Of a stretch of 64,000 bases of DNA, positions 1 to 64,000 are shown piece after piece. A program made the position numbers and the translations under genes. Each line of letters opens with the position of its first letter. Position 1 is the first letter of the stretch. The notes beneath the pieces were generated by a model. That model was given only the letters and a program-made list of their open reading frames with translations, ran no database searches and was not told where the DNA came from. Source of the DNA: Dietzia sp. ANT_WB102 (GTDB lineage: Bacteria > Actinomycetota > Actinomycetes > Mycobacteriales > Mycobacteriaceae); contig NZ_VOBA01000001.1 in the NCBI RefSeq assembly GCF_008369165.1, positions 806,001 to 870,000 on the forward strand, read 5' to 3'.

Positions 1-365
1 GCCTGGCCGACGTCATGGACAAGGACGTCGACTCGCTGCCGCTGGGTAACCGACGGTTGGTCGAGGTCGCACGGTCGCTGGCCGCCTCGCCCTCGGTTCT
101 CCTGCTGGACGAGGTCGGGTCCGGCCTCGACGAGGGCGACCTCGCCCGACTGGAGGACCTGCTCCGCCGCATCCGCGACGCCGGGGTCACCATCATCCTC
201 GTCGAGCACAACTTCCCGCTGGTCATGCGCCTGGCCGACCACGTCCACGTGCTCTCGCGCGGTACCACGCTCGTCGAGGGGGCCCCGTCCGAGATCCGCG
301 ACAACCCCGACGTGGCCACCGAATACCTGGGCACCACGCCCGAGAACACCGGAGGTGCCCAGTGA
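1..365 (+). CDS. livG: Branched-chain amino acid ABC transporter ATPase LivG, 3' part
   Basis: This is the C-terminal third of an ABC ATPase; the start lies left of the window and the reading frame is open from base 3. The degenerate signature segment LPLGNRRLVEVARSLA replaces the usual LSGGQ, as is common in LivG proteins. It is followed by Walker B (VLLLDE) and a switch His in LVEHNF. The stop codon overlaps the GTG start of the next gene, a livF-type ATPase, by three bases, so the two are translationally coupled. LivG and LivF form the ATPase pair of a high-affinity amino acid (or urea) importer; the binding protein and permeases presumably lie upstream. The assignment to branched-chain amino acids rather than urea or short amides is inferred. 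Confidence 0.85.
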   Translation, partial: LADVMDKDVDSLPLGNRRLVEVARSLAASPSVLLLDEVGSGLDEGDLARLEDLLRRIRDAGVTIILVEHNFPLVMRLADHVHVLSRGTTLVEGAPSEIRDNPDVATEYLGTTPENTGGAQ

Positions 366-1087
366 CGATGCTGCACGTGCAAGGTCTCGGCGGTGGATAC
401 GGCGACCTGACCGTCCTCCATGACGTCGACCTCGAGGTGGGCGCGGGCACCCTCCAGGTGGTCCTGGGCCGCAACGGCGCCGGCAAGACCTCACTGATGT
501 CGGCGATCGCGGGCCTGCTGCCCACCGTCCGGACGGGCACGATCTCCGTCAACGGCCGGGACGTCACCGCCCTGCCCGCCCACAAGCGGGCCGCCGCAGG
601 GATCGGCCTGGTCCAAGAGGGTAAGCGGGTGTTCCGCGCCCGGACGGTGGAGGAGAACCTCCTGCTGGGCACCTACTCCAGCCCCGGCTGGTCCATGCGA
701 TCGGCGGCCCGCAAGCAGGCGCTGGCGGCCGCGTACGAACGATTCCCGGTGCTGCACGAGAAGCGGGCCGACCGCGCCGGAGGTCTGTCCGGCGGCCAGC
801 AGCAGATGCTCGCCATCGCCCAGGCGCTCGCAGCCGACCCGAAGGTGCTCCTACTCGACGAGCCCTCCGCCGGACTGGCACCGGCCATCCGCGCCGAGGT
901 CTTCGCCACCGCCCGTGGCCTGCGCGACGAGGGCCTGGCCGTCGTGGTGGTGGAACAACTCGTCGACGTGGCGTTGGACGTGGCCGACTCCGTGGCCGTC
1001 CTCGACTCCGGACGGATCGTGTCCTCGGGCCCGCCCGAGCAGTACCGCGACGGCGAGTTGCTGCAGGCGATCTACCTGGGAGGGTGA
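362..1087 (+). CDS. livF: Branched-chain amino acid ABC transporter ATPase LivF
   Basis: A 241-residue ABC ATPase of normal LivF length. Walker A is GRNGAGKT near residue 40, the signature LSGGQQQ near residue 145, Walker B KVLLLDE near residue 163, and the H-loop position reads VVVEQ, with Gln in place of His as in many LivF proteins. The GTG start overlaps the livG stop. It would energise amino acid uptake at the membrane together with LivG. Its 3' end overlaps the 3' end of the convergent SDR gene by 16 bases, so no terminator can lie between them. Substrate specificity cannot be read from the ATPase; urea (UrtE) is the main alternative. Confidence 0.88.
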   Translation: MTMLHVQGLGGGYGDLTVLHDVDLEVGAGTLQVVLGRNGAGKTSLMSAIAGLLPTVRTGTISVNGRDVTALPAHKRAAAGIGLVQEGKRVFRARTVEENLLLGTYSSPGWSMRSAARKQALAAAYERFPVLHEKRADRAGGLSGGQQQMLAIAQALAADPKVLLLDEPSAGLAPAIRAEVFATARGLRDEGLAVVVVEQLVDVALDVADSVAVLDSGRIVSSGPPEQYRDGELLQAIYLGG

Positions 1088-2031
1088 CGGCGGCCGGGCA
1101 GATCACCATGGGCAGTGCCTGAGCCGGCAGTACTGGCCAGGGCCGCCCGGATGGCGTCGTCGATCCCCGTCATCTGCCAGCCCTCTGGGAACAGTCCCGT
1201 GGTGGGCTGGCCGACCACCATGTCGTGCTGCAGGCTCTCGATGAGTGCGCCCACCGTCGCGCCGTCCTGCCCCACCAGAGGGGAGAGGCCGGCGGCGACG
1301 AGGTCCCACGGCACCCCGGGCACCGGGATGCGCAGCGTGGGCAGTCCCGCGAGGCGTGAGTAGCGGGCGAGCAGGGCGGGATAGGTCAGGGCCTCACCGC
1401 AGCCCAGGTCGCCGTGGCCGGAGCGGGGGGCGCCCTCCAGCGCGTGGCACACCGCTTCCACCACGTCGCGTTGGGCGACGGGCTCGACCCTGCGGCGGCG
1501 CATCCATCGTGGAACCGGCTGGACGGGGAGCAGCTCGCATAGTGTGCGCAGCACCTCGAAACTGGTCGAACCCGCTCCCAGCACCACCCCGGCCCGGAGA
1601 GTGAACACGGGAGTGGGCCCGGCCGAGAGCAGCGTCTCCACCTCGAGGCGGGACGCCATGTGCCGGGACAGCGGCCGGCGGTCGTCTCCGGAGGGTGCCA
1701 GTCCGGAGACATAGACGCACCGGCGTGTGCCCGCGGCGGCCATCGCCTCGCGCATCGCAACGGCGCCCGTGGCGTCCTCCCGCCGGAAATCGGTGCCGGC
1801 ACCCATCCGGTGCACCAGGTAGACCACGTCGTCGACACCGTCGAGGGCGTCCGGGAGGTGGGAGGGGGCCAGGACGTCGCAGTGCACCGTCTCGACCCGG
1901 TCGGTCCAGGGGTGCACGGTGGCACGGCGAGGGTCGGTGACTCCGGCCCGCACGTGGTGGCCACGCTCGAGCAGGGCGGGTACCAGGCGTGAGCCCAGGT
2001 ACCCGCCCGACCCGACGACGAGGATGGTCAC
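1072..2031 (-). CDS. NAD(P)H-binding atypical SDR family protein
   Basis: A 319-residue Rossmann-fold protein. The N-terminus carries the dinucleotide motif GSGGYLGSRL (residues 7-16), an acidic-to-basic switch region and DVVYLVHRMG, typical of the atypical SDR5/YbjT-like NAD(P)H-binding family. It ends after about 319 residues and lacks the extra C-terminal domain of the longer YbjT-like proteins. The GTG start overlaps the ptsH stop (GTGA), so it is the last gene of the fru-pts operon. A role in sugar uptake is not known for the family; the coupling may only reflect co-transcription. In-frame extension further upstream is rejected because it would run through ptsH and fruA on the same strand. 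Substrate unknown. Confidence 0.75.
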   Translation of the reverse strand: MTILVVGSGGYLGSRLVPALLERGHHVRAGVTDPRRATVHPWTDRVETVHCDVLAPSHLPDALDGVDDVVYLVHRMGAGTDFRREDATGAVAMREAMAAAGTRRCVYVSGLAPSGDDRRPLSRHMASRLEVETLLSAGPTPVFTLRAGVVLGAGSTSFEVLRTLCELLPVQPVPRWMRRRRVEPVAQRDVVEAVCHALEGAPRSGHGDLGCGEALTYPALLARYSRLAGLPTLRIPVPGVPWDLVAAGLSPLVGQDGATVGALIESLQHDMVVGQPTTGLFPEGWQMTGIDDAIRAALASTAGSGTAHGDLPGRRHPPR

Positions 2032-2285
2032 TCGGCGTCGAGGTCCTGCTCGATGAGCGCCGCGATCTCGGCGACCGCGTCGGCGTTCTCGCCGCTCACC
2101 GTCACCTGGGCACCCTTCTCGGCCCCGAGCGCCATGATGAGCATGGCGGAGGCGGCGTCCGCCTCCTCCTCGCCGTAGACGATCTCGATATCGGTCTCGT
2201 ACTTCTCGGCGGCCTCGGCGATGATCCCCGCGGGGCGGGCGTGGAGACCCTCGGCCGATCCGACGGTGACGGTGGTGCTGGGCAT
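2028..2285 (-). CDS. ptsH: Phosphocarrier protein HPr
   Basis: An 85-residue HPr, the cytosolic phosphocarrier that takes phosphate from enzyme I on His15 and passes it to the EIIA domain of sugar permeases. The active-site loop GLHARPA is intact with His15. The regulatory-serine region reads AASAMLIMALG, which keeps a Ser but is not the canonical Firmicute HPr-kinase site, as expected in actinobacteria. It sits 75 bases downstream of fruA and directly before the SDR gene in a leftward operon, while ptsI is divergent about 4.2 kb away. Actinobacteria often keep ptsH next to fruA, so it probably also serves other PTS permeases. Confidence 0.95.
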   Translation of the reverse strand: MPSTTVTVGSAEGLHARPAGIIAEAAEKYETDIEIVYGEEEADAASAMLIMALGAEKGAQVTVSGENADAVAEIAALIEQDLDAE

Positions 2286-2360
2286 GCTGTTTTCCTCTCA
2301 ACATCGATGGTGCTGGACTCGGGTGGGGGGTGCTTCCCCGCCATCGTGCAGGCTCGGGCG

Positions 2361-4469
2361 TCAGGCCGCGACCGGCTGGGGCGCGGCGGCCGGGACCGGG
2401 GTGGGTTCGCGGCGGGTGGACTTGGCGACCACCACGGCCGCGCACGCGATCAGGGTCCCGGCGAGGATGGCCAGGAGGTAGCCCCAGACCGGGTTGATGG
2501 CGAACAGCACGAACAGTCCGCCGTGGGGCGCGTACGACTCGACCGAGAACGCCATGATGAGCGCGCCGGTCACGGCGCCACCGGCCATCATCGACGGGAT
2601 CACGCGGAGCGGGTCGGCGGCAGCGAACGGGATCGCCCCCTCGGTGATGAAGCTGGCACCCAGCAGGAACGCGGCGCGGCCGTTCTCCTGCTCGACCGGA
2701 CTGAACAGGCGCTTGCGCACGACGGTGGCCAGGCCCATCGCCAGTGGCGGCACCATGCCGGCAGCCATCACCGCGGCCATGATCCGGAGCGTCGCCGGGT
2801 TGTCGGCGACCAGCCCCGCGGTGGCGAACGTGTACGCCGCCTTGTTGACCGGCCCGCCCAGGTCGAAGCACATCATCAGGCCCAGGATCACGCCGAGCAG
2901 GATCACCGACGAGCCGGTCATGCCGCCGAGCCACGACTCCATGGCCGAGGTCAGCGAGGCCAGGGGGCGTCCGAGCAGCAGGAACATCAGCAGGCCGATC
3001 ACGAGCGAGCCGATGAGCGGCATGAGCACCACCGGCATGAGCCCGGCCAGCCAGCGGGGGGTCTTCCACGTGGTCATCCATCGCACCAGGTAGCCGGCGA
3101 GGATGCCGGTGACGAGTGCGCCGATGAACCCGGCGCCGAGGGTGGCCGCCAGGGCTCCGCCGACGAAGCCCGGCGCGATGCCGGGCCGGTCGGCGAGGCC
3201 GTAGGCGATGTATCCGGACAATACGGCGATCATGAAGCCCATCGCAGCCTGCCCGATCGCGAACAGGACAGCGCCGAGATAGAGGCGCAGTCCGGAGTTG
3301 GTGAGGGCCTCTGCGCCGGCGGTGCCGGCGGGCACGATCTGGTCGTTGAGGTGCCACACTTCGCCGGGGAGGTCGGTGAGGGTGAACGAGGTGGACAGCT
3401 CCTTCCACACGAACGCCACGTCGTATCCGGCGAACAGGAAGCCCAGGGCGAGCAGCAGGCCGCCGGCGGCGACGAACGGGATCATGTACGACACGCCGGT
3501 CATCACTGCGCGTTGCAGGACGCGTGCCCAGTGCTCGTCGGCCCCCGAGGAGCCCGAGCCGGAGCCGCCGTCGGCACTGCCTGCCTCTGCCGACACGCGC
3601 CTCGCCCGCGGGTCACGGGCCGCGGCCAACGCCTCGTCGAGCACCTTGTCGGGCGCGTCGATCGCCTTCTTCACGCCGTACTCGACGACGGGTTTGCCGG
3701 CGAACCGGCCACGGTCACGCACGCCCACGTCGGTGGCGAAGACGACCGCGTCCGCGGCCTCGATCACCGCCGCGTCGAGCGGGGTGGCGCCGGCCGACCC
3801 CTGCGTCTCCACGTGCAGCTCGACGCCGCGCGCCTCGGCCGCCTGGGCGAGCGAGTCGGCGGCCATGTAGGTGTGTGCGATGCCGGTGGGGCAGGCGGTC
3901 ACCGCGACCACCCGGGCCGGCGCATCGGCTGGAGGCGAGCCGGGGCGCGACGACGGGGTCGAGGCCGACGTCGCGGCCGGTGACGGTGACGATGACGACG
4001 ACGCGGTCTCCTTCTTCGGCGTGAGCACCCCCTCGATGACCGCGACCGCCTCGTCCGGTGTGGCCGCAGACCGGAGGGAGGTGACGAACTCGGCGCGGAC
4101 GAGATTGCGCGCGAGCGTGGCCAGCAGTTTCAGGTGCTCCTTCCCGCCGCCGGCGGGTGCCCCGATCATCAGGACCAGGTCGGCGGGCCCGTCCTTGGCG
4201 CCGAAGTCGACGGGCGGGTCGAGCCTCGCGAAGGCCAGGCTCGGCACGGACACCGCCTCGGACTTGCAGTGTGGGATCGCGATCCCGCCCTTCATGCCGG
4301 TGGCCGCCTTCTCTTCGCGGGCGGTGAGGTCGCGTACGAGCGCGTCGTGATCGTCGGCCCGGCCGGCGTCGACGAGGGTTGAGGCCAGGGCCCGGATCAC
4401 CTCCTGCTTGGTGCCGCCGAGGTCGGCGTCGAGCCGTACGGTGGCGGTCTCGATGATCGGCTGGTTCAT
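2361..4469 (-). CDS. fruA: PTS fructose transporter subunit EIIABC
   Basis: A 702-residue fused fructose permease. The EIIA domain (about residues 1-150) holds the phospho-acceptor His67 in AIPHCKS. A Ser/Pro/Ala-rich linker (about 155-185) leads to the EIIB domain with active Cys193 in TACPTGIAHTY. The EIIC membrane domain follows a second linker rich in Gly/Ser and has eight or more hydrophobic segments from about residue 310. It takes up fructose as fructose-1-phosphate, the substrate of the neighbouring FruK. It lies between fruK (73 bases upstream) and ptsH in one leftward operon, likely controlled by the DeoR-type regulator at the operon head. Length and domain order match the actinobacterial family. 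Confidence 0.95.
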   Translation of the reverse strand: MNQPIIETATVRLDADLGGTKQEVIRALASTLVDAGRADDHDALVRDLTAREEKAATGMKGGIAIPHCKSEAVSVPSLAFARLDPPVDFGAKDGPADLVLMIGAPAGGGKEHLKLLATLARNLVRAEFVTSLRSAATPDEAVAVIEGVLTPKKETASSSSSPSPAATSASTPSSRPGSPPADAPARVVAVTACPTGIAHTYMAADSLAQAAEARGVELHVETQGSAGATPLDAAVIEAADAVVFATDVGVRDRGRFAGKPVVEYGVKKAIDAPDKVLDEALAAARDPRARRVSAEAGSADGGSGSGSSGADEHWARVLQRAVMTGVSYMIPFVAAGGLLLALGFLFAGYDVAFVWKELSTSFTLTDLPGEVWHLNDQIVPAGTAGAEALTNSGLRLYLGAVLFAIGQAAMGFMIAVLSGYIAYGLADRPGIAPGFVGGALAATLGAGFIGALVTGILAGYLVRWMTTWKTPRWLAGLMPVVLMPLIGSLVIGLLMFLLLGRPLASLTSAMESWLGGMTGSSVILLGVILGLMMCFDLGGPVNKAAYTFATAGLVADNPATLRIMAAVMAAGMVPPLAMGLATVVRKRLFSPVEQENGRAAFLLGASFITEGAIPFAAADPLRVIPSMMAGGAVTGALIMAFSVESYAPHGGLFVLFAINPVWGYLLAILAGTLIACAAVVVAKSTRREPTPVPAAAPQPVAA

Positions 4470-4542
4470 GGCCGTACTCCGTGTCCTGTCAGGGGGGCGA
4501 ATGGCGAGGGTGTCGGGTCAGGGGGGCTGGTGGTGCGGGGCA

Positions 4543-5502
4543 TCAGTCGAGCCTGCGCACCGTGGCGCGGAATGTGGACGGATCGAGCCCCAGCGGCAGG
4601 CCGGTGCCGGGCAGGGACGCGGCCACGCTGCCGTGGTTGACCGCCCACACCAGCCGGTCCTCCGGGGTGAGGCCGCGAGCCTCGGCCAGCAGGTATCCCG
4701 CGAGCGCGGAGTCTCCGGCCCCGACCGTGGATCTGACCTGCACGGGCGGGGTGTTCGCGTACCACGCCTCGCCGTCGTCGACCAGGACGGCTCCGGCCCC
4801 TCCCAGGGTGACCAGGGCCGTCGTCACGCCCTTGTCGCGCAACGCCCGCGCGGCGTCTACTACGGGGGTCGTGTCGCCGTCGGCGGCGCGACGCTCCAAC
4901 TCGGCGCCGTCGACGCCGACGAGTTGCCCGAGCTCGTCGCCGTTGGGTTTGACCAGGTCGGGGGCGGCGCCGGGCAGCCGCGCCGCGAGGGCTGCCAGGG
5001 GCGCGTCGGAGGTGTCGACGGCGAGGCGGGCCCCGGCGGGGCGAAGCTCGGCGACCAGGTCGGCGTAGAAGTCGTCCGGTACGCCACGCGGCAGCGAACC
5101 GCACAACACCACCCATCCCGCGTCCCGAGCGAGCGCGAGGATCGTCGAGCACACGCGGTCGAGGGTGGCGGGGTCGACCTCGGGGCCCGGGGCATTGATC
5201 TTGGTGGTGACGCCGTCCGGGTCGGCCACGGTGAGGTTGATCCGCACGGCACCGACCGCGGGGACCACGGTCGCCGCGACGCCGGATGCCCCGCACATCG
5301 CCACGAACGGATCGTCCTCCGGAGCCGGGAACACCGCCTGCGAGTCGACTCCGCCCCCGGCGAGGACGCGGGCGACGTTGACCCCCTTGCCGCCGGGGGA
5401 GTCGTCGACAGTCGTGATGCGGTTGACCCCGCCCACGGTGAGCGGCGAAGGCAAATGCGCGGTGCGGTCGACCGACGGGTTCATGGTGAGAGTGACGATC
5501 AT
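4543..5502 (-). CDS. fruK: 1-phosphofructokinase
   Basis: A 319-residue PfkB-family sugar kinase that phosphorylates fructose-1-phosphate to fructose-1,6-bisphosphate. The N-terminus MIVTLTMNPSVDRT and the GGKGVNVARVL motif (about residues 38-48) are typical of 1-phosphofructokinase. The C-terminal anion-hole/catalytic motif STVGAGDSALAGY contains the catalytic Asp. The start was placed at the ATG overlapping the fruR stop by ATGA; an in-frame extension upstream would duplicate coding space of fruR. It lies between fruR and fruA. Family members also include tagatose-6-phosphate kinases, but the context points to fructose. Confidence 0.94.
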   Translation of the reverse strand: MIVTLTMNPSVDRTAHLPSPLTVGGVNRITTVDDSPGGKGVNVARVLAGGGVDSQAVFPAPEDDPFVAMCGASGVAATVVPAVGAVRINLTVADPDGVTTKINAPGPEVDPATLDRVCSTILALARDAGWVVLCGSLPRGVPDDFYADLVAELRPAGARLAVDTSDAPLAALAARLPGAAPDLVKPNGDELGQLVGVDGAELERRAADGDTTPVVDAARALRDKGVTTALVTLGGAGAVLVDDGEAWYANTPPVQVRSTVGAGDSALAGYLLAEARGLTPEDRLVWAVNHGSVAASLPGTGLPLGLDPSTFRATVRRLD

Positions 5503-6266
5503 GGCAGCACGACCTCGATTCCGTGAGTGTCCAGTGCGGAGGCCAGCGGGCCCGGCGGGGGAGTGTCTGTGACCAGGGTGTCGATCCGGTCCAGGTGGGC
5601 GAATGAAACCAGGAACTCGTGCCCGAACTTGCTCGAGTCGGCGAGCGCGACGACCCGGCGAGCCGCCCCACACATGGCGTTCTTGACCGCCGCCTCGTCT
5701 GGGTCCGGGGTGGTGAGACCGCGCTCCGGGTGGAGGCCGTTGGTGCCTACGAAGGCCACGTCGACCCGGATCGAGTCCAGCGTCCGCAGTACGGTCGGGC
5801 CCACGCACGCGCCGGTGAGGCCGCGGACCGTCCCGCCGAGCACGTGCAGGGTCTCCGTGGCCGCGCGGTGCAGGCCGTCGGCGATGGGAACCGAGTTGGT
5901 GAGGATCGTGAGTCCGTGATCGGTGGGCAACGACTCGGCGAAACTCGCGGTCGTGGACCCCGCGTCGATGAGGATCGTTCCGCCCGCGGCCGGCAGCAGG
6001 CGCAGCGCGGCGCGGCCGATGGCCGACTTGGCGTCCACGTTCTCCGACCGGCGCGCGGCCAGTGTCCGCTCGACGCGGCCGCCTGGGACAGCGGGCACCG
6101 CCCCGCCGTGGGTCCGTTCGAGGTGTCCCTCAGACTCCAACAGCGACAGATCGCGGCGGATGGTCTCGGCGCTCACGTCGAGGTCAGTCGCGAGTCCGGC
6201 GACCGTGACCCGCCCGGAGGCGGCCAGCGTCTCCGTGATGTGCCGCCGTCGCTCGCTGCCGTACAT
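5499..6266 (-). CDS. fruR: DeoR/GlpR-family transcriptional regulator of the fructose PTS
   Basis: A 255-residue DeoR-family repressor. The N-terminal winged helix (RRRHITETLAASGRVTV, then the recognition helix VSAETIRRDLSLLE) is characteristic. The C-terminal DeoR sensor domain has the sugar-phosphate binding features GGTILIDAGSTT and VAFVGTNGL. Such proteins usually release DNA on binding a phosphorylated sugar, here plausibly fructose-1-phosphate. It heads the operon fruR-fruK-fruA-ptsH-SDR and is divergent from ptsI. The intervening 171 bases hold three 17-bp tandem repeats that are the obvious operator candidates. The symbol follows the corynebacterial FruR naming and is inferred from context. 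Confidence 0.88.
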   Translation of the reverse strand: MYGSERRRHITETLAASGRVTVAGLATDLDVSAETIRRDLSLLESEGHLERTHGGAVPAVPGGRVERTLAARRSENVDAKSAIGRAALRLLPAAGGTILIDAGSTTASFAESLPTDHGLTILTNSVPIADGLHRAATETLHVLGGTVRGLTGACVGPTVLRTLDSIRVDVAFVGTNGLHPERGLTTPDPDEAAVKNAMCGAARRVVALADSSKFGHEFLVSFAHLDRIDTLVTDTPPPGPLASALDTHGIEVVLP

Positions 6267-6289
6267 GAGGACCGACCCCTCTCCGTTGA

Positions 6290-6340
6290 CCGAGCGTGTT
6301 GAATGACTGAGTGCGTTGGATGACCGAGTGTGTTGGATTC
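6290..6340. promoter_or_regulatory. Three 17-bp tandem repeats, candidate FruR operators
   Basis: Three head-to-tail 17-mers occupy 6290-6306, 6307-6323 and 6324-6340 with an exact 17-bp period and a consensus close to CYGAGYGYGTTGRATGA. A weaker fourth copy (10 of 17 matching) begins at 6344, shifted by three bases, and overlaps the -35 region of the proposed ptsI promoter. They lie between the divergent fruR and ptsI starts. Binding by FruR is inferred from position only. Confidence 0.6.
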
Positions 6341-6352
6341 TGCCCGAAACGG

Positions 6353-6381
6353 TTGGAAAGTCAAGCGGATTTAGTTACGCT
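6353..6381 (+). promoter_or_regulatory. Predicted ptsI promoter
   Basis: TTGGAA (6353-6358) and TACGCT (6376-6381) are separated by 17 bases, a good match to a housekeeping actinobacterial promoter. They lie 57 bases upstream of the chosen ptsI start and directly beside the 17-bp repeats, so a bound repressor would block it. Confidence 0.5.
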
Positions 6382-6437
6382 CGTCACAACGCTGATCGAT
6401 GAAGCGGGCGCGGGCGCCCGGTTCGCTAGGAGCTCCC

Positions 6438-8165
6438 ATGACGCAGCAGTCGAAGACCGGGGCGGTCATCCGCGGCACCGGCGTGGTCGCCGGACTCGCC
6501 TACGGCCCCGCCCGGTGGGTCGTCAGGCCGGATGAACTGGATCCGGGGCCCGCGGCGGGCGGCGGCGACTCGGACGAGCAGGACCAGCCGGACGAGGGCC
6601 GGGTCGAGGCGGGCCGTGAGCGCTTCGCCGCGGCGGCACGCACCGTCGCCGAACGCCTCGATCAGCGGGCCGCGCTGGCAACCGGTGTCAGCGCCGAGGT
6701 CCTGTCCGCAAACGCCGTCCTCGCCAGGGACCGCGGGTGGGCAAAGGCGGTCGTCAAGGAGCTGAAGAAGGGCGCGTCGGTGGAGGCGGCGGCGGTGGCG
6801 GCCACAGAGACCTTCGCCGAGATGTTCGCCAAGATCGGCGGGCGGCAGGCCGAACGCATCACCGACCTGCGTGACATCTGCGCCCGCGTCGTAGCCGAGC
6901 TTCGCGGCCTGCCCGAACCCGGCATCCCCGAGTTCGACGAGCCGGGCGTGCTCATGGCCGACGACCTCGCCCCGGCGGACACCGCCGGACTCGACCCGGC
7001 TCTTGTGCTGGCGATCGTGTGCGAACACGGCGGCCCCACCTCGCACACCGCGATCATCGCGCGGCAGCTCGGCATCCCATGCATGGTCGCCGTCGGCGGA
7101 CTCACCGCGGTCGTCGACGGTACGCACGTGCTGGTGGATGCGGCAGCGGGCACCGTCACCGTCGAGCCGGAGGCGGGGCCCGCCACGGCGCAGGCCGACG
7201 CGGACCGGCGGAACCGCGCGCTCGCCGCTGACTGGACCGGGCCCGCAGCCCTGGCCGACGGGCACCCGGTGCACTTGCTGGCTAACGTGCAGGACGGCGC
7301 GGGCGCCGAGGACGCGGCGTCGGGCCCGGCTGGCGGGATCGGCCTGTTCCGCACCGAACTGGCGTTCCTCGACCGGGCCAGTGAACCGACCCACGACGAG
7401 CAGGTCGACCTCTACGCCCGCGTCCTCGGGTCGTTCCCGGACGCCAGGGTCGTCACGAGGACGCTGGACGCCGGCTCGGACAAGCCGTTGGCGTTCGCGG
7501 GGATGACCGAGGAGGACAATCCGGCACTGGGCGTCCGCGGCATCCGCGTGGACCTCATCGACCCCGGGCTGCTGGACCGGCAGCTCGACGCCCTCGCCGC
7601 GGCCGGCCGTCGGGTGGGCGGGGCGCAGTCCTCCCCGTGGGTGATGGCCCCCATGGTCGCCACCGTCGACGAGGCCCGGGACTTCGCCGATCGCTGCCGC
7701 CAGCGCGGCCTGACGCCCGGGATCATGGTCGAGGTGCCCTCGGTCGCGGTGGCCGTCGACCGGTTCCTCCCTCACATCGACTTCCTCTCGATCGGCACCA
7801 ACGACCTCACGCAGTACGTCATGGCCGCCGACCGGATGTCCTCCGACCTGGCCGCCCTCACCGACCCGTGGCAGCCCGCCGTGCTCCGGCTCATCCGAGC
7901 GGTCGCCGAGGCCGCGGCCCGATCGTCGGATGGCCGCACGATCCCGGTCGGGGTGTGCGGCGAGGCGGCGGCCGACCCGAACCTGGCCTGCGTCCTGCTG
8001 GGGCTCGGCGTCAGTTCACTGTCCGTGGCCACCGCGGCGCTGCCGTTCGTCGGCGCCGCACTGGCCGAGGTCACGTTCGAGCAGTGCCGTGAGCTCGCCG
8101 CACTGGCGCTGGACAGTGACACGGCCCTCGAGGCCCGCGACGCGGTTCTCGCCGCGAGGAGCTGA
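6438..8165 (+). CDS. ptsI: Phosphoenolpyruvate-protein phosphotransferase (enzyme I)
   Basis: A 575-residue enzyme I, which transfers phosphate from phosphoenolpyruvate to HPr. The phospho-His is H203 in GGPTSHTAIIARQLGIPC. The C-terminal PEP-binding barrel shows GIGLFRTE, the PEP signature SIGTNDLTQYVMAADR and the late VCGEAA motif. The ATG at 6438 was chosen because AGGAG sits six bases upstream; an ATG 39 bases earlier is in frame but has no such site. It is transcribed away from the fruR operon, five bases ahead of the dienelactone hydrolase gene, which may be co-transcribed. Length matches the family. Confidence 0.95.
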   Translation: MTQQSKTGAVIRGTGVVAGLAYGPARWVVRPDELDPGPAAGGGDSDEQDQPDEGRVEAGRERFAAAARTVAERLDQRAALATGVSAEVLSANAVLARDRGWAKAVVKELKKGASVEAAAVAATETFAEMFAKIGGRQAERITDLRDICARVVAELRGLPEPGIPEFDEPGVLMADDLAPADTAGLDPALVLAIVCEHGGPTSHTAIIARQLGIPCMVAVGGLTAVVDGTHVLVDAAAGTVTVEPEAGPATAQADADRRNRALAADWTGPAALADGHPVHLLANVQDGAGAEDAASGPAGGIGLFRTELAFLDRASEPTHDEQVDLYARVLGSFPDARVVTRTLDAGSDKPLAFAGMTEEDNPALGVRGIRVDLIDPGLLDRQLDALAAAGRRVGGAQSSPWVMAPMVATVDEARDFADRCRQRGLTPGIMVEVPSVAVAVDRFLPHIDFLSIGTNDLTQYVMAADRMSSDLAALTDPWQPAVLRLIRAVAEAAARSSDGRTIPVGVCGEAAADPNLACVLLGLGVSSLSVATAALPFVGAALAEVTFEQCRELAALALDSDTALEARDAVLAARS

Positions 8166-8170
8166 TCGAC

Positions 8171-8923
8171 ATGGCCGTGGATTTGGGCATCCAGATGGCG
8201 GACGGCACCGCGGAGGCCTTCGTCTCGAGGCCCCGGAGTGCCGACCGCGAACTGCCGGGTGTGTTGCTCTTTTCGGACATCTTCGGTCTCCGGCCGCAGA
8301 TCCGGACGATGATGGACCGCATCGCGAGCTGGGGCTACGTCGTCCTCGCGCCGAACGTCTTCTACCGCTCCGGCACCGTCACCGATCTGGCGCCGACCGT
8401 GGACCTGCGCGAACCGGGCGAGCGCGAGCGCTACTTCGCGATCGCCCGCCCCCGGATGGAGGAACTCACCTCCGAGCTGTCGCGACCGGACGCCGTCGCC
8501 TACCTGGATGCCCTCCTCGCGCTGCCCGGGGTCGCGGGTGACGCGGGAGTGATCGGCTACTGCATGGGCGCCCGGCTGGCGATGCGCCTGGGTGGGGACC
8601 GCCCGGATCGCGTTGCCGCCGTCGGGGGATTCCACGGCGGCGGGTTGGCGACGGACGAGGCCGACAGCCCTCACCGGAGCGTGGCGACGACCCGCGCTGC
8701 GATCCTCTTACGGCACGCAGACGACGACCCCTCAATGCCGCCGGGAGGAATGGACGCCATCGCGTCCGTGGCCCGCGGTTCCGGTGTCCCCCTCGACCAG
8801 GCGGTGTACCCCGGCGCCCCGCACGGGTACTCGATGGCGGACACGCCGACGTACGACGAGTCGGCGGCCGAGCGGCACTTCGAGGACCTGCGCGAACATC
8901 TGGCGCGACGCCTGGCCCGGTGA
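8171..8923 (+). CDS. Dienelactone hydrolase family protein
   Basis: A 250-residue alpha/beta hydrolase of the dienelactone hydrolase family. The catalytic triad is visible: Cys131 in GYCMGAR, Asp in HADDDPSM, and His in APHGYS near the C-terminus. The N-terminal VLLFSDIFGL strand-loop is typical. True dienelactone hydrolases act in chlorocatechol breakdown, but many family members are esterases of unknown substrate, and no catabolic genes are nearby. It starts five bases after the ptsI stop, so it is probably read from the same mRNA; no functional link to the PTS is evident. Confidence 0.85.
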   Translation: MAVDLGIQMADGTAEAFVSRPRSADRELPGVLLFSDIFGLRPQIRTMMDRIASWGYVVLAPNVFYRSGTVTDLAPTVDLREPGERERYFAIARPRMEELTSELSRPDAVAYLDALLALPGVAGDAGVIGYCMGARLAMRLGGDRPDRVAAVGGFHGGGLATDEADSPHRSVATTRAAILLRHADDDPSMPPGGMDAIASVARGSGVPLDQAVYPGAPHGYSMADTPTYDESAAERHFEDLREHLARRLAR

Positions 8924-8981
8924 CGGGACCGGTGACCGCATCCGAGGCAGGGCGCGGGTGCCCAAGCGAATCAGCTCCGGG

Positions 8982-9509
8982 TCATAACGTCAGTGCGCGG
9001 CCGCACACCACCAGGTGAACCTCGTCGCAGCAGTCGGCGACCGTCTGGTTGAGCGCGCCCAGCAGGTCTCGGAACACTCCACCCGAGCGGTACGGGGGAA
9101 CGACCCCGGAGCCGACCTCGTTGGTCACCAGCACGACGTCGTCGCGGGAGGACAGTGCAGCGCAGAGGGCATCGGTGCTTTCGTCCACAGCGGCACGCGC
9201 CTGGTCGGCGGGGGCGTCCCACAGTCCGAGGTCGTCGACGGTGGCGGTGAGCCAGGTGCCGAGGCAGTCCACGAGGACTGGGCCCGGTGCGCGGCGCAGC
9301 GCGGAGGCGACGTCAGACGATTCGACGGTCCACCATTCCGCCGGCCGGTGGGCGCGGTGGTGATCGACGCGCTTGGCCCAGTCGGGATCCTCGAGTTCGT
9401 CGGCAGGTCGGCCCGGCGCGACGAATGTCACCTCGTCCGCGCCGTCGAGCAGCCGCACCGCGTGCCGGGACTTCCCGGACCTGGCGCCGCCGGTCACCAG
9501 GACACGCAT
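8982..9509 (-). CDS. cobU: Adenosylcobinamide kinase / adenosylcobinamide-phosphate guanylyltransferase
   Basis: A 175-residue CobU/CobP. It begins with the P-loop GGARSGKS (residues 7-14), and residue patterns such as VDCLGTWLTA and VTNEVGSGVVP are diagnostic. It phosphorylates and then guanylylates adenosylcobinamide in nucleotide-loop assembly of vitamin B12. The start ATG shares its A with the stop of the upstream lipoprotein gene (TGATG), so it is the third gene of a small leftward operon. No other cob genes are close by; the B12 uptake operon near 60 kb may be functionally related. Confidence 0.92.
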   Translation of the reverse strand: MRVLVTGGARSGKSRHAVRLLDGADEVTFVAPGRPADELEDPDWAKRVDHHRAHRPAEWWTVESSDVASALRRAPGPVLVDCLGTWLTATVDDLGLWDAPADQARAAVDESTDALCAALSSRDDVVLVTNEVGSGVVPPYRSGGVFRDLLGALNQTVADCCDEVHLVVCGRALTL

Positions 9510-9805
9510 CAGCGTCGCCGTGCTCGTCGGCCGGCGAGGGCCGGGCCGGAGAACAGGGCCAGGCCCGCGACGAAACCGAAGTTGTACCAGTTTCCGTTGT
9601 TGGTCACCTCGTAGATCGTCACGGTGTCGACGAACAGGGAGATGACAAACGTGACGGGAAGGATGATCCCGTGCCACAGGCCGAGCCAGAACCCGGCGCC
9701 GGTCGGGGTGACGTCGACGTTCGGACCGGCCGCGCACGCGCCCAGCGCGAGGACGACGACGAGGAGGACCCCGGCGGCCGTTCCGGCTCTCGACCGGGTG
9801 ATCAC
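9509..9805 (-). CDS. Small lipoprotein-like membrane protein
   Basis: A 98-residue protein with an N-terminal signal segment ending in a lipobox (LALGAC, Cys about residue 24). A conserved body follows: FWLGLWHGIILP, a hydrophobic stretch with DTVTIYEV, then NNGNWYNFGFVAGLAL and a basic C-terminus. I recognise this as a widespread small membrane protein of unknown function. It may be anchored by lipid at the N-terminus with one or two membrane segments. It overlaps the preceding gene by ATGA and cobU by one base. Function unknown; the operon with cobU does not prove a role in B12 synthesis. Confidence 0.7.
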   Translation of the reverse strand: MITRSRAGTAAGVLLVVVLALGACAAGPNVDVTPTGAGFWLGLWHGIILPVTFVISLFVDTVTIYEVTNNGNWYNFGFVAGLALFSGPALAGRRARRR

Positions 9806-10020
9806 GGCCGCCGCCCGCGGGTGAAGTAGAGAATCGGCCCGATGAAGTTAATCGCGATGATCGCGGCCCACTTGCCCTTGGAGCCCTGCACCTTCGACGC
9901 CGGTTGGGCGGCGAGATCCGCCCACGCGGACGCGGCGAGCGAAGCCTGCAGAGAGATCAGTGCCAGCAGGCCTGCCCGCTGCGCGGTCGTCAAGTCGTTC
10001 CAGGTCTTCTTCTTTGCCAT
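9802..10020 (-). CDS. PLD nuclease N-terminal (PLDc_N) domain membrane protein
   Basis: A 72-residue protein with one clear membrane segment early ([17 protein letters not shown]) and a second near the C-terminus ([20 protein letters not shown]). The final segment with [11 protein letters not shown] is typical of the PLDc_N domain found at the N-terminus of cardiolipin synthases and as stand-alone small proteins. GGAGG precedes the ATG at a good distance. It heads the leftward operon with the lipoprotein gene and cobU. Function of stand-alone members is unknown. Confidence 0.75.
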
Positions 10021-10093
10021 GGCGTTCCTCCGGTTCGATGTGTCCTGACTCTAGAAGCTCGCCCGGTCGGGAACCTGCCTTATCGCTCGTCCG

Positions 10094-10099
10094 TATCGT
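10094..10099 (+). promoter_or_regulatory. Predicted -10 box for selO, leaderless spacing
   Basis: TATCGT ends seven bases before the selO ATG at 10107, and no ribosome binding site is present between them. Transcription starting at the usual distance would begin at or next to the start codon. Confidence 0.4.
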
Positions 10100-10106
10100 C
10101 GAGGGC

Positions 10107-11552
10107 ATGACGACGGACACGGCGCGGCCCCTCACGCTCGGATCCCGGTACGCGAGCGAGTTCCCGGAACTCGGCGTGCCGTGGACGGCAGCAGAGGCGG
10201 CAGAGCCGCGGCTGCTCGTGCTCAACGAGGCGCTGGCCGACGAGCTGGCCCTGGACGCCGACTACCTGCGCGGTGAGGAGGGAGTGCGGCTACTCACCGG
10301 CACTCATGTGCCGGCGGGCGCGACCCCGTTCGCCCAGGCCTACGCAGGTCACCAGTTCGGCGGGTACTCGCCCCGCCTGGGCGACGGCCGCGCACTGTTG
10401 ATGGGGGAACTGCCCGACGGCCGCGACCTGCACCTCAAGGGCTCGGGCCGCACCCCGTTCGCCCGCGGAGGTGACGGACTGGCCGCGGTCGGGCCGATGC
10501 TGCGCGAGTACGTCATCAGCGAGGCGATGCACGCCCTCGGCGTGCCGACCACCCGCTCGCTCGCCGTGGTGGCGACAGGGAACACCGTGTACCGCGAGCA
10601 GCCCCTGCCGGGCGCCGTCCTGGCCCGGGTCGCCGCGAGCCACCTGAGGGTGGGGACGTTCCAGTTCGCGCGATCGGTCGACGACGACGACCTATTGCGC
10701 CGACTGGCCGACCACGCCATCGCCCGGCACCACCCGCACGCCACCCACGCGGCACGGCCGTACCTGGAGTTGTTCGCATCCGTGCTCCGCGACCAGGCGG
10801 AGCTCGTCGCGAGCTGGATGCTGATCGGGTTCATCCATGGCGTCATGAACACGGACAACACCACCATCTCGGGCGAGACCATCGACTACGGACCGTGCGC
10901 CTTCATGGACGCCTTCGACCCGGCCACCGTCTTCAGCTCCATCGACACGGGCGGTCGCTACGCCTACGCCAACCAGCCGCCCGTGCTGCAGTGGAATCTC
11001 GCCCGGTTCGCCGAGACCCTCGTCCCGCTCGTCGACCCAGACCAGGATGAGGCGGTGCGACTGCTCACGGAAGAGCTGGGCACGTTCCCCGAGCGGTACC
11101 AGCAGGCGTGGACGGCGGGGATGCGCGCGAAGATCGGGCTGCCGGACGATGTGCCGGCCGCCGAGGCGACCGACCTCATCGACGAGCTGTCGCGTCTGCT
11201 CAGTGCGACGGGGGCCGACTACACGGGCTTCTTCCGGGCGCTCGTCGCCGCTGCGGACGGGGATGACCAGCCGGTACGCGACCTGGTCGGAGCGCTCGCG
11301 GAGGGCTGGCTGGTGCGATGGCGTGCACTCGAGCCCGACCGGGAATCGATGGCGCGGGTCAATCCGATCTACATTCCGCGAAACCACCTCGTCGAGGAGG
11401 CCCTGGACGCGGCCACGGCAGGGGACATGGGTCCGTTCACCGAACTCCTCGTCGTCGTCACAGACCCCTACACCGAGCTTCCCGATTACGAGCGTTATAC
11501 ACGCCCTGCCCCGCCCGAGTCTGCGCCGCACGTCACCTTCTGCGGAACCTGA
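10107..11552 (+). CDS. selO: Protein adenylyltransferase SelO (YdiU family)
   Basis: A 481-residue SelO/YdiU pseudokinase, a family known to transfer AMP to protein Ser/Thr/Tyr residues and linked to redox stress. Visible family features include [55 protein letters not shown] and [12 protein letters not shown] with the metal-binding region [12 protein letters not shown]. The C-terminus is VTFCGT; the terminal Cys occupies the place of the selenocysteine in some eukaryotic members. The ATG at 10107 matches the family N-terminus ([16 protein letters not shown]) and has a -10 box just upstream; longer in-frame starts would run into the divergent gene. Single gene unit. Confidence 0.93.
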
Positions 11553-11690
11553 GACGACTCCTCTAGCAGTACTAGCGTATTGATACGAAACATTTATCTT
11601 TCATATCCCCCTTTTGTCAGCCGTTCAAACGACACTGAAGTTGTCACATCAATCTTGCGGCTCCAACGCAAGGCGTCTGGGGGGTCACAC
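11553..11690. other. AT-rich promoter region upstream of the LysB-like gene
   Basis: This 138-base gap is strikingly richer in A and T than its surroundings, especially 11565-11670. It can be read in frame with the following gene from an ATG at 11580, but the composition and codon choice (ATT, TTT, AAA, ATA) are foreign to the coding regions here. I treat it as a promoter region or leader. Confidence 0.45.
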
Positions 11691-12467
11691 GTGCGGATAC
11701 TCATCGCGGACAGCGACGGCGGATATCGCCAGACCTCGGCGATCCTCGGCAGATTCGTCGAGGATCTGCTCGGGTTGACCGGTGCCCGGGAGGCCGTGCG
11801 TGTGCAGTGGCCAGCTCCGGGCGCGGTCGGGCGCCGTCGGTCACACACCTGGGAGTCCTCGGCCGCGGCGGGGGTGGCTGACCTCAACCGACTCGTGAGG
11901 CTCCATCCGTCCGACGACCTCGTACTCATCGGCGCCTGCTGCGGTACCCGCGTGATCCACGACTGGATGGACGCGCACCCCGAGGATCTGGACCGGGTCG
12001 TGGCGGTGGGACTGGTCGCGGACCCGTTCCGACCGCGCGACCGCTGGCTCGCCGGAACGCCGGACCCGGAAGGGCAGGGCGTGGCGGGACTGCGACGCGG
12101 CCCGATCCCCGAACGCACGCACTGGCTGTCCGTGCCGGGGGACCCGCTGAGCGGGGTGCAACCGACGAATCTGCTGCGCGGCGCGGTGAGAGACTCGACC
12201 CTGACTCCCGTTCAGGTGTACGACGACCTGCTCGAGAACCTCCCCGACACCCGGACCAGGTTCGCTCTGAGGCTGCACGTCATGAACAACCCGGCGCTGT
12301 GGTCACCGCATCTGCTCCGTCAGCTCGACGACGCCACCGACACCCTGATGACCTATCGCGACGCTGGGTACGCGGCGCGGTACGAGGCCGACGGCGACGG
12401 CGCCTCCCCGCTGGGTCGGCTCGCGCGGGTCATCGCGGACCAGGTCACGCTGGAGCAGGCAGCCTAG
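11691..12467 (+). CDS. Alpha/beta-hydrolase-like protein, LysB/cutinase-like, Cys elbow
   Basis: A 258-residue protein from the GTG at 11691, which follows a G-rich stretch; an ATG 111 bases earlier is in frame but lies in AT-rich, non-coding-looking DNA. The layout resembles mycobacteriophage LysB and DUF2235-like hydrolases: a strand-turn DLVLIGACCGTRVIHDWM, then VADPFRPRDRW and PDPEGQGVAGLR. Late LRLHVMNNPALW could supply the His. At the expected nucleophile elbow G-x-S-x-G it reads G-A-C-C-G, so a Cys may be the nucleophile or the enzyme may be inactive. There is no signal peptide. Its stop shares the tetramer CTAG with the stop of the convergent reductase gene. Function unknown; esterase-type activity is inference. 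Confidence 0.55.
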   Translation: MRILIADSDGGYRQTSAILGRFVEDLLGLTGAREAVRVQWPAPGAVGRRRSHTWESSAAAGVADLNRLVRLHPSDDLVLIGACCGTRVIHDWMDAHPEDLDRVVAVGLVADPFRPRDRWLAGTPDPEGQGVAGLRRGPIPERTHWLSVPGDPLSGVQPTNLLRGAVRDSTLTPVQVYDDLLENLPDTRTRFALRLHVMNNPALWSPHLLRQLDDATDTLMTYRDAGYAARYEADGDGASPLGRLARVIADQVTLEQAA

Positions 12468-14023
12468 ACAGTCGCCGGGGCCGGGCGGCGGCTCCGGAGC
12501 AACTCCTCGAAACGCGCCGCCGGGCCCGGAGTGGGCAGACGACCCTCGTTCGCATCGGCGAGCAGGGCGTTAACCGTCTCGCGCGCGCACGTCTTGTTGG
12601 AGCCGATGAACCCGCGCGGGCCCCGCTTGATCCAGCCCACCACGTACAGCCCGGGCAGCTCGCTCCCACCGCCGCCGTCCAGTACGCGGCCACCGCGGTG
12701 CGGGATGGTCGAGGTCTCCGGGTCGAACGGCACCCCGGGCACCTCCACGCCCCGGTACCCCACCGAACCCAGCACCAGCCCCGCCGCGATGGTCTCCGCG
12801 GAGTCCGGACAGGGCACGGCGTGGACCCGGCCGTCGGCGCCCGTGGCGAGTTCCGTCCGCGCCACCCGCAGGCCCTCGGCACGCGAGGAGCCCGTGACCT
12901 CCAGGGGTGCGGTCCGGAACCGGAGGATGATCCGGCGGCGCGGGGCGTCCTCCGGTGCGTCGTGGGGTGGCCGGTCCGCGATCCGGACCAGGTGTTCCAT
13001 TGTGAGGCGTCCCTGGCGGGTGGTCGCGGCGGCGGGGTCGATGCCGCCGGGGGCGTCAATGAGTAGCTCGATGTCGTCACGGGCGGCCAGTCCGACCAGC
13101 TCGGGCAGGGTGAACGCCGCGTGCTCGGGTCCGCGGCGGCCGAGCACAACGACCTCGCGGACCCGGCTGCCGCGTAGCGCCTCGAGCGCGTGGCGTGCGA
13201 TGGAGGTGTCGGCGAGCCGCTCCGGGTCGGTGGCCAGGATCCGGGCCACATCCAGCGCCACGTTGCCGTTGCCGACGATCACCGCCCGCTCGTGATCCAA
13301 CGGGACGTGGGCGTCGGCATGGTCGGGGTGATCGTTGTACCACCCCACGACCTGCGTCGCCGACGTGCTCCCGGGCAGGTCCGCCCCCGGGATGTCCAGG
13401 GGTCGGTCCGTGCCCGCGCCGGTCGCGTACACGACCGCGTGGTGGTGGGCCGCCAACTCCTCGGCGGTGACGTCCTCGCCGACGTGCACCCCGAGCCGGT
13501 AGGTGAAGCCGGGCTGGTCCTCGATCGCGGTGAACAGGTCCGCGACGGCGCGGGTGCTGGTGTGGTCGGGGGCCACGCCGTACCGGGCGAGCCCGTGGGG
13601 CACGGGCAGACGGTCGAACACCGTCACCTCCACCCCGGGCTGACGGAGCAGTTCGTCGGCCGCGTACAGCGCGGCCGGGCCGGCGCCCACCACGGCCACC
13701 CTGAGCGTCGTCCGCGTGGGGCCCAGGCGCACGAGCGTGGGGACCCGCGCCTGGGGCCTGGCCGGGCGGCCGGTCCCGGTCAGGGCCTCGTTGATGCCGA
13801 GGAAGTCCTGCTGTTCGGGGGCCAACGCGGTATGCGGCATGATCGCGCCGACCGGGCACGCCCCCACGCAGGCGCCGCAGTCCACGCAGGACACTGGGTC
13901 GATGTACAGCATCTCGGCCGTGGCGAAATCGGGCTCGTCGGGTGTCGGGTGGATGCAGTTGACCGGGCAGGCGTGGACGCACGAGGCGTCGGCGCAGCAG
14001 GCCTGCGTGATGACGTGGGGCAT
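12464..14023 (-). CDS. fprB: Ferredoxin / ferredoxin-NADP reductase fusion (FprB-like)
   Basis: A 519-residue protein with an N-terminal ferredoxin domain and a C-terminal adrenodoxin-reductase-type flavoprotein. The ferredoxin part (about residues 1-80) shows CVHACPVNCIHP and CVDCGACVGACPVGAI, cysteine sets for a 7Fe or 2x[4Fe-4S] cluster. The reductase part has the FAD motif VAVVGAGPAALYAA (about 110-125), the NADP motif VIVGNGNVALDVARIL, and the late FAD motif GLYVVGWIKRGPRGFIGSNK. Mycobacterial FprB has the same architecture. It starts 11 bases after the diiron oxygenase stop, so it probably supplies that enzyme with electrons. Extending the start upstream would overlap the oxygenase gene. 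Confidence 0.9.
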   Translation of the reverse strand: MPHVITQACCADASCVHACPVNCIHPTPDEPDFATAEMLYIDPVSCVDCGACVGACPVGAIMPHTALAPEQQDFLGINEALTGTGRPARPQARVPTLVRLGPTRTTLRVAVVGAGPAALYAADELLRQPGVEVTVFDRLPVPHGLARYGVAPDHTSTRAVADLFTAIEDQPGFTYRLGVHVGEDVTAEELAAHHHAVVYATGAGTDRPLDIPGADLPGSTSATQVVGWYNDHPDHADAHVPLDHERAVIVGNGNVALDVARILATDPERLADTSIARHALEALRGSRVREVVVLGRRGPEHAAFTLPELVGLAARDDIELLIDAPGGIDPAAATTRQGRLTMEHLVRIADRPPHDAPEDAPRRRIILRFRTAPLEVTGSSRAEGLRVARTELATGADGRVHAVPCPDSAETIAAGLVLGSVGYRGVEVPGVPFDPETSTIPHRGGRVLDGGGGSELPGLYVVGWIKRGPRGFIGSNKTCARETVNALLADANEGRLPTPGPAARFEELLRSRRPAPATV

Positions 14024-14034
14024 GGCGGGCGGGC

Positions 14035-15030
14035 CTAGTCGCGGAACGCCACGGGCGGCTCGCCGCGGTACCGGGACGGGCGACCGTCGATCTTCAGCGC
14101 CTTCCACACCCGACGCGCGGCCGGGTTCATCAAGCCCGAGTCCTCAGCGAGCATGCGGACGTCACCGAACAGGTCGGACAGGAACCGTTGCGACTCGGGG
14201 CTGTCCCAGTAGAGCTCGCGGACCACCTCGTCCGGGATGTCGAACGCCTCGCGGAACTCCTTGGTGGGCTTGAGGATCGCGTCGCACAGCACGCGCATGA
14301 TCACGGGAAAGAGCAGCGAGACCACGTACTTGTCGCCCCGGGAGAGCCGAGGGGCGTTGCGTGCGACGTAGGTGTGCGCGAACGAGATGTGCCGGGCCTC
14401 TTCCGCCACGTGGATCTCCATGATCCGCGAGAGCACCGGCGGGAGGGAGTCCGAGTTCCGCAAGACCTGCTTCTGCGTGTGGTCGATGGGCTCCTCGCCG
14501 GCGAGGACGCCGATGAAGAACGCGACGGGAAAGCGGCCGGCAGCCAGCGGGAGCACCGGCGAGAGACGGCGCATCCACCCGGGCATTCCCGGGACGTCCG
14601 CGCCGATCCGGTTGACGCCCTGCTGGAACATCTGAGTGTGGTGGCACTCCTCGGTGGCCTCGTGGGTGAGGTACCGGAACTCCTCCGAACCGTTGTCCGC
14701 CTTGAAGACGTACTGCATGATCCCGCGGATGAGGATGTTCTCGAACTGCAGGCCGACCTTCATGACGTTGGCCTGACGCCACAGGCCGATCGCGATCTGC
14801 TTCTCGAGCGGCAGGCTCTTGTACCAGGGATGACCGCCCAGGGGATCGATGCCGGCGGGCAGGACCCACCGCTCGTCGGTGGGGTCCACCTCGAAGTCGG
14901 GGTGGTCCCAGGGGATGTCCTTGAAGGGGTCGAAGCTGCGGTGAACCGAAGCGTGGGACAGCCGACGGAGCGTGTCCTCGTACTGTTCGCGACTCGCGGA
15001 CGGGGCGGGTGCGGGGGCTGCAGCGGACAT
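14035..15030 (-). CDS. Diiron oxygenase, AurF / p-aminobenzoate N-oxygenase family
   Basis: A 331-residue helical protein with the iron ligands of AurF-type ferritin-like oxygenases. A first Glu lies in FENILIRG, EATEECHHTQMFQQ gives the Glu/His pair, and EIHVAEEARHISFAH provides the second Glu and Glu-x-x-His set. AurF oxidises aryl amines to nitro compounds; relatives act on other substrates, so the substrate here is open. Three in-frame ATGs lie close together; 15030 was chosen because GGAAGG sits six bases upstream. It shares an operon with the FprB-like reductase and has its own promoter with an inverted-repeat operator between it and a tetR gene. Confidence 0.85.
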   Translation of the reverse strand: MSAAAPAPAPSASREQYEDTLRRLSHASVHRSFDPFKDIPWDHPDFEVDPTDERWVLPAGIDPLGGHPWYKSLPLEKQIAIGLWRQANVMKVGLQFENILIRGIMQYVFKADNGSEEFRYLTHEATEECHHTQMFQQGVNRIGADVPGMPGWMRRLSPVLPLAAGRFPVAFFIGVLAGEEPIDHTQKQVLRNSDSLPPVLSRIMEIHVAEEARHISFAHTYVARNAPRLSRGDKYVVSLLFPVIMRVLCDAILKPTKEFREAFDIPDEVVRELYWDSPESQRFLSDLFGDVRMLAEDSGLMNPAARRVWKALKIDGRPSRYRGEPPVAFRD

Positions 15031-15088
15031 GATCATCCTTCCGGTCACCGGCCCCTGGGGCCGTGAGCGTGGATCCTCGGATGCGAAT

Positions 15089-15152
15089 GAGACAGAGAGA
15101 CATCCGCGATCTATCTGTCTCTGACGCTAGACACGGGGGCGCGCTTCGTCAA
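15089..15152 (-). promoter_or_regulatory. Promoter and inverted-repeat operator of the diiron oxygenase operon
   Basis: On the minus strand TTGACG (15147-15152) and TAGCGT (15124-15129) are 17 bases apart. Directly downstream lies an inverted repeat with arms TCTGTCTC (15114-15121) and GAGACAGA (15089-15096). A second, overlapping pair, AGAGACA and TGTCTCT, has 13 bases between its arms. A repressor there would cover the transcription start; the neighbouring TetR protein is the natural candidate. Confidence 0.6.
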
Positions 15153-15186
15153 GCAATAATGAGGGATCAGTCAGATCCGGGATCGA

Positions 15187-15876
15187 TCAAGTCACCGTCG
15201 GCGCGGGGCCCGACTCCTGGCCCGCCAGGTTGGCCGATCCGCCGAGCAGCGGTCCGAGGTGGTTCCGCGCGAAGGCTCGGGAGACCTCCGGGTCGTCCAG
15301 ATCGATGGTCGTCGACGGCGTGAGCACGAAGGACACGACCAGCCGGGCCGTCAACTCTGCGACCACCAACACCTCCTGGTCGCTCCGCTCGTCAGGGGCG
15401 GCCCGGGAGATCTCCGCGGCGAGAAAGTGCGCCGCCGCGGTGATGAGGGGCCCGCCCTGGACGGTGAAGTGCGGGACGGTCGCCTCGGGCTCGGTCTCCA
15501 GAAGGCGGTTGAGCAGGTCGTGGTCGCGGAGCGCCTCGACGGTGAAGGCGAAGCCCTCGGTGAGTTTGTCCTCGATGGTCTCGTGGGCGTCGATCTCGCG
15601 CTGCAGGGCGGCGAGGAACCAGGCGGCCTCCCTGAGCAGGGTCGCCTCGACCAGTTCCTGCTTGTTCGCGAACCGCCGGTACAGCGTCATCCGTGCCAGG
15701 CCCGCCCGTCGCGTGATGTCGTTCATCGTGGACCGTGCGATACCGACGCTCTCGAACTGGGCCGCCGCCGCGTCGAGGAGTTGCTCGCGGATCGGGTCGT
15801 CGATCGACGTGTCGTCCGGGAGTCCGCGCCCGGAACGCAGCATCGCCAGCGGATCGGACGCGGAGGTGTCGCTCAT
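15187..15876 (-). CDS. TetR-family transcriptional regulator
   Basis: A 229-residue TetR regulator. The N-terminal helix-turn-helix spans about residues 30-75: EQLLDAAAAQFESVGIARST, then NDITRRAGLARMTLYRRFANK. The C-terminal ligand domain is ordinary in length. The chosen ATG (MSDTSASD) overlaps the AraC-family gene upstream by ATGA, so both regulators are on one mRNA. Its gene is followed after 156 bases by the diiron oxygenase operon, whose promoter carries an inverted repeat of TetR type. That TetR represses the oxygenase until an inducer binds is inference from this layout. Confidence 0.87.
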   Translation of the reverse strand: MSDTSASDPLAMLRSGRGLPDDTSIDDPIREQLLDAAAAQFESVGIARSTMNDITRRAGLARMTLYRRFANKQELVEATLLREAAWFLAALQREIDAHETIEDKLTEGFAFTVEALRDHDLLNRLLETEPEATVPHFTVQGGPLITAAAHFLAAEISRAAPDERSDQEVLVVAELTARLVVSFVLTPSTTIDLDDPEVSRAFARNHLGPLLGGSANLAGQESGPAPTVT

Positions 15877-16910
15877 GTGCGTGATTGTCCCACCCCTGGT
15901 GGGGTAGTGCGTCCGTGCCTGAACTCGCGCGCCGTCATCCCCCACCACCGTCGGGCGTACTGACTGAACGTCGTGGCGTCCCCGAGCGCCAGGGCCGAGG
16001 CGATCTGGGAGAGCGGGATCTCGGTGGTGGTGAGCAGTCGCGCGGCGATGCCGCGGCGGGCCTCGTCCCGCAGGGCCGCGAAGCTCGTGCCCTCACCGGC
16101 CAGCCCGCGCTGCAGCGTCCGCGGGGAGACGGAGAGCAGCCTGGCGGCCTGCGGGAGAGACGAGGTGCCGGTATCGAGGGACTGGTGCAACACCGTGCGG
16201 GTCCGCTCGGTGATGGTCCGTCGGTCCTCGGGCAGGTGCTGGTCCAGATACCGCAGTGCGAGCTGGTGGACCGCGTCGTCGCCGCCCGAGATGGGGCGGC
16301 CCAGCAGCGAGGAGGGCACGCGCAGCACCGCGGCGGGGGCTGACGGCGTGATCGGGGCGCCGAAGAGCGATTCGTACCGCGCGGCGTCGGTGTTGAGCGG
16401 ATTGGGCAACTCGACGGCCAGCAGGCCGTAGTCGCCGCCGAGCACGCTGAGCATGGCGCGGTGGAGGAAGAGCAGGACGAGATCCACCGTCTGCGGCGGG
16501 ATGAGCTGCCCGGGTTCCCGGTAGCCGAACCGCACCCCGAGTACGTCGGCCTCGTTGCGCGGATCGGGCACCACGGTGATCTCGATCGAGCGGGAGTGGA
16601 AGAACAGGTACTTTGAGGTCATCTCCAGCGCCTGGGTGGTGGTCCGCGCGTTCTTCACGGCCACGGCGACCGGGCCCAGCATGTCGAGATCCTGGTGCCC
16701 GGCCACGCGCAGTCCCAGGTCCGGGCACCCGAGTTCCGCGGCAGCGGTCTCCAGCAGGAGGGCAATCGACAGGTCCTCCACCAGGATCTCGTCGCTGTCG
16801 AGGGCGCCGCCCGGCAGCCCGGACCTGCGGGCCAGGTCGTCGGGGTCACCGCCGAGTTCCGTGACCACCTGCCGGACCCCGCGCAGGCCGGCCGATCGGA
16901 TGAACGCCAT
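15873..16910 (-). CDS. AraC-family regulator, VirS-like
   Basis: A 345-residue protein with an N-terminal arabinose-binding-like domain (about 20-200) and a C-terminal AraC helix-turn-helix pair (about 240-340). Recognition segments are LPQAARLLSVSPRTLQRGL and LSQIASALALGDATTFSQYARRWWGMTAREFR. Size, domain order and the divergent flavin monooxygenase match mycobacterial VirS (Rv3082c), which controls the mymA operon in response to acid. The ATG giving MAFIRSAG is favoured over upstream in-frame starts because the latter fall in the intergenic repeat region. It is followed by the tetR gene with an ATGA overlap. The VirS analogy is from memory of the family, not from a search. Confidence 0.85.
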   Translation of the reverse strand: MAFIRSAGLRGVRQVVTELGGDPDDLARRSGLPGGALDSDEILVEDLSIALLLETAAAELGCPDLGLRVAGHQDLDMLGPVAVAVKNARTTTQALEMTSKYLFFHSRSIEITVVPDPRNEADVLGVRFGYREPGQLIPPQTVDLVLLFLHRAMLSVLGGDYGLLAVELPNPLNTDAARYESLFGAPITPSAPAAVLRVPSSLLGRPISGGDDAVHQLALRYLDQHLPEDRRTITERTRTVLHQSLDTGTSSLPQAARLLSVSPRTLQRGLAGEGTSFAALRDEARRGIAARLLTTTEIPLSQIASALALGDATTFSQYARRWWGMTAREFRHGRTTPPGVGQSRT

Positions 16911-16928
16911 GGAGCCACCCTGCGACAC

Positions 16929-16966
16929 TTGGCGCGATAGAGCAACTTGTTGGCGCATTCGAGCAA
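16929..16966. promoter_or_regulatory. 17-bp direct repeat, candidate AraC/VirS operator
   Basis: Two copies of a 17-mer, TTGGCGC-N5-GCAA extended, lie at 16929-16945 and 16950-16966, 21 bases apart (two helical turns), matching at 13 of 17 positions. Tandem same-orientation half-sites at this spacing are typical of AraC-family binding. They lie between the AraC gene and the divergent monooxygenase. Confidence 0.6.
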
Positions 16967-16987
16967 GACCAGGTCGCCGTGGGCGGA

Positions 16988-16993
16988 TACCGT
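16988..16993 (+). promoter_or_regulatory. Predicted -10 box for the flavin monooxygenase, leaderless spacing
   Basis: TACCGT ends seven bases before the ATG at 17001 with no ribosome binding site between. The end of the direct repeat lies about where a -35 element would be, consistent with activation by the AraC protein. Confidence 0.4.
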
Positions 16994-17000
16994 ACCGGTC

Positions 17001-18551
17001 ATGACCAGTTTTACGAATCGTCCGGAGGGCCCGGGTGCAGCACCCGGAGACCCGCTGGACCTGCTGATCGTCGGCGCGGGGTTGTCCGGCATCGACCTGG
17101 CCCACCACGTCCATCGCGCGTTCCCCGACTGGCGGTGGGAGATCCACGACGCCCACGACGACCTGGGTGGCACCTGGCACACCTTCCGCTACCCCGGCAT
17201 CCGCTCAGACTCGGACATGGCGACCTTCGGGTTCCCGTTCCGGCCCTGGCCGCACGGATCGACCCTCGGCAGCGGCGCGGAGATCAAGGAATACCTCCGC
17301 GACACCGCCCGCGAGGCCGGCGCGCTCGACCGCCTACACCTGCGCTCCTGGGTGGCCGACGCGGACTGGCGCAGCGATCACCAGCTGTACCGGGTCACCT
17401 GCGTCACCGATACCGGCGCGCGCATCGTGTGGGCGCGGCGCGTCCACTTCGGCTCCGGTTACTACTCGCACACCGAGGGGTTCCGTCCCGAGTTCCCCGG
17501 GGAGGCGGACTTCCGCGGCGTGATCATCCACCCGCAGCAGTGGCCCGACGACCTCGACTACGCCGGCCGGAAGTTCGTGGTGATCGGGTCCGGCGCGACG
17601 GCCGTGACGTTGGTCCCGGCGCTCGCCGAGCGGGGCGCGGACGTGACGATGCTCCAGCGCACCCCCAGCTACATCGGCCCGCTGCCGGAGAAGGACCTCA
17701 TCAGCGCGGTGTGGCGGCGCCTGCTCCCCGCGCCGTGGAGCTACCGGGCGGCGCGGCTCAACCACGGCGCGCGGGACACGGCCCAATTCGTCATCGCCCA
17801 GCGGCTGCCCTGGCTGTTCAAGGCGGGCCTGCGGCTCATGCAACGGCGCTACATCTCCCCCGAGCAGATCGACGAGCACTTCACACCTCCGTACCGGCCG
17901 TGGGACCAGCGCGTCTGCAAGGCTCCCGACGGGGACATCTTCCAGGCCATCCGACGTGGGGCCGCCCGAGTGGTGACCGGATACATCGACCGGTTCACCG
18001 ACACTGGCATCCGTCTGCGCTCGGGGGAGGAGATCGAGGCCGACGTCATCATCACCGCCACCGGACTCAAGCTCGAGGCGTTCGGTGGCGGCACCCTGAG
18101 CATCGACGGCGAGGCTCTCGACGTCCCGTCGCTGGCGACCTATCGCGGCATGATGTTGGCGGGAGTGCCCAACTTCAGCTTCACGGTCGGCTACATCAAC
18201 TCGTCCTGGACTCTGCGGGCCGACCTGGTCTCGCAGTACATGGTCAAATTGTGGAAGACGGGCGAGTCGGTGTACGCGCCACGGCTGCCAGGCGAGCCCG
18301 CCGACCAGCTGCTGCTGGACTTCGACGCCGGCTACATCCAGCGTGACGGCCACAAGTTCCCCAAGCAGGGCACCGCCCGGCCGTGGCGCTACGTCCAGAA
18401 CTTCCTGGTGGAGATCCCCGAGTTGGCCTTCGGCGACCAGCGCCGCGAGATGGCGTTCGGGGACCGCGTGCAGCTCACCGGGGCACGCCGGGCCCGCGAC
18501 GACGACCATGACGACGACCGTGACTACGACGACGAGGTGGCCCGAGCATGA
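17001..18551 (+). CDS. Flavin-containing monooxygenase, MymA/Baeyer-Villiger type
   Basis: A 516-residue FAD/NADPH monooxygenase. It has the FAD motif IVGAGLSGIDLAHH (about residues 23-36), GGTWHTFRYPGIRSDSDM typical of the MymA/EthA branch, the NADPH motif VIGSGATAVTLVPALAERGADV, and ATGLKLEAFGG near the C-terminal FAD contacts. Enzymes of this branch oxygenate ketones, sulfides or lipids. The last 20 residues are an Asp/Arg-rich tail (DDDHDDDRDYDDE), which is unusual and may be disordered. It is coupled to the following SDR by an ATGA overlap and is divergent from the AraC gene, as mymA is from virS. Substrate unknown; cell-envelope lipid modification is a guess from the mymA parallel. Confidence 0.9.
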   Translation: MTSFTNRPEGPGAAPGDPLDLLIVGAGLSGIDLAHHVHRAFPDWRWEIHDAHDDLGGTWHTFRYPGIRSDSDMATFGFPFRPWPHGSTLGSGAEIKEYLRDTAREAGALDRLHLRSWVADADWRSDHQLYRVTCVTDTGARIVWARRVHFGSGYYSHTEGFRPEFPGEADFRGVIIHPQQWPDDLDYAGRKFVVIGSGATAVTLVPALAERGADVTMLQRTPSYIGPLPEKDLISAVWRRLLPAPWSYRAARLNHGARDTAQFVIAQRLPWLFKAGLRLMQRRYISPEQIDEHFTPPYRPWDQRVCKAPDGDIFQAIRRGAARVVTGYIDRFTDTGIRLRSGEEIEADVIITATGLKLEAFGGGTLSIDGEALDVPSLATYRGMMLAGVPNFSFTVGYINSSWTLRADLVSQYMVKLWKTGESVYAPRLPGEPADQLLLDFDAGYIQRDGHKFPKQGTARPWRYVQNFLVEIPELAFGDQRREMAFGDRVQLTGARRARDDDHDDDRDYDDEVARA

Positions 18552-19381
18552 GCCGATTTCTCCCACGGAAGAGCGCCGATCGGTCCGGGCGGGCAGCCGC
18601 CGCGGGCGGTGCCCGGCGAGTGTTCATCACCGGCGCCGCGTCGGGGCTGGGGCTGGCGCTGGCCACGGAGTACCTGACGCTCGGTGACGAGGTGATCCTC
18701 ACCGACGTGCACGCCGATCCCCCGCCCGCGGTGCAGGGGTTGCAGGGGCGGTGGACCTACCGCCGACTCGATGTGACCTCCGACGAGGACTGGCGGTCGG
18801 CCGCTGAGGAGATCGACTCGCTGGACATCCTCGTCAACAATGCCGGTATTGCGATCGGCGGCCCGCTCGAGTCCACGTCGATGGAGTCGTGGCAGCGGAT
18901 CGTCGACATCAACCTGCTGGGCGTGGTGCGCGGTTGCCGGGCGCTGGCCCCCACGCTCGGCCGGGGTGGCCGCCTGGTCATTACCGCCTCGGCCGCAGGG
19001 CTGGTCCATGCCCCGCAGATGGGCGCCTACAACGCGACCAAGGCCGCTGTGGTCGCTCTCGGGGAGACTCTCGACGCCGAACTGAGGCCGCGCGGGGTAT
19101 CCACCTCGGTCATCTGCCCGCAGTTCTTCCGGTCCGGGTTGGCGGAGTCGCTGTCCGGGGAGGACGCGCGCGCGGACGAGATGGCGCGCACACTCCTGTC
19201 CCGGACGCGACTGACGTCGGAGACCATCGCGCGACGGTCGGTGCGTGGCATCGAGGCCCGGCGCCTGGTGATTACCCCCGACGCCCTGGCCACGTTCTTC
19301 TGGTACTCCAAGCGCTTCACCCGGGTGCCGTTCCTCGGCTCCACGCGCCTCATCGGCAGGGTTGTGGCGAGAGGCCGCTGA
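18548..19381 (+). CDS. Short-chain dehydrogenase/reductase, SadH-like
   Basis: A 277-residue classical SDR. The cofactor motif TGAASGLGLALA lies at about residues 29-40, NNAG near 97, and the catalytic residues are Ser in ITASAAG and YNATK. The N-terminus has about 20 extra basic and Ala-rich residues before the Rossmann fold. It overlaps the monooxygenase by ATGA and corresponds in position and type to SadH of the mymA operon, so it may oxidise or reduce the product of the monooxygenase. The region after its stop contains a repeated GAGGCCGCTGAG (19371-19382 and 19392-19403) that duplicates its last codons. Confidence 0.88.
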   Translation: MSRFLPRKSADRSGRAAAAGGARRVFITGAASGLGLALATEYLTLGDEVILTDVHADPPPAVQGLQGRWTYRRLDVTSDEDWRSAAEEIDSLDILVNNAGIAIGGPLESTSMESWQRIVDINLLGVVRGCRALAPTLGRGGRLVITASAAGLVHAPQMGAYNATKAAVVALGETLDAELRPRGVSTSVICPQFFRSGLAESLSGEDARADEMARTLLSRTRLTSETIARRSVRGIEARRLVITPDALATFFWYSKRFTRVPFLGSTRLIGRVVARGR

Positions 19382-19431
19382 GTCGCAGTGCGAGGCCGCT
19401 GAGCGGAGCCCGGCCTGCGGAGGGCTGGCGA

Positions 19432-19459
19432 GTTCAGTCTCGCGGGTTCAGTCTCTCGG
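19432..19459. repeat. 14-bp tandem duplication across the fbpC stop codon
   Basis: GTTCAGTCTCGCGG (19432-19445) is followed immediately by GTTCAGTCTCTCGG (19446-19459), differing at one base. The second copy contains the stop codon of the leftward ATPase gene. It looks like replication slippage at the gene end. Confidence 0.75.
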
Positions 19460-20527
19460 GTAGACGAATCCGCGACGGACGTCGATCCCGACCGCCTCTC
19501 CGACCCGCGTCGGCACGGCGGTCCCGGGCAGGGCGAGAACCCGGAATTCTGTGTCCTCGTGCCGACAGATGACGGTCCTCCCGCTTCGACCGTAGAGCGA
19601 GGTGACGAACTCCGCCCCGATCCTGTCCGTCCCGGCCCCGGCCCCGGGGTCGGGGTCGGACAGGGCGAGTCCGGTCGGAAGGAGCGCGAGTGTCGCCGGG
19701 CCGGTGACGGGGCCGGCGGGCCCGGTCAGCGCGTCTGGGCCGAGCGTGATCCCGCCGACGGCGGAACGGAACTCGCCTCCGGAGACGGTCCCCTCGACAA
19801 GCGTGGCGTCATGCAGGAAGCTTGCGACGAACGCGCTGTTCGGTGCAGCATCGAGCTGATCGGGCGCGTCGCGCTGGACCAGTCGACCTTGGTGGAGGAC
19901 CGCGACCTCGTCGCCGATCGCGAGTGCTTCTCCCCGGTCGTGGGTCACGTGGACCATCGTGAGGTCGTGCTCGGCGGCCAGTCGGCGCAGCACCAGCCGC
20001 AGGGACGCGCGAAGTGGTTCGTCGAGTGCGGACAGGGCCTCGTCGAGGAGTAGGACGCCTGGTCGCGCGACGATCGCCCGCGCCAGCGAGACCCGCTGCC
20101 GCTGGCCACCGGACAGGGTGTCAGGGCGGCGGCGGGCGAAGTCGCCCAGCTCGACGGTCTCGAGCGCGTCCGCGACCAGCTGCCGCCGTCGAGCGGCCGG
20201 AACCTTGGCGCGGCGCAGGGGATACGCGACGTTGTCCTCGACGCTGAGGTGCGGCCACACGGCGTGATGCTGGAAGACCATCCCGAGTCCGCGCTGCTCG
20301 GGCGGGAGGTGGACCCCATCGGCGACCAGTGTCCTGTCCCCGACCCGGATCGTCCCCGTCGTGGGGCGCTCGAAGCCGGCGATCGCGCGCAGGAAGGTGG
20401 ACTTGCCGGAACCGGACGGCCCCACCAACGCGAGGATCCGCCCGGAGTGAACCTGCACGTCGAGGTTGTCGAGGGCGACGGTCTCGCCGAAGCGGACGCC
20501 GACGCCGTGGGCGACGAGATTAGGCAC
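19448..20527 (-). CDS. fbpC: Ferric iron-type ABC transporter ATPase
   Basis: A 359-residue ABC ATPase of the FbpC/PotA class. Walker A is GPSGSGKS (about residues 38-45), then the Q-loop FQHHAVWPHLSVEDNV, signature LSGGQRQR, Walker B VLLLDEALSALDEP and H-loop VTHDRGEA. A C-terminal TOBE-like domain follows; it contains a low-complexity stretch of Gly/Pro/Asp. The GTG start overlaps the permease gene by eight bases. It energises import by the permease and binding protein upstream. FbpC is favoured by the binding protein type; thiamine, spermidine or phosphonate uptake are alternatives that sequence alone cannot exclude. Confidence 0.85.
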   Translation of the reverse strand: MPNLVAHGVGVRFGETVALDNLDVQVHSGRILALVGPSGSGKSTFLRAIAGFERPTTGTIRVGDRTLVADGVHLPPEQRGLGMVFQHHAVWPHLSVEDNVAYPLRRAKVPAARRRQLVADALETVELGDFARRRPDTLSGGQRQRVSLARAIVARPGVLLLDEALSALDEPLRASLRLVLRRLAAEHDLTMVHVTHDRGEALAIGDEVAVLHQGRLVQRDAPDQLDAAPNSAFVASFLHDATLVEGTVSGGEFRSAVGGITLGPDALTGPAGPVTGPATLALLPTGLALSDPDPGAGAGTDRIGAEFVTSLYGRSGRTVICRHEDTEFRVLALPGTAVPTRVGEAVGIDVRRGFVYPRD

Positions 20528-22148
20528 GGATACTCCCGGTTGCGGATTCGGACCCGATGGCGGGTCGGCTGTAGCGGGCCCCGAAGGCGGCCAGAACCAG
20601 CAGGCCCACCGCCATGAGCACAACGGACAGGGCGGACGAGGCGTTGTAGTCGCCCGCGCGTTGGTACTGGAAGATCACCACGCCGAGGGTCTGTGTACCG
20701 GGCGCGACGAGCAACACCGAGAGCGTCAGCTCGCGGACCGCGGTCACCGCGACCATGATCATGCCGATCCCGACGGACGGCAACGCCAGACGCACGCTGG
20801 TGTCCAGCCGGGAACGCAGCGCGGTGGCCCCGCCGATGCGCGCTGCTTCCTCCATCGACGAGTGGATCCCCGCGAGCGGTCCGCGGACGGTCTGGACGAC
20901 GATCGCGGTGAACGCCGTGACGTACGCCCCGAGGATGACCCAGCGGGTGTTGAACAGTCCGGTGTACCGGCCGAGGATGAGCCACCCGGTGGCGATCACC
21001 AGGCCCGGGACGGCCTGCGGCAGCAGCACCGACAGGAGCATGGGCTCCCGGTCCCGTCCGGCCAGTCGCGTCGTGAACAGTGCGACGAGCAGACCCAGGA
21101 CGCCGCACACCAGTGCCGCGGCGATCGCGAGGAACACGGAGTTGGTGACGCCGTCGAGCGTGGTCGAGGCCGTGAGCGCGCGGCGGAAGTTGGCCAGGGT
21201 CGCGGTCTTGAGAGTGAGTGGGACGCCTGGGGCGGGCAGGAGCGCCCGGACGGTCAGCCCGACGAGTGGGGCGAGGGTCACCACGACGCTGACGATCCAC
21301 GCGAGCACCCCCAGCGGGACGCGCGACCGGCCGAGGGCCTGGGGCTCGGCGGGCCGGCCGGTGCCCCCGAATTCGACAGAACCCTTGGTGACCTGCCGGT
21401 CGAGCAGGGTGCCGAGGACGCCGAGCAGAAGAAGCACCACCCCGATCTGGGAGACGGTCTGCAGGGGCGAGGCCACGGATCCGGACTCGAGGAACCGGTA
21501 GACCATCGTGGACAGCGTCTCGTAACCGGCCGGCAGGCCCACGATCACGGGGATCCCGAAGTCGCCGATCCCGCTGACGAAGGTCAGGGTGAACGCCGCC
21601 GCCATGGCCGGGCGGATCAGCGGGAGCGTGATGTCGACCTGCGTCCGCGATGGCGTGGCGCCGGAGAGTCGGGCCGCCTCCTCCAGTTCGGCGGGGATCC
21701 TCCGTAGCGCCGCGGCCACCACGAAGTAGGCCATCGGGTAGGCGTGCAGGGTGAGGAGGAAGACCACGCCGGGTCCGCCGTAGAAGTTCCACGGTGAGAG
21801 GCCGAACACCCGGTCCACGAGGCCGCCGTCGGTGAGCAGTCCGCTCCACGCGATGGCGCCGATGAACGGCGGGATGAACAGCGGGGTGAGCAGGAGCAGG
21901 CGGAGTGCGCCGCGACCGGGCAGGTCGGTGCGGTCGAGCAGGAACGCCATGAGCGTGCCGATGATCACGGCCCCGATCGCCGAGAGCAGGGAGCTGACGA
22001 GGCTGTTGGCGGTCGCGCGGAGCAGCCCCTGCTCGATGAGTTCGGGAAGATGGTTGGCCCCCAGCCCCAGCGAGATGACCAGGGCCAGGGGCAGCACCAT
22101 CACGCTCGCGAGGGACGCCCACAGCGCGAGCCTGAGCGGGAGCGTCAC
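20520..22148 (-). CDS. fbpB: Ferric iron-type ABC transporter permease, fused double domain
   Basis: A 542-residue integral membrane protein with about 12 hydrophobic segments. It contains two binding-protein-dependent permease domains in tandem (about residues 50-260 and 320-530), each with an EAA-type loop: ELEEAARLSGATPSRTQ and SMEEAARIGGATALRSR. This fused form is usual in FbpB/ThiP-type permeases. It begins directly after the binding-protein stop (no gap) and overlaps the ATPase gene. It forms the channel for the substrate, probably ferric iron. Confidence 0.88.
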   Translation of the reverse strand: MTLPLRLALWASLASVMVLPLALVISLGLGANHLPELIEQGLLRATANSLVSSLLSAIGAVIIGTLMAFLLDRTDLPGRGALRLLLLTPLFIPPFIGAIAWSGLLTDGGLVDRVFGLSPWNFYGGPGVVFLLTLHAYPMAYFVVAAALRRIPAELEEAARLSGATPSRTQVDITLPLIRPAMAAAFTLTFVSGIGDFGIPVIVGLPAGYETLSTMVYRFLESGSVASPLQTVSQIGVVLLLLGVLGTLLDRQVTKGSVEFGGTGRPAEPQALGRSRVPLGVLAWIVSVVVTLAPLVGLTVRALLPAPGVPLTLKTATLANFRRALTASTTLDGVTNSVFLAIAAALVCGVLGLLVALFTTRLAGRDREPMLLSVLLPQAVPGLVIATGWLILGRYTGLFNTRWVILGAYVTAFTAIVVQTVRGPLAGIHSSMEEAARIGGATALRSRLDTSVRLALPSVGIGMIMVAVTAVRELTLSVLLVAPGTQTLGVVIFQYQRAGDYNASSALSVVLMAVGLLVLAAFGARYSRPAIGSESATGSIRA

Positions 22149-23192
22149 CTACCGGACGGCGGCGTTGAAGGCGGCCACGGCCTGGTCCCGGGAAGCGGCG
22201 ATCGCCTCGAGGTCCTGGTCGAAGAGCGTGAGGTCCGCGAGCGACGGTGCACCCGCGGGCGTTCCGGCGTCGTCGCGGACGGGAAGATAGTTCTGCTCCA
22301 CCGCGATCTGCTGCCCCTTCTGGGAGACGAGGAAGTCGAGGAAGAGCGTAGCGGCCTCGGGGTTCGGGGCGTCGGCGAAGATCGCGCCGGGCTGGGTGAT
22401 GTACGGGACGCCCTCGGTCGGGTAGCTCACGGCGATGGGCGAGCCCTGCCCGGCGAGGTCACGGACGAGGTAGTCCACCACGATGCCGACGGGCTTGGAT
22501 CCCTCGGCGACGGCCTGAGAAACGGGGCCGTTGGATTCGGCGACCTGCGGATTGTTGGCGCCGAGCCGGTCGATCCACTCCTTGCCCAGGTCGGGCTGCA
22601 GGCTCCATGCGGCGGCATTGAACGCGGCAGCGCCGGAGACGTCCGGGTTGGGCAGGATGATCCGGTCGCGGTACTCCGGGTCGGCCAGCTCCGCCCACGA
22701 CGTCGGCGGGTCGGTGATCTCGCTGGTGTTGTAGGCGATCACGGTGGGGATGATGCGGGTGCCGACGTAGAACCCGTCGGGGTCGACGGCGACGTCCTCG
22801 ATGGCGTCGGCCTCGCTCGGCTCGAACTTCTGGAAGAGCTCTTGGTCCTTGTATCCCTCGAAGGTCGGCACGTCAGCGGCGAGCAGGACGTCGGCGGCCA
22901 CCGCGCCGGTACTGCGCTCCGCCTCGATGCGGGCCTTGAGGTCGCCGGTCCCCGCGCGGAAGACCTTCACCTCGACGTCAGGCTGCTCTTCGTTGAACGC
23001 GGAGATGATCTCGTCGATCTTGGCCTGCGGCTCCGAGGTGTACAGGATGACCTCGCCGGAGGCGGCCGTGGAACCGGATGCCTCGCCCGAGCCAGTGGTG
23101 CCGGGCTCGGAGCAGCCCGCCAATCCGAGGGCACCGGCCGCGAACACCGCGACCGAGGCCAGAACCGCCCGACGACCAACAGACCTCGACAC
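22149..23192 (-). CDS. fbpA: Iron(III)-type ABC transporter substrate-binding lipoprotein
   Basis: A lipoprotein of about 347 residues with basic N-terminus, hydrophobic signal and lipobox LGLAGC (Cys about residue 26), then a Gly/Ser linker. The mature part is a class D periplasmic binding fold: VILYTSEPQAKIDEIISAFNEE, ADVLLAADVPTFE and Tyr-rich PVGIVVDYLV and EGVPYITQPGAI, reminiscent of the Tyr pair that holds iron in FbpA/FutA. The GTG at 23192 was chosen because GGGGAG lies eight bases upstream; the GTG at 23201 is in frame but too close to that site. First gene of the leftward operon. No clear iron-box operator was found in front of it. Confidence 0.82.
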   Translation of the reverse strand: MSRSVGRRAVLASVAVFAAGALGLAGCSEPGTTGSGEASGSTAASGEVILYTSEPQAKIDEIISAFNEEQPDVEVKVFRAGTGDLKARIEAERSTGAVAADVLLAADVPTFEGYKDQELFQKFEPSEADAIEDVAVDPDGFYVGTRIIPTVIAYNTSEITDPPTSWAELADPEYRDRIILPNPDVSGAAAFNAAAWSLQPDLGKEWIDRLGANNPQVAESNGPVSQAVAEGSKPVGIVVDYLVRDLAGQGSPIAVSYPTEGVPYITQPGAIFADAPNPEAATLFLDFLVSQKGQQIAVEQNYLPVRDDAGTPAGAPSLADLTLFDQDLEAIAASRDQAVAAFNAAVR

Positions 23193-23342
23193 AGCGACCA
23201 CTCCCCATCTAGGACCTGAAACTGATACCTCATCCTGGCACCCTCGTCAGACGGACTCGGGACGTGGGGATGAACGCATGATGAATTCGGAGCGAGGCCC
23301 CGACCGGATGCGCTCCGGCGTCCCGGAGTGCACGGTGGTGTC

Positions 23343-23807
23343 ATGAGTACTTCAACTGCCATCACCGTCGAGCGCGTGATCGACCACTCGGCGGCCGAGA
23401 TCTTCGAGTTCCTGTCCAACCCGGAGAACCATTCCCGCCTCGACGGGTCCGGCTTCATCAGGGGCGACTACAAGACCGACCGTATTGGGCAGGTCGGCGA
23501 CGTGTTCTCCATGGATATGGAGGGCGAGCACATGGGCGGCGAGTACCGCACCGAGAACCACGTGACCGGCTTCGCCAAGGACAAGCTGCTCGCCTGGCAG
23601 ACCGCCCCCGCCGGCACGACGCCCCCCGGCTGGGAGTGGGTCTGGGAGCTCGAGCCGCAGGGCCCGGACTCCACGCTGGTACGCCACACCTACGACTGGT
23701 CCAAGGTCACCGACAAGGACCTGCTCAAGAAGGTGTCGTTCCCCCTCGTGTCGGAGAAGCAACTCGAGGACTCACTGGGCAACCTCGCCTCCGCTGTCTC
23801 CGGCTGA
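23343..23807 (+). CDS. SRPBCC family protein
   Basis: A 154-residue START/Bet v1-like (SRPBCC) protein of the polyketide cyclase/dehydrase group. The start VERVIDHSAAEIFEFLSNPENHSRLDGSG is characteristic, followed by a beta-sheet core and the C-terminal helix. These proteins bind hydrophobic ligands or act as cyclases; its function is unknown. It stands alone, divergent from the iron transporter operon. Confidence 0.83.
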   Translation: MSTSTAITVERVIDHSAAEIFEFLSNPENHSRLDGSGFIRGDYKTDRIGQVGDVFSMDMEGEHMGGEYRTENHVTGFAKDKLLAWQTAPAGTTPPGWEWVWELEPQGPDSTLVRHTYDWSKVTDKDLLKKVSFPLVSEKQLEDSLGNLASAVSG

Positions 23808-23891
23808 TCACATCGTCGCGATTTAGTCGCGCGCTAACCGGGTCTGCGGGTCGGGGCCGGCAGACGGGCCCGACCTGCGGGGGCGTGAGCG

Positions 23892-24101
23892 CTAACGAAT
23901 CTTTTTCAGGGCGCCCGGTTTGTGCATTGCGATGTGGTCGGTCTTGTCGCTGGCGATCTCATACTGCGGTTCCTCGGCGCTGCACCGCCGCATACGCCCC
24001 TTGAACTCCACGTCCTCGGTGTGGACCGCACGGATCGTGCCGCTGACGATCCCGGCCTCGGAATTCCACTCGACGTGGTCACCTACCGCGAAATCACTCA
24101 T
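23892..24101 (-). CDS. Hypervirulence-associated TUDOR-domain protein (DUF2945)
   Basis: A 69-residue protein that matches the small HVA1/TUDOR-like family: FAVGDHVEWNSEAGIVSGTIRAV, then YEIASDKTDHIAMHKPGALKKI. These proteins are single compact beta-barrels of unknown function in bacteria. It stands alone on the minus strand. Confidence 0.8.
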   Translation of the reverse strand: MSDFAVGDHVEWNSEAGIVSGTIRAVHTEDVEFKGRMRRCSAEEPQYEIASDKTDHIAMHKPGALKKIR

Positions 24102-24711
<610 letters not shown>

Positions 24712-24734
24712 TCCGAGCGAATCCGTATTCGGAG

Positions 24735-24775
24735 CGAGGACCGGCGCCGGGGTGATCCTCCGGCGCCGGTCCTCG
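24735..24775 (+). terminator. Hairpin terminator after the Rpf-like gene
   Basis: A perfect 16-bp inverted repeat (24735-24750 and 24760-24775) with a nine-base loop, starting 23 bases after the stop. There is no U-tract, as is common for actinobacterial terminators. Confidence 0.75.
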
Positions 24776-24843
24776 CCTGGTTGGAGTGAGACGCGGCGCC
24801 CGGCACGCCGGGAGGTCACGGAGCGTGGCAGCCGAGGGGCGGC

Positions 24844-24849
24844 TACGCT
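24844..24849 (+). promoter_or_regulatory. Predicted -10 box for the MFS gene, leaderless spacing
   Basis: TACGCT ends five bases before the ATG at 24855; there is no ribosome binding site between. Confidence 0.35.
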
Positions 24850-24854
24850 CCGGA

Positions 24855-26228
24855 ATGGTGATCACCGCCGACCGCCTCTACTCCCGAGTCGTCACCCGTG
24901 ACGACGACGCCGAACGCGACCTCCCCGATGCCGTCCGACGCGAACTCCCGCGTAACGGGCTGCGGTTGGTCGCCGCCAACACGCTGCAGTCCTCGGGCGA
25001 TCAGACGGTCAACGCGTCCACCGTCCTGCCGTGGTTGTTCCAGGTGCTGGGCGTGCCGGCCGCGTTCGTCGGTCTGCTGGTGCCGATCCGCGAATCCGGC
25101 TCGATGCTGCCGCAGGCGTTCCTCACCCCGCTGATCGTGCGGGTGCGTCGCCGCAAGTGGGTCTTCGTGGCAGGCGCCGTGGTGCAGGCGGCCTCGGTCG
25201 CGGTGATGTCCGCGATCGCCGCGTTCGGACACGGGACGGCGGCGGGCGTCGGGATCCTCGCCGCTCTCGTGGTGTTCTCGCTGGGCCGGTGTCTGTGCTC
25301 GATCGCGTCAAAGGACGTGCAGGGCCGCACCATCCCGTCCGGGCAGCGCGGTCAGATCATCGGACTGGCCACGTCAGCGGCGGGGCTCGTCGCGATCACC
25401 CTCGGACTGGCGATCCGGCTGCTGGGCGGTGGGGACCTCGGCAGCCCGGCGTTGGCGCTGCTGCTGGCGGCAGGTGCAGTGCTGTGGGTGCTGTCGGCAA
25501 CGACGTACGCCCGCGTGGTCGAACCGGTTGGGGAGGGGCATGACGACTCCTCCGACGACGGTTCCGACGCGTCATCCGGCAGCGCGTCATCCGGCGGCGG
25601 GGCGCCCTCATGGTTCGCGGACATGGTGCGCCTGTTCCGGAACGACGCCACGTTCCGCAAGTTCATCTCCGTCCGTGGCCTGCTGCTGGTGTCCTCGTTG
25701 AGCCCGCCGTTCATCGTGTCGATGTCGGTCGCCTCGGGCACGGGTGCCCTGGCCGGGTTGGGCGGGTTCATCCTCGCCTCGGGCGTGGCGTCACTGATCG
25801 GGGGGCGCATCTTCGGGCGGTTGGCGGACAAGTCCAGCCGACTACTCATGGCGGGGGCGGCCACGGCGGCGTCGGTGGTGGCGGTCGCGTTGGTAATCAT
25901 CGTCGCGATCCCGGGCTTCGACGGCGGGTCAGCACTTGGGGCGACGGTCTTCATCAGTGCCTATTTCCTGCTCACGCTCCTGCACTCCGGCGTGCGCGTC
26001 GGCCGCAAAACCTATGTGGTGGACGTGGCCGAGGGCGACACCCGGACGGCATACGTGGCGGTGGGCAACACGACCATGGGGGTCATCCTCCTGGTGGTCG
26101 GCGCGATCAGCTCCGCGCTCGCGGTGGTGGGTGTGTCCTGGGCGCTGGTCTTCCTCGCGGTCCTCGGGGTGATCGGAGCGGCGTCGGCTGTATCGATGCC
26201 CGAGGTCTCCCGCGGCGCGGCCGACTGA
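24855..26228 (+). CDS. Major facilitator superfamily transporter
   Basis: A 457-residue membrane protein with about 12 hydrophobic segments split by a central cytoplasmic loop rich in Asp, Ser and Gly (about residues 230-255). The inter-helix loop RVRRRKWVFV after the second or third helix fits the MFS A-motif position. The N-terminal ARN-like segment RLVAANTLQSSGDQTVNASTVLPWLF is distinctive of an MFS group I recall only as uncharacterised permeases. Substrate unknown; exporters are most likely. The ATG at 24855 was chosen for the -10 box directly before it. No neighbour suggests a function. Confidence 0.75.
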   Translation: MVITADRLYSRVVTRDDDAERDLPDAVRRELPRNGLRLVAANTLQSSGDQTVNASTVLPWLFQVLGVPAAFVGLLVPIRESGSMLPQAFLTPLIVRVRRRKWVFVAGAVVQAASVAVMSAIAAFGHGTAAGVGILAALVVFSLGRCLCSIASKDVQGRTIPSGQRGQIIGLATSAAGLVAITLGLAIRLLGGGDLGSPALALLLAAGAVLWVLSATTYARVVEPVGEGHDDSSDDGSDASSGSASSGGGAPSWFADMVRLFRNDATFRKFISVRGLLLVSSLSPPFIVSMSVASGTGALAGLGGFILASGVASLIGGRIFGRLADKSSRLLMAGAATAASVVAVALVIIVAIPGFDGGSALGATVFISAYFLLTLLHSGVRVGRKTYVVDVAEGDTRTAYVAVGNTTMGVILLVVGAISSALAVVGVSWALVFLAVLGVIGAASAVSMPEVSRGAAD

Positions 26229-26264
26229 CCCGCGCGGCCCGTCGTCGCACTAGTCCACTCCGGG

Positions 26265-26993
26265 TTACGCGCCCCCTTCGTCTTGTGCGTGCTGAATGCC
26301 CGGCCCCCGAAGGGACGCGCCGCTGGTTTGGTCCATTCCGGGCACACACGTCGGAACTCCACCTGGCCAGTGGCGCACACGTCGGAACTCCAGCTGGCCG
26401 ATGGCGCACACGTCCGGGTCGAATCCGCCGACGTCGTAGATCACCTTCTGCACGCCGTTGGGGTACGCCTCGCTCTCGACCAACTCCAGCTTCTGCCGGG
26501 GTTTGTCGGTGTCGCTCCACATGCGCTTGCCGGCGCCGAGCACGATCGGGAACACCAGCAGGTGGTAGCGGTCGATGAGCCCGGCGTCGGAGAGGTTCCG
26601 GGCCAGCGTCGCCGATCCGTGCACCAGGATCGGGGCACGTTCGGCCTCCTTCGCCGCGGCCACCTCGTCGAGGCTGCGCAGGATCGTCGTCGTCCCCCAT
26701 CCCTCGACGAGGTCACCCTCGGCCAACGTCGTGGACACCACGTACTTGGGCATGGCGTTGTAGCGGGGGAACTCATCATCCATCTGCGGCCACACGGCGG
26801 AGAACGCCTGGTAGCTGACGCGGCCGAGCATCATCGCGCCGGCCTCGTCCTGCTCGCGGGCCTTGAGTCCGTAGACGTCCTCGTCGAAGTCGACCGCGAA
26901 CGTCCAGCCGGTATTGCGGTATCCGGGCTCGCCGCCGGGGGCCTCGACCACGCCGTCGAGCGAGACGAAAGCGGTGTAGATCAGCTGACTCAC
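26265..26993 (-). CDS. Dihydrofolate reductase-like (RibD C-terminal) family protein
   Basis: A 242-residue protein of the RibD_C/DHFR-like superfamily. It opens with IYTAFVSLDGVVEAPGG and contains MMLGRVSYQAF, KYVVSTTL and ILVHGSATLARNL for NADPH binding, then LLVFPIVLGAGKRMW. Such proteins are common in actinobacteria and their substrate is usually unknown. The core ends around VIYDVGGFDPD; about 50 further residues come from a region containing a 31-bp tandem duplication that shifts the frame, so the C-terminal tail is probably not conserved. The GTG start has GGAG at a suitable distance. Confidence 0.78.
   Translation of the reverse strand: MSQLIYTAFVSLDGVVEAPGGEPGYRNTGWTFAVDFDEDVYGLKAREQDEAGAMMLGRVSYQAFSAVWPQMDDEFPRYNAMPKYVVSTTLAEGDLVEGWGTTTILRSLDEVAAAKEAERAPILVHGSATLARNLSDAGLIDRYHLLVFPIVLGAGKRMWSDTDKPRQKLELVESEAYPNGVQKVIYDVGGFDPDVCAIGQLEFRRVRHWPGGVPTCVPGMDQTSGASLRGPGIQHAQDEGGA
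26345..26406. repeat. 31-bp tandem duplication in the DHFR-like gene tail
   Basis: Copies at 26345-26375 and 26376-26406 differ at only three positions, and the first nine bases of a third copy follow. As 31 is not a multiple of three, the two copies are read in different frames of the leftward gene. Confidence 0.85.
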
Positions 26994-27106
26994 GGCGGTC
27001 TCCTCACGCGGGTCTGCCAGAGTACGCCCGCACGCGCGGCCTGAAAACGGTGACAATGATGCTGTACCCCGGCCGATCGGCGCCGGTACGACGACGAGGA
27101 GTCTCC

Positions 27107-27601
27107 ATGCCCGACGACCAGACCACCCTCGCGGATTTCCGAGCGAGCCTGCTCGACGGGAGCGGGAAGGATTTGTCCGACTATGCCGGGCAGGTCGTCC
27201 TGGTGGTCAACACCGCGAGCAAGTGTGGGTTCACGCCGCAGTACGCGGGCCTGCAGAAACTGTACGAGGAGTTCCGGGACCAGGGGTTCATAGTGCTGGG
27301 CTTTCCGAGTGACCAGTTCGCGCACCAGGAGCCGGGCACTGACGAGGAGATCGGCGCGTTCTGCGAGCGCAACTTCGGTGTGGAGTTCCCGCTGTTCTCC
27401 AAAATCGAGGTCAATGGTCCAGGTGCACATCCGCTCTACGATTGGCTCAAGTCCGAGAAGTCCGGCGTGTTTGGCAGCCGGATCAAGTGGAACTTCACGA
27501 AATTTCTCGTGGGCCGCGACGGGAAGGTGATCGACAGGTTCGGGCCCAGCCGGAAGCCCGAGGACCTGCGGGAGGCGGTCAGCGCGGCATTGCGGGGGTG
27601 A
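27107..27601 (+). CDS. Glutathione peroxidase-family protein
   Basis: A 164-residue GPx-like peroxidase. The peroxidatic Cys40 is in NTASKCGF, the Gln in FPSDQF and the Trp in KWNFTKFLV complete the catalytic set. As mycolic-acid actinobacteria lack glutathione, the enzyme likely uses thioredoxin or mycothiol-linked reductants, as known for Cys-type bacterial GPx. AGGAG lies seven bases before the ATG at 27107; an upstream in-frame ATG lacks a site. It stands alone between the DHFR-like gene (divergent) and the mycolyltransferase. Confidence 0.92.
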   Translation: MPDDQTTLADFRASLLDGSGKDLSDYAGQVVLVVNTASKCGFTPQYAGLQKLYEEFRDQGFIVLGFPSDQFAHQEPGTDEEIGAFCERNFGVEFPLFSKIEVNGPGAHPLYDWLKSEKSGVFGSRIKWNFTKFLVGRDGKVIDRFGPSRKPEDLREAVSAALRG

Positions 27602-27683
27602 CGACGGTGTCACTTAGTTAACACGCGAGCCTCAGCGCCGTTTAAGGTTTTTCAGTCACTTCTCATTCCCTTTTTGGAGCCTC

Positions 27684-28835
27684 ATGTCCCTCGCACTTCG
27701 TCGGTTCGCGGCCTCCGCCGCAGGCGCGCTCGCTGTTGCCCTGACGATCGGGTCGGCCAACCCGGCACTGGCCCAGAACATCGATGCCTCCAGCGTGGGG
27801 GAGCAGGCTGCCGGCTCCGCCATCGACGCGCTCGGATCCGTGCCCGTCGGTTCGACCGCCGACGTCATGGGATCGGTCGGGTCCGCTGACTTCGCCGTCG
27901 GCGCCGGCTCGCTGTCGCCCGTCGGAACACCTCGCTCGGTCGACGAGACCATCACCGAGTCGAAGTTCGTCCGGATCGAGCGGACGGAGGGCGCGTACCA
28001 GTACTGGCTGGTCGAGTCTGCCGCGATGAAGCGTCAGGTCCTCGTCGAGGTAGTTCCGTCCCGTGTGGGAACCACGGCACCGGCTCTCTACATGCTCGAC
28101 GGCGTTGACTCGCCGGAGAAACCGTCCGGGTGGAGTTCCATGGGCAAGATCGCCGACCGCATGGCTGGCGAGAACGTCCACGTGGTGACCCCCACCGGTG
28201 CCTACGCGTCATATTTCGCGGACTGGGAGAACGTGGACCCGGTCCTCGGCCACAACAAGTGGGAGACCTTCCTCACGGAAGAACTCCCGGCGATCGTCTC
28301 CTCGCAGCTTGAGGTCACTGATAAGGCGGCGGTGGGCGGAATCTCGATGGGCGGTCAGGCAGCCATGCACCTGGCGGCCACGTACCCGGAGCTTTATGAC
28401 GGGGTCATGTCTTTCTCCGGCTATTACTCGACGATGGACCAGCTGGGCTACCAAACGATTCGGCTCACCGTGGAGACCCGCGGAGGGGCGATCGAGAACA
28501 TGTGGGGCCCGCACGGCAGTGAGGCCTGGCGTGCACACGACACGATCTCGCACGTCGGCAACCTCGCCGACGCCCGGGTCTACTTCTCCGCGGGCAACGG
28601 GGTGGTCGGGGAAGACGACCTCGCCGCGTACGGTGGCGACCTCGGGGGCGTAGCGGCCGGGCTCGTGCTCGAGCGGGGTGTGTTCGAGGGGACCACGGCG
28701 TTCGAGAAGGCACTGAAGTCCAGTGGCATCGACCACCGGGTCGACTACTCCGAGACCGGACTGCACAACTGGGTCAACTTCATGAAGAACTTCGACGCCG
28801 GTTGGGACTACATCAAGCCGGCGCTCCAGGGCTGA
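27684..28835 (+). CDS. Mycolyltransferase (antigen 85 / Cmt family)
   Basis: A 383-residue secreted esterase-fold protein. The signal peptide covers about residues 1-31 (ALAVALTIGSANPALAQ). A Gly/Ser/Ala-rich stretch precedes the catalytic domain, which begins near residue 95. It has LYMLDGVDSPEKPSGW, the nucleophile Ser221 in GGISMGGQAA and a late His in TGLHNWVNF. These enzymes transfer mycolates to trehalose and arabinogalactan in the outer envelope, which places the organism among mycolate makers. The upstream region is AT-rich with GGAG before the ATG, and a hairpin follows the stop. Single-gene unit. Confidence 0.93.
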   Translation: MSLALRRFAASAAGALAVALTIGSANPALAQNIDASSVGEQAAGSAIDALGSVPVGSTADVMGSVGSADFAVGAGSLSPVGTPRSVDETITESKFVRIERTEGAYQYWLVESAAMKRQVLVEVVPSRVGTTAPALYMLDGVDSPEKPSGWSSMGKIADRMAGENVHVVTPTGAYASYFADWENVDPVLGHNKWETFLTEELPAIVSSQLEVTDKAAVGGISMGGQAAMHLAATYPELYDGVMSFSGYYSTMDQLGYQTIRLTVETRGGAIENMWGPHGSEAWRAHDTISHVGNLADARVYFSAGNGVVGEDDLAAYGGDLGGVAAGLVLERGVFEGTTAFEKALKSSGIDHRVDYSETGLHNWVNFMKNFDAGWDYIKPALQG

Positions 28836-28845
28836 TCCCGCGCCT

Positions 28846-28881
28846 CGGAGGCCCGGACCGAACCGTCGGTCCGGGCCTCCG
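28846..28881. terminator. Bidirectional hairpin terminator
   Basis: A perfect 15-bp inverted repeat (28846-28860 and 28867-28881) with a six-base loop lies between the converging mycolyltransferase and aminotransferase genes, so it can serve both. Confidence 0.7.
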
Positions 28882-28895
28882 GTATATCCGCTGTT

Positions 28896-28937
28896 CGCTG
28901 GTCAGGGCGGCGCGTGGTCCCTGCCCCGCTGGTCAGG
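28896..28937. repeat. Repeated CGCTGGTCAGG at the aminotransferase 3' end
   Basis: CGCTGGTCAGG occurs at 28896-28906 and again at 28927-28937, where it contains the stop codon of the leftward aminotransferase gene. Confidence 0.6.
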
Positions 28938-30162
28938 CTGCGGCCACGCGCAGCCGGTCGAGATGCCGGGCGATCGCGTCGAGTGCGCGGTCGAGCACCG
29001 GGGCCTCGGGCAGGCAGACGATGCGGAAGTGGTCGGGCTCGGGCCAGTTGAATCCGGTGCCGTGGGTGACCAGGACGTGCTCGGTGCGCAGGAGGTCCAG
29101 GGCGAACTCCTCGTCGCTGGTGATGCCGAACATCGCACGATCCAGGCGGGGGAAGCAGTACAGCCCGCCCCGCGGCGGCACACAACTCACCCCGGGTATG
29201 GCGTTGAGTCGTGCCGTGGTCAGCGACAGTTGCCGCTCGAGTCGGCCGTCCGGGTCCACCACGTCGTGGCTCCACGGTGAGTCCTCGGCCAGTGCGACGG
29301 GGATCGCGTGCTGGCCGGGGACGCCGGGGCAGACCCGCATGTTGGACAGCAGGGTGAGACCCTCGAGGAGGTCAGCGGCCCGGTCGAGTGGGCCGGTCGC
29401 CACCACCCATCCGGCGCGGTAGCCGCACACCCGGTAGGCCTTGGAGAGTCCGCCGAAGGTCAGACACAGCACGTCGTCCCCGGCCGCGCGCGCGGCGTGG
29501 TGGTGGCGCGCGTCGCCGAAAATCACCTTTTCGTAGATCTCGTCGGACAGCAGGATGAGTCCGTGGCGGCGGGCGATGTCGGCCATCCCCCGGACGGTGT
29601 CCTCGCTGTACACCGCACCTGTCGGGTTGTTGGGGTTGATCATGACCAGCGCGGTGGTGCGCGGCGTGATCCTGGATTCGATGTCCTCAAGAGACGGGGT
29701 CCAGGCGTGTGCCTCGTCGGCGAGGTAGTGGACGGGCACACCCCCGGTGAGGTTCACGGCGCCGGTCCAGGTGGGGTAGTCGGGCGCGGGGACCAGGATC
29801 TCGTCCCCGGGGTCGACCATGGACTGCAGGACCAGGGTGATGAGTTCACTGACGCCGTTGCCCAGGAACACGCCCGCCGACGAGACCCCGTCGATCCCGC
29901 ACCGCCGGTAGTAGTCCGCTACCGCCTCGCGGGCGACGGGGATGCCGCGAGAGTCCGAGTAGGCCTGCCCCGCGTCCAGCCCGTGCGCCACGGCGTCCAC
30001 GAGCTCCGGCCGGGCGGTCAGCCCGAACGGGTGCATATTGCCCAGGTTGAGGCGCAGAATCTCGTGCCCTTCGGCCTCGAGGCGCGTCGCCTCGGTGAGG
30101 ATCGGGCCGCGGACGTCGTAGCGGACGTCGCGGAGTCGGCGGGACTGTCGGTAGGTCGTCAT
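28933..30162 (-). CDS. Pyridoxal-phosphate aminotransferase, class I/II
   Basis: A 409-residue fold-type I aminotransferase most like AlaA/AlaC-type alanine and branched aminotransferases. It shows GLTARPELVDAVAHGLDAGQ, YSDSRGIPVAREAVADYY, INPNNPTGAVY, the PLP Lys in FGGLSKAYRVCGYRAGW, and a C-terminal Arg for the carboxylate in DHFRIVCLP. ATG 30162 has GGTGGGA about eight bases upstream; an ATG nine bases further out is possible. It is divergent from a MocR-type regulator gene, the classic arrangement for regulation of an aminotransferase by a PLP-sensing relative. Amino donor uncertain. Confidence 0.88.
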   Translation of the reverse strand: MTTYRQSRRLRDVRYDVRGPILTEATRLEAEGHEILRLNLGNMHPFGLTARPELVDAVAHGLDAGQAYSDSRGIPVAREAVADYYRRCGIDGVSSAGVFLGNGVSELITLVLQSMVDPGDEILVPAPDYPTWTGAVNLTGGVPVHYLADEAHAWTPSLEDIESRITPRTTALVMINPNNPTGAVYSEDTVRGMADIARRHGLILLSDEIYEKVIFGDARHHHAARAAGDDVLCLTFGGLSKAYRVCGYRAGWVVATGPLDRAADLLEGLTLLSNMRVCPGVPGQHAIPVALAEDSPWSHDVVDPDGRLERQLSLTTARLNAIPGVSCVPPRGGLYCFPRLDRAMFGITSDEEFALDLLRTEHVLVTHGTGFNWPEPDHFRIVCLPEAPVLDRALDAIARHLDRLRVAAA

Positions 30163-30181
30163 GGTGGCCATCCCACCCGCT

Positions 30182-30230
30182 AAGTGGCGCCCTGTGAAGG
30201 TCCACTTGTTGACATTTCGGAGGACCACTT
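30182..30230. promoter_or_regulatory. CCACTT repeats between aminotransferase and MocR genes
   Basis: AAGTGG (30182-30187) and CCACTT (30202-30207) form an inverted pair, and a second CCACTT follows at 30225-30230, 23 bases on. MocR proteins typically bind direct repeats about two helical turns apart near their own promoters. TTGACA at 30209-30214 lies between the two copies. Confidence 0.5.
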
Positions 30231-30246
30231 TTCGGCTCAGGGGGCC

Positions 30247-30252
30247 TACCCT
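30247..30252 (+). promoter_or_regulatory. Predicted -10 box for the MocR gene, leaderless spacing
   Basis: TACCCT ends six bases before the ATG at 30259 with no ribosome binding site in between. Confidence 0.35.
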
Positions 30253-30258
30253 GGCTGC

Positions 30259-31737
30259 ATGGCCCGCACCGCACGACCCGGATCCCTCGTGGTGGGGGTG
30301 GTGTCGGGCGCGGTCGGGTTGGCGGACGCGATCATCGACCGCATCGCGGAAGGGGCCCTGGCAGACGGCGACCGGTTACCCTCCACGCGCGCGCTAGCCG
30401 AGCAGACCGGGCTGTCCCGGGGAACCGTCGTCAGGGCCTTCGACGAGCTCTCCGCTGCCGGCTTCGTCGAGTCCGTGCAGGGGTCGGGTACCCGGGTGTG
30501 CGCCGGGGCGGGACTGGCGGCCCGGGCGGGAGCGCGGACGCGCGGACAGGGTGCACAGGACGGACAGCGCGGCGAGGCGGGTCGGGACGGTCGGGCCGGC
30601 GCCCCGTCCGTGCCGGCCCCAGAGCCTCGGAGGGGCCGGTCACCGCGCGATCTGCGTCCCGGTATCCCGGACGTCGCGCTGGTCGACGAGCGGGCGTGGC
30701 GCTCCGCGGTGCGCCACGCGGCCGCGGAGGGTCTCGCCGGGGTGAACCCGTGGGAGGAGCCGAGCCCGTCGTTGCGCGCCGCATTGGCGGAGCATTTGCG
30801 CCGGCACCGCGGGATCGCCGTAGGCGACCCGGTGCTGTTCGACAGTTCGCGGTCGGCGATCGCGGCCCTCTGCGCGGCCTTCGTGACCGTGCAGCGCGGG
30901 CGTCACGGCGGCGGCTCGGTTCCGTTCCACATGGAGGACCCCGGGTACCGCGGCGCAGTGCTCATGGCCCGCGAACAGGGGCTGGACGTCCGGTTTCACC
31001 CCGCTGAGCCCGGGGGCCTCGACGCCGCACGCCTGGGTTCGGAACCGGCGATCGTGTTCACCACGCCCGCGCACCAGTTCCCGCTGGGGCACCGCATGAG
31101 CGTGGACCGCCGGGTGGAACTGGTGAAGTGGGCGGGACAGACGGGCTCGTTGGTGATCGAGGACGACTACGACGGCGAGTTCCGCTATGGAGTCGCCCCC
31201 CTGCCGGCGCTGGCGACCCTGCCTGCGGCGGCCGATCACGTCGCCTACGTGGGCACGTCGTCCAAGTCGGTGGCCCCGGACCTGCGCGTGGCGTGGTGTC
31301 TTCCGCCGGGGCAGCTCCGCCGGGAGGTCGAGCGCTGGCTCGTGGTCCACCGCCGGGGCCCGTCGTCGCTTCCGGCGGACGCGCTGGCCGCGTTTATCGG
31401 CTCCGGCGGCATGGACCGACACCTGGCGCGGGCGGCGCGGGTGTACAGCGACCGCCGCGGTCGTCTGGTGGCGGCGCTCGGACGGGAGTGCCCGGGTCTG
31501 CAGGTCACGGGCGTCGAGGCGGGCCTGCACCTGTGCGTGGTGCTCCCGGGATACGACGACGACGAGGTGGTGCGCCTGCTCGAGCGGGCCGGGTGGCGGA
31601 CTCGGTCGCTGAGCGGCCAGTCGGCGCGGGCAGAGGTGTCCGGCCTGGTGCTGAGCTATTCCCGGCTGTCGTCCCGCGATGCGGCGGAGTTCGCGGCGGA
31701 GCTCCGACGGGTGCTGGAGCGGCTCGAATCCGGGTAA
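30259..31737 (+). CDS. MocR/PdxR-family regulator (GntR DNA-binding plus aminotransferase-like)
   Basis: A 492-residue chimera with an N-terminal winged helix (about 20-80: RLPSTRALAEQTGLSRGTVVRAFDEL). A Gly/Arg-rich linker of about 50 residues precedes a C-terminal class I aminotransferase-like domain (about 150-490). That domain keeps the PLP-binding segments HMEDPGYRGA, VIEDDYDGEFRY and the Lys in GTSSKSVAPDLRVAW. MocR proteins sense PLP or amino acids and activate or repress neighbouring metabolic genes. PdxR, the best known, controls pyridoxal-phosphate synthesis, but no pdx genes are here; the target is probably the divergent aminotransferase. Confidence 0.9.
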   Translation: MARTARPGSLVVGVVSGAVGLADAIIDRIAEGALADGDRLPSTRALAEQTGLSRGTVVRAFDELSAAGFVESVQGSGTRVCAGAGLAARAGARTRGQGAQDGQRGEAGRDGRAGAPSVPAPEPRRGRSPRDLRPGIPDVALVDERAWRSAVRHAAAEGLAGVNPWEEPSPSLRAALAEHLRRHRGIAVGDPVLFDSSRSAIAALCAAFVTVQRGRHGGGSVPFHMEDPGYRGAVLMAREQGLDVRFHPAEPGGLDAARLGSEPAIVFTTPAHQFPLGHRMSVDRRVELVKWAGQTGSLVIEDDYDGEFRYGVAPLPALATLPAAADHVAYVGTSSKSVAPDLRVAWCLPPGQLRREVERWLVVHRRGPSSLPADALAAFIGSGGMDRHLARAARVYSDRRGRLVAALGRECPGLQVTGVEAGLHLCVVLPGYDDDEVVRLLERAGWRTRSLSGQSARAEVSGLVLSYSRLSSRDAAEFAAELRRVLERLESG

Positions 31738-31819
31738 TTCCCGTCCGTCGGTGCCCGGCCAGTGCTTGAATCCTGACAGCAGTCAACTCACGGGTCACGA
31801 GACGGGGAGCAGCACACAT

Positions 31820-32647
31820 ATGGGTCAGGATCAGACACTCGCGGGCAAGGTCGCCTTCATCACCGGAGCGGCGAGGGGCCAGGGGCGTAGTCACGCGGTG
31901 GAACTCGCACGACGAGGTGCACGGATCCTCGCGCTGGACATCTGCGAGGACATGGGGACCGTCCCGTACGGGTTGGGTACCGCCGATGACCTGCAGCAGA
32001 CGGTCGCCGAGGTCGAGGCGGTTGGTGGGGAGATCATCGCGGTCAAGGGGGACGTGCGCGAACCGGCGGATGTCGCCGCAGCGGTCGACGCGTGCCGTGG
32101 GCGCTTCGGAGTCCCGGACATCGTGGTGGCCAATGCGGGGATCAACTGCCAGCGAGGCGAGGAGCCGGACCCACAGCAGGCGTTCGTGGACACGATCATG
32201 GTGAACCTGGTGGGGGTGTGGAACACGGTCCACGCGATCGCGCCGCTGATGATCGAGCGCGGAGAGGGCGGGTCGATCGTCCTCATCTCGTCGACCAACG
32301 GGCTCAGCGGCCGGGGCGGCGACGGCTCGGGAGCGGCCACCGGGTACACCGCGAGCAAGCACGGGGTGGTGGGGCTCATGCGAAGCTTCATGATCTGGCT
32401 CGCGCCGCACGGTATCCGCATCAACACGATCCACCCAGCCGGCGTGGTCACCCCGATGGTGGCCCACGAGGAGATGCAGCGCTGGTTCGCGAACAACCCC
32501 CACGGCCACACCATGGGCAACGCCCTGCCCGTGGGGATGCTCGAGCCCATCGACATCTCGCGCGCCGTCCTCTATCTGGTGGAGGAGTCCGGCCGGCACA
32601 TCACCGGCGTCACGCTGCCCGTGGACGCCGGGTTCACGGCCAAATAG
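31820..32647 (+). CDS. Mycofactocin-type SDR oxidoreductase
   Basis: A 275-residue SDR of the subfamily that uses tightly bound NAD and depends on mycofactocin. The cofactor motif ITGAARGQGRSHAVELA, then LALDICEDMGTVPYGLGT and DDLQQTVAEVEAVGG, are the subfamily hallmarks. NAG, Ser in LISSTNG and YTASKHG complete the active site; the C-terminus PVDAGFTAK is typical. These are alcohol or carveol-type dehydrogenases that recycle electrons via mycofactocin; no mycofactocin genes are in this window. It stands alone after the MocR gene. Confidence 0.88.
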   Translation: MGQDQTLAGKVAFITGAARGQGRSHAVELARRGARILALDICEDMGTVPYGLGTADDLQQTVAEVEAVGGEIIAVKGDVREPADVAAAVDACRGRFGVPDIVVANAGINCQRGEEPDPQQAFVDTIMVNLVGVWNTVHAIAPLMIERGEGGSIVLISSTNGLSGRGGDGSGAATGYTASKHGVVGLMRSFMIWLAPHGIRINTIHPAGVVTPMVAHEEMQRWFANNPHGHTMGNALPVGMLEPIDISRAVLYLVEESGRHITGVTLPVDAGFTAK

Positions 32648-32837
32648 CCCCGCCGGCAGGCGGATGCGGAGGTCGCCGCACGGTCTTACAGTGCGGCGCA
32701 GTCGGTGGTGCGCGGGCCACGGCCGAGCCTCCGTCCCTCGAGGGAGGGGGCGCCTGCTCGCGGGGCGCGATCGCCACGCTGAAGCGAAGCCGGGCCGGCT
32801 GCGAAGTGGCAAGGTGGTGAGGGAGGTGGTGAGGGAG

Positions 32838-33653
32838 ATGACCGCGATACCCGAACGCCGCCGGACCCCGCTGCGACCGACCTGCTCCCAACCCCACGCG
32901 TGCTCGATCGAGGTGAGGTTGGCGGTTCTGCAACGGACCCCGTTCTTCGCCGACTTGGACTCCGCCGGGATTGCCGAGGTGAACCGACGGGCGATCTCAC
33001 TGTCGTGGGGGGCCGGCGACGCGGTGTACAGCGAGGGCGAGCGGGCCGGATATCTCTACGTCGTGGCGCACGGCCGGGCCAAGGCGTATCGGGACACCGA
33101 GGACGGTAAGACCATTGTGGTGGACCTCCTCGCGCCCGGCGACTTCGCCGGTGGGGTCGACACGCTCGGCACGCCGCGGTACGGCGAGACGGTCGAGGCG
33201 ATCGACACGCTGTGTGCGCTGAGGATCGGCGCGGAGGACTTCCGTGAGATCCTGATCCGCTACCCGCAGGTGGCCCTGCGGGTGGTCGACTACCTGACCG
33301 GGCTGCTCGACGACGCCCGGACCACGGTGACGCATCAGGCCACCCGCACCGTGACCGAGCGGGTGGCCGGAACCCTGTTGCGCATCGCCGACAAGTTCGG
33401 GGAGGCGCGTCTCGGGTTCGGCGACTCAGGCTCGGCCGGGACTCTGCTGGAGTTACCGCTGACACGCGCCGACCTCGCTGGGATGACGGGGTCCACAGCC
33501 GAGTCGGTGTCGCGGGTGATGAGCCGACTTCGCCGGGAGGGGATCATCGACTCCGGTCGCCGCTGGACCGCGGTGCTCGACCGGGAGCGGTTGGCCGCGA
33601 TCGCGGGCCACGCCGAGCACCCGCAGCTCTTCGGGCAGCCTCGCCTACCTTGA
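32838..33653 (+). CDS. Crp/FNR-family transcriptional regulator
   Basis: A 271-residue regulator with a cyclic-nucleotide-binding beta-roll (about 30-150) and a C-terminal winged helix (about 170-250; LTRADLAGMTGSTAESVSRVMSRLRREGII). Cys16 and Cys22 at the N-terminus and one Cys in the beta-roll (DTLCALRIG) are present. That falls short of the four-Cys FNR cluster set, so oxygen sensing by [4Fe-4S] is not supported. The ATG at 32838 has GAGGGAG a few bases upstream. Ligand and targets unknown; the cupin and metal genes downstream are possible neighbours under its control. Confidence 0.85.
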   Translation: MTAIPERRRTPLRPTCSQPHACSIEVRLAVLQRTPFFADLDSAGIAEVNRRAISLSWGAGDAVYSEGERAGYLYVVAHGRAKAYRDTEDGKTIVVDLLAPGDFAGGVDTLGTPRYGETVEAIDTLCALRIGAEDFREILIRYPQVALRVVDYLTGLLDDARTTVTHQATRTVTERVAGTLLRIADKFGEARLGFGDSGSAGTLLELPLTRADLAGMTGSTAESVSRVMSRLRREGIIDSGRRWTAVLDRERLAAIAGHAEHPQLFGQPRLP

Positions 33654-33737
33654 AAGTGCCCCGGGAAAGGCCGACACTCGGTGGGGAACGCTGGCCGCTG
33701 ACCGCCGCGTGAACCCGACTATCGAACAGGAATATTG

Positions 33738-34139
33738 ATGAGCCCCACAGACCACGGCCCGAACCCTTTCGTCGTCGACATCGAGGACGCCACGCTCGCC
33801 AACGACAACTACCGGACCACCCTGTGGACGGGATCGCACATGCAGCTCACCGTCATGAGCATCAAACCCGGGGATGACATCGGACTCGAGGTCCACGAGG
33901 ACCACGACCAGTTCCTGCGCGTCGAGGCAGGCACAGGCCGCGTCGAGATGGGGCCCGCGAAGGACCAGCTCGACTACGTCCGCGAGGTCTCCGACGACTG
34001 GGTCATCCTCGTCCCCGCCGGGAGCTGGCACAACGTCACCAACACCGGTGACCAGGACCTCAAGGTGTACTCCCTGTACGCGCCGCCGGAGCACGCGCAC
34101 GGCACGGTCCACCCGACCAAGGCGGACGGCGCCCACTGA
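33738..34139 (+). CDS. Cupin domain protein
   Basis: A 133-residue single-domain cupin. Motif 1 is seen in GLEVHEDHDQFLRVEAG (His, His, Glu metal ligands) and motif 2 in VPAGSWHNVTNTG. The length and the start NPFVVDIEDATLANDNYRTTLWTG resemble the small cupins often annotated as mannose-6-phosphate isomerase-like, whose function is not established. The ATG at 33738 follows ACAGGA. A long hairpin follows the stop. Confidence 0.85.
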   Translation: MSPTDHGPNPFVVDIEDATLANDNYRTTLWTGSHMQLTVMSIKPGDDIGLEVHEDHDQFLRVEAGTGRVEMGPAKDQLDYVREVSDDWVILVPAGSWHNVTNTGDQDLKVYSLYAPPEHAHGTVHPTKADGAH

Positions 34140-34147
34140 CCTGACGA

Positions 34148-34196
34148 GACGCCTCGGGCCCGGTTCGGTGACTCACCGGACCGGGCCCGAGGCGTC
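34148..34196. terminator. Long bidirectional hairpin terminator
   Basis: Arms at 34148-34170 and 34174-34196 pair over 23 bases with a single G-U wobble and a three-base loop. It lies between the converging cupin and metal-ATPase genes. Confidence 0.75.
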
Positions 34197-34232
34197 GTTC
34201 GAGGTCAAGCCATCGTCGATCTCAGGCCGAAA

Positions 34233-36185
34233 TCATGCCGGGACGACCTCGCGGTGGTCCCCGCCGCTCACCCTGGAGACGACGGCGCGGTTCGCGCCGG
34301 CCCGCCTGCGCATCAAGCGCATCGCGTTGACGATCACGACCAGCACAGACGCCTCGTGGACGAGCATGCCGATCGACATGGTCACTCCGCCGGCGAAGAC
34401 ACCGGCCAGCAAGACGACGACGGTGATCATCGCGATGGCGATGTTCTGACGCATCACCGACACGGTGCGCTTGGCTAGATCGATGGCGTGCGGCAGCTTC
34501 AGCAGGTCATCGCCCATGAGCGCGATGTCCGCGGTCTCCACTGCTACCGCCGACCCGGCGGCGCCCATCGCGACACCGATGTCCGCGGTGGCCAGCGCTG
34601 GGGCGTCATTGACGCCGTCGCCGACCATGGCCACGGTGTGGCCCGCCCGCTGCAGCTCAGTGACCGCATCCAGCTTGTCCTCCGGCAGGAGGCCCGCCCG
34701 GATCTCGTCCACACCGGTCGCCGCGCCTACCGCCTCCGCGACCAGCGGGACGTCGCCGGTGAGCATGATGACTTTCTCGACACCGGATTCGTGGAGTTGC
34801 GCGACCATGTCGGCGGCATCGGCGCGGATGGTGTCCGCTACCGCGATGACACCGGCCACCTCGTCGTCGACAGCGATGATCATCGGGGTCTTGCCGTCGC
34901 GGGCGAAATCCTCTGCCGCCCGTGCCGCCCCGCCGTCGTCGGCGATCCCGAACTCGTCCAGGAGTGCCTGGTTGCCGATGAGGACGCGATGCCCGTCGAC
35001 CTGCGCTGTCAGTCCCTTACCCGCGACGGGCCGGACAGACTCTGGGGTGTCGTAGGCGATCCCCTCCGCCGAGGCCGCCTCGAGGATCGGGCGAGCCAGC
35101 GGGTGTTCGGAGCCGGCTTCACCGCCCGCGGCCAGCGCCAGGACGTCGGCGCGGTTCCTGCCCGGGGCGAGGACGAGGACATCTGTCAGCTCGGGGCGCC
35201 CCTCGGTGAGGGTGCCGGTCTTATCGACGGCGACGACGTCGATCTTCGCCGAGGTCTCCAGGTACTCGCCGCCCTTGATGAGGATGCCGTTGCGGGCCGC
35301 CCGGCCGATGCCGGCGACGATCGCGACGGGGATCGAGATGACCAGTGCTCCCGGGCAGCCGATCACCAGCAGGGTCAGTGCCAGCACCACGTCACCGCTG
35401 ATCAGGCCCGCGACCAGCGCGAGCACCATGATGCCCGGGGTGTACCACTTGGAGAAGCGGTCGATGAAGCTCTGGGTTCGGGCCTTTGCGTCCTGGGCTT
35501 CCTCGACGCGGTGGATGATCCGCGCCAGGGTGGTGTCCGCGCCGATTCCGGTCGCCAGCACGTGGAGGAACCCCCCACGGGACACTGTGCCGGCGAACAC
35601 CTGGTCCCCCTTGGACTTCTCCACGGGGATCGACTCGCCGGTGATCGAGGCCTCGTCGAGTGCACCCGACCCGGCGACGACCTGACCATCCACAGGAACC
35701 TTTGCGCCGTTCTTGACCAGCACGATCTCGCCCTGCCGGACTTGACCGGCCGGGACCTCCACCTGGTCGCCGTCCCGCATGACCACCGCGACGTCAGGTG
35801 CGACGGCCACGAGCTCAGCCAGGGCAGAGCGGGTCTTGTTGAGGGTGGCCGACTCCAGGGCGTGGCCGATGGCGAACAAGAAGGTGACGGCGGCCGCCTC
35901 CCAGTAGTTGCCGATGATGATCGCACCGATCGCCGCGACCGAGACCAACAGGTCGATCCCGATGTGGCGGACGAGTAGGGCGTCGACGGCCTTCTTGACG
36001 ATTGGCGCGCCAGCCACGACCGCGGCGGCGAGCATGAACGCATCGCCCAGCACCGCCCCGTCGGCGGCCAGCCCGCGCAAATCCGTGCCCGCGACACCGG
36101 ACGCGATGAACGATCCGATGATGAGCAGACCTGACAGGATCGGGACGAACCAACGTCCGTAAATCCATCCGCGAATAGTAGTCAT
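34233..36185 (-). CDS. Heavy-metal P1B-type ATPase with a CPG motif
   Basis: A 650-residue metal-exporting P-type ATPase. It has the actuator loop ASITGESIPVEK, the phosphorylation site Asp321 in DKTGTLTEG, the HP dipeptide in SEHPLARP, and hinge motif MVGDGVNDAPALATAD. There is no N-terminal metal-binding HMA domain. The transmembrane metal motif is C277-P-G instead of CPC, CPH or SPC, and the last helices carry MLVHEASVLVVIVNAMRL. The metal is therefore uncertain (Zn/Cd/Pb or Co classes come closest). GGAGAGGG precedes the ATG at 36185. A stand-alone HMA protein gene lies upstream in the same orientation, and both have the same 20-bp motif in front. Confidence 0.9.
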   Translation of the reverse strand: MTTIRGWIYGRWFVPILSGLLIIGSFIASGVAGTDLRGLAADGAVLGDAFMLAAAVVAGAPIVKKAVDALLVRHIGIDLLVSVAAIGAIIIGNYWEAAAVTFLFAIGHALESATLNKTRSALAELVAVAPDVAVVMRDGDQVEVPAGQVRQGEIVLVKNGAKVPVDGQVVAGSGALDEASITGESIPVEKSKGDQVFAGTVSRGGFLHVLATGIGADTTLARIIHRVEEAQDAKARTQSFIDRFSKWYTPGIMVLALVAGLISGDVVLALTLLVIGCPGALVISIPVAIVAGIGRAARNGILIKGGEYLETSAKIDVVAVDKTGTLTEGRPELTDVLVLAPGRNRADVLALAAGGEAGSEHPLARPILEAASAEGIAYDTPESVRPVAGKGLTAQVDGHRVLIGNQALLDEFGIADDGGAARAAEDFARDGKTPMIIAVDDEVAGVIAVADTIRADAADMVAQLHESGVEKVIMLTGDVPLVAEAVGAATGVDEIRAGLLPEDKLDAVTELQRAGHTVAMVGDGVNDAPALATADIGVAMGAAGSAVAVETADIALMGDDLLKLPHAIDLAKRTVSVMRQNIAIAMITVVVLLAGVFAGGVTMSIGMLVHEASVLVVIVNAMRLMRRRAGANRAVVSRVSGGDHREVVPA

Positions 36186-36262
36186 AACCCTCTCCTCAAC
36201 AAATCCGGTCCACCGGTGTGAGACGGCATTCCCGCCCCTTTTTTCGGGACCTGATGACGTCA

Positions 36263-36317
36263 CCATACGAATGGACCGGGAAAACAAACATGACGGTGAT
36301 CAATTAATCGCAATCGG
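36263..36317. promoter_or_regulatory. Candidate metal-regulator site upstream of the P-type ATPase
   Basis: GATCAATTAATCGCAATCGG (36298-36317) matches 17 of 20 bases with a copy at 36786-36805 in front of the HMA gene. A short inverted repeat CCAT-ACGA-ATGG lies at 36263-36274, nearer the gene. Confidence 0.5.
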
Positions 36318-36421
36318 GGTCGCGAGCGTCCGCACGGTTCGGAATGTGTGGAGACGCGACTGCGCCGCCCCGGGGACCGGAGTCCTCAGGGCGGCGGGGC
36401 GGTGGGGCAGTGAGCGGGCGT

Positions 36422-36472
36422 GGTGACTCAGAAGGTGCGGTGACTCAAGAGGCGCGGTGACTCAGAAGGCGC
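36422..36472. repeat. Three 17-bp tandem repeats over the end of the HMA gene
   Basis: Units at 36422-36438, 36439-36455 and 36456-36472 share GGTGACTCA followed by AGAAGGYGC-like bases. The third includes the stop codon of the leftward HMA gene, and each earlier unit carries another TGA on that strand. Confidence 0.8.
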
Positions 36473-36695
36473 TGGGACGCGCCTTGTAACCGGCCTTGGC
36501 GACGGCAGCCACGATGTCCTCGACGCTGGAGACCTCGGGGTCGTGATCGACCTCGATCCGTGAGGAGGCGAAGTGCACCTCCACCGACCCGACCCCCTTG
36601 AGCCGCCCGACCTGCTTCTCGATCTTGGATACACAGGACGGGCAGGAGAACCCCTCCGCACGCAAGACACTGTGGATGACATTCTTGACAGCCAT
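36462..36695 (-). CDS. Heavy-metal-associated (HMA) domain metallochaperone
   Basis: A 77-residue single HMA domain, ferredoxin-like fold. The metal-binding site is C18-P-S-C21 in GFSCPSC, and KGVGSVEVHFASSRIEVDHD follows as expected. It is a CopZ-like chaperone that would hand metal to the P-type ATPase encoded 277 bases downstream, which lacks its own HMA domain. AAAGGGAA precedes the ATG. Its 3' end lies in a 17-bp tandem repeat. Confidence 0.88.
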   Translation of the reverse strand: MAVKNVIHSVLRAEGFSCPSCVSKIEKQVGRLKGVGSVEVHFASSRIEVDHDPEVSSVEDIVAAVAKAGYKARPSAF

Positions 36696-36785
36696 GACGT
36701 TCCCTTTCTTCTCGGTCGCGGTCGGCGCCTTCTGCGCCGATCAACTCTCAAGTTATCGGGTGTCATAAAGTCGGACACTGACGCA

Positions 36786-36807
36786 GATCAATTAACCGCA
36801 TGCGGTT
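36786..36807. promoter_or_regulatory. Candidate metal-regulator site upstream of the HMA gene
   Basis: The second copy of the 20-bp motif (36786-36805) overlaps a perfect 14-bp palindrome, AACCGCATGCGGTT (36794-36807). It lies 91 bases before the HMA start, a spacing similar to the first copy and the ATPase. Confidence 0.5.
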
Positions 36808-36923
36808 TTCCGGCGCCCCACTTTCCACCATTCCGGTTCGTCTTTCTGCTAATCATGACGACAATGGGAAAGGGCCCGGTCCCTCAGCGGGGCGGGCTCA
36901 TCCGGTGAAAGGCAGGGAATCTG

Positions 36924-37607
36924 ATGAGTCCGACACGCAATGAGCGGCATGGCGATGCGGCGAGGGCCCGTGGACGCGCGACGAGCGAGGACGTCGCCCG
37001 GGCCTACGGGGAGCGCGCGGATGCGCTGGCCCACGTGCTCGGCAGGACGGTGGCTCCCGACGACCCCGACCGCGGGATCATCGAATCGTGGGCGAGTGGC
37101 GTCCCCGGGCGGATCCTCGACGTCGGCTCGGGCACGGGGCGATGGACCGCGCACCTCGCGGCACGAGGGCACGCAGTCGAGGGACTCGAGCCCGCCGCTC
37201 CGTTCGTCGACATGGCCCGGGAGTCCTTCCCCGCGGTGACCTTCCGGCACGCACAGGTCTCCGACCTGGACGAGACGGACGACCGGTGGGCCGGAATCCT
37301 GGCCTGGTACTCGCTCATCCACATGGATGACCGGGAGCTTCCCGCGGCGCTCGCGACTCTGCACCGGGTGCTCGAGGCGGACGGGCACCTGCTCCTATCG
37401 TTCTTCTCCGGCTCCGACTACGCGCCGATCGCCCATCCGGCAGCGACGGCGTATCTCTGGCCGATGGACGACATGGTCACCGCGCTGGATAGGGCCGGAT
37501 TCCGGATCACCGGTCAGCGGACGATGCCGGGGGCGCCGCACGCCGTCGTGACCGCCCGGGCCGTCGCCCGACAGCCATCCGTCGACGGCCGGTCCGATCG
37601 GTCATGA
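36924..37607 (+). CDS. Class I SAM-dependent methyltransferase
   Basis: A 227-residue methyltransferase. SAM motif I is GRILDVGSGTGRWTAHLA (about 62-79), the acidic residue after strand 2 is in VEGLEPAAPFV, and motif IV-like WAGILAWYSLIHM follows, typical of the Methyltransf_11/25 group. No substrate-specific features are visible. It precedes the glutaminase gene by 12 bases and may be in the same mRNA. Confidence 0.82.
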   Translation: MSPTRNERHGDAARARGRATSEDVARAYGERADALAHVLGRTVAPDDPDRGIIESWASGVPGRILDVGSGTGRWTAHLAARGHAVEGLEPAAPFVDMARESFPAVTFRHAQVSDLDETDDRWAGILAWYSLIHMDDRELPAALATLHRVLEADGHLLLSFFSGSDYAPIAHPAATAYLWPMDDMVTALDRAGFRITGQRTMPGAPHAVVTARAVARQPSVDGRSDRS

Positions 37608-37619
37608 CACGCTGGTGAC

Positions 37620-38876
37620 GTGAAGACGCCGGTACCTGACTATCTGCTCGAAATCCGTAATGCCTGCTCGGTCGGCGATGACGGTCAGCTCGCCGACTAC
37701 ATCCCCGAACTCGCGGCCGTGGACCCCGACCGGTTCGCGGTGGCCGCCTGCACGATGGACGGCATCGTCTACACCGCTGGCGACGCCGACGCGGAGTTCA
37801 CCATCCAGTCGATGAGCAAGCCGTTCGCCTACGCTCTGGCCCTGCGGGATCGCGGGATCGAGGCGGTGCTGAAGAAGGTCCAGGTGGAGCCGTCCGGCGA
37901 CGCGTTCAACCAGATCTCCCTGGACCGCGAGACGGGCCGGCCCCGCAATCCGATGATCAACATCGGCGCCATCACCACACACACGCTCGTAGGGCCGGAG
38001 GATGCCACCGGGGAGGAACGCGACCAGGCGCTGTATGAGGGGCTCTCGGCGTTCGCGGGGCGGCCACTCGAAGTGCATTCGGCCGTGCTGGACTCCGAGT
38101 TGCGCACGGCCTTCCGTAACCGGGCCATGGCCAACCTGGTGCGGGCCGGCGAGATCATCGACGTGGACCCCGATGAGGCGGTCCGCGGTTACACGCGGCA
38201 GTGTGCCTATCGGGTGACTGTGCGGGATCTGGCGGTGATGGCGGTGACGCTGGCGACGGGGGGCGTCAATCCGGTCACGCACGAGCGGGTGGTGTCGGCG
38301 CGGGTCGCCCGGCAGGTGCTCGCCGTGATGGCGACCTGCGGGATGTACGACGCCGCCGGCGACTGGATGTCCACGGTCGGGATCCCGGCGAAGAGCGGGG
38401 TGTCCGGGGGGATCCTCGGTGCCCTGCCCGGGCAGGTCGGTCTCGGTGTGTTCTCCCCGCGGCTCGACGAGCACGGTCACAGTGTCGAGGGCGTGCGCAC
38501 CTTCGAGCGGCTGTCCCGCGACCTCGAGTTGCACCTGATGAACACCACCGTCACGGAGGTGGAGGCGGTCCGTTCGGTGCGGTTCGACGAGGTCTCCGGG
38601 CGGCGCACCTTCCGGCTCCAGGGGCCCATGACGTTCGCCAGTGCCGAGCAGGTGCTGCGGCGTCTCGCCGAGATCCCCGAGGGGCCAGGGGAGGTGACCC
38701 TGGACTTCAGTCGCGTGTCGTCGGTCAACTCCAGCGCACGCCGCATGCTGCTTGAAGCGATGCGTCGACTGTCGGTCGACGGTCACGTCGTGGGGCTGGC
38801 GGACCCGGGCAGACGCCTGCCCCAGCCGGACCTGGGTGACGGGACTCGACCGGTCACCAGGCGCGCGGCGCGGTAG
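37620..38876 (+). CDS. glsA: Glutaminase fused to a C-terminal STAS domain
   Basis: A 418-residue protein. Residues 1-300 form a serine-beta-lactamase-fold glutaminase, which hydrolyses glutamine to glutamate and ammonia. The catalytic pair is Ser64 and Lys67 in TIQSMSKPFAYA, and PRNPMINIGAI, RNRAMANLVRAG and SGVSGGILGALPG are family signatures. The C-terminal part (about 320-400) is a STAS domain (LDFSRVSSVNSSARRMLLEAM), as found in anti-sigma antagonists and sulfate transporters. The GTG start lies 12 bases after the methyltransferase stop. The fusion may let another signal regulate the enzyme; that is inference. Confidence 0.92.
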   Translation: MKTPVPDYLLEIRNACSVGDDGQLADYIPELAAVDPDRFAVAACTMDGIVYTAGDADAEFTIQSMSKPFAYALALRDRGIEAVLKKVQVEPSGDAFNQISLDRETGRPRNPMINIGAITTHTLVGPEDATGEERDQALYEGLSAFAGRPLEVHSAVLDSELRTAFRNRAMANLVRAGEIIDVDPDEAVRGYTRQCAYRVTVRDLAVMAVTLATGGVNPVTHERVVSARVARQVLAVMATCGMYDAAGDWMSTVGIPAKSGVSGGILGALPGQVGLGVFSPRLDEHGHSVEGVRTFERLSRDLELHLMNTTVTEVEAVRSVRFDEVSGRRTFRLQGPMTFASAEQVLRRLAEIPEGPGEVTLDFSRVSSVNSSARRMLLEAMRRLSVDGHVVGLADPGRRLPQPDLGDGTRPVTRRAAR

Positions 38877-38900
38877 CCGGAGCTCGTTTCGGGGGCGGGG

Positions 38901-39830
38901 TCATACGGCGGCCCCGTTCGCGGCCAGGGCAGTGCGGACCGTGTCCGGTGCGGTCCTCATCGAGTGCTCGAACGCAGGCACCCGGCGGGAGGCGTTCATG
39001 AAATGGGCACTCAACCCGGCGAGGTCGGTGGGAGTGGGCAGAATCGGGACAACGGTGGTCCCGCGCGCGCGGGCGGCGGCGATCTCGGCGTGCAGGACGG
39101 TGGACATCGGGCGGCGGATCAGCCGGTATTCGATGCGGCCCCCGGCGCCGGGGATGCGGACGCCGGGAGCCGAAGCCATCGGGGCGATCACGTAGACGAG
39201 ATCGGCGTCCTCGGGTGTGATCAGGTCGACGGATGCGGTCGAACCCATGCCGCCGTCGACGAAGATCCTGTCGCCGACGGGGACCGGTGGCATCCACCCC
39301 GGGGTCGCCCACGAGGCCCGCAACGCCTCGCCGACGGTGGCGATCGGTGAGCCTGGGGCGCCGAACAGGACCCGTTCACCGGCCCGCACGTCGTAAGCGA
39401 CCATCCAGGCCGCCGGGTGGGGGAGCCAGGCCCCGACCTCGAAGCCCTCGGCCAGCCGCTGCAGCCAGCTGGCGTCACCGCGGCCGGTGGGCGCGATACC
39501 GGCGAAGGCGGCCAGCCCGGAATGCGTGCGGAGCAGGCGGGGATTGAGCAGGGGTAGCCGGGGCCGGGGCGGTCGCCCAGGCGGGACGGAGGCGATGTGT
39601 TCACGGAGCCTCGGGTCGCACGCCTGCCAGCGCTGCATACACACCAGCTCGTCGACCCCTACGCCGCCGGCGAGCATGGTCACCAACTCGGCCCCAGCCG
39701 AGGTCCCCAGCAGGACGTCCGCCTCGCGGGGGTCGAATCCTGTCTGTTCGGTGAGGGCGTGAAGGGCAGCGATCATCCACGCGCCGCCGATCGTGCCGCC
39801 GCAGCCGAGGATGAGGGCGGTTCGGCTCAT
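38901..39830 (-). CDS. Patatin-like phospholipase family protein
   Basis: A 309-residue patatin-fold lipid hydrolase. The glycine-rich oxyanion loop is LGCGGTIGGAW at the N-terminus, the nucleophile Ser44 is in GTSAGAE, and the catalytic Asp is in FVDGGMGS (around residue 200). It lacks a signal peptide. Actinobacteria carry many such proteins and natural substrates are mostly unknown. It is the third gene, with small gaps, after the hydrolase and Ddn-like genes on the same strand. Confidence 0.87.
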   Translation of the reverse strand: MSRTALILGCGGTIGGAWMIAALHALTEQTGFDPREADVLLGTSAGAELVTMLAGGVGVDELVCMQRWQACDPRLREHIASVPPGRPPRPRLPLLNPRLLRTHSGLAAFAGIAPTGRGDASWLQRLAEGFEVGAWLPHPAAWMVAYDVRAGERVLFGAPGSPIATVGEALRASWATPGWMPPVPVGDRIFVDGGMGSTASVDLITPEDADLVYVIAPMASAPGVRIPGAGGRIEYRLIRRPMSTVLHAEIAAARARGTTVVPILPTPTDLAGLSAHFMNASRRVPAFEHSMRTAPDTVRTALAANGAAV

Positions 39831-39857
39831 CCGGCGGCCTCCTCGTTCTGCCCCCGG

Positions 39858-40295
39858 TTAATCTCGGGGCTCCAGTACGAACACGGGAATCGTCCGATCC
39901 GTGTTCTCCTGGTAGTCGCGGTAGTCCGGGTACACCGCGACCGCCCGATCCCACCACTGATCGCGCTCGGCGCCGCTGAGTTCGCGGGCCGTGTAGTCAC
40001 CGACCCGATCCTTGTCTCGGACCTCCACGTGCGGGTCGGCCTTGATGTTCCAGTACCAGACCGGGTGGGTGGGGGCCCCGCCCAGCGAGGCGACCGCTGC
40101 GTACGATCCCTCGTGCTCCACGCGCATCAGAGGAGTTTTGCGGAGCTTGCCGGACTTGCGACCGACCGAGGTCACGATGACCACGGGGATACCGGCGAGG
40201 TCGCTACCCTCGGCCCCGTCGGTCTTCTCGTAGGTCTCGACCTGCATCCGCACCCACTCGCTGGGACTGGGCTCGTACTCGCCGCTCAGTGGCAT
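39858..40295 (-). CDS. F420-type nitroreductase-family protein (Ddn-like)
   Basis: A 145-residue split-barrel flavin/deazaflavin-dependent oxidoreductase. [21 protein letters not shown] and [16 protein letters not shown] are signatures of the Ddn (deazaflavin-dependent nitroreductase) family, which use F420 in mycolate actinobacteria. A ribosome binding site GAGGAG precedes the ATG. The physiological substrate is probably a quinone, as for mycobacterial relatives; this is inferred from the family. Confidence 0.88.
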
Positions 40296-40369
40296 GTGTA
40301 CTCCTCGGTCGTGGGCATCCTTCGGCTGGTAGGGACACTACGCTGGGGCGGGGGCGGCCGAGGGGACGT

Positions 40370-41587
40370 TCATGCGAGATGGTCGGTGAAGCGTGCGACC
40401 GCCTCGACCACCGCGAGATACCGGGGTGACCGTACCGCGTCGAACCCGTGTTGGGCCCCGCGGAGTTCGGCGTAGACCACCGGGTTCGGCGACCCCGAGC
40501 GCAGATGCCGCACCAACCGCCTCGAGCCTTTGACCGGCGTGTATGTGTCGTGGGTGCCGTGAATGATCGCCACCGGCGGCGCGCTGGTGGCCGGGTGCCG
40601 TACCGGGTCGGAGATATCCTTGGACTCGCGACCTAGACGGCCGTAGTAGCCGTATAGTCCGACCGCGCCGTCGATCGCGGTGTCGGCGCCGGTGAACCCG
40701 GGTTGGAAGCGTGCGTCGCCCGCGGTGAGGGCAGCCATCATCGCGATGTGTGCGCCGGCCGAGCTGCCCGCAACCACGATTGGCGCGCCCGCTGGGATCC
40801 CGTGGGACGGGCCCTCGGTGCGGACCCAGTGGATGAGCCGCTTGATGTCCACCAGGTGCTGCGGGAATCCCGACTCCGGCGTGGAGGACAGGTGGTAGGT
40901 GGTGCTGATCGCCGCCCACCCGCGCCGCGCGTGGTCGAAGAGCATGGCCCGTGACTCCCGGCTCGGCCCGCCGGCCCTGAAGTGTCCACCGTGGATGTGG
41001 ATGAGCACGCCGCGGGCCGCGCGGCCTGTGGCACCGCTCGAGTACTCCTCGACAAGGCCGTCTGCACCGGTGTAAAGATCGAATCGGTTGGCCGTCGGGT
41101 CCGGCCCGTAGATCATGCCCCGGCGGGCCCGCACTTCTCGCGGGCGCAGCGGCCACGGGCGGAGCAGCACCACCGGCCAGGGCGTGCGGGGGAGGGGTAA
41201 GGGGCTCGTCGTCGTCGCTCTCGTCGTCACCCCTCCCGCGCCGCCCGCGCCTCCGTCGCTCAATCCCTCGCGCAGGGCGCGGTCGAGGGCGGCCCGCGCA
41301 GCGAGGTGACGTGCCACCACCACGCCGAGCCCCGCCCAGGTCAGCGCAGCCATCCCGACACCCACGCGGTCCGAGGCGCGGCGGCGTCGCCGGGCCAGCA
41401 CGGGGGCGGTCGCGGCTCCCACCACGGCGCCGACGTGGAGCGGAAGCTCCTGCGCGGGCAGGCTCCACACCCAGCCCGCGGTGGCGGCGGCGAACGGGCG
41501 ACGGATCGGCCGCAAGGCCAGGGCGGCGGATACCGCGGCGGGCGCGATCAGCACGGGCAGCGGCACGCGGGCGGACGGTCTCGGCAT
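40370..41587 (-). CDS. Alpha/beta hydrolase with N-terminal membrane segments
   Basis: A 405-residue protein. The first 110 residues hold two or three hydrophobic segments with Arg-rich turns. The rest is an HSL-type (lipase/esterase) hydrolase: oxyanion motif HIHGGHFRAGG, nucleophile Ser in VVAGSSAGAHIAMM, Asp in IHGTHDTYTP, and His in AQHGFDAV. It resembles membrane-anchored mycobacterial Lip proteins, acting on short-chain or membrane esters. It starts three bases after the pyrimidine-dimer glycosylase gene stop, so both are likely co-transcribed. Confidence 0.85.
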   Translation of the reverse strand: MPRPSARVPLPVLIAPAAVSAALALRPIRRPFAAATAGWVWSLPAQELPLHVGAVVGAATAPVLARRRRRASDRVGVGMAALTWAGLGVVVARHLAARAALDRALREGLSDGGAGGAGGVTTRATTTSPLPLPRTPWPVVLLRPWPLRPREVRARRGMIYGPDPTANRFDLYTGADGLVEEYSSGATGRAARGVLIHIHGGHFRAGGPSRESRAMLFDHARRGWAAISTTYHLSSTPESGFPQHLVDIKRLIHWVRTEGPSHGIPAGAPIVVAGSSAGAHIAMMAALTAGDARFQPGFTGADTAIDGAVGLYGYYGRLGRESKDISDPVRHPATSAPPVAIIHGTHDTYTPVKGSRRLVRHLRSGSPNPVVYAELRGAQHGFDAVRSPRYLAVVEAVARFTDHLA

Positions 41588-41590
41588 GAT

Positions 41591-42025
41591 TCAGGCCTCC
41601 GGTAGGGATGCCCGTTCCCAGGCGGCCACCGGCCCCGGGACCAGGTCGAACATCGGATGGGGATGCGGCGCGACGAGCTGGTCCAGCCACGGCGGGTCGC
41701 GTTCGATCACCTTCGCACGCAGGTGGGCCCACTCCAACGCGAGCTGCCCGTCGGTGAGCGGGAGCCGGTCAGGGCCGGGAGGCAGGACGACGCGGTCGCG
41801 GTCGAATCGGTAGCCGCGCGCGTCGGCGGCGTCGGCGAGCCCGTGCAGCCAGGTGGCGACCCCCGCGACCGGATCGACCAGGGTGCGGAAGCGCTCGAGC
41901 TGCGGATGGCTCCGATAGCCCGTGGTCAGCCCGCGGAGAACTTTCTGGGCCAGGAGCCCCTCGCGCCACCCGGCGACCAGCGCCGCGCGGTCGAGCAGGA
42001 TCGGATCGATGCTCCACAGGCGCAT
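41591..42025 (-). CDS. Pyrimidine dimer DNA glycosylase family protein
   Basis: A 144-residue member of the family related to T4 endonuclease V (Pyr_excise). MRLWSIDPILLDRAALVAGWREGLLAQKVLRG and YRSHPQLERF are the family signature, as is the late WAHLRAKVIERDPPW. T4 endonuclease V cleaves the glycosyl bond at UV-induced thymine dimers; cellular homologues are only presumed to do the same. A TATACT box ends seven bases before the ATG, suggesting a leaderless mRNA. It heads a short operon with the hydrolase. Confidence 0.8.
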   Translation of the reverse strand: MRLWSIDPILLDRAALVAGWREGLLAQKVLRGLTTGYRSHPQLERFRTLVDPVAGVATWLHGLADAADARGYRFDRDRVVLPPGPDRLPLTDGQLALEWAHLRAKVIERDPPWLDQLVAPHPHPMFDLVPGPVAAWERASLPEA

Positions 42026-42032
42026 TCCGGCG

Positions 42033-42038
42033 AGTATA
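42033..42038 (-). promoter_or_regulatory. Predicted -10 box for the dimer glycosylase gene, leaderless spacing
   Basis: On the minus strand TATACT ends seven bases before the ATG at 42025, and no ribosome binding site fits in between. Confidence 0.45.
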
Positions 42039-42081
42039 GGTGCGCACGGTGCTGCCGCAGGGAGCGAACGAGGAGACCGCC

Positions 42082-42180
42082 ATGACGACGACGCCGACCA
42101 TCGACGAGGTTATGGCCTACCCGCCCGCGCGGAGTCACTGCGTGCAGCGTTCTCCCAGGAGCCGATCGAAGATCCGATGA
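42082..42180 (+). pseudogene. Short reading frame cut by a 62-bp element, possible gene remnant
   Basis: An ATG with AGGAG seven bases upstream opens a frame encoding MTTTPTIDEVMAYPPA, which looks like a real protein N-terminus. At 42131 it runs into the 62-bp repeat element and stops 16 codons later, giving only 32 residues. I read it as the stump of a gene interrupted by the element or by a rearrangement at the cluster boundary. The original product cannot be named. Confidence 0.35.
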
Positions 42181-42192
42181 CTGAGTGACTCC
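42131..42192. repeat. 62-bp palindromic-ended element, left copy
   Basis: The element starts GGAGTCACT and ends CTGAGTGACTCC, so its termini are inverted repeats of at least nine bases. Its sequence matches the reverse complement of 50055-50116 at 43 of 62 positions by my count, with both ends and two inner blocks conserved. The two copies flank the glycosyltransferase cluster in opposite orientation. Confidence 0.8.
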
Positions 42193-42205
42193 ACGAGGCC
42201 GGGGG

Positions 42206-43447
42206 CTACCTCGTCGCTGCAGCGGAGACGGCTCGCCGGTAGAGCTCGAGGTGAGCGCCGGCGACCGAGCCGTCCTCAGCCTCAGGCGATCGCGGCGTGA
42301 CGGGCGGGCCATCGAGGGCGGATACCAGCGCGCGACGCAGGTCCTTCGCAATGGCGGCCGGGTCGTCGAGGGCGGGGTTGTAGAGAGCCGGGTTGTAGAG
42401 GGCCGGGGCCGGGGCGTGAACGGCGGAGTTTCCAAGGGCAGCCCCGGTGGCCCACTGCTCGGCCAGATACCCGATCCGCGGGACGACCGGCGGCACACCG
42501 AGGTCGCGGCACAGCTCCAACCAGCCGGAATGCGTCCCGTGACGGTGCGGGAGCACGAGCGCGTCGAACCCGGCCAGGACTGCGCACAGCTCGGCGTCGG
42601 TCAGGTGCTCGTGCGCCCGCACCTCGACGTCAGGGTGGGCGTCCAGCCGGTCGAGTTCGACCGCGGCGGCGTGACGGGGGTGCTCGGGATCGCGCGCGGC
42701 GGACAGCGCATCTGAGCGGACCATCACCGTCAGTCGCGTGTCGTCCGGCAGCGCCGCGACCAGCGGGGCGACAAGCTCATCGACGGCCACGCCGGCCCGC
42801 AGCGAGCCCAGCGCCAGGCCCACCATGCGGCGGGTAGATCGGGTGAGGCGGGTGAGCCGCAATGGTTCCGTGACCTCGGTCGGCATGAGCCGGGGATGAG
42901 GTATGACCTGTGCGTCGACGCCCCAGCGTTCACGGATCTCCGCGGCGGCGCCCTCGGTCAGCGTGATCACCGCGTCGGCGCCCCGCACCAGGTGGCCGGT
43001 CCGTTCGAGGTGGGCGGCGGGATCGGGCTCGTGGGGGTTGGTCAGGTCGTGCACGGTGACAACAAGCGGCATGGCCCGTGAGCGGAGCGCCGCGACGAAG
43101 TCAGCGATCTGGTCGGGGGTGCGGTGCTCGTAGCCGAAGTGCACGTGGACGAGGTCGGCGCCGTCGAGAACATCGGGCCGCTCGGCGGCTTCCAGGGTCG
43201 GGTGCGGCCACCAGCGGGCGGGCTCGGCCGGGTCCAGCACGGGATCGTCGAGGACGGTGAGGCCGGCTGCGGGCGAGATGGCGTGCCGGACGTAGTCATG
43301 CCCGGCCGGCACGGAGCGTACCCGGACCGGCGGAGGCGGTGCCGGGGTCGACCGCAGCCCCTGATGCGCCGACGACTGCGTCGCCCACTGCGACGACGAC
43401 TGCGGCGCCCGGGGTGGCCACGGGATCGGGGGAGAGCCAGAGTTCAC
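42206..43447 (-). CDS. Glycosyltransferase, GT-B type
   Basis: A 413-residue protein from a GTG at 43447 that has GGCGGG just upstream; longer starts would overlap the divergent WcbI-like gene. The first 55 residues are Ser/Pro/Gln-rich and poorly conserved-looking. The body resembles GT4-like transferases: DLVHVHFGYEHRTPDQIADF, PLVVTVHDL, a long HPRLMPTEV linker, and a C-terminal half with VLPHRHGTHSGWLELCRDLGVPPVVP in place of the usual E-x7-E loop. Near the end a 15-bp duplication gives ALYNP twice. It is transcribed away from the rest of the cluster from a shared intergenic region. Sugar donor and acceptor unknown. Confidence 0.68.
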   Translation of the reverse strand: MNSGSPPIPWPPRAPQSSSQWATQSSAHQGLRSTPAPPPPVRVRSVPAGHDYVRHAISPAAGLTVLDDPVLDPAEPARWWPHPTLEAAERPDVLDGADLVHVHFGYEHRTPDQIADFVAALRSRAMPLVVTVHDLTNPHEPDPAAHLERTGHLVRGADAVITLTEGAAAEIRERWGVDAQVIPHPRLMPTEVTEPLRLTRLTRSTRRMVGLALGSLRAGVAVDELVAPLVAALPDDTRLTVMVRSDALSAARDPEHPRHAAAVELDRLDAHPDVEVRAHEHLTDAELCAVLAGFDALVLPHRHGTHSGWLELCRDLGVPPVVPRIGYLAEQWATGAALGNSAVHAPAPALYNPALYNPALDDPAAIAKDLRRALVSALDGPPVTPRSPEAEDGSVAGAHLELYRRAVSAAATR

Positions 43448-43495
43448 CCCGCCACCGTGCCACGTCTGCCGGTTGCCGCCACCTGAGCCGCTGCC

Positions 43496-43501
43496 TAGCC
43501 T
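43496..43501 (+). promoter_or_regulatory. Predicted -10 box for the WcbI-like gene, leaderless spacing
   Basis: TAGCCT ends seven bases before the GTG at 43509, without a ribosome binding site. Confidence 0.35.
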
Positions 43502-43508
43502 CAGCGCA

Positions 43509-44408
43509 GTGAGCATCCCCGACCGGCCGACCGTCATGGTGATCGGCAATTGCCAGGCGGACGTCTACCGCGACCTGCTGCGTACCTCGGACGAGGTCCG
43601 TGTGGTGGACGTCCGGCCGGTGTACGAGATGACGGCCGAGGACATCCCGGACCTGCACGCCGACCTCGCCCGCACCGATGTGCTCATCGTCCAACCCGTC
43701 CGCGACGACTACCGCGACCTGCCCCTCGGCCACCGCCAGTTCGCTGCGCGGCTGCGGGCCTCGGCCACGATCATCCTGGTCCCGGTCCTCCGCTACGCCG
43801 GCCTGCACCCCTACCAGGTGCTGGTCCGCCCACCCCGCGACCGCTCACTGGTCCCGCCGGTCGCGCCGTATCACGACCTGCGGACACTCGTCGCTGCCGC
43901 GACCGGCGACCTCAGCGTGCTCGACTCTGCGCCGACCCCCGAGCAGGCGACGGCCGCGGCCCGTGAATCCGTCGAGGCGCTGCGCGTGCGCGAGCAGGCC
44001 CACGGCACGCTGGTCGCCTCCGACCTGCTCGAGGGCTATCCGCGCTGGCACACCATCAATCACCCCGACCGGGGCACGCTGGCCACGGTGTTCGACCGCA
44101 TCGTCGAGCGTGTGCCCGCCGGCCTCCTCAGCGATCCGCCCCGTATCGGGGACCGCGAACCCCTCGGCGCCACCCGCGCACCGGTGGAACACGCGGTCGA
44201 ACGGGCGCTCGGCCTCATCGGCAGGGGGGCGGACCCGGACGACGCCACCGGCGGAGCGCGCGGCGGAGAGTGGCTGGTGGACGGCGCCCCGGTGCCCAGC
44301 CGCGAGATCGTCGAGGCGCACCTCGCCTGGTACGCGGCCACGCCCGACGTGGTCGAGGAGGGCCTGCGACGGCACTCCGCCCGCATCGAACTGTTGGGGC
44401 TGAGGTGA
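43509..44408 (+). CDS. WcbI-like polysaccharide biosynthesis protein
   Basis: A 299-residue protein whose start TVMVIGNCQADVYRDLLR and RTDVLIVQPVRDDYRDLPLG are characteristic of the WcbI domain. WcbI is found in capsule loci, binds CoA and is proposed to be an acetyltransferase of capsular polysaccharide. The GTG at 43509 gives the family N-terminus; a -10 box lies seven bases upstream. It is the first gene of a rightward operon of glycosyltransferases and is coupled to the next by a GTGA overlap. O-acetylation or a related decoration of the glycan made by the cluster is the natural guess. Confidence 0.75.
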   Translation: MSIPDRPTVMVIGNCQADVYRDLLRTSDEVRVVDVRPVYEMTAEDIPDLHADLARTDVLIVQPVRDDYRDLPLGHRQFAARLRASATIILVPVLRYAGLHPYQVLVRPPRDRSLVPPVAPYHDLRTLVAAATGDLSVLDSAPTPEQATAAARESVEALRVREQAHGTLVASDLLEGYPRWHTINHPDRGTLATVFDRIVERVPAGLLSDPPRIGDREPLGATRAPVEHAVERALGLIGRGADPDDATGGARGGEWLVDGAPVPSREIVEAHLAWYAATPDVVEEGLRRHSARIELLGLR

Positions 44409-45412
44409 CCGGCCCGCGTGCCGGCGCGGTGAGCGCGCCGCTGACGATCGCGCTGGGGCCGCCCGAACACGGGGTCACGCGGTTCGCCGTGGACTGTGCT
44501 CGCGCTGCGGGGACGACACTGCTCGAGGTCACCGACGTCTCCGCGCTGCCGGCTGCCCTCTCCGAACACCCCGGGGCGCCGGTGCACCTGCATGTCACCG
44601 ATCCGCTGTTCGGAGCGACCCCAGACGACGCTGCTGCACATATAGAGAATGTGGCCGGTGCCCGCGCTGTCGCCGTCACCTTGCACGATGTGCCCCAGCC
44701 GGCCGAGGGGCTTGAGCGGTGCCGGCGACGGACGCATGCCTACCAGCGGATCGCAGGCGTGGCTGGGCTGGTGGTGGTGAGTTCTGAGCATGAGCAAAGC
44801 CTGTGTGCGGATGCGAGCATCGTCGTCGATGCGGTGATCCCCCTACCGGTGCCCGACCTGGCGCCGCCCGCCAGCCTCGCCCCCGACTCGCGCTCGGTGG
44901 GCGTGTTCGGTTTCCTGCATCCCGGCAAGGCTGTCGACGTGGTCGCCGAGGCGGTGGCCGCTCTCGCCGCCGCGGGGGACAACCGGGTGTCACTACGTCT
45001 GTTGGGTCAGCCCGCCGAGGGGCACGAGGACTACGTCCGCGCCGCGCTGGAAACGGTCCGGGCGGCCGGCGGTGGGGCCGAGCTGACGGGACGGATCGAC
45101 GACGACGACCTCGCGCGCGTCCTCGGCGAGGTAACCGTGCCCGTTGCCCTGTTCCGGAACGTGTCGGCGTCGGGCTCACTCAATACCTGGGCGGCTGCGG
45201 GGCGTCGCCCCCTGGTCTACGACGCGGACTACACGCGCGAGACGCAGCGCAGGAATCCCGGGTCCCTGCTTCTGACCGGCGGGGACGATCTCGCGGGCGA
45301 CCTGCGGCGACTCCTCGACGACCCAGCGCCCACCCGGCGCCCGGCCGCACCGTCGGGAATGGCCGAGCTCGGCCGGGCGTACCGGCGGGCGTGGGAGCGG
45401 TGGCTCGCGTGA
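44405..45412 (+). CDS. Glycosyltransferase-like protein, GT-B type
   Basis: A 335-residue protein starting at a GTG that overlaps the WcbI-like stop. The C-terminal half has SVGVFGFLHPGKAVDVVAEAVAAL, ELTGRIDDDDLARVLGEVTVPVALFRNVSASGSLNTWAAAGRRPLV. This is the layout of GT1/GT4 transferases with a weak nucleotide-sugar loop. The N-terminal half contains VTLHDVPQP, recalling the HDV of GT4 enzymes. It is less conserved than its neighbours and the donor site is not clear. Coupled at both ends by GTGA overlaps. Function in sequential glycan assembly is inferred from context. Confidence 0.65.
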   Translation: MTGPRAGAVSAPLTIALGPPEHGVTRFAVDCARAAGTTLLEVTDVSALPAALSEHPGAPVHLHVTDPLFGATPDDAAAHIENVAGARAVAVTLHDVPQPAEGLERCRRRTHAYQRIAGVAGLVVVSSEHEQSLCADASIVVDAVIPLPVPDLAPPASLAPDSRSVGVFGFLHPGKAVDVVAEAVAALAAAGDNRVSLRLLGQPAEGHEDYVRAALETVRAAGGGAELTGRIDDDDLARVLGEVTVPVALFRNVSASGSLNTWAAAGRRPLVYDADYTRETQRRNPGSLLLTGGDDLAGDLRRLLDDPAPTRRPAAPSGMAELGRAYRRAWERWLA

Positions 45413-46788
45413 ACGGCCGTGTGGACGTGGTGATCCCGTACTACCGGGACCAGAAGATGCTCGACCGCATCCTGGAGGCGCTGCGACGCCAGACCGGCCT
45501 AGATGGGTTCGGCGCCGGCGGAGTCGGGCTCGCTGGGGTCGGGCCCGGGGCGGACTGCTTCGCGCCGGCGTTGCGGGTGATCGTCGCGGACGACGGCTCG
45601 CCGACCCCGCCGGTCGTCCCGCCCGAGGTGACGGTCGTGCGCCAGGATGACCGCGGTTTTCGTGCCTCCGCCGCCCGCCACCTCGGTGCGCAGGCCGGCG
45701 ACGGCGACCTCCTGCTGTTCCTCGACGGTGACACCGTGCCCGCCCCCGGCTACGTCGTTACCCTGTGCGCGGCACTGGCGGGCAACCCGGATCTGCTGGT
45801 GGTGGGTCGTCGCCGGTACGGCCGGTTCGCCGACACCCCGCCCGGGGCCGAGCCCGCGCTCGAGCCGGAGGAGATTCTTCCCGACCCGACCTGGCCCGCG
45901 GCCTTCTACGCCGAGACCGCAGGTCTCACCCGCGGCGAGGATCTGTGGCGCGGGGTGTTGTCCGCGGTGTGCGGACTATCCCGCCGCCTCTACGACCTGG
46001 CGGGCGGATTCGATCCGGACGTCGTGGGCTACGGCGGTGAGGACTGGGAACTGGCGTGGCGCTGCGAACAGGCCGGCGGCCGCTTGCGCTACGTACCCGA
46101 CGCGGTGGCCTGGCACGACGGGCCGGACTGGGCCGGCCGCGCGGTCTGCGGAGACCACTCGGAGGCCACGGCGCGCCTCGCCGCGGAACTCGCCCGGAAG
46201 AACGCCGAATCCGCGCGACTGGCCGGTCTCATCGCATCGCCCCTCACCCGCCCGGCCAGCGGGATCTTCGCCCTGCCGTCGATCGCGGTCCACGTCCACG
46301 CCGCCGGGCCCGCCTTCACGGGAACGGGCTCCACCGCCGCGACCTGCCTCTCCCTGCTGGACTGGGGCGACGTATCCGTGACCGTCGATCCCGCCACACC
46401 CGACGCCGCGATGATCGCCGAGCTCTTCGCCGACGACCCCCGGGTGAACCTCGGAGGGCGAAGTTCATCGTGGCAGGAGAGGGCGCCGGGGGCGGGTCCT
46501 CGTCGTCGTCCCCCCGTCCTCGTCGACGTCCTGCGTCCCTGCACGCTCGGGTCGCTCGACCCGCGGCGCCTGCGCGCGCTGTGTCCCCCCGTGGGAGGCG
46601 TGACCCTGAACGACGACGAGGGCCGCGGTCTCGCGCGAATCCGCAGTGCGCGGGCGGTGGCGCGGGAGCAGGAATGGGGTGAGCAACCACCCGGGGAGGC
46701 TTCGATCCCGGCGTCGGACGTCGGGGTCCGCGGTGCCGGTGGCGACGGTGCAGGCGTGCGGCTCGAGCAAGTACTCGGTGGTTGGTGA
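45409..46788 (+). CDS. Glycosyltransferase family 2-type protein with C-terminal extension
   Basis: A 459-residue protein. Residues 1-260 are a GT-A fold: VDVVIPYYRDQKMLDRILEALRRQ, VIVADDGS, LLLFLDGDTVPAPGY with the metal-binding DxD, and VVGYGGEDWELAWRCEQAGG, the acceptor-side ED motif of galactosyltransferase-like enzymes. The C-terminal 190 residues include IAVHVHAAGPAFTGTGS and a low-complexity tail. This part may be a second domain or a degenerate transferase. GTG start overlaps the previous gene (GTGA). No membrane segment. Probably adds a hexose to the cluster's glycan; specificity unknown. Confidence 0.78.
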   Translation: MNGRVDVVIPYYRDQKMLDRILEALRRQTGLDGFGAGGVGLAGVGPGADCFAPALRVIVADDGSPTPPVVPPEVTVVRQDDRGFRASAARHLGAQAGDGDLLLFLDGDTVPAPGYVVTLCAALAGNPDLLVVGRRRYGRFADTPPGAEPALEPEEILPDPTWPAAFYAETAGLTRGEDLWRGVLSAVCGLSRRLYDLAGGFDPDVVGYGGEDWELAWRCEQAGGRLRYVPDAVAWHDGPDWAGRAVCGDHSEATARLAAELARKNAESARLAGLIASPLTRPASGIFALPSIAVHVHAAGPAFTGTGSTAATCLSLLDWGDVSVTVDPATPDAAMIAELFADDPRVNLGGRSSSWQERAPGAGPRRRPPVLVDVLRPCTLGSLDPRRLRALCPPVGGVTLNDDEGRGLARIRSARAVAREQEWGEQPPGEASIPASDVGVRGAGGDGAGVRLEQVLGGW

Positions 46789-46890
46789 GCCCCGGGGGTA
46801 GCTATCGGTGGCGGAGGGGCCCCCAGGGGGCCACCATCAGGTCCTGACACCTCCCGCACCCACCGGGGGTGACGCGACGAGAGGGGGCCC

Positions 46891-48159
46891 GTGGACAACC
46901 GTGACGAGCAGCGACTCGACATCGCAGTGATCGGCCCGTCGCGGTTCCCGATCAGGGAGCCGTACGCCGGTGGGCTCGAGGTGGTAGTGGCCAAAGAGGT
47001 GCGGGCCCTGCGCGAGCGCGGACACCGCGTCACGTTGTACGCAGCCGCCGGGAGCGACGGCCACGACCGCCGTGTCGAGTTCACCACCCTGGCCGCCGCC
47101 ACCGGACGTGGTGACAGCTACTACCCGCCCGGTGGGTACGAGGCCGACGCCGCGGAATTCGAGCGGGTCATGGACCACGTGGCGGTGTCCGGTTTCGACG
47201 TCGTACTCAACCACAGCCTGTCGCACGTCCCCCTGGTCCGCGCGGCCGAGATGGGCACGCCGATGATCACTACCCTGCACTGCCCGCAGATCACGCAGAT
47301 GCAGGAGGCCTTCGATCGTTTGGGGGCGGCCACCGGCGAGGTGCTCGCGGTGAGTCACTCCGTGCTCGGGTCCTGGCGGGTGCCCCACGGCGCGGAGGTG
47401 CTGCCCAACGGTGTGGACCTGCAGGAATGGGGGCCCCGGGCTGGAGCGACGGCCCGAACCGTTACCGGTAAGGCGATCCGGCCCACCACCGGTACGACGG
47501 TCCGGCCCACCACCGGTACGACGGTCCGGCCCGCCCCAGGTACGGCCGCCCGGTCGGCCGTCGGGCGCGCTGCCCGGCCCCACGACCTGCCCCACGACCG
47601 GCCCCACGACCGGCCCCACGATCGGCACCGTGCCGTGTGGACCGGCCGGATCGTGCCCGAGAAGGGCCCGCATCTGGCGGTCGAGGCCGCCCTCCGCGCC
47701 GGACTCGGACTCGACCTCGCCGGTCGTATCGGCGATAACCACTACATGGAAAGTGTGCTCGCGCCCCGGTTGCGCGACGCCGGTGACACCGTCCGGTACC
47801 ACGGTCCGCTCCGTCGGGACGAGATGGTGCCGCTGGTCGCGTCGGCCTCGGTCGCGCTGGTCACCCCATGCTGGGAAGAGCCGTTCGGGCTGACCGCCGT
47901 CGAGGCGTTGGCCTGTGGCACCCCGGTGGTGGCCCTGGCACGCGGCGGGATCCGGGAGGTCCTGTTCGGTCAGCCCGGCGTCGTGCTGGTGCACTCGGGG
48001 CGCGACCCGGTGTCCGCACTCGCGGCCGGCATCCCCGCCGCGCTGACCCTGCCCCGCGTCGAGATCGCACGGGCCGCAGCCGCCGCGTTTTCCCACGACG
48101 CCCGCATCGACTCCCTCGAGGCGCGGCTGCACGGGCTGCTAGTGGGTGCCGCCTCGTGA
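46891..48159 (+). CDS. Glycosyltransferase family 4 with a repeat-expanded linker
   Basis: A 422-residue GT4 enzyme. The N-terminal Rossmann domain (about 10-185) starts LDIAVIGPSRFPIREPYAGGLE and ends VLPNGVDLQEW. The C-terminal domain (about 250-420) starts VWTGRIVPEKGPHLAVEAA and has the donor loop TPCWEEPFGLTAVEALACGTPVVA. Between them, where other family members have a short linker, sit five octapeptide repeats like TGTTVRPT and three to four DRPH tetrapeptides. GAGGGGG precedes the GTG start. It is followed by an overlapping GTGA coupled gene. Donor sugar unknown. Confidence 0.85.
   Translation: MDNRDEQRLDIAVIGPSRFPIREPYAGGLEVVVAKEVRALRERGHRVTLYAAAGSDGHDRRVEFTTLAAATGRGDSYYPPGGYEADAAEFERVMDHVAVSGFDVVLNHSLSHVPLVRAAEMGTPMITTLHCPQITQMQEAFDRLGAATGEVLAVSHSVLGSWRVPHGAEVLPNGVDLQEWGPRAGATARTVTGKAIRPTTGTTVRPTTGTTVRPAPGTAARSAVGRAARPHDLPHDRPHDRPHDRHRAVWTGRIVPEKGPHLAVEAALRAGLGLDLAGRIGDNHYMESVLAPRLRDAGDTVRYHGPLRRDEMVPLVASASVALVTPCWEEPFGLTAVEALACGTPVVALARGGIREVLFGQPGVVLVHSGRDPVSALAAGIPAALTLPRVEIARAAAAAFSHDARIDSLEARLHGLLVGAAS
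47464..47631. repeat. In-frame tandem repeats (five 24-bp units, then 12-bp units)
   Basis: Units of 24 bp start at 47464, 47488, 47512, 47536 and 47560, the middle ones nearly identical and the outer ones diverging. From 47584 a 12-bp unit, GACCGGCCCCAC with variants, is repeated three times and ends in a partial copy. All are in frame with the GT4 gene and encode its interdomain linker. Confidence 0.85.
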
Positions 48160-49196
48160 TTGGCGTGTACGCCCACCATCAGGGCAGTGGACACGTGCAC
48201 CGAGCGCTCTCCGTCGCCGCCGCCCTGGACGACGAGGTCACCATCCTCACGTCCGCGCGCATCCACGACGAGGCGAATCCCGACCCCGGGCGGATCCGGA
48301 TCCTGCCGCTGCCACTGGACTACGGTGAGCCCGTTGCGGCGCCCGACCCCCCGAACGCTGATCCGACCGCCGGCGGCCGACTGCACTGGGCACCATTGCG
48401 GCAGTCCGGGCTGCGTAGGCGCATGGCGATGATCGCCGCGTGGATCGACAGTCACACTCCGGACGTGGTCTTGAGTGACATTTCCGTCGAGGTGACCCTC
48501 GCGGTGAGACTGACCGGGACACCAGTGGTCTCCATGGTGCTGCCGGGCCGTCGCGACGATGCCCCCCACGTACTCGCCCACGGGGTGTGTACGAGCCTGG
48601 TGGCAGGGTGGCCACGCGCGGCCGGTGCCCCCGTCCCCGCCGGCGCGGCCCGCCCGCTGGTTCCCGTCGGCGGGGTCTCGCGCTTCGCCTGCCGTCATCC
48701 CGAGCCGGGTGCCCGAGATCGCGGACGGATGCGGCCGCGAGTTCTGCACCTGCGGGGCTCCGGAGGTGGGGTCCACGACTCGCGCTGGGACGCCGTCCCC
48801 GAGCAGCTCGGCGACGTCGAGTGGATCTCGCTCGGCGGACCCGGCGGCCGCTGGGTGGCCGACCCGTGGGACGAGATATGTCGCGCAGATGCGGTGGTCA
48901 CTGCCGCCGGGCAGAGTTCGATAGCCGACCTCGCCGCCGCCGACGCACACATCGTGGTCGCGCCCGAGGAACGCCCCTTCGACGAGCAGGACGCCACCGC
49001 GGTCACCCTGGACCGGCTGGGTCTGGCTGAAGTAGTGAGCCGCCAGGACTCCGTGGACCAGCTGGTGGCGGTGGTTCGGCGCACGCTGGAGTGCTCCCGC
49101 TCCGGCGCGGGGACCGGTTCGGGTCTACGGCAGGCGTGGGAGGTCGACGGCGCGGCGACGCGTCTGGCCGGGGTGCTCGAGGCGGTGGCCCGATGA
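48156..49196 (+). CDS. Glycosyltransferase family 28-like (MurG/MGT type) protein
   Basis: A 346-residue GT-B protein. It opens with IGVYAHHQGSGHVHRALSVAAAL, the glycine-rich G-x-GH loop of MurG and macrolide glycosyltransferases. It contains DVVLSDISVEVTLAVRL, PRVLHLRGSGGG and DAVVTAAGQSSIADLAAADAHIVVAPEERPFDEQ, the donor-binding end of the GT28 C-terminal domain. The GTG start overlaps the GT4 stop and its own stop overlaps the next start (ATGA). No membrane segment. It probably transfers a sugar from a UDP- or dTDP-donor; acceptor unknown. Confidence 0.78.
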   Translation: MIGVYAHHQGSGHVHRALSVAAALDDEVTILTSARIHDEANPDPGRIRILPLPLDYGEPVAAPDPPNADPTAGGRLHWAPLRQSGLRRRMAMIAAWIDSHTPDVVLSDISVEVTLAVRLTGTPVVSMVLPGRRDDAPHVLAHGVCTSLVAGWPRAAGAPVPAGAARPLVPVGGVSRFACRHPEPGARDRGRMRPRVLHLRGSGGGVHDSRWDAVPEQLGDVEWISLGGPGGRWVADPWDEICRADAVVTAAGQSSIADLAAADAHIVVAPEERPFDEQDATAVTLDRLGLAEVVSRQDSVDQLVAVVRRTLECSRSGAGTGSGLRQAWEVDGAATRLAGVLEAVAR

Positions 49197-50038
49197 ATGT
49201 CGCGGCGTCGATCGCAGTGGTGACAGTCTGCACACCCGATCGCGCCGAGCACCTCCGCTCGCAGCGGCGGGCGATGGCCCAGCACCTGCCCGGCGCCCGT
49301 CACGTCGTGGTGTTGCCCGAGCGGCCCGGCAGCGCCGAGCTGGCCGCCGAACTCGCCGCAGACGGGGTCATCATCGTGGAGTTGCCGGCTGGCCCCGCCC
49401 TCCCCGTCGCCCGGAGCCGCAATCTCGGCGGCGACCGAGCGGCCGAACTCGACGTGCAGTTGATTGTCTTCCTCGACGTCGACTGCATGCCGGGGCCCGA
49501 TCTGGGGTGGTACTACTCCGAGCTACCCCACGGCGCCGTCGGCCTGGGCCCGGTCACCTACCTCCCCGAGTCCGCCGGAGTTCCCGAGCCCGCCGAGCTG
49601 CCGTCGTGGACGGACCCGCACCCTGCCCGCCCGTTCCCCGAACACGGGACCAGCGAGCTGGAACTGGACGAGTGCGGCATGTTCTGGTCGCTGTCGTTCG
49701 CCCTGCGACCGGAGCTGTGGAAGCGCATCCGCGTGGATTTCGGCGGATTCGATGAGGACTTCACCGGCTACGGCGCCGAGGACACCGACTTCGGCCGCAG
49801 ACTGCTGTATCGCCGCGTACCGGTGGTGTTGGTGGCGGGGGCCCACGCGTACCACCGTTGGCATCCGGCGTCCGATCCGCCGGTCGAGCATCTGGATGAC
49901 CTGCTGCGCAACGGCGCCCACTACGCCGAGCGCTGGGGTCGGTGGCCGGCGCCGGGGTGGTTCGCTGAGTTCGAGCGGATGGGGCTGGTTCGCCGACGCG
50001 GCGACGGCTGGGTGGCCGCCCCGTCTTCCGAGGGCTGA
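49193..50038 (+). CDS. Glycosyltransferase family 2-type protein
   Basis: A 281-residue GT-A enzyme. IAVVTVCTPDRAEHLRSQRRAM, VARSRNLGGDRAAELDVQLIVFLDVDCMPGP with the DxD metal motif, and FGGFDEDFTGYGAEDTDFGRRLL, the acceptor-side ED motif, resemble the second half of the GT2-type gene at 45409. The two may have arisen by duplication. It is the last gene of the operon, coupled by ATGA, and is followed by the right 62-bp element. Late AYHRWHP fits a C-terminal His for acceptor binding. Confidence 0.82.
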   Translation: MNVAASIAVVTVCTPDRAEHLRSQRRAMAQHLPGARHVVVLPERPGSAELAAELAADGVIIVELPAGPALPVARSRNLGGDRAAELDVQLIVFLDVDCMPGPDLGWYYSELPHGAVGLGPVTYLPESAGVPEPAELPSWTDPHPARPFPEHGTSELELDECGMFWSLSFALRPELWKRIRVDFGGFDEDFTGYGAEDTDFGRRLLYRRVPVVLVAGAHAYHRWHPASDPPVEHLDDLLRNGAHYAERWGRWPAPGWFAEFERMGLVRRRGDGWVAAPSSEG

Positions 50039-50054
50039 GCCGCCGGCCGCGCGT

Positions 50055-50116
50055 GGAGTCACTCAGTCACGTTCAACGGGCTGGCGTCCTGGGGAAACGC
50101 TGCGCTGAGTGACTCC
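50055..50116. repeat. 62-bp palindromic-ended element, right copy
   Basis: It begins GGAGTCACTCAG and ends CTGAGTGACTCC, so it has 12-bp perfect terminal inverted repeats and could also act as a hairpin between the converging glycosyltransferase and ABC transporter genes. It is inverted relative to the related copy at 42131-42192 and the same length. Confidence 0.8.
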
Positions 50117-50171
50117 AGGCGAGCTGCGGGGCGGCGGAGCGGGGACCCGCGAGTGCCGGGCGGGAGCCCGG

Positions 50172-50969
50172 TCAGCCGAGGAAGGCCTGATCCGAGAGGG
50201 TCGCGCCCTTGATATTGGTGAACTCGCGCAGCAGGTCCTGCACCGTGAGCGTGGATTTGGTCCCGGCGTCGGCCTCGTAGACGATCCGGCCCTCGTGCAT
50301 CATGATGAGCCGGTTGCCCAGGCGGATGGCCTGCTCCATGTTGTGCGTGACCATGAGGGTGGTCAGACCGCCCTCGCGGACGATGCGCTCGGTGATCGTG
50401 GTGACCAACTCCGCACGCTGGGGATCGAGAGCTGCGGTGTGCTCGTCGAGCAGCATGATGCGCGGTTGGGTGAAGCCGGCCATGAGCAGCGAGAGCGCCT
50501 GGCGCTGACCGCCGGAGAGCAAGCCGACCTTGGCGGTGAGTCGGTCCTCGAGACCCAGCTCCAACATGGCGAGCTGCTCGCCGAACTGGCCGCGACGCTT
50601 CTTGCTGAGCCCCGGTCCCAGCCCGCGCCGCTGCCCGCGCAGCAGCGCCAACGACAGGTTCTCCTCGATGGTGAGATTGGGCGCGGTCCCGGCGAGGGGG
50701 TCCTGGAAGACGCGACCGATGTACTTAGCCCGCTTGTAGTCGGGCATCCGGTTGACGCGCACGCCGTCGATGTCGACGGCGCCGCTGTCGACCGGCAGCT
50801 TGCCCGACACCGCGTTGAGCAGCGTCGACTTGCCAGCCCCGTTGGAGCCGATCACGGTGACGAAGTCGCCCTCGTCCAGGGTGAGGGTGAGATCGCGTAG
50901 CGCCTTGCGCTCGTTCGCGGTGCCCGGGAAAAACGTCTTGGACACTCCGGATACGGACAGCATCGTCAT
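50172..50969 (-). CDS. ABC transporter ATPase, TrpZ-like
   Basis: A 265-residue ABC ATPase with Walker A GSNGAGKST (about residues 40-48), signature LLSGGQRQALSL, Walker B IMLLDEHTAALDP and switch His in VTHNMEQA. The start ATG overlaps the permease stop by ATGA; a second ATG two codons later has a better-spaced AGGAGG and is equally possible. The operon order binding protein, permease, ATPase and the protein types match the TrpXYZ class, whose known members import tryptophan or tyrosine. The substrate here is not shown by the sequence. Confidence 0.85.
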   Translation of the reverse strand: MTMLSVSGVSKTFFPGTANERKALRDLTLTLDEGDFVTVIGSNGAGKSTLLNAVSGKLPVDSGAVDIDGVRVNRMPDYKRAKYIGRVFQDPLAGTAPNLTIEENLSLALLRGQRRGLGPGLSKKRRGQFGEQLAMLELGLEDRLTAKVGLLSGGQRQALSLLMAGFTQPRIMLLDEHTAALDPQRAELVTTITERIVREGGLTTLMVTHNMEQAIRLGNRLIMMHEGRIVYEADAGTKSTLTVQDLLREFTNIKGATLSDQAFLG

Positions 50970-51964
50970 TCCTCCTTGGCGCCGAGGGCGGTGGAGCCGG
51001 AGCCGGTGGCAGCGGCGTCGGTGGCGGTACCCGGGCCTGCGTTGACGGCGGTTCCGACGCCAGCGACCGCGCGCTCGTTGGCGGCGACAGCGGTGGTCGG
51101 CGTGCGACCGAAGCGCGCACCGATCCCCTTCCAGCGGGGCAGCAGTAGTGCGACGACGACGAGGAGGGCCGTGATGGCCTTCATGTCGTTGGGGTTCAGG
51201 CCCACCTGCAGGGCCGCGAAGATGATGAGTCGGTACAGCACCGCGCCCACGATGACGGCGAACACGGCCAGCCACAGCCTGCGCTGCCCGAGGATGGCCT
51301 GACCCAGGATCACCGACGCCAGACCCACCAGGATGAGTCCGATGCCCATCGAGATGTCCGCGAACCCCGAGTACTGGGCGATGAGCGCGCCGCACATGCC
51401 CACGAAGCCGTTGGACAGGGCCAGGGTGAGCGTCTTGGTGAAGTCGGTGGAGACGCCGAACGAGGAGATCATGGGACCGTTGTCGCCCGTGGCGCGGATC
51501 GACAGGCCGAGGTCGGTGGTGAGGAACCAGACGACGACGAGGCCCAGCAGCACCACGGCCAGCGCGAGGACGGCCACGCCGCCCCAGGTGCCGAGGATGC
51601 CGGCGTCACGCAGTGGGGTGAACGCCGTGTCGCGACGGAGCAGGGGGACGTTGGCGCCGTCCATGATCCGCAGGTTGACCGACCACAGGGCGATCATGGT
51701 GAGGATGCCGGCGAGCAGGCCGTCGATCTTGCCTTTGGTGTGCAGCAGGCCGGTGATCGTGCCGGCGAGGAACCCGGTGCCGAAACCCGCCAGGGTCGCG
51801 AGCACCGGGTTCCACCCGGCGAGGATTCCCATCGCCGCAGTCGCGGCGCCGGTGGTGAAGCTGCCGTCGACGGTGAGGTCGGGGAAGTTGAGCACGCGGA
51901 AGGTCAGGTAGACCCCCAGCGCCATGACCCCGTAGATGAGGCCTACCTCGACGGCCCCGATCAC
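50966..51964 (-). CDS. ABC transporter permease, TrpY-like
   Basis: A 332-residue BPD_transp_2-type permease with about nine hydrophobic segments. FRVLNFPDLTVDGSFTTGAATAA and GLLHTKGKIDGLLAGILTMIALWSVNLRIMD are typical of the TrpY-type group, close to the LivH/RbsC fold. The C-terminal 45 residues are a low-complexity Ala/Gly/Thr tail. It overlaps the binding-protein gene by ATGA on one side and the ATPase on the other. It forms the membrane channel. Confidence 0.87.
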   Translation of the reverse strand: MIGAVEVGLIYGVMALGVYLTFRVLNFPDLTVDGSFTTGAATAAMGILAGWNPVLATLAGFGTGFLAGTITGLLHTKGKIDGLLAGILTMIALWSVNLRIMDGANVPLLRRDTAFTPLRDAGILGTWGGVAVLALAVVLLGLVVVWFLTTDLGLSIRATGDNGPMISSFGVSTDFTKTLTLALSNGFVGMCGALIAQYSGFADISMGIGLILVGLASVILGQAILGQRRLWLAVFAVIVGAVLYRLIIFAALQVGLNPNDMKAITALLVVVALLLPRWKGIGARFGRTPTTAVAANERAVAGVGTAVNAGPGTATDAAATGSGSTALGAKEE

Positions 51965-52941
51965 TTGCGCTCAGCCTCGGCGAGGATGTTCTCGGGGATG
52001 GTCACGCCCTGACGCTGGGCGGCATCCTCGTTGACCACGTAGGTGAACTCGGTGGCGGTTTCCACGGGCATGGTGGCGGGGTCCTCGCCGTCGCGCAGGA
52101 TGCGCAGTGCCATCTCGCCGGTCTGGCGACCCAGCTCGGTGTAGTCGATACCGAGCGTCGCGACGGCGCCGCCCTCGACGGTGCCCTCTTCGGCGCCAAT
52201 CACGGGGATCTTCTTGCTCTCGGCCACCTGGACAAGCGAGGAGATGCCGGACACGACCATGTTGTCGGTCGGGACGTAGATCGCGTCGACGTCACCGAGC
52301 GCTTCGACCGCCTGCTGGATCTCGTTGACGGTGGTGACCGTCTGGGTGGTGATCTCCAGTCCGAGCGGGCCGGCGGCCTTCTCGGCCTGGTCCACCTGCA
52401 CCTGCGAGTTGACCTCGCCGGAGGCATAGACGACACCGACGCGCTTGGCGTCGGGGACGAGCTCCTTGAGCAGCTCGAGCTGCTCCTTGATCGGAGCGGC
52501 GTCCGATGTGCCGGTGACGTTGGCGCCCGGCTTCTCCATCGAGTCGACCAGCTCGGCCGAGACCGGGTCGGTGACCGCGGTGAACAGCAGCGGGATGTTG
52601 ATGATGTTCTGGGCCATCGCCTGGGCGGCCGGGGTGGCCACGGCCAGGGCGAGGTCCAGGTCGTCGGCCGCGAACTGCTGGGCGATCGTCAGCGCGGTGG
52701 CCTGCTCGCCGTTGGCGTTCTGCTCGTCGAACTCGACCTCGACGCCTGCCTCGGAGAAGGCCTGCTTGAAGCCGGCCGTGGCGGAGTCGAGGGCCGGGTG
52801 CTGGACGAGCTGGTTGATGCCGATGCGGTAGGTCTCGCCACCGTCGGCGGCGTTGTTGTCACCGCCGCTCGAGCAACCTGCGAGGACGAGGGCCGAGGTA
52901 GCGACCAGTCCGGTGATGAGCTTCGCGCGTGAGAATGCCAT
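51961..52941 (-). CDS. ABC transporter substrate-binding lipoprotein, TrpX-like
   Basis: A 326-residue lipoprotein of the ABC_sub_bind family. The signal peptide ends in the lipobox LVLAGC (Cys about residue 23). The mature protein starts YRIGINQLVQHPALDSATAGFKQAF and contains VGVVYASGEVNSQVQVDQAEKAA and DAIYVPTDNMVVSG, hallmarks of this family. Substrates in other species include tryptophan, tyrosine and others. First gene of the leftward operon. No T-box, PurR-like or other leader was recognised in the 105 bases upstream. Confidence 0.88.
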   Translation of the reverse strand: MAFSRAKLITGLVATSALVLAGCSSGGDNNAADGGETYRIGINQLVQHPALDSATAGFKQAFSEAGVEVEFDEQNANGEQATALTIAQQFAADDLDLALAVATPAAQAMAQNIINIPLLFTAVTDPVSAELVDSMEKPGANVTGTSDAAPIKEQLELLKELVPDAKRVGVVYASGEVNSQVQVDQAEKAAGPLGLEITTQTVTTVNEIQQAVEALGDVDAIYVPTDNMVVSGISSLVQVAESKKIPVIGAEEGTVEGGAVATLGIDYTELGRQTGEMALRILRDGEDPATMPVETATEFTYVVNEDAAQRQGVTIPENILAEAERK

Positions 52942-53046
52942 TTGCCATGCCTTGTCTACGCCTCACGCCTGAACGCGAGGGGCCGGGTGCGTGAATGGTG
53001 CTGGCACATGAGGGTACCGGGTCACCCAGGCATGGTGAGTCCGGAC

Positions 53047-54000
53047 TCACCTCACCGGCTGCTGTGGCGTGTCTTCTGTTCCCGCCGACTCGCGTGTGGC
53101 GGTGCGTGGGCCCTTACGGCCGTCCGGTGTGGCGACGCCCGGTGTGGGGGAACTCAGGGGACACCGCTCCTTGGCGGCGAGGACGCAGATCGCCGCGGCC
53201 GAGCCCAGGACCACGACCGTGCCGAGGATGATTGGTGCGGCGGGGGAGGGTAGTTCTTGGGACAGGACGAGCGCGCCCATGAGTAGGACGAAGTATCCGA
53301 AGCCCTTGCGTAGTGCCTGTTCCGGCACCACGGAGGTGAGTCGGAGCCCGATGAACGAGCCGGCGACGGCGGCGGCGGTGACCGCGGCGACGAGTGGCCA
53401 GTCCAGGCTGACCGATGTCATGTATCCGGCCAGGCCGGCGAAGGATTTCATGGCGATCACCAGCAGGGAGGTGCCCACGGCCGCAGTCATCGGAAGGCCG
53501 GCCAGCAGGACGAGGGCCGGGACGACGAGGAATCCGCCGCCGGCGCCGACCAGGCCGGTCGCGGCACCCACGACGAGTCCGTCGAGCAGGATCCGCCACA
53601 GGGGGTGGTCGTGGGTTTGGGGCTGGCCGTCGCGGTTCTTGCGGCCCTTGATCATCGCGCCTGCGGTGGCGATCATCATGATCGCGAAGGCGATCATGAG
53701 GATGGTGCCGGGGATGTGGCCCCCGGCGAGTCCGCCGAGGAACGCGCCGACCATTCCGGCGGCGCCGAAGATCAGGCCCGTCCGCCATTGGACGTGGCCT
53801 TTGCGGGCGTGGCCGATCATGCTCACCAGTGACGTGGCGCCGACCACGAACAGGGAGGTCGCGATCGCCTCCCGCGGGTCGAGACCGGCGATGTAGGTCA
53901 GTAGTGGGACGACGAGGATGGAACCGCCCCCGCCGAGGAGGCCCAGGGACAGGCCGACCAGGACGGCCAGGGCCACGACGATGATCGTGGTGATCTCCAT
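53047..54000 (-). CDS. tauE: TauE/SafE-family sulfite exporter
   Basis: A 317-residue membrane protein with about eight to nine hydrophobic segments and the paired TauE motifs LSLGLLGGGGSILVVPLLTYIAGL and ATGLVGAGGGFLVVPALVLLAGL. TauE-type proteins export sulfite, sulfoacetate or related anions. The C-terminal 45 residues are hydrophilic. It is encoded 135 bases after a persulfide dioxygenase-rhodanese gene in the same orientation, so it likely exports the sulfite or thiosulfate formed there, as TauE does in the Staphylococcus cst operon. Confidence 0.9.
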   Translation of the reverse strand: MEITTIIVVALAVLVGLSLGLLGGGGSILVVPLLTYIAGLDPREAIATSLFVVGATSLVSMIGHARKGHVQWRTGLIFGAAGMVGAFLGGLAGGHIPGTILMIAFAIMMIATAGAMIKGRKNRDGQPQTHDHPLWRILLDGLVVGAATGLVGAGGGFLVVPALVLLAGLPMTAAVGTSLLVIAMKSFAGLAGYMTSVSLDWPLVAAVTAAAVAGSFIGLRLTSVVPEQALRKGFGYFVLLMGALVLSQELPSPAAPIILGTVVVLGSAAAICVLAAKERCPLSSPTPGVATPDGRKGPRTATRESAGTEDTPQQPVR

Positions 54001-54081
54001 GGCAGTGCCTTTCTCCGGCGGGGGCGCCGGTGTTGCGGTGCGTCGGGTCAGGAACGGCGGATCGGGTCAGGAACGGTGGGG

Positions 54082-54130
54082 CCCTCCCGTCCCGGGGTCG
54101 GACTGGTGGTCCGGCGCCGGGGCGGGAGGG
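54082..54130 (-). terminator. Hairpin between persulfide dioxygenase and tauE
   Basis: Arms at 54082-54095 and 54117-54130 (CCCTCCCGTCCCGG against CCGGGGCGGGAGGG, one wobble) directly follow the stop of the dioxygenase gene. It may reduce read-through into tauE. A repeated TCGGGTCAGGAACGG lies just beyond, between 54040 and 54080. Confidence 0.5.
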
Positions 54131-54135
54131 TTTGG

Positions 54136-55530
54136 TCAGACGGTCGCGAGGTTGCGTTCGGACCAGGCGGCGTAGCTGCCTTCGAGTTCGGCGACTCGGT
54201 AGCCGGCGCGTCGCAGTGCGCTGGCGGTGACGGAGTTGCGGACCCCGGTCTGGCAGTAGGTCACGATCGTTCCGTCGGTGGGGAGTTGGTCGAGGTTCCA
54301 CAGCACTCGGCCGCCGCTGAGCTGCACCGATCCGGGGATGTGGCCGTCGGCGTGTTCGGTCTTGTTGCGGACGTCCAGGACCATTGCCGAGTCGAACGAT
54401 GCGAGGTCGTCGGGGCTGATCAGCTCGGGGGTGGTCATCGGTAGCCCGTCGAGGCTGGTGGTGAATCCGGTGACCGTGTCGATACCGACCCGCAGCAGAT
54501 GGTCGCGTAACTGCTCGGCGGCCTCGGTGTCCTCGGCCAGCACCACCAGGGGTGTGTCCTCGCGTTCGGGGTCGTAGACCCAGGCACCGTAGGACGCGGC
54601 CTTGGCCGGGCCGGGGATGTTGAGCGATCCGGTCACGGTGCCGGCGTGGACCTCGTCCTGGCCGCGGGTGTCGACAAAGACGACCTCCCCGCGCTCCACC
54701 GCCCCGGCCAGCTGCGCGTTCTCGTACTCCTTCAACGCAGCCAGGGGGCCGAGCACTGCCGGGCCGTCCCGGTTCTCCCGCTTCATCCGGCCGAAGTAGG
54801 CGTGGGCGTCGGGCTGCCCGTCGAGCAGCTCGTCGATGAAGCCTTGCTCGTCATCGTTCTCGAGGTACTTCGACCACCATGCGAAGCGCCGCTCGTAGCC
54901 GACGCTCGTCGAGGGCAGGGCGCCGAGCGCCTTGCCGCACGCACTGCCCGAGCCGTGGCCGGGGAAGACCTGCACATGGTCCGGCAGGGTGAGGAACGAC
55001 TTCTTGAGGCTGGCGAAGATCTGCTTGGCGCCTTCGAACCGGGTGTCGACCCCGCCCGCGGCCTCATCGAGCAGGTCCGGCCGGCCCAGGTCGCCCGAGA
55101 AGACGAAGTCGCCACTGAGCATGTACCCCGGCTCGTCGGCGAACGCGCCGTCGGTGATGAGGAACGACAGATGCTCCGGGGTGTGCCCCGGAGTGTGCAC
55201 GGCCTCGACGGTGATATTGCCGAGCGTGAGCGTGTCGCCGTGGTGCAGACGGTGCGCGTCGAACCCGTACTGCCAGTCGGTACCGCCCTCACCGGACACG
55301 TAGATGGGCGCCCCGGTGGCTTCGGCGAGCTCACGGGTGCCCGACAGGTAGTCGGCGTGGATATGGGTCTCGGTCACCGCGGTGATCGTCATCCCGTGCT
55401 GCTCGGCCAGGTCGAGGTACTGGCCAATGTCACGGCGGGCGTCAACGACCACGGCTTCGTTCTTGGCCTGACAACCGATGAAGTAACCAGCCTGGGCGAG
55501 GTCCTCGTCGTAGATGCGTTCGAGAAGCAC
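54136..55530 (-). CDS. Persulfide dioxygenase-rhodanese fusion (CstB-like)
   Basis: A 464-residue three-domain protein. The N-terminal metallo-beta-lactamase-fold dioxygenase (about 1-240) has iron ligands H56, H58 and D60 in THIHADYLSG and later HTPGHTPEHLSF and FPGHGSGSACG. A first rhodanese domain (about 270-350) lacks a catalytic Cys (VVLAEDTEAAEQ), and a second (about 370-464) has active Cys426 in YCQTGVRN. This is the architecture of S. aureus CstB, which converts persulfides to thiosulfate. It stands first in a leftward unit with tauE and has two CsoR/CstR-type palindromes in front. Confidence 0.92.
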   Translation of the reverse strand: MLLERIYDEDLAQAGYFIGCQAKNEAVVVDARRDIGQYLDLAEQHGMTITAVTETHIHADYLSGTRELAEATGAPIYVSGEGGTDWQYGFDAHRLHHGDTLTLGNITVEAVHTPGHTPEHLSFLITDGAFADEPGYMLSGDFVFSGDLGRPDLLDEAAGGVDTRFEGAKQIFASLKKSFLTLPDHVQVFPGHGSGSACGKALGALPSTSVGYERRFAWWSKYLENDDEQGFIDELLDGQPDAHAYFGRMKRENRDGPAVLGPLAALKEYENAQLAGAVERGEVVFVDTRGQDEVHAGTVTGSLNIPGPAKAASYGAWVYDPEREDTPLVVLAEDTEAAEQLRDHLLRVGIDTVTGFTTSLDGLPMTTPELISPDDLASFDSAMVLDVRNKTEHADGHIPGSVQLSGGRVLWNLDQLPTDGTIVTYCQTGVRNSVTASALRRAGYRVAELEGSYAAWSERNLATV

Positions 55531-55582
55531 TGCGCTCTCCTAATCGATCGGGGTCCCTGTGAGGGGCGTACCACGACCATAC

Positions 55583-55620
55583 ATACCCCCCGGGGTATCC
55601 ACAAGGTGCCCCGGGGGGCA
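55583..55620. promoter_or_regulatory. Two CsoR/CstR-like palindromes
   Basis: ATACCCC-CC-GGGGTAT (55583-55598) and TGCCCC-GG-GGGGCA (55607-55620) lie 23 bases apart, centre to centre, upstream of the persulfide dioxygenase gene. The first is close to CstR/CsoR operators known from Gram-positive bacteria. No CsoR-family gene is in this window. Confidence 0.6.
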
Positions 55621-55682
55621 TGTCCGAATCGAGACCTTCCTCCTTGTCGGCATGGGCGAGGGGTGTCGTGTACCACAAAACC

Positions 55683-55718
55683 TTGCACGGGTTGTGCAAT
55701 CGTGCAGAGGTCGTGCAA
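55683..55718. promoter_or_regulatory. Four TGCA-centred repeats upstream of mmpL
   Basis: TGCA cores start at 55684, 55695, 55703 and 55714 (spacing 11, 8, 11). The first pair forms the inverted repeat TTGCAC-N5-GTGCAA (55683-55699). They lie 47 bases before the mmpL start, whose operon ends with a tetR gene, the likely binder. Confidence 0.55.
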
Positions 55719-55764
55719 AACTGCGAGGGTTCGCGAATCGCACCTACGCAGGAGGGGCCAGCGC

Positions 55765-58263
55765 ATGGCGTCATTTCTCTATCGGATCGGCCGATCGGCC
55801 TACCTGCACAGGTGGAGGTTCATCGCCGCGTGGTTGCTGATCATCGTCGGCATGGGCACGACCGCCGCCATGCTCTCGCAGCAGACGAGCAGTAGCTTCG
55901 AGATCCCCGGCCTCGAGTCAATCGAGACGCAAGAGGAGATCCAGGACCGGTTCCCCGGTTCGCCGAGTCAGCTCGACGTGCCGACCGGCACCCTGGTGAT
56001 CCAGGCTCCGGAGGGCAGCACGCTCACCGATCCGGCCGTGACCGAGGATGTCGACGCCTTCCTCGCGGACGTGAAAGAACTAGATTTCCTCACCGGAACC
56101 GAGGAGATCGTCAACCCGGTGCTCGCCGCCGAGGGCATGACTCAGCAGTTGACGGAGGCCAAGTCCGCGCAGGGCACGCCGCCCGAGCAGATCGCAGCCG
56201 ACATCGCTGCGCTCAGCCCCCTGAGCGCCGACGAGACCACCGGCACCGTCCAGGTCCAGTTCGACGCCGAGACGACGATGAGCGTCGAAGCCGAGGACCT
56301 AGACGCTTTCGCGGATCTCGTCGCTGCGCACGAGGACGGGCTCACCATCGCCTATTCGGGCAACGCGTTCCAGGCGTCCGAGATCGGTCTTACCGGCGAG
56401 ATCATCGGTATCGCCGTGGCCGCCGTCATTCTCACGATCACCTTCGGATCGATGGTCGCAGCGGGGCTGCCCTTGCTCGTCGGCGTGGTCGGAGTCGGCA
56501 TCGGCATCGCCGGCATCTTCGCCTCCACCTCCTTCACCGACACGATCAGCAACTTCACTCCGACCCTGGCGTCCATGATCGGCCTGGCCGTGGGCATCGA
56601 CTACGCGCTGTTCATCGTGTCCAGGTTCCGGACCGAGCTGGTCCAACACATCGGCGGTAACGATCTCGAGCCACGGGAACTGGCGCAGCAGCTCAAGACG
56701 ATCCCCTTCCGCGAGCGCGCACACCTGGCCGGGCTCGCCGTGGGCAAGGCGGGTTCCGCGGTGGTCTTCGCGGGTCTGACCGTCCTCATCGCGCTCGCCG
56801 CGCTGTCGATCATCAATATCCCCTTCCTCACCGCGATGGCCCTGTCCGCTGCCGCGACCGTCGCCGTCGCCGTCCTCGTCGCCATTACCCTGCTGCCCGC
56901 CGTCCTCGGCGCCGTGGGCACCAAGGTCTTCGCCGCGCGTGTTCCCGTCGTCAAGGCTCCGGACCCGGAGGACGAGAAGCCGACCATGGGCCTGACGTGG
57001 GTGCGGCGCGTCCGCAAGCGCCCCGTGCTCCACGCCGTGGTCGGCGTACTCCTGCTCGGCCTACTCGCGATCCCGGCCGTCCAGCTGCGACTCGCCATGC
57101 CGTCCGACGGCACGATGGCTCCGGGCACCCCCAACCGCACCGCGTACGACCTCACGTCGGACGCGTTCGGCCCCGGCCGCAACGCCCCGATGATCGCCTT
57201 CGTCGACACGCTCGAGGTCCCCGAGGCAGACCGCCCGGCCGCCTGGGCCACCGCTGTGGGGGATATCCAGGCGGTGGAGGGCGTGCAGAACGCCCAGATC
57301 ATCGAGACCAACGAGGCCGGGGACGGAGCCCAGGTGCTCATCACCCCGGAGTTCGGCGCGACCGATGAGCGGGCCGCCACGGTCCTCGAGGACATCCGGT
57401 CGAGCGTCGGGGAGTTCGAGCAGCAGACCGGCGGAACCTACTCGGTCACCGGCGTCACCCCGATCTACGAGGACATCTCCGAGCGACTGTCCGAGGTGCT
57501 GCTGCCGTATATCGGGATCGTCCTGGCGCTCGCCTTCATCCTGCTCATGCTGGTCTTCCGATCGATCTGGGTGCCGCTGATCGCCGCGCTGGGCTTCGGA
57601 CTGTCGGTGGCGGCCACGTTCGGTCTGACCGTGGCGCTCTGGCAGGAGGGCTGGGGCGGTCTCGTCTCCGACCCGCAGCCGATCATCAGCTTCCTGCCGA
57701 TCATCCTCATCGGCATCGTGTTCGGCCTGGCCATGGACTACCAGGTCTTCCTCGTCACCCGGATGCGTGAGGGGTGGGTGCACGGGAAGACAGCCCACAA
57801 CGCGGTGGCCAACGGCTTCAAGCACGGCGCCCGCGTGGTCACCTCGGCCGCGTTGATCATGACGAGCGTCTTCGCGGCATTCATGACGATCGACGAGCAG
57901 TTCATCAAGGTCATGGGCTTCGCGCTGGCAGTAGCGGTCCTGTTCGACGCCTTCGTCGTTCGCATGACGCTCATCCCTGCCGTGATGTTCCTGCTCGGGG
58001 AGCGCGCCTGGAAGATCCCGCGCTGGCTCGACCGGATCCTGCCGGCCGTCGACGTCGAGGGGTCGGCCCTGGAGTCGATGGAGAATGACAAGCCATCCGG
58101 CTCGGCCCACCCCGCGGACCACGCGGACGAGGCCCTCGAGCCCGCACTGGTCGGTGGCCGACACTCGGCTGACCTTGTCGCCAGCCAGTCCGACGGCGCG
58201 GGGAGGCACGAGCGCAACGACCATTCCGGTGGCGGTGCTGCCGGGACCCACTCCGATGGCTAG
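55765..58263 (+). CDS. mmpL: MmpL-family RND transporter
   Basis: An 832-residue membrane protein with two MMPL domains. The first membrane helix (RFIAAWLLIIVGMGTTAAML) is followed by an extracytoplasmic loop (about 50-195), then helices 2-6 with SMIGLAVGIDYALFIVSRFRTEL, the proton-relay D-Y motif. A long loop of about 190 residues precedes the second set with FGLAMDYQVFLVTRMREGW. MmpL proteins export envelope lipids or siderophores. GGAGGGG precedes the ATG at 55765; longer starts are ruled out because they overlap the divergent dioxygenase gene. A hydrophilic C-terminal tail of about 80 residues overlaps the tetR start by eight bases. Confidence 0.93.
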   Translation: MASFLYRIGRSAYLHRWRFIAAWLLIIVGMGTTAAMLSQQTSSSFEIPGLESIETQEEIQDRFPGSPSQLDVPTGTLVIQAPEGSTLTDPAVTEDVDAFLADVKELDFLTGTEEIVNPVLAAEGMTQQLTEAKSAQGTPPEQIAADIAALSPLSADETTGTVQVQFDAETTMSVEAEDLDAFADLVAAHEDGLTIAYSGNAFQASEIGLTGEIIGIAVAAVILTITFGSMVAAGLPLLVGVVGVGIGIAGIFASTSFTDTISNFTPTLASMIGLAVGIDYALFIVSRFRTELVQHIGGNDLEPRELAQQLKTIPFRERAHLAGLAVGKAGSAVVFAGLTVLIALAALSIINIPFLTAMALSAAATVAVAVLVAITLLPAVLGAVGTKVFAARVPVVKAPDPEDEKPTMGLTWVRRVRKRPVLHAVVGVLLLGLLAIPAVQLRLAMPSDGTMAPGTPNRTAYDLTSDAFGPGRNAPMIAFVDTLEVPEADRPAAWATAVGDIQAVEGVQNAQIIETNEAGDGAQVLITPEFGATDERAATVLEDIRSSVGEFEQQTGGTYSVTGVTPIYEDISERLSEVLLPYIGIVLALAFILLMLVFRSIWVPLIAALGFGLSVAATFGLTVALWQEGWGGLVSDPQPIISFLPIILIGIVFGLAMDYQVFLVTRMREGWVHGKTAHNAVANGFKHGARVVTSAALIMTSVFAAFMTIDEQFIKVMGFALAVAVLFDAFVVRMTLIPAVMFLLGERAWKIPRWLDRILPAVDVEGSALESMENDKPSGSAHPADHADEALEPALVGGRHSADLVASQSDGAGRHERNDHSGGGAAGTHSDG

Positions 58264-58894
58264 CCTGCGCGAGCGCAAGAAGGCCGACACGCGCACCCGA
58301 CTCTCGGTGGCGGCGGTCGAACTGCTGGTCGCCGAGGGGGCGGAGGGCGCGACGGTGGCGGCCATCGCCGGGCGGGCCGGGGTGTCCACCCGAACGTTCC
58401 ATAACTATTTCGCGCATCGCGAGGATGCGTTCGTGCACTTCCTGCAGGGACAGGTCGCCGACTGGGTGCGGCAGATGGAGCAGGCGCCAGCGGATCTGAA
58501 CCCGATCGCTGCACTTCATCGGATCATCCGGGAGCTGTACCGACGCTCCGCGGACGACATCGATGCCGCGGAGAACCTCCTCGTTGCCGGTGAGCAGATC
58601 GGGCTCATGCTCAGCGCCGAGGCGAGAACCTGCGTCGCCGAGGAACTCCTGGAGCCGCTGTACGAGGCGATTGGCCGCAGGTCGCCCCAGCTGAGCGGGG
58701 TGCGGGTTCGAGTGCTGGTGGATCTGAGCCTGGCCGCCGGGGCGTCGGTGGTCAGGCACCATCCGCGCGTGGCCGGGGGCGACGCGGCCGGGCAGGGCGA
58801 TCCGGAGCAGGGGGTCGAGGAGCAGGGTGTCGCGGAGTCTTATCTCGACGAGGCTTTCGGCCTCCTCGAGTACGGGGCGGGGCGACTCCGCTAG
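58256..58894 (+). CDS. TetR-family regulator of mmpL
   Basis: A 212-residue TetR regulator. The helix-turn-helix lies at about residues 12-57 (TRTRLSVAAVELLVAEGAEGATVAAIAGRAGVSTRTFHNYFAHRED). The ligand domain ends with an acidic, Gln/Glu/Gly-rich segment (about 175-190). Its start overlaps the mmpL stop by eight bases, so both are translated from one mRNA. The TGCA repeats in front of mmpL are probably its operator, giving autoregulation. Its stop is interlocked with the stop of the convergent hydrolase gene in a shared CTAG. Confidence 0.86.
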   Translation: MASLRERKKADTRTRLSVAAVELLVAEGAEGATVAAIAGRAGVSTRTFHNYFAHREDAFVHFLQGQVADWVRQMEQAPADLNPIAALHRIIRELYRRSADDIDAAENLLVAGEQIGLMLSAEARTCVAEELLEPLYEAIGRRSPQLSGVRVRVLVDLSLAAGASVVRHHPRVAGGDAAGQGDPEQGVEEQGVAESYLDEAFGLLEYGAGRLR

Positions 58895-59712
58895 CGCGGA
58901 GTAGTCCGGGGGCCGCAGTGGACGACCTCCCCGTCGACCCCCGCACGGGCGCCGTGCTCACGTAACCGCGCGGCCAGCTCGTCGGGCGGCGGGTTGTGGT
59001 GCCCCAGGTGAACGGCCACGACGTCGGTCTGCTCGTCGACCGCCCCGACCTCGCGCAACCGCCGGAGCATCGCACCGAACCGGGGCAGTCCGAGGTGGGC
59101 GGGGGAGATCTCCTCGCGGTCGCCGAGGGTCTCCTCGAGGAAAATCGTGTCGAAGTGGGCATCGCGTACAGCGCCGAACCACTCGTCGTCCCACGGTCCG
59201 GTGTCGCTGGCCCACAGCAGGCGATCGCCGCCGGGCCCGGTCACGTCGTACAGGACCGCATCGCCGGTGCGGAACACGCGGTGACGGGCGGGCAGGACAC
59301 GGACTTCGTACGCTCCCACCGTGAGGTGGTCTCCGGCCGCGACCGGGACGAAACGCACCGGGTCGTCGGGGCCTACCCAGGGCCGACATGCCTCGAGGGC
59401 GTCCGCGGGGCCGATGAGCTCGAGCAGGCCTGCGTCGGGGATCCACGAGCGGAACAACAACGCCTGCGGGCCGAGGTGGTCGGCGTGGGCGTGTGTGATG
59501 AGCAGATGTCTGACCGACGCCAGAGTTCGTCCGAGCCGGACTGCCGAGCTGGGCGCCTCCGGTCCGCAGTCGATCAGCAACTCGTCGTCGACGAGCGCCG
59601 ACGTCTGGCCGCGCACCACGCCGAGCCGTCTCGCCTCCCCGCACGACCCGCACCTGCAGAACGGGGCGGGCCAGCCGTCGGCGGCGCCGGTCCCCAGGAG
59701 GACGACCTCCAT
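58891..59712 (-). CDS. MBL-fold metallohydrolase, PhnP/PqqB-like, in B12 operon
   Basis: A 273-residue metallo-beta-lactamase-fold protein. The N-terminal GTGAADGWPAPFCRCGSCGEAR, with Cys pairs, resembles the zinc-knuckle start of PhnP. The metal ligands are in ITHAHADHLGPQALLFRSW, WASDTGPWD and VAVHLGHHN. PhnP hydrolyses cyclic phosphates, PqqB-like members act in cofactor synthesis, and related proteins are fused to CobU in some bacteria. Its start shares one base with the btuD stop, so it is the last gene of the B12 uptake operon. A role in corrinoid salvage is suggested by this context but not shown. Confidence 0.82.
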   Translation of the reverse strand: MEVVLLGTGAADGWPAPFCRCGSCGEARRLGVVRGQTSALVDDELLIDCGPEAPSSAVRLGRTLASVRHLLITHAHADHLGPQALLFRSWIPDAGLLELIGPADALEACRPWVGPDDPVRFVPVAAGDHLTVGAYEVRVLPARHRVFRTGDAVLYDVTGPGGDRLLWASDTGPWDDEWFGAVRDAHFDTIFLEETLGDREEISPAHLGLPRFGAMLRRLREVGAVDEQTDVVAVHLGHHNPPPDELAARLREHGARAGVDGEVVHCGPRTTPR

Positions 59713-60554
59713 CACGCGTCCGGCCCTGTGCCCCGCCACGGAGGGGGGACGGCGTCCGCGCCCCGCTCCCGCAGCGGGAGCACCGCGCGTCCGTCGCGGC
59801 GGTCCAGGACCTCCACACGCGCGTCGTACACCTGAGCCACCCGCTCGACGGTGAGTACCTCCTCGGGCCGACCGTCGGCCACCACCCGGCCCCGGTCGAG
59901 CAGTACCAGCCGCTCCCCGTAGTGGGCGGCCGAGGTGAGATCGTGCATGGCCGCCAGCACGGTCAGGCCGCTCTCCCGGCGCATGCTGTCGACCAGGTCG
60001 AGCACCTGCTGCTGGTGACCGATGTCCAGTGCGCTCGTGGGCTCGTCGAGGAGCAGGACCCGCGGTTCCTGCGCCAGGGACCGAGCTAGCACCACCCGCT
60101 GCAGCTCGCCGCCGGACAGGGTGGTGGCGGTGCGGGAGGCGAGGTCGTGCAGTCCCAGGCGGTCGATGACGCGGTCGACGATCTCGTGATCGCGGGCGGT
60201 CTCGGTGCCGAAGCGGGCGATGTGGGGGGTCCGGCCGAGGTGGATGAGCTCGCGGGCGGTGACCCCCTCGGGGACGACCGGGCGCTGGGGCATCATCGCC
60301 ACGGTCCGCGCCACCCTGCGGCGACCCGCCCGGTGTGGGGTGAGTCCGTCGACCTCAAGGTGGCCGGTGGCCGGGATGAGGCCGGCGAGCGCGAACAGCA
60401 GCGTCGTCTTGCCCGAGCCGTTGGGGCCCACCAACGACACCCAGGATCCGGCGTCGACGCTCAGGTCGATGCCGTGGAGGATGGCCGTGCGGTCCCGCGT
60501 GACGTGGAGGTCGCGGCAGGTCAGGGCGTAGGGCGACCGCGGGGTGGTGGTCAT
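59712..60554 (-). CDS. btuD: Cobalamin ABC importer ATPase BtuD
   Basis: A 280-residue FecE/BtuD-type ABC ATPase. Walker A is GPNGSGKTTLL (about 40-50), the Q-loop MMPQRPVVP, signature LSGGELQRVVLARSLA, Walker B VLLLDEPTSALD and switch His in AAMHDLTSAAHY. It overlaps the permease gene by ATGA. The riboswitch at the operon head points to corrinoid rather than siderophore uptake. It energises the BtuC channel. Confidence 0.92.
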   Translation of the reverse strand: MTTTPRSPYALTCRDLHVTRDRTAILHGIDLSVDAGSWVSLVGPNGSGKTTLLFALAGLIPATGHLEVDGLTPHRAGRRRVARTVAMMPQRPVVPEGVTARELIHLGRTPHIARFGTETARDHEIVDRVIDRLGLHDLASRTATTLSGGELQRVVLARSLAQEPRVLLLDEPTSALDIGHQQQVLDLVDSMRRESGLTVLAAMHDLTSAAHYGERLVLLDRGRVVADGRPEEVLTVERVAQVYDARVEVLDRRDGRAVLPLRERGADAVPPPWRGTGPDA

Positions 60555-61579
60555 ATGTGCCCCCGGCTGCGACGCAGGACGATGAGGAAGAACGGAGCGC
60601 CGATCGCCGCGGTGACCACGCCAATGGGCAACTCGGCCGGGCTCGTCGCGGTGCGGGCGACGACGTCAGCCAGGATGAGGAAGGCCGCTCCGGTGAGTAG
60701 CGACACCGGCAGCAGCAGCCGGTGGCCCGGCCCGATGAGCATGCGCACGGCGTGGGGGATGACGATGCCCACGAACCCGATGAGGCCGGACACCGAGACC
60801 ACCGCTGCCGTGCCGAGCGTGGCCACGCTGATGAGCACCAGCCGCACTCGTGCCGGGGCGATCCCGAGGGTCGCGGCCTCCGCGTCACCGACCGCCATGA
60901 CGTCGAGGGTGCGCCGAAACAGGGCCATCACCGCCACTGACACGATCACATAGGGCAGCACCGTCCGCACGTCGGTCCAGCCGCTGGTCGAGACTCGACC
61001 GAGCATCCACGAGTACACCTGCCGCAGCGTGTCGTCATGACGTTGCATAAAGAACGTCTGGACAGCGCTGGCGAACGCCGCCACCGCGACGCCGGCGAGA
61101 ATGATGACGACCTCGCTGCGCCCGCCGCCGACGCTGCGGCCCAAGGTGTAGGTGGCCAGTACCGCGATCATGCCGCCGGCGAAGGCAGCGGGCGGCACCA
61201 TCGCCGATCCCATCGCGCCGCCCACGACGATGGCCAGGGTCGCGCCCAGCCCCGCCCCGCTGGACACGCCCAGCAGGTACGGGTCGGCGAGCGGGTTGCG
61301 GAACACGCCCTGGTAGGTGGCGCCGGCGATCGCCAACATCGCGCCGACGATCGCGCCGAGCACCACGCGCGGGATACGGATCTCCCACAGGATGACCTGC
61401 TGGCGGGCGGTGAACCCGGAGTCCACGTCGACCAGTGGTAACCGGTCGACCAACTCGAGCACCACGCCGCCCGGGGTGAGCCCGGCCGGGCCGATGAGCG
61501 TGCCCAGCAGGACGGCCACCGCCAGCAGCAGCGTCGCCCCGCCCAGCACCAGGGCGTGGCGAGGCGACGGGCGGGTCAC
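60551..61579 (-). CDS. btuC: Cobalamin ABC importer permease BtuC
   Basis: A 342-residue FecCD-family permease with about nine to ten hydrophobic segments. It shows the family motifs RIPRVVLGAIVGAMLAIAGATYQGVFRNPLADPYLLGVSSGAGLGA, VSVSGLIGFVGIVIPHAVR and the C-terminal EAATLGI loop (GDAEAATLGI) that contacts the ATPase. The GTG start overlaps the binding-protein stop (GTGA). It is the channel for cobalamin or cobinamide. The FecCD family also serves siderophores; the cobalamin riboswitch decides the call. Confidence 0.92.
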   Translation of the reverse strand: MTRPSPRHALVLGGATLLLAVAVLLGTLIGPAGLTPGGVVLELVDRLPLVDVDSGFTARQQVILWEIRIPRVVLGAIVGAMLAIAGATYQGVFRNPLADPYLLGVSSGAGLGATLAIVVGGAMGSAMVPPAAFAGGMIAVLATYTLGRSVGGGRSEVVIILAGVAVAAFASAVQTFFMQRHDDTLRQVYSWMLGRVSTSGWTDVRTVLPYVIVSVAVMALFRRTLDVMAVGDAEAATLGIAPARVRLVLISVATLGTAAVVSVSGLIGFVGIVIPHAVRMLIGPGHRLLLPVSLLTGAAFLILADVVARTATSPAELPIGVVTAAIGAPFFLIVLRRSRGHI

Positions 61580-62493
61580 GGGGCGGGCTGGTTCACGGGG
61601 ATCTGCCCGACGATCGCGGCGACTTCGCGCATGAAGTCCACGACGCGCGGGCCCCACCGGCTGGACAGGTCCTCGTCGACCATGTGGACGCGATCTTCTC
61701 GGACGGCTGTCAGTCCGTCCCAGCCCGGACGCTGGGCGACGGTCTCGGGGGTGACGCCGCAGCACTGGCCGTCGGCGAGGAACACGACGTCGGGGTCGGC
61801 CTCGAGGATGAGCTCCTCGGACAGCTGGGGGTAGGTGTCGTCCCCGGTGGCGATGGAGGTCAGCCCCAGCAGGGAGTACACCTCGCCGATGTAGGTGGCG
61901 TCGGTGACGGTGTAGTAGGTGTCGTCGAGCTCGTGGAAGTACGACAGTGGGGTCTCGCGCTCGGGAACCGACGCGACGATGTCGTCGATCTCCCCTCGCA
62001 TCCGCGAGACGAGTTCGGCGGCCTCGCCGATGTGACCGGTGGCGGCGCCGACCTGCTCGAGCTGCGCGTAGGTGTCGTCGAGGGTCTGTGCGGCCGGCAG
62101 CTGCAGCACCTCGACGCCGGAGCGTTCGAGCCCGTCCACGATGTCGCCGCTGTCGTCGGAGAGCACCACGAGGTCAGGTGCGTATCCCAGGATCGCCTCA
62201 AGGTTGGGCGTGTAGCCGGACAGTTCGGTGACCGGGGCTTCCTCCGGGTAGTCGGAGCGCTCGTCGACCGCCACGACCTGCTCCCCGGCGCCGACGGCGT
62301 AGAGCATCTCGGTGGTGGTGGGGGCGAGCGAGACGATCGCCTGAGGCTCTCCGGCCGCCGCGGTGGTCTGGTCCGCCGGGGCTGCGTCATCGTCGGCAGT
62401 GCCACTGCACGCCGAGGCGATCAGCGCGACGGTGGTCAGGGCGGCGGTGAGCATGGCGCGGGTTCGGGGCCGGCGGGTTCGTGGGGTGTGCAT
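61576..62493 (-). CDS. btuF: Cobalamin-binding lipoprotein BtuF
   Basis: A 305-residue substrate-binding lipoprotein of the BtuF/FepB class. The signal peptide has an Arg-rich N-terminus and the lipobox LIASAC (Cys about residue 31), followed by a low-complexity linker. The mature protein starts AIVSLAPTTTEMLYAVGAGEQVVAVDE, with NLEAILGYAPDLVVLSDD and a late DVVFLADGQCCG. GGAGGA lies a few bases before the ATG at 62493. It is the first gene after the cobalamin riboswitch. The FepB-like fold alone would allow siderophores, but context argues for corrinoids. Confidence 0.9.
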   Translation of the reverse strand: MHTPRTRRPRTRAMLTAALTTVALIASACSGTADDDAAPADQTTAAAGEPQAIVSLAPTTTEMLYAVGAGEQVVAVDERSDYPEEAPVTELSGYTPNLEAILGYAPDLVVLSDDSGDIVDGLERSGVEVLQLPAAQTLDDTYAQLEQVGAATGHIGEAAELVSRMRGEIDDIVASVPERETPLSYFHELDDTYYTVTDATYIGEVYSLLGLTSIATGDDTYPQLSEELILEADPDVVFLADGQCCGVTPETVAQRPGWDGLTAVREDRVHMVDEDLSSRWGPRVVDFMREVAAIVGQIPVNQPAP

Positions 62494-62594
62494 GACATCC
62501 TCCGGGAGTCGGAGGACGAAAGCAGCTCGGCTGCGACGTGGACGCCGCGGCACGCAACCGTCCTTCGTCCGAGGTCAGTTCGTACGGCGCCGCA

Positions 62595-62712
62595 GTACCG
62601 GCCGACCTGGCTTGCCCGCTCGAGGTGGGATCACAGTTGCGGGACAGCGCCGGATTCTCACCGACTTCCACCGCGTACCACGGGTGTCCGGCGCGGGAGC
62701 CGGACCACCTGA
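62595..62712 (-). ncRNA. Cobalamin riboswitch
   Basis: On the minus strand the conserved core GTCGGTGAGAATCCGGCGCT (ending near 62647) is followed by GTCCCGCAACTGTGATCCC and by the B12 box AAGCCAGGTCGGCCGG (62598-62613). These are the diagnostic blocks of the adenosyl/aquo-cobalamin riboswitch. A TACCCT box (62712-62717) just upstream could be its promoter. It lies 102 bases before btuF and should switch the operon off when cobalamin is plentiful. Confidence 0.9.
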
Positions 62713-62776
62713 GGGTAGCCGAGCGGCGGGCCCGCAGCGGAACCGTCCGCCGGGCCCCGTGCCCCCGGTCTGAGCC

Positions 62777-64000
62777 TCACCCGCCCAGGACCACCCCCTC
62801 GCGCCGCGGATCAGCGCCGCCCACGAGGGTGCCGTCGCTCTGACGCAGGATCGCTGAGAGTCCGGAGGACTGGTCCTCGGTGGAGACCTTGTGACCGAGT
62901 TCGGTCAGGCGGCCCGTCAGCGCGGCGGCGTCACCGGCCACGGCAGGGTGCTCGCCGCCCACCGCGGTCTCGGGAGAGTTCGACGCCCCGAAGGACGGAG
63001 CGCCCACGGCCTGCTGCGGGTCCAGCCCCCAGTCGAACATTCCGACGAGCGTCTTGACCACGAACTGGATGATCCGCGACCCGCCGGGCGAGCCCACCAC
63101 GGCCCGCAGTTCGCCACGGTTGAGGGGCGACCCGTCGAAGACCAGCGTCGGCGCCATGGACGAGCGCGGCCGCTTGCCGGGTTGGACCCGGTTGGCCTGC
63201 AGTTCTCCTGCCTCGTCGCGCGGTTCGGCGGCGAAGTCGGTGAGTTGGTTGTTGAGCAGGAAACCGTCGACCATCTGGAAGGAGCCGAATGCAGACTCCA
63301 CCGTGGTGGTGAGCGCGGCGGCGTCGCCATTGGCGTCGACGATGCTGATGTGGCTGGTGCCGTGCTCGGGCCCGGTGAACACGCCGCGGGAGTCAAACGC
63401 GAAGTCACCTGGTTCGGCCTCGCCCATGGAGCGGTCGGGGTCGATGAGTTCGGCCCGCCCGGCCAGGTAGCCCGGCCGCAGCAGGGTCAGGGGAGAACCG
63501 AGGGGAGGCGGCACGAAGCGGGGGTCGGCGATGTAGACGTCGCGATCGGCGTAGGCGAGCCGTTCGGCCTCGGTCACCAGGTGGACGGCCTCGGGCGACG
63601 GCAGGCCCCCGTCGGCGTTGACGTCGACCGGTGGGTACGCGGCGAGGTCCTTGTCCGCCAGCATCGTCATGGTGGCATCGACCGTGGTGCCGCCGGATGA
63701 GGGCGGTCCCATTCCGCACACGGCGTGGTCCCGGTAGGGGCTGCACACGGGGTCGCGGGTGATCGCCTGGTAGCCGGCCAGGTCGTCGAGTGTCATCGCG
63801 CCCGGCGTGATGCCTTCGCGCTGCGTGCTGACCTGCTCGACGATGGCCTCCGCGATCGCGCCGGTGTAGAACGCGTCGGCGCCCTCGGTGGCCACCGCCG
63901 TGAGTGTCTTGGCGTAGGCGGGGTTGGTGAGCCGCGTCCCGGCGGTCTTGCCGGCCCCGCCGTCGAGGAAGTAGGCGGCGGTGTCGGGGTCCCGGGCCAG
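62777..64000 (-). CDS. ggt: Gamma-glutamyltransferase, 3' part
   Basis: The last 407 codons of a gamma-glutamyltransferase; the frame is open to base 64000 and the start lies beyond the window. It removes or transfers gamma-glutamyl groups from peptides such as gamma-glutamyl-cysteine adducts and is made as a precursor that self-cleaves. The small subunit begins at the Thr of GTSHISIVDANGDA, the nucleophile region. SFQMVDGFLLNNQLTDF and GSPGGSRIIQFVVKTL follow. The large-subunit part includes CGMGPPSSGGTTV. It starts (3' end) about 64 bases after the riboswitch region and is read toward the B12 operon. Confidence 0.9.
   Translation of the reverse strand: MARDPDTAAYFLDGGAGKTAGTRLTNPAYAKTLTAVATEGADAFYTGAIAEAIVEQVSTQREGITPGAMTLDDLAGYQAITRDPVCSPYRDHAVCGMGPPSSGGTTVDATMTMLADKDLAAYPPVDVNADGGLPSPEAVHLVTEAERLAYADRDVYIADPRFVPPPLGSPLTLLRPGYLAGRAELIDPDRSMGEAEPGDFAFDSRGVFTGPEHGTSHISIVDANGDAAALTTTVESAFGSFQMVDGFLLNNQLTDFAAEPRDEAGELQANRVQPGKRPRSSMAPTLVFDGSPLNRGELRAVVGSPGGSRIIQFVVKTLVGMFDWGLDPQQAVGAPSFGASNSPETAVGGEHPAVAGDAAALTGRLTELGHKVSTEDQSSGLSAILRQSDGTLVGGADPRREGVVLGG

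Follow-up and report, generated by a model that had tools for sequence, protein, structure and literature searches.

Mycobacteria, which are related to Dietzia, carry MIRU, interspersed units that form tandem arrays at some loci, and integrons carry attC sites, which have a right end of the GTTRRRY type and occur together with an integrase. The parts of PMC2817692 that we draw on describe RAYTs as gammaproteobacterial and flanked by two REPs, and give the foot of the REP palindrome a GT(A/G)G head. The RUP, ERIC, CIR and Correia elements, as described in a portion of PMC2229807, are non-coding, shorter than 200 bp and mainly intergenic, have terminal inverted repeats and are mostly A+T-rich.

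Here, we describe a hairpin repeat, family A, from a 64-kb window (the whole stretch of Dietzia DNA that was analysed), which most likely adds a new member, restricted to one genus, to the small dispersed palindromic repeats. The window has only two copies, both bordering a glycosyltransferase cluster (Table 1). The sequence-only reading had reported them as two 62-mers, and their positions, their ends and the agreement at 43 of 62 bases in inverted orientation were all reproduced (direct orientation gives 29 of 62), as were the seven genes that the gene caller places between them. The window has no further match to the 62-mers. The unit length of 62 bp was nearly right; the conserved unit has 68 bp, with flanks cgt...acg.

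Table 1. Coordinates of the two family A copies and the genes around them, in window positions
Feature	Coordinates	Strand	Basis
Family A hairpin, copy 1, of arm class I (62-bp unit 42131-42192)	42128..42195	+	R1 model 76.1 bits; exact ends
Family A hairpin, copy 2, of arm class I (62-bp unit 50055-50116)	50052..50119	-	R1 model 67.1 bits; exact ends
alkD-like gene remnant, about 12 codons, MTTTPTIDEVMA	42082..42117	+	By-eye comparison with the gene in 12 relatives; PF08713 in relative G011
Pyrimidine dimer DNA glycosylase-like gene, left neighbour	41591..42025	-	PF03013
Glycosyltransferase, left end gene of the cluster	42206..43312	-	PF13439; gene call
Glycosyltransferase, right end gene of the cluster	49193..50038	+	Weak PF10111; gene call
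ABC transporter ATPase, right neighbour, convergent	50172..50969	-	PF00005

Family A resembles the REP/RAYT system in being made of short intergenic palindromic units with many copies, often arrayed, but its units are 62-68 bp long and, judged by eye, the aligned copies do not share the GT(A/G)G head that the cited passages give. Identity with REP/RAYT was ruled out by the Y1 transposase family (Y1_Tnp, PF01797), which had no match in any of the 19 Dietzia genomes, while the control was positive in 5 of 14 known genomes. With the MITE-like small repeats, as far as that portion of the literature describes them, family A shares terminal inverted repeats, a non-coding nature, dispersal and a mainly intergenic position; it differs in its GC content of 59-69% (25 copies in the host genome) and in its lack of TA ends. 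Target-site duplication was not detected around the 25 copies (135 tests, highest z = 2.1), nor was a larger element with this left end found in the host genome. No transposon with the same ends was found in the host genome, where all 20 half-element matches were whole elements. An origin as a MITE by internal deletion of a transposon was set aside, as the host genome shows neither such a larger element nor target duplication, although a parent transposon may exist in an unsampled genome. MIRU and family A, likened here by description only, are both interspersed and array-forming; what marks the Dietzia family is its hairpin ends and its fixed length. Bidirectional intrinsic terminators, as which a second hairpin family, family B, appears, likewise occur where two genes converge, in some cases at the orthologous junctions that family A uses; family A differs in lacking a T-tract and in having a constant asymmetric inner motif. 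As to attC, the host-genome copies show by eye no GTTRRRY-type right end, and many copies in the relative G009, Candidatus D. intestinigallinarum, have GTTGAGT at the opposite end.

The structure of family A is strict in length. A search for exact ends with a free centre, in which total lengths of 38-68 were permitted, found 10 places in the host genome, all of 62 bp, and the backwards control pattern found none. The fixed-length pattern with up to 3 mismatches gave 19 places, and a model permitting indels gave 26 in the 3.28-Mb genome (E <= 1e-6), every one of 68 bases. The suggestion that the elements are MITE-like or REP-like thus holds if the terms are taken loosely, for small units with inverted repeats that are dispersed through the genome. 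Each copy has near-constant complementary ends of about 12 bases; inside lie an asymmetric motif that stays constant, CAGCGTTTcCCCAGG, and a stretch of 16 bases that varies in sequence and never in length; that the length is so strict despite a free 16-base stretch is one of the two notable features of the family. Rfam 15 models had no match up to E = 1 in positions 42000-50300. A role of the variable 16-mer as a guide or spacer finds no support in 204 kb of host DNA, where its best matches equal those of shuffled 16-mers (13.32 versus 13.28), or in local DNA (11.8 versus 11.6). Replication polarity was also discarded: the first ten copies seemed strand-ordered along the contig, and the full set of 26 places is mixed.

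In the collections searched, family A is restricted to Dietzia. A scan of one genome per species across 84,980 species found 27 stretches, all titled Dietzia, and model R1 was positive in 10 of 18 other Dietzia genomes and in none of 12 from other genera. There was no family A in 297 other genomes from the order, with filters that recovered 17 of the 26 host places, nor any match among plasmids and viral contigs. A genus-wide count of the core motif with CANCGTTTNCCCAGG was too strict, misses arm class III and is excluded from these counts. Within the genus, the number of copies per genome ranges from none detected to about 45; the host species, G009 and G010 (Dietzia sp. NCCP-2495) are among those rich in elements. 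In G009, cores on separate contigs are alike at 13-14 of 16 bases, and there are tandem arrays with units of 94-124 bp, at which several contigs of the assembly end. The open-licence literature in PubMed Central yielded no description of Dietzia repeats or of family A.

The copies have a clear preference for gene ends. Among the 25 examined, 15 lie in convergent, 7 in co-directional and 3 in divergent gaps, so that 22 are downstream of at least one gene. The convergent background is 20 of 106 adjacent gene pairs (about 20%; enrichment p = 6e-6), or 15 of 67 when only gaps of 50 bp or more are taken (p = 6e-5). All are fully intergenic except one, which overlaps a called gene end by 6 bases. 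The flanking proteins (50 references, 49 distinct genes) have varied functions, 9 references having no Pfam match at E <= 1e-8; among those with Pfam matches, no transposase or recombinase family was found. A regulon was dismissed, as the genes flanking the copies are functionally unrelated.

This preference most likely explains why the two copies flank the cluster, and their place there is then no sign that they transported it. Both end genes point outward, so that the borders of the cluster are convergent gene-end junctions, and the 62-bp units lie 13 (copy 1) and 16 bases (copy 2) from their stop codons. The genome-wide search found copies at many unrelated junctions with no tie to cluster borders, the very pattern that the sequence-only reading had named as its refutation. 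We favour the reading that neither element is exceptional: both are probably copies of a dispersed repeat that is restricted to Dietzia, non-coding and hairpin-forming, and that is copied and turned over. This reading does away with a false island boundary and brings to light a hairpin repeat specific to the genus. Copies would arise by duplication of the hairpin through a process that acts on it or on its ends, and would survive chiefly at the 3' ends of genes, where an insertion is least harmful. With time they may be replaced, and one and the same junction would then hold other versions, or another hairpin family, in different species. Any influence on neighbouring genes would putatively act on transcript 3' ends.

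At 11 of the 25 host copies, an element is also present at the orthologous junction of another species, and the occupants follow the version of their own genome. Agreement in 10 orthologous junction pairs (core 0.28, rest 0.75) is no higher than in 565 non-orthologous pairs (0.32 and 0.76), and copies within the host genome agree at 0.81 outside the core. Constant ends with diverged cores are not expected from drift after insertion, and point to selection on each copy in place. In four aligned junction pairs, with one genome per species, the intergenic DNA is too diverged between species for an exact empty site.

Besides these constant ends, several observations run against a spreading repeat: three of the 25 copies lie in divergent gaps, the overlap with terminator-like hairpins in the relative G017 exceeds mere tolerance, and neither target-site duplication, nor an end-sharing transposon in the host genome, nor a gene for the copying process was found.

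It is conceivable, if rather unlikely, that the elements are functional two-way 3'-end modules, terminators or mRNA-end hairpins, which selection keeps at every junction and for which other hairpins can substitute. That 15 of 25 copies are in convergent gaps would fit, as would the presence of another strong short-loop hairpin in just 4 of the 25 gaps. Further support comes from family B, a terminator-like hairpin that is unrelated to family A and, with its A- and T-rich outer ends, resembles two-way intrinsic terminators (the counts of family B rest on a stricter pattern, the looser one giving mostly noise). G017 has no match to R1 or R2; there, family B occupies 4 of 5 strictly adjacent orthologous convergent junctions versus 6 of 66 others (p = 0.001; gaps of 60 bases or more), a count that leaves out L025, where an extra called gene lies between the flanks; with L025 kept, the values are 4 of 6 versus 6 of 65 (p = 0.003). 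The junction of copy 2, where the coincidence was first noticed, is one of these four, and across 13 relatives it holds family B in 8. However, it holds no evident hairpin in 4 of the 13, and families A and B are adjacent in the host gaps L020 and L032 and in one gap of G011. Moreover, the T-tract is missing (not one outer end out of 50 has as many as 4 T within 10 bases), and a terminator would need neither a constant asymmetric motif nor a fixed length. The copy numbers of families A and B over 19 genomes are not significantly correlated (rho = -0.42, p = 0.07, with approximate counts for A).

We consider it unlikely that the elements are instead sites bound by a trans-acting factor (DNA- or RNA-binding) with a specificity that drifts from species to species, the arms of most copies in a genome changing together as a result. 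The arm versions do shift in concert by species (GGAGTCACT, TTGAGTCG, GAGCCGTCACT) with the inner motif and length unchanged, and the matching of orthologous-junction occupants to their own genome's version would agree with such a factor. The pairing in arm class II covaries, with a score matched by 0 of 500 shuffles and above all six slid versions, though the count of pairs changed on both sides was matched by 40 of 500. Against this, class I of the host genome, taken alone, covaries no more than shuffles do (its score is matched by 74 of 500), G005 and G010 have more than one arm class side by side, the copy number varies so widely inside one genus, and an equal likeness within genomes is expected from clonal spread of a repeat.

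The second notable feature is that unrelated hairpin families reuse the same gene-end junctions in different species. We offer only as a doubtful conjecture that convergent junctions in Dietzia are fixed slots exchanging unrelated hairpin families (A in three arm classes, and B), with most copies in a genome sharing an arm version. If so, replacement would be targeted, or a trans-acting factor would read gene-end hairpins by their fixed 62-bp geometry and CAGCGTTTcCCCAGG.

Returning to the dispersed repeat that we favour, the surroundings of the cluster are consistent with it. The last gene of the cluster is present in 13 of 22 other Dietzia, always adjoining the same ABC gene; inspection by eye showed no family A element at any of these 13 junctions. 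In 10 of 13 loci of relatives, the first gene adjoins the alkD-like gene or the nuclease gene, again by eye without class I elements. On this gene order, the glycosyltransferase cluster is ancestral. The gene start at 42082, thought to be interrupted by copy 1, is indeed that of an alkD-like gene (about 226 aa, kept by relatives and readable in 12 of 13), of which the ORF matches only the first 12 or so codons; the remainder is absent from the host genome, and copy 1 is not a simple split of the gene.

It is very improbable that the two copies mark the ends of an island, mobile or invertible, that carries the cluster, as their inverted orientation at its borders had suggested; this is contradicted by synteny, given the gene order in the relatives, the different hairpin families at their left and right junctions, and 24 further places in the host genome unconnected with the cluster. 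The relative G001, in which the last gene of the cluster was not found, has its breakpoints inside the same two gene-end junctions, as an island would have them, though the hairpin found in that place is not recognised as belonging to family A. What stands of the proposal that the repeats permit inversion concerns single elements, which are sometimes flipped between species: of 17 junction-genome pairs at shared junctions, 11 have the same orientation as the host copy and 6 the opposite.

Family A, to which both 62-bp units flanking the seven-gene glycosyltransferase cluster belong, is a hairpin repeat of near-fixed length with defined ends and a preference for gene ends. The two units (copies 1 and 2) lie where the sequence-only reading had placed them, and are identical at 43 of 62 positions with one reversed compared with 29 of 62 unreversed. 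They are the sole family A matches within the window, and a genome-wide model search placed the family at 26 sites in the own genome (Dietzia sp. ANT_WB102). The consensus there is cgtGGAGTCACTGCGTGCAGCGTTtccCAGG, 16 free bases and GCTGACgGAGTGACTCCacg, and the GC content of the copies is 59-69%. Searching for the ends with anything from 20 to 50 bases between them, which allows total lengths of 38-68, gave ten places with a free centre, each exactly 62 bp, and the backwards control of this pattern gave none in the own genome. A fixed-length pattern with up to three mismatches found 19 places, equal in length by construction, and from these we built the covariance model R1, in which indels are permitted. 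R1 matched 26 places at E ≤ 1e-6, every one 68 bases long, and one weak place (E = 0.09); the 26 may be a lower bound, as R1 scored 150 of the 3240 candidates from a first look, and E-values are approximate throughout, the models being calibrated in shortened form. We studied 25 of the 26, leaving out place 2007847. Mean identity among the copies falls from 0.81 outside the free stretch to 0.36 within it, where composition alone gives 0.30. The class I arm pairing of the own copies shows no covariation beyond shuffles, and conservation in the own genome is thus one of sequence. The pairing of arm class II covaries beyond shuffles on most measures.

Genes were called de novo by codon usage, without annotation. 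The gaps that hold the 25 copies are convergent in 15 cases, co-directional in seven and divergent in three, compared with a background of 20 convergent among 106 adjacent gene pairs in four stretches that also hold elements. In the seven co-directional gaps, the element runs with the genes in three and against them in four. The 50 flanking-protein references represent 49 distinct genes; nine references lack a Pfam hit at E ≤ 1e-8, and those matched have diverse functions, with no transposase, integrase or recombinase family among them. One flanking protein, at junction L035, matches a Pfam family named for phage holins.

Family A is restricted to the genus in the collections searched. When 84,980 species, each represented by a single genome, were scanned with a pattern (records of the own genome may be omitted there), 27 stretches emerged, all from records titled Dietzia. 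Of 18 other Dietzia, 10 carry R1 matches (E ≤ 0.01), and none of 12 genomes of other genera does; an order-wide draw gave no match in 297 other genomes, at E ≤ 1e-4 with stricter filters that recovered 17 of the 26 own places. R2, a model built on class II arms, has matches at E ≤ 0.001 in 10 of the 23 Dietzia genomes, among them the own, and five genomes (G003, G012, G014, G016 and G017) match neither model. Copy number in the genus ranges from about 45 to none detected, and among the matches listed, a few outside the own genome span 61-70 bases. Class I arms, built on GAGTC, are found in the own copies and in those read in G009 (Candidatus D. intestinigallinarum), G004 (Candidatus D. intestinipullorum) and G006. 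Class II (AGCCGTCACT-type) arms form the majority of copies read in G010 (Dietzia sp. NCCP-2495), G005, G015 and G011, and class III (TGGTC/GACCACTCG-type arms, CACGTTT..CCAGG) was found at one junction in G002, G005, G010 and G015. Inner motif and length are common to the three classes.

Similar copies are dispersed in one species, and the same junctions hold differing occupants. G009 has 45 half-element matches, and copies on its separate contigs have 13-14 of 16 core bases in common. The element also forms tandem arrays there, with units of 94-124 bp (L070, L071, L072, L075 and L077); several G009 contigs terminate within such arrays. For 11 of the 25 own copies, the loci compared include one or more other Dietzia with an element at the orthologous junction, a raw count that becomes 12 if copy 1 versus class III is included. 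In 17 junction-genome pairs, the orientation is the same in 11 and opposite in six. Class I elements at orthologous junctions (ten pairs) do not resemble each other more closely than those of 565 non-orthologous pairs do. Class I stands turned round at the same junction of two species in L024 versus L063 and in L038 versus L071/L077, as if single elements flipped in place.

We propose that a copying process may act on the hairpin or its ends, that insertions would be tolerated at gene 3' ends, and that elements may turn over at junctions. We found no enzyme for copying, no target duplication flanking the elements and, in the own genome, no parent transposon. Constant ends with diverged cores point, against the simplest mobile-repeat reading, to selection in place.

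Family B (AGAGCGTTCCGCACAC..CGCCCGAG..GTGTGCGGAACGCTCT and variants), another hairpin repeat of Dietzia, bears on this. Its exact-arm copies occur in 15 of 23 Dietzia genomes; the own genome has none and G017 has 14, with 16 intergenic places found within the 1.02 Mb read of G017. Its A-rich and T-rich outer ends resemble a two-way intrinsic terminator. At the own junctions L020 and L032, both families lie in a single gap. For comparison with G017, we took the own convergent element junctions whose two neighbours are also convergent in that genome, strictly adjacent and at least 60 bases apart (L028, L032, L034, L035 and L037; L038, with a 9-base gap, was excluded). Family B is present in four of these five, compared with six of the 66 remaining gaps of this kind (p = 0.001), one of the four being the junction of copy 2, where family B was first noticed. 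Including L025, where an additional gene is called between the flanks in G017, the counts are 4/6 and 6/65 (p = 0.003). At L020 and L023, excluded from the test, family B lies in G017 beside the sole mappable neighbour. Given this junction sharing, and the constant ends beside diverged cores, we retain two alternatives. Family A may be a gene-end terminator: that family B occupies its junctions elsewhere suggests a role at gene ends, but no outer end of family A carries a T-tract, and it is therefore not a canonical intrinsic terminator. It may also be the site of a trans-acting factor.

That the elements moved the cluster as an island, as once suggested, is contradicted by its right border: the last glycosyltransferase is present in 13 of 22 other Dietzia and adjoins the same ABC gene in all 13. 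By eye, this junction holds the unrelated family B (AAGAGCGTTCCGCACAC..CGCCCGAG..GTGTGCGGAACGCTCTT and variants) in eight of the 13 relatives, another perfect hairpin in G009 and no visible hairpin in four; family B lies past the glycosyltransferase stop in L148, L150, L151, L153, L154, L156, L157 and L160. Since the neighbour is constant and relatives carry other hairpins in this junction, the cluster is an ancestral locus whose borders the elements came to occupy later or through exchange. The last cluster gene was not found in G001 (88% complete); in this genome without the cluster (L126 560-760), the alkD-like and ABC genes directly adjoin, and the hairpin between them is a further, different one that is not recognised as family A.

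At the left border, relatives have a Pyr_excise-like gene, an alkD-like gene (~226 aa; seen at 12 of 13 loci, missing in G005) and then the first glycosyltransferase. The gene start at 42082 said to be interrupted by copy 1 is indeed an alkD-like start, but just a short remnant is left. Also by eye, the left junction of the 13 relatives has a clear class III element in four, reversed relative to the own class I copy, a partial element in four and no element in two, where gaps are below 10 bases; three have no adjoining glycosyltransferase. The cluster also encodes a polysaccharide biosynthesis protein, tabulated with a riboswitch elsewhere in the window.

Features located in the window
Feature	Position	Strand	Basis
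alkD-like DNA alkylation repair gene remnant, ~12 codons	42082-42117		PF08713 (full gene of relatives)
Family A, copy 1	42131-42192		
WcbI-family polysaccharide biosynthesis protein	43509-44408		PF18588
Family A, copy 2 (inverted)	50055-50116		
Cobalamin riboswitch	62583-62719	minus	RF00174, 43.3 bits
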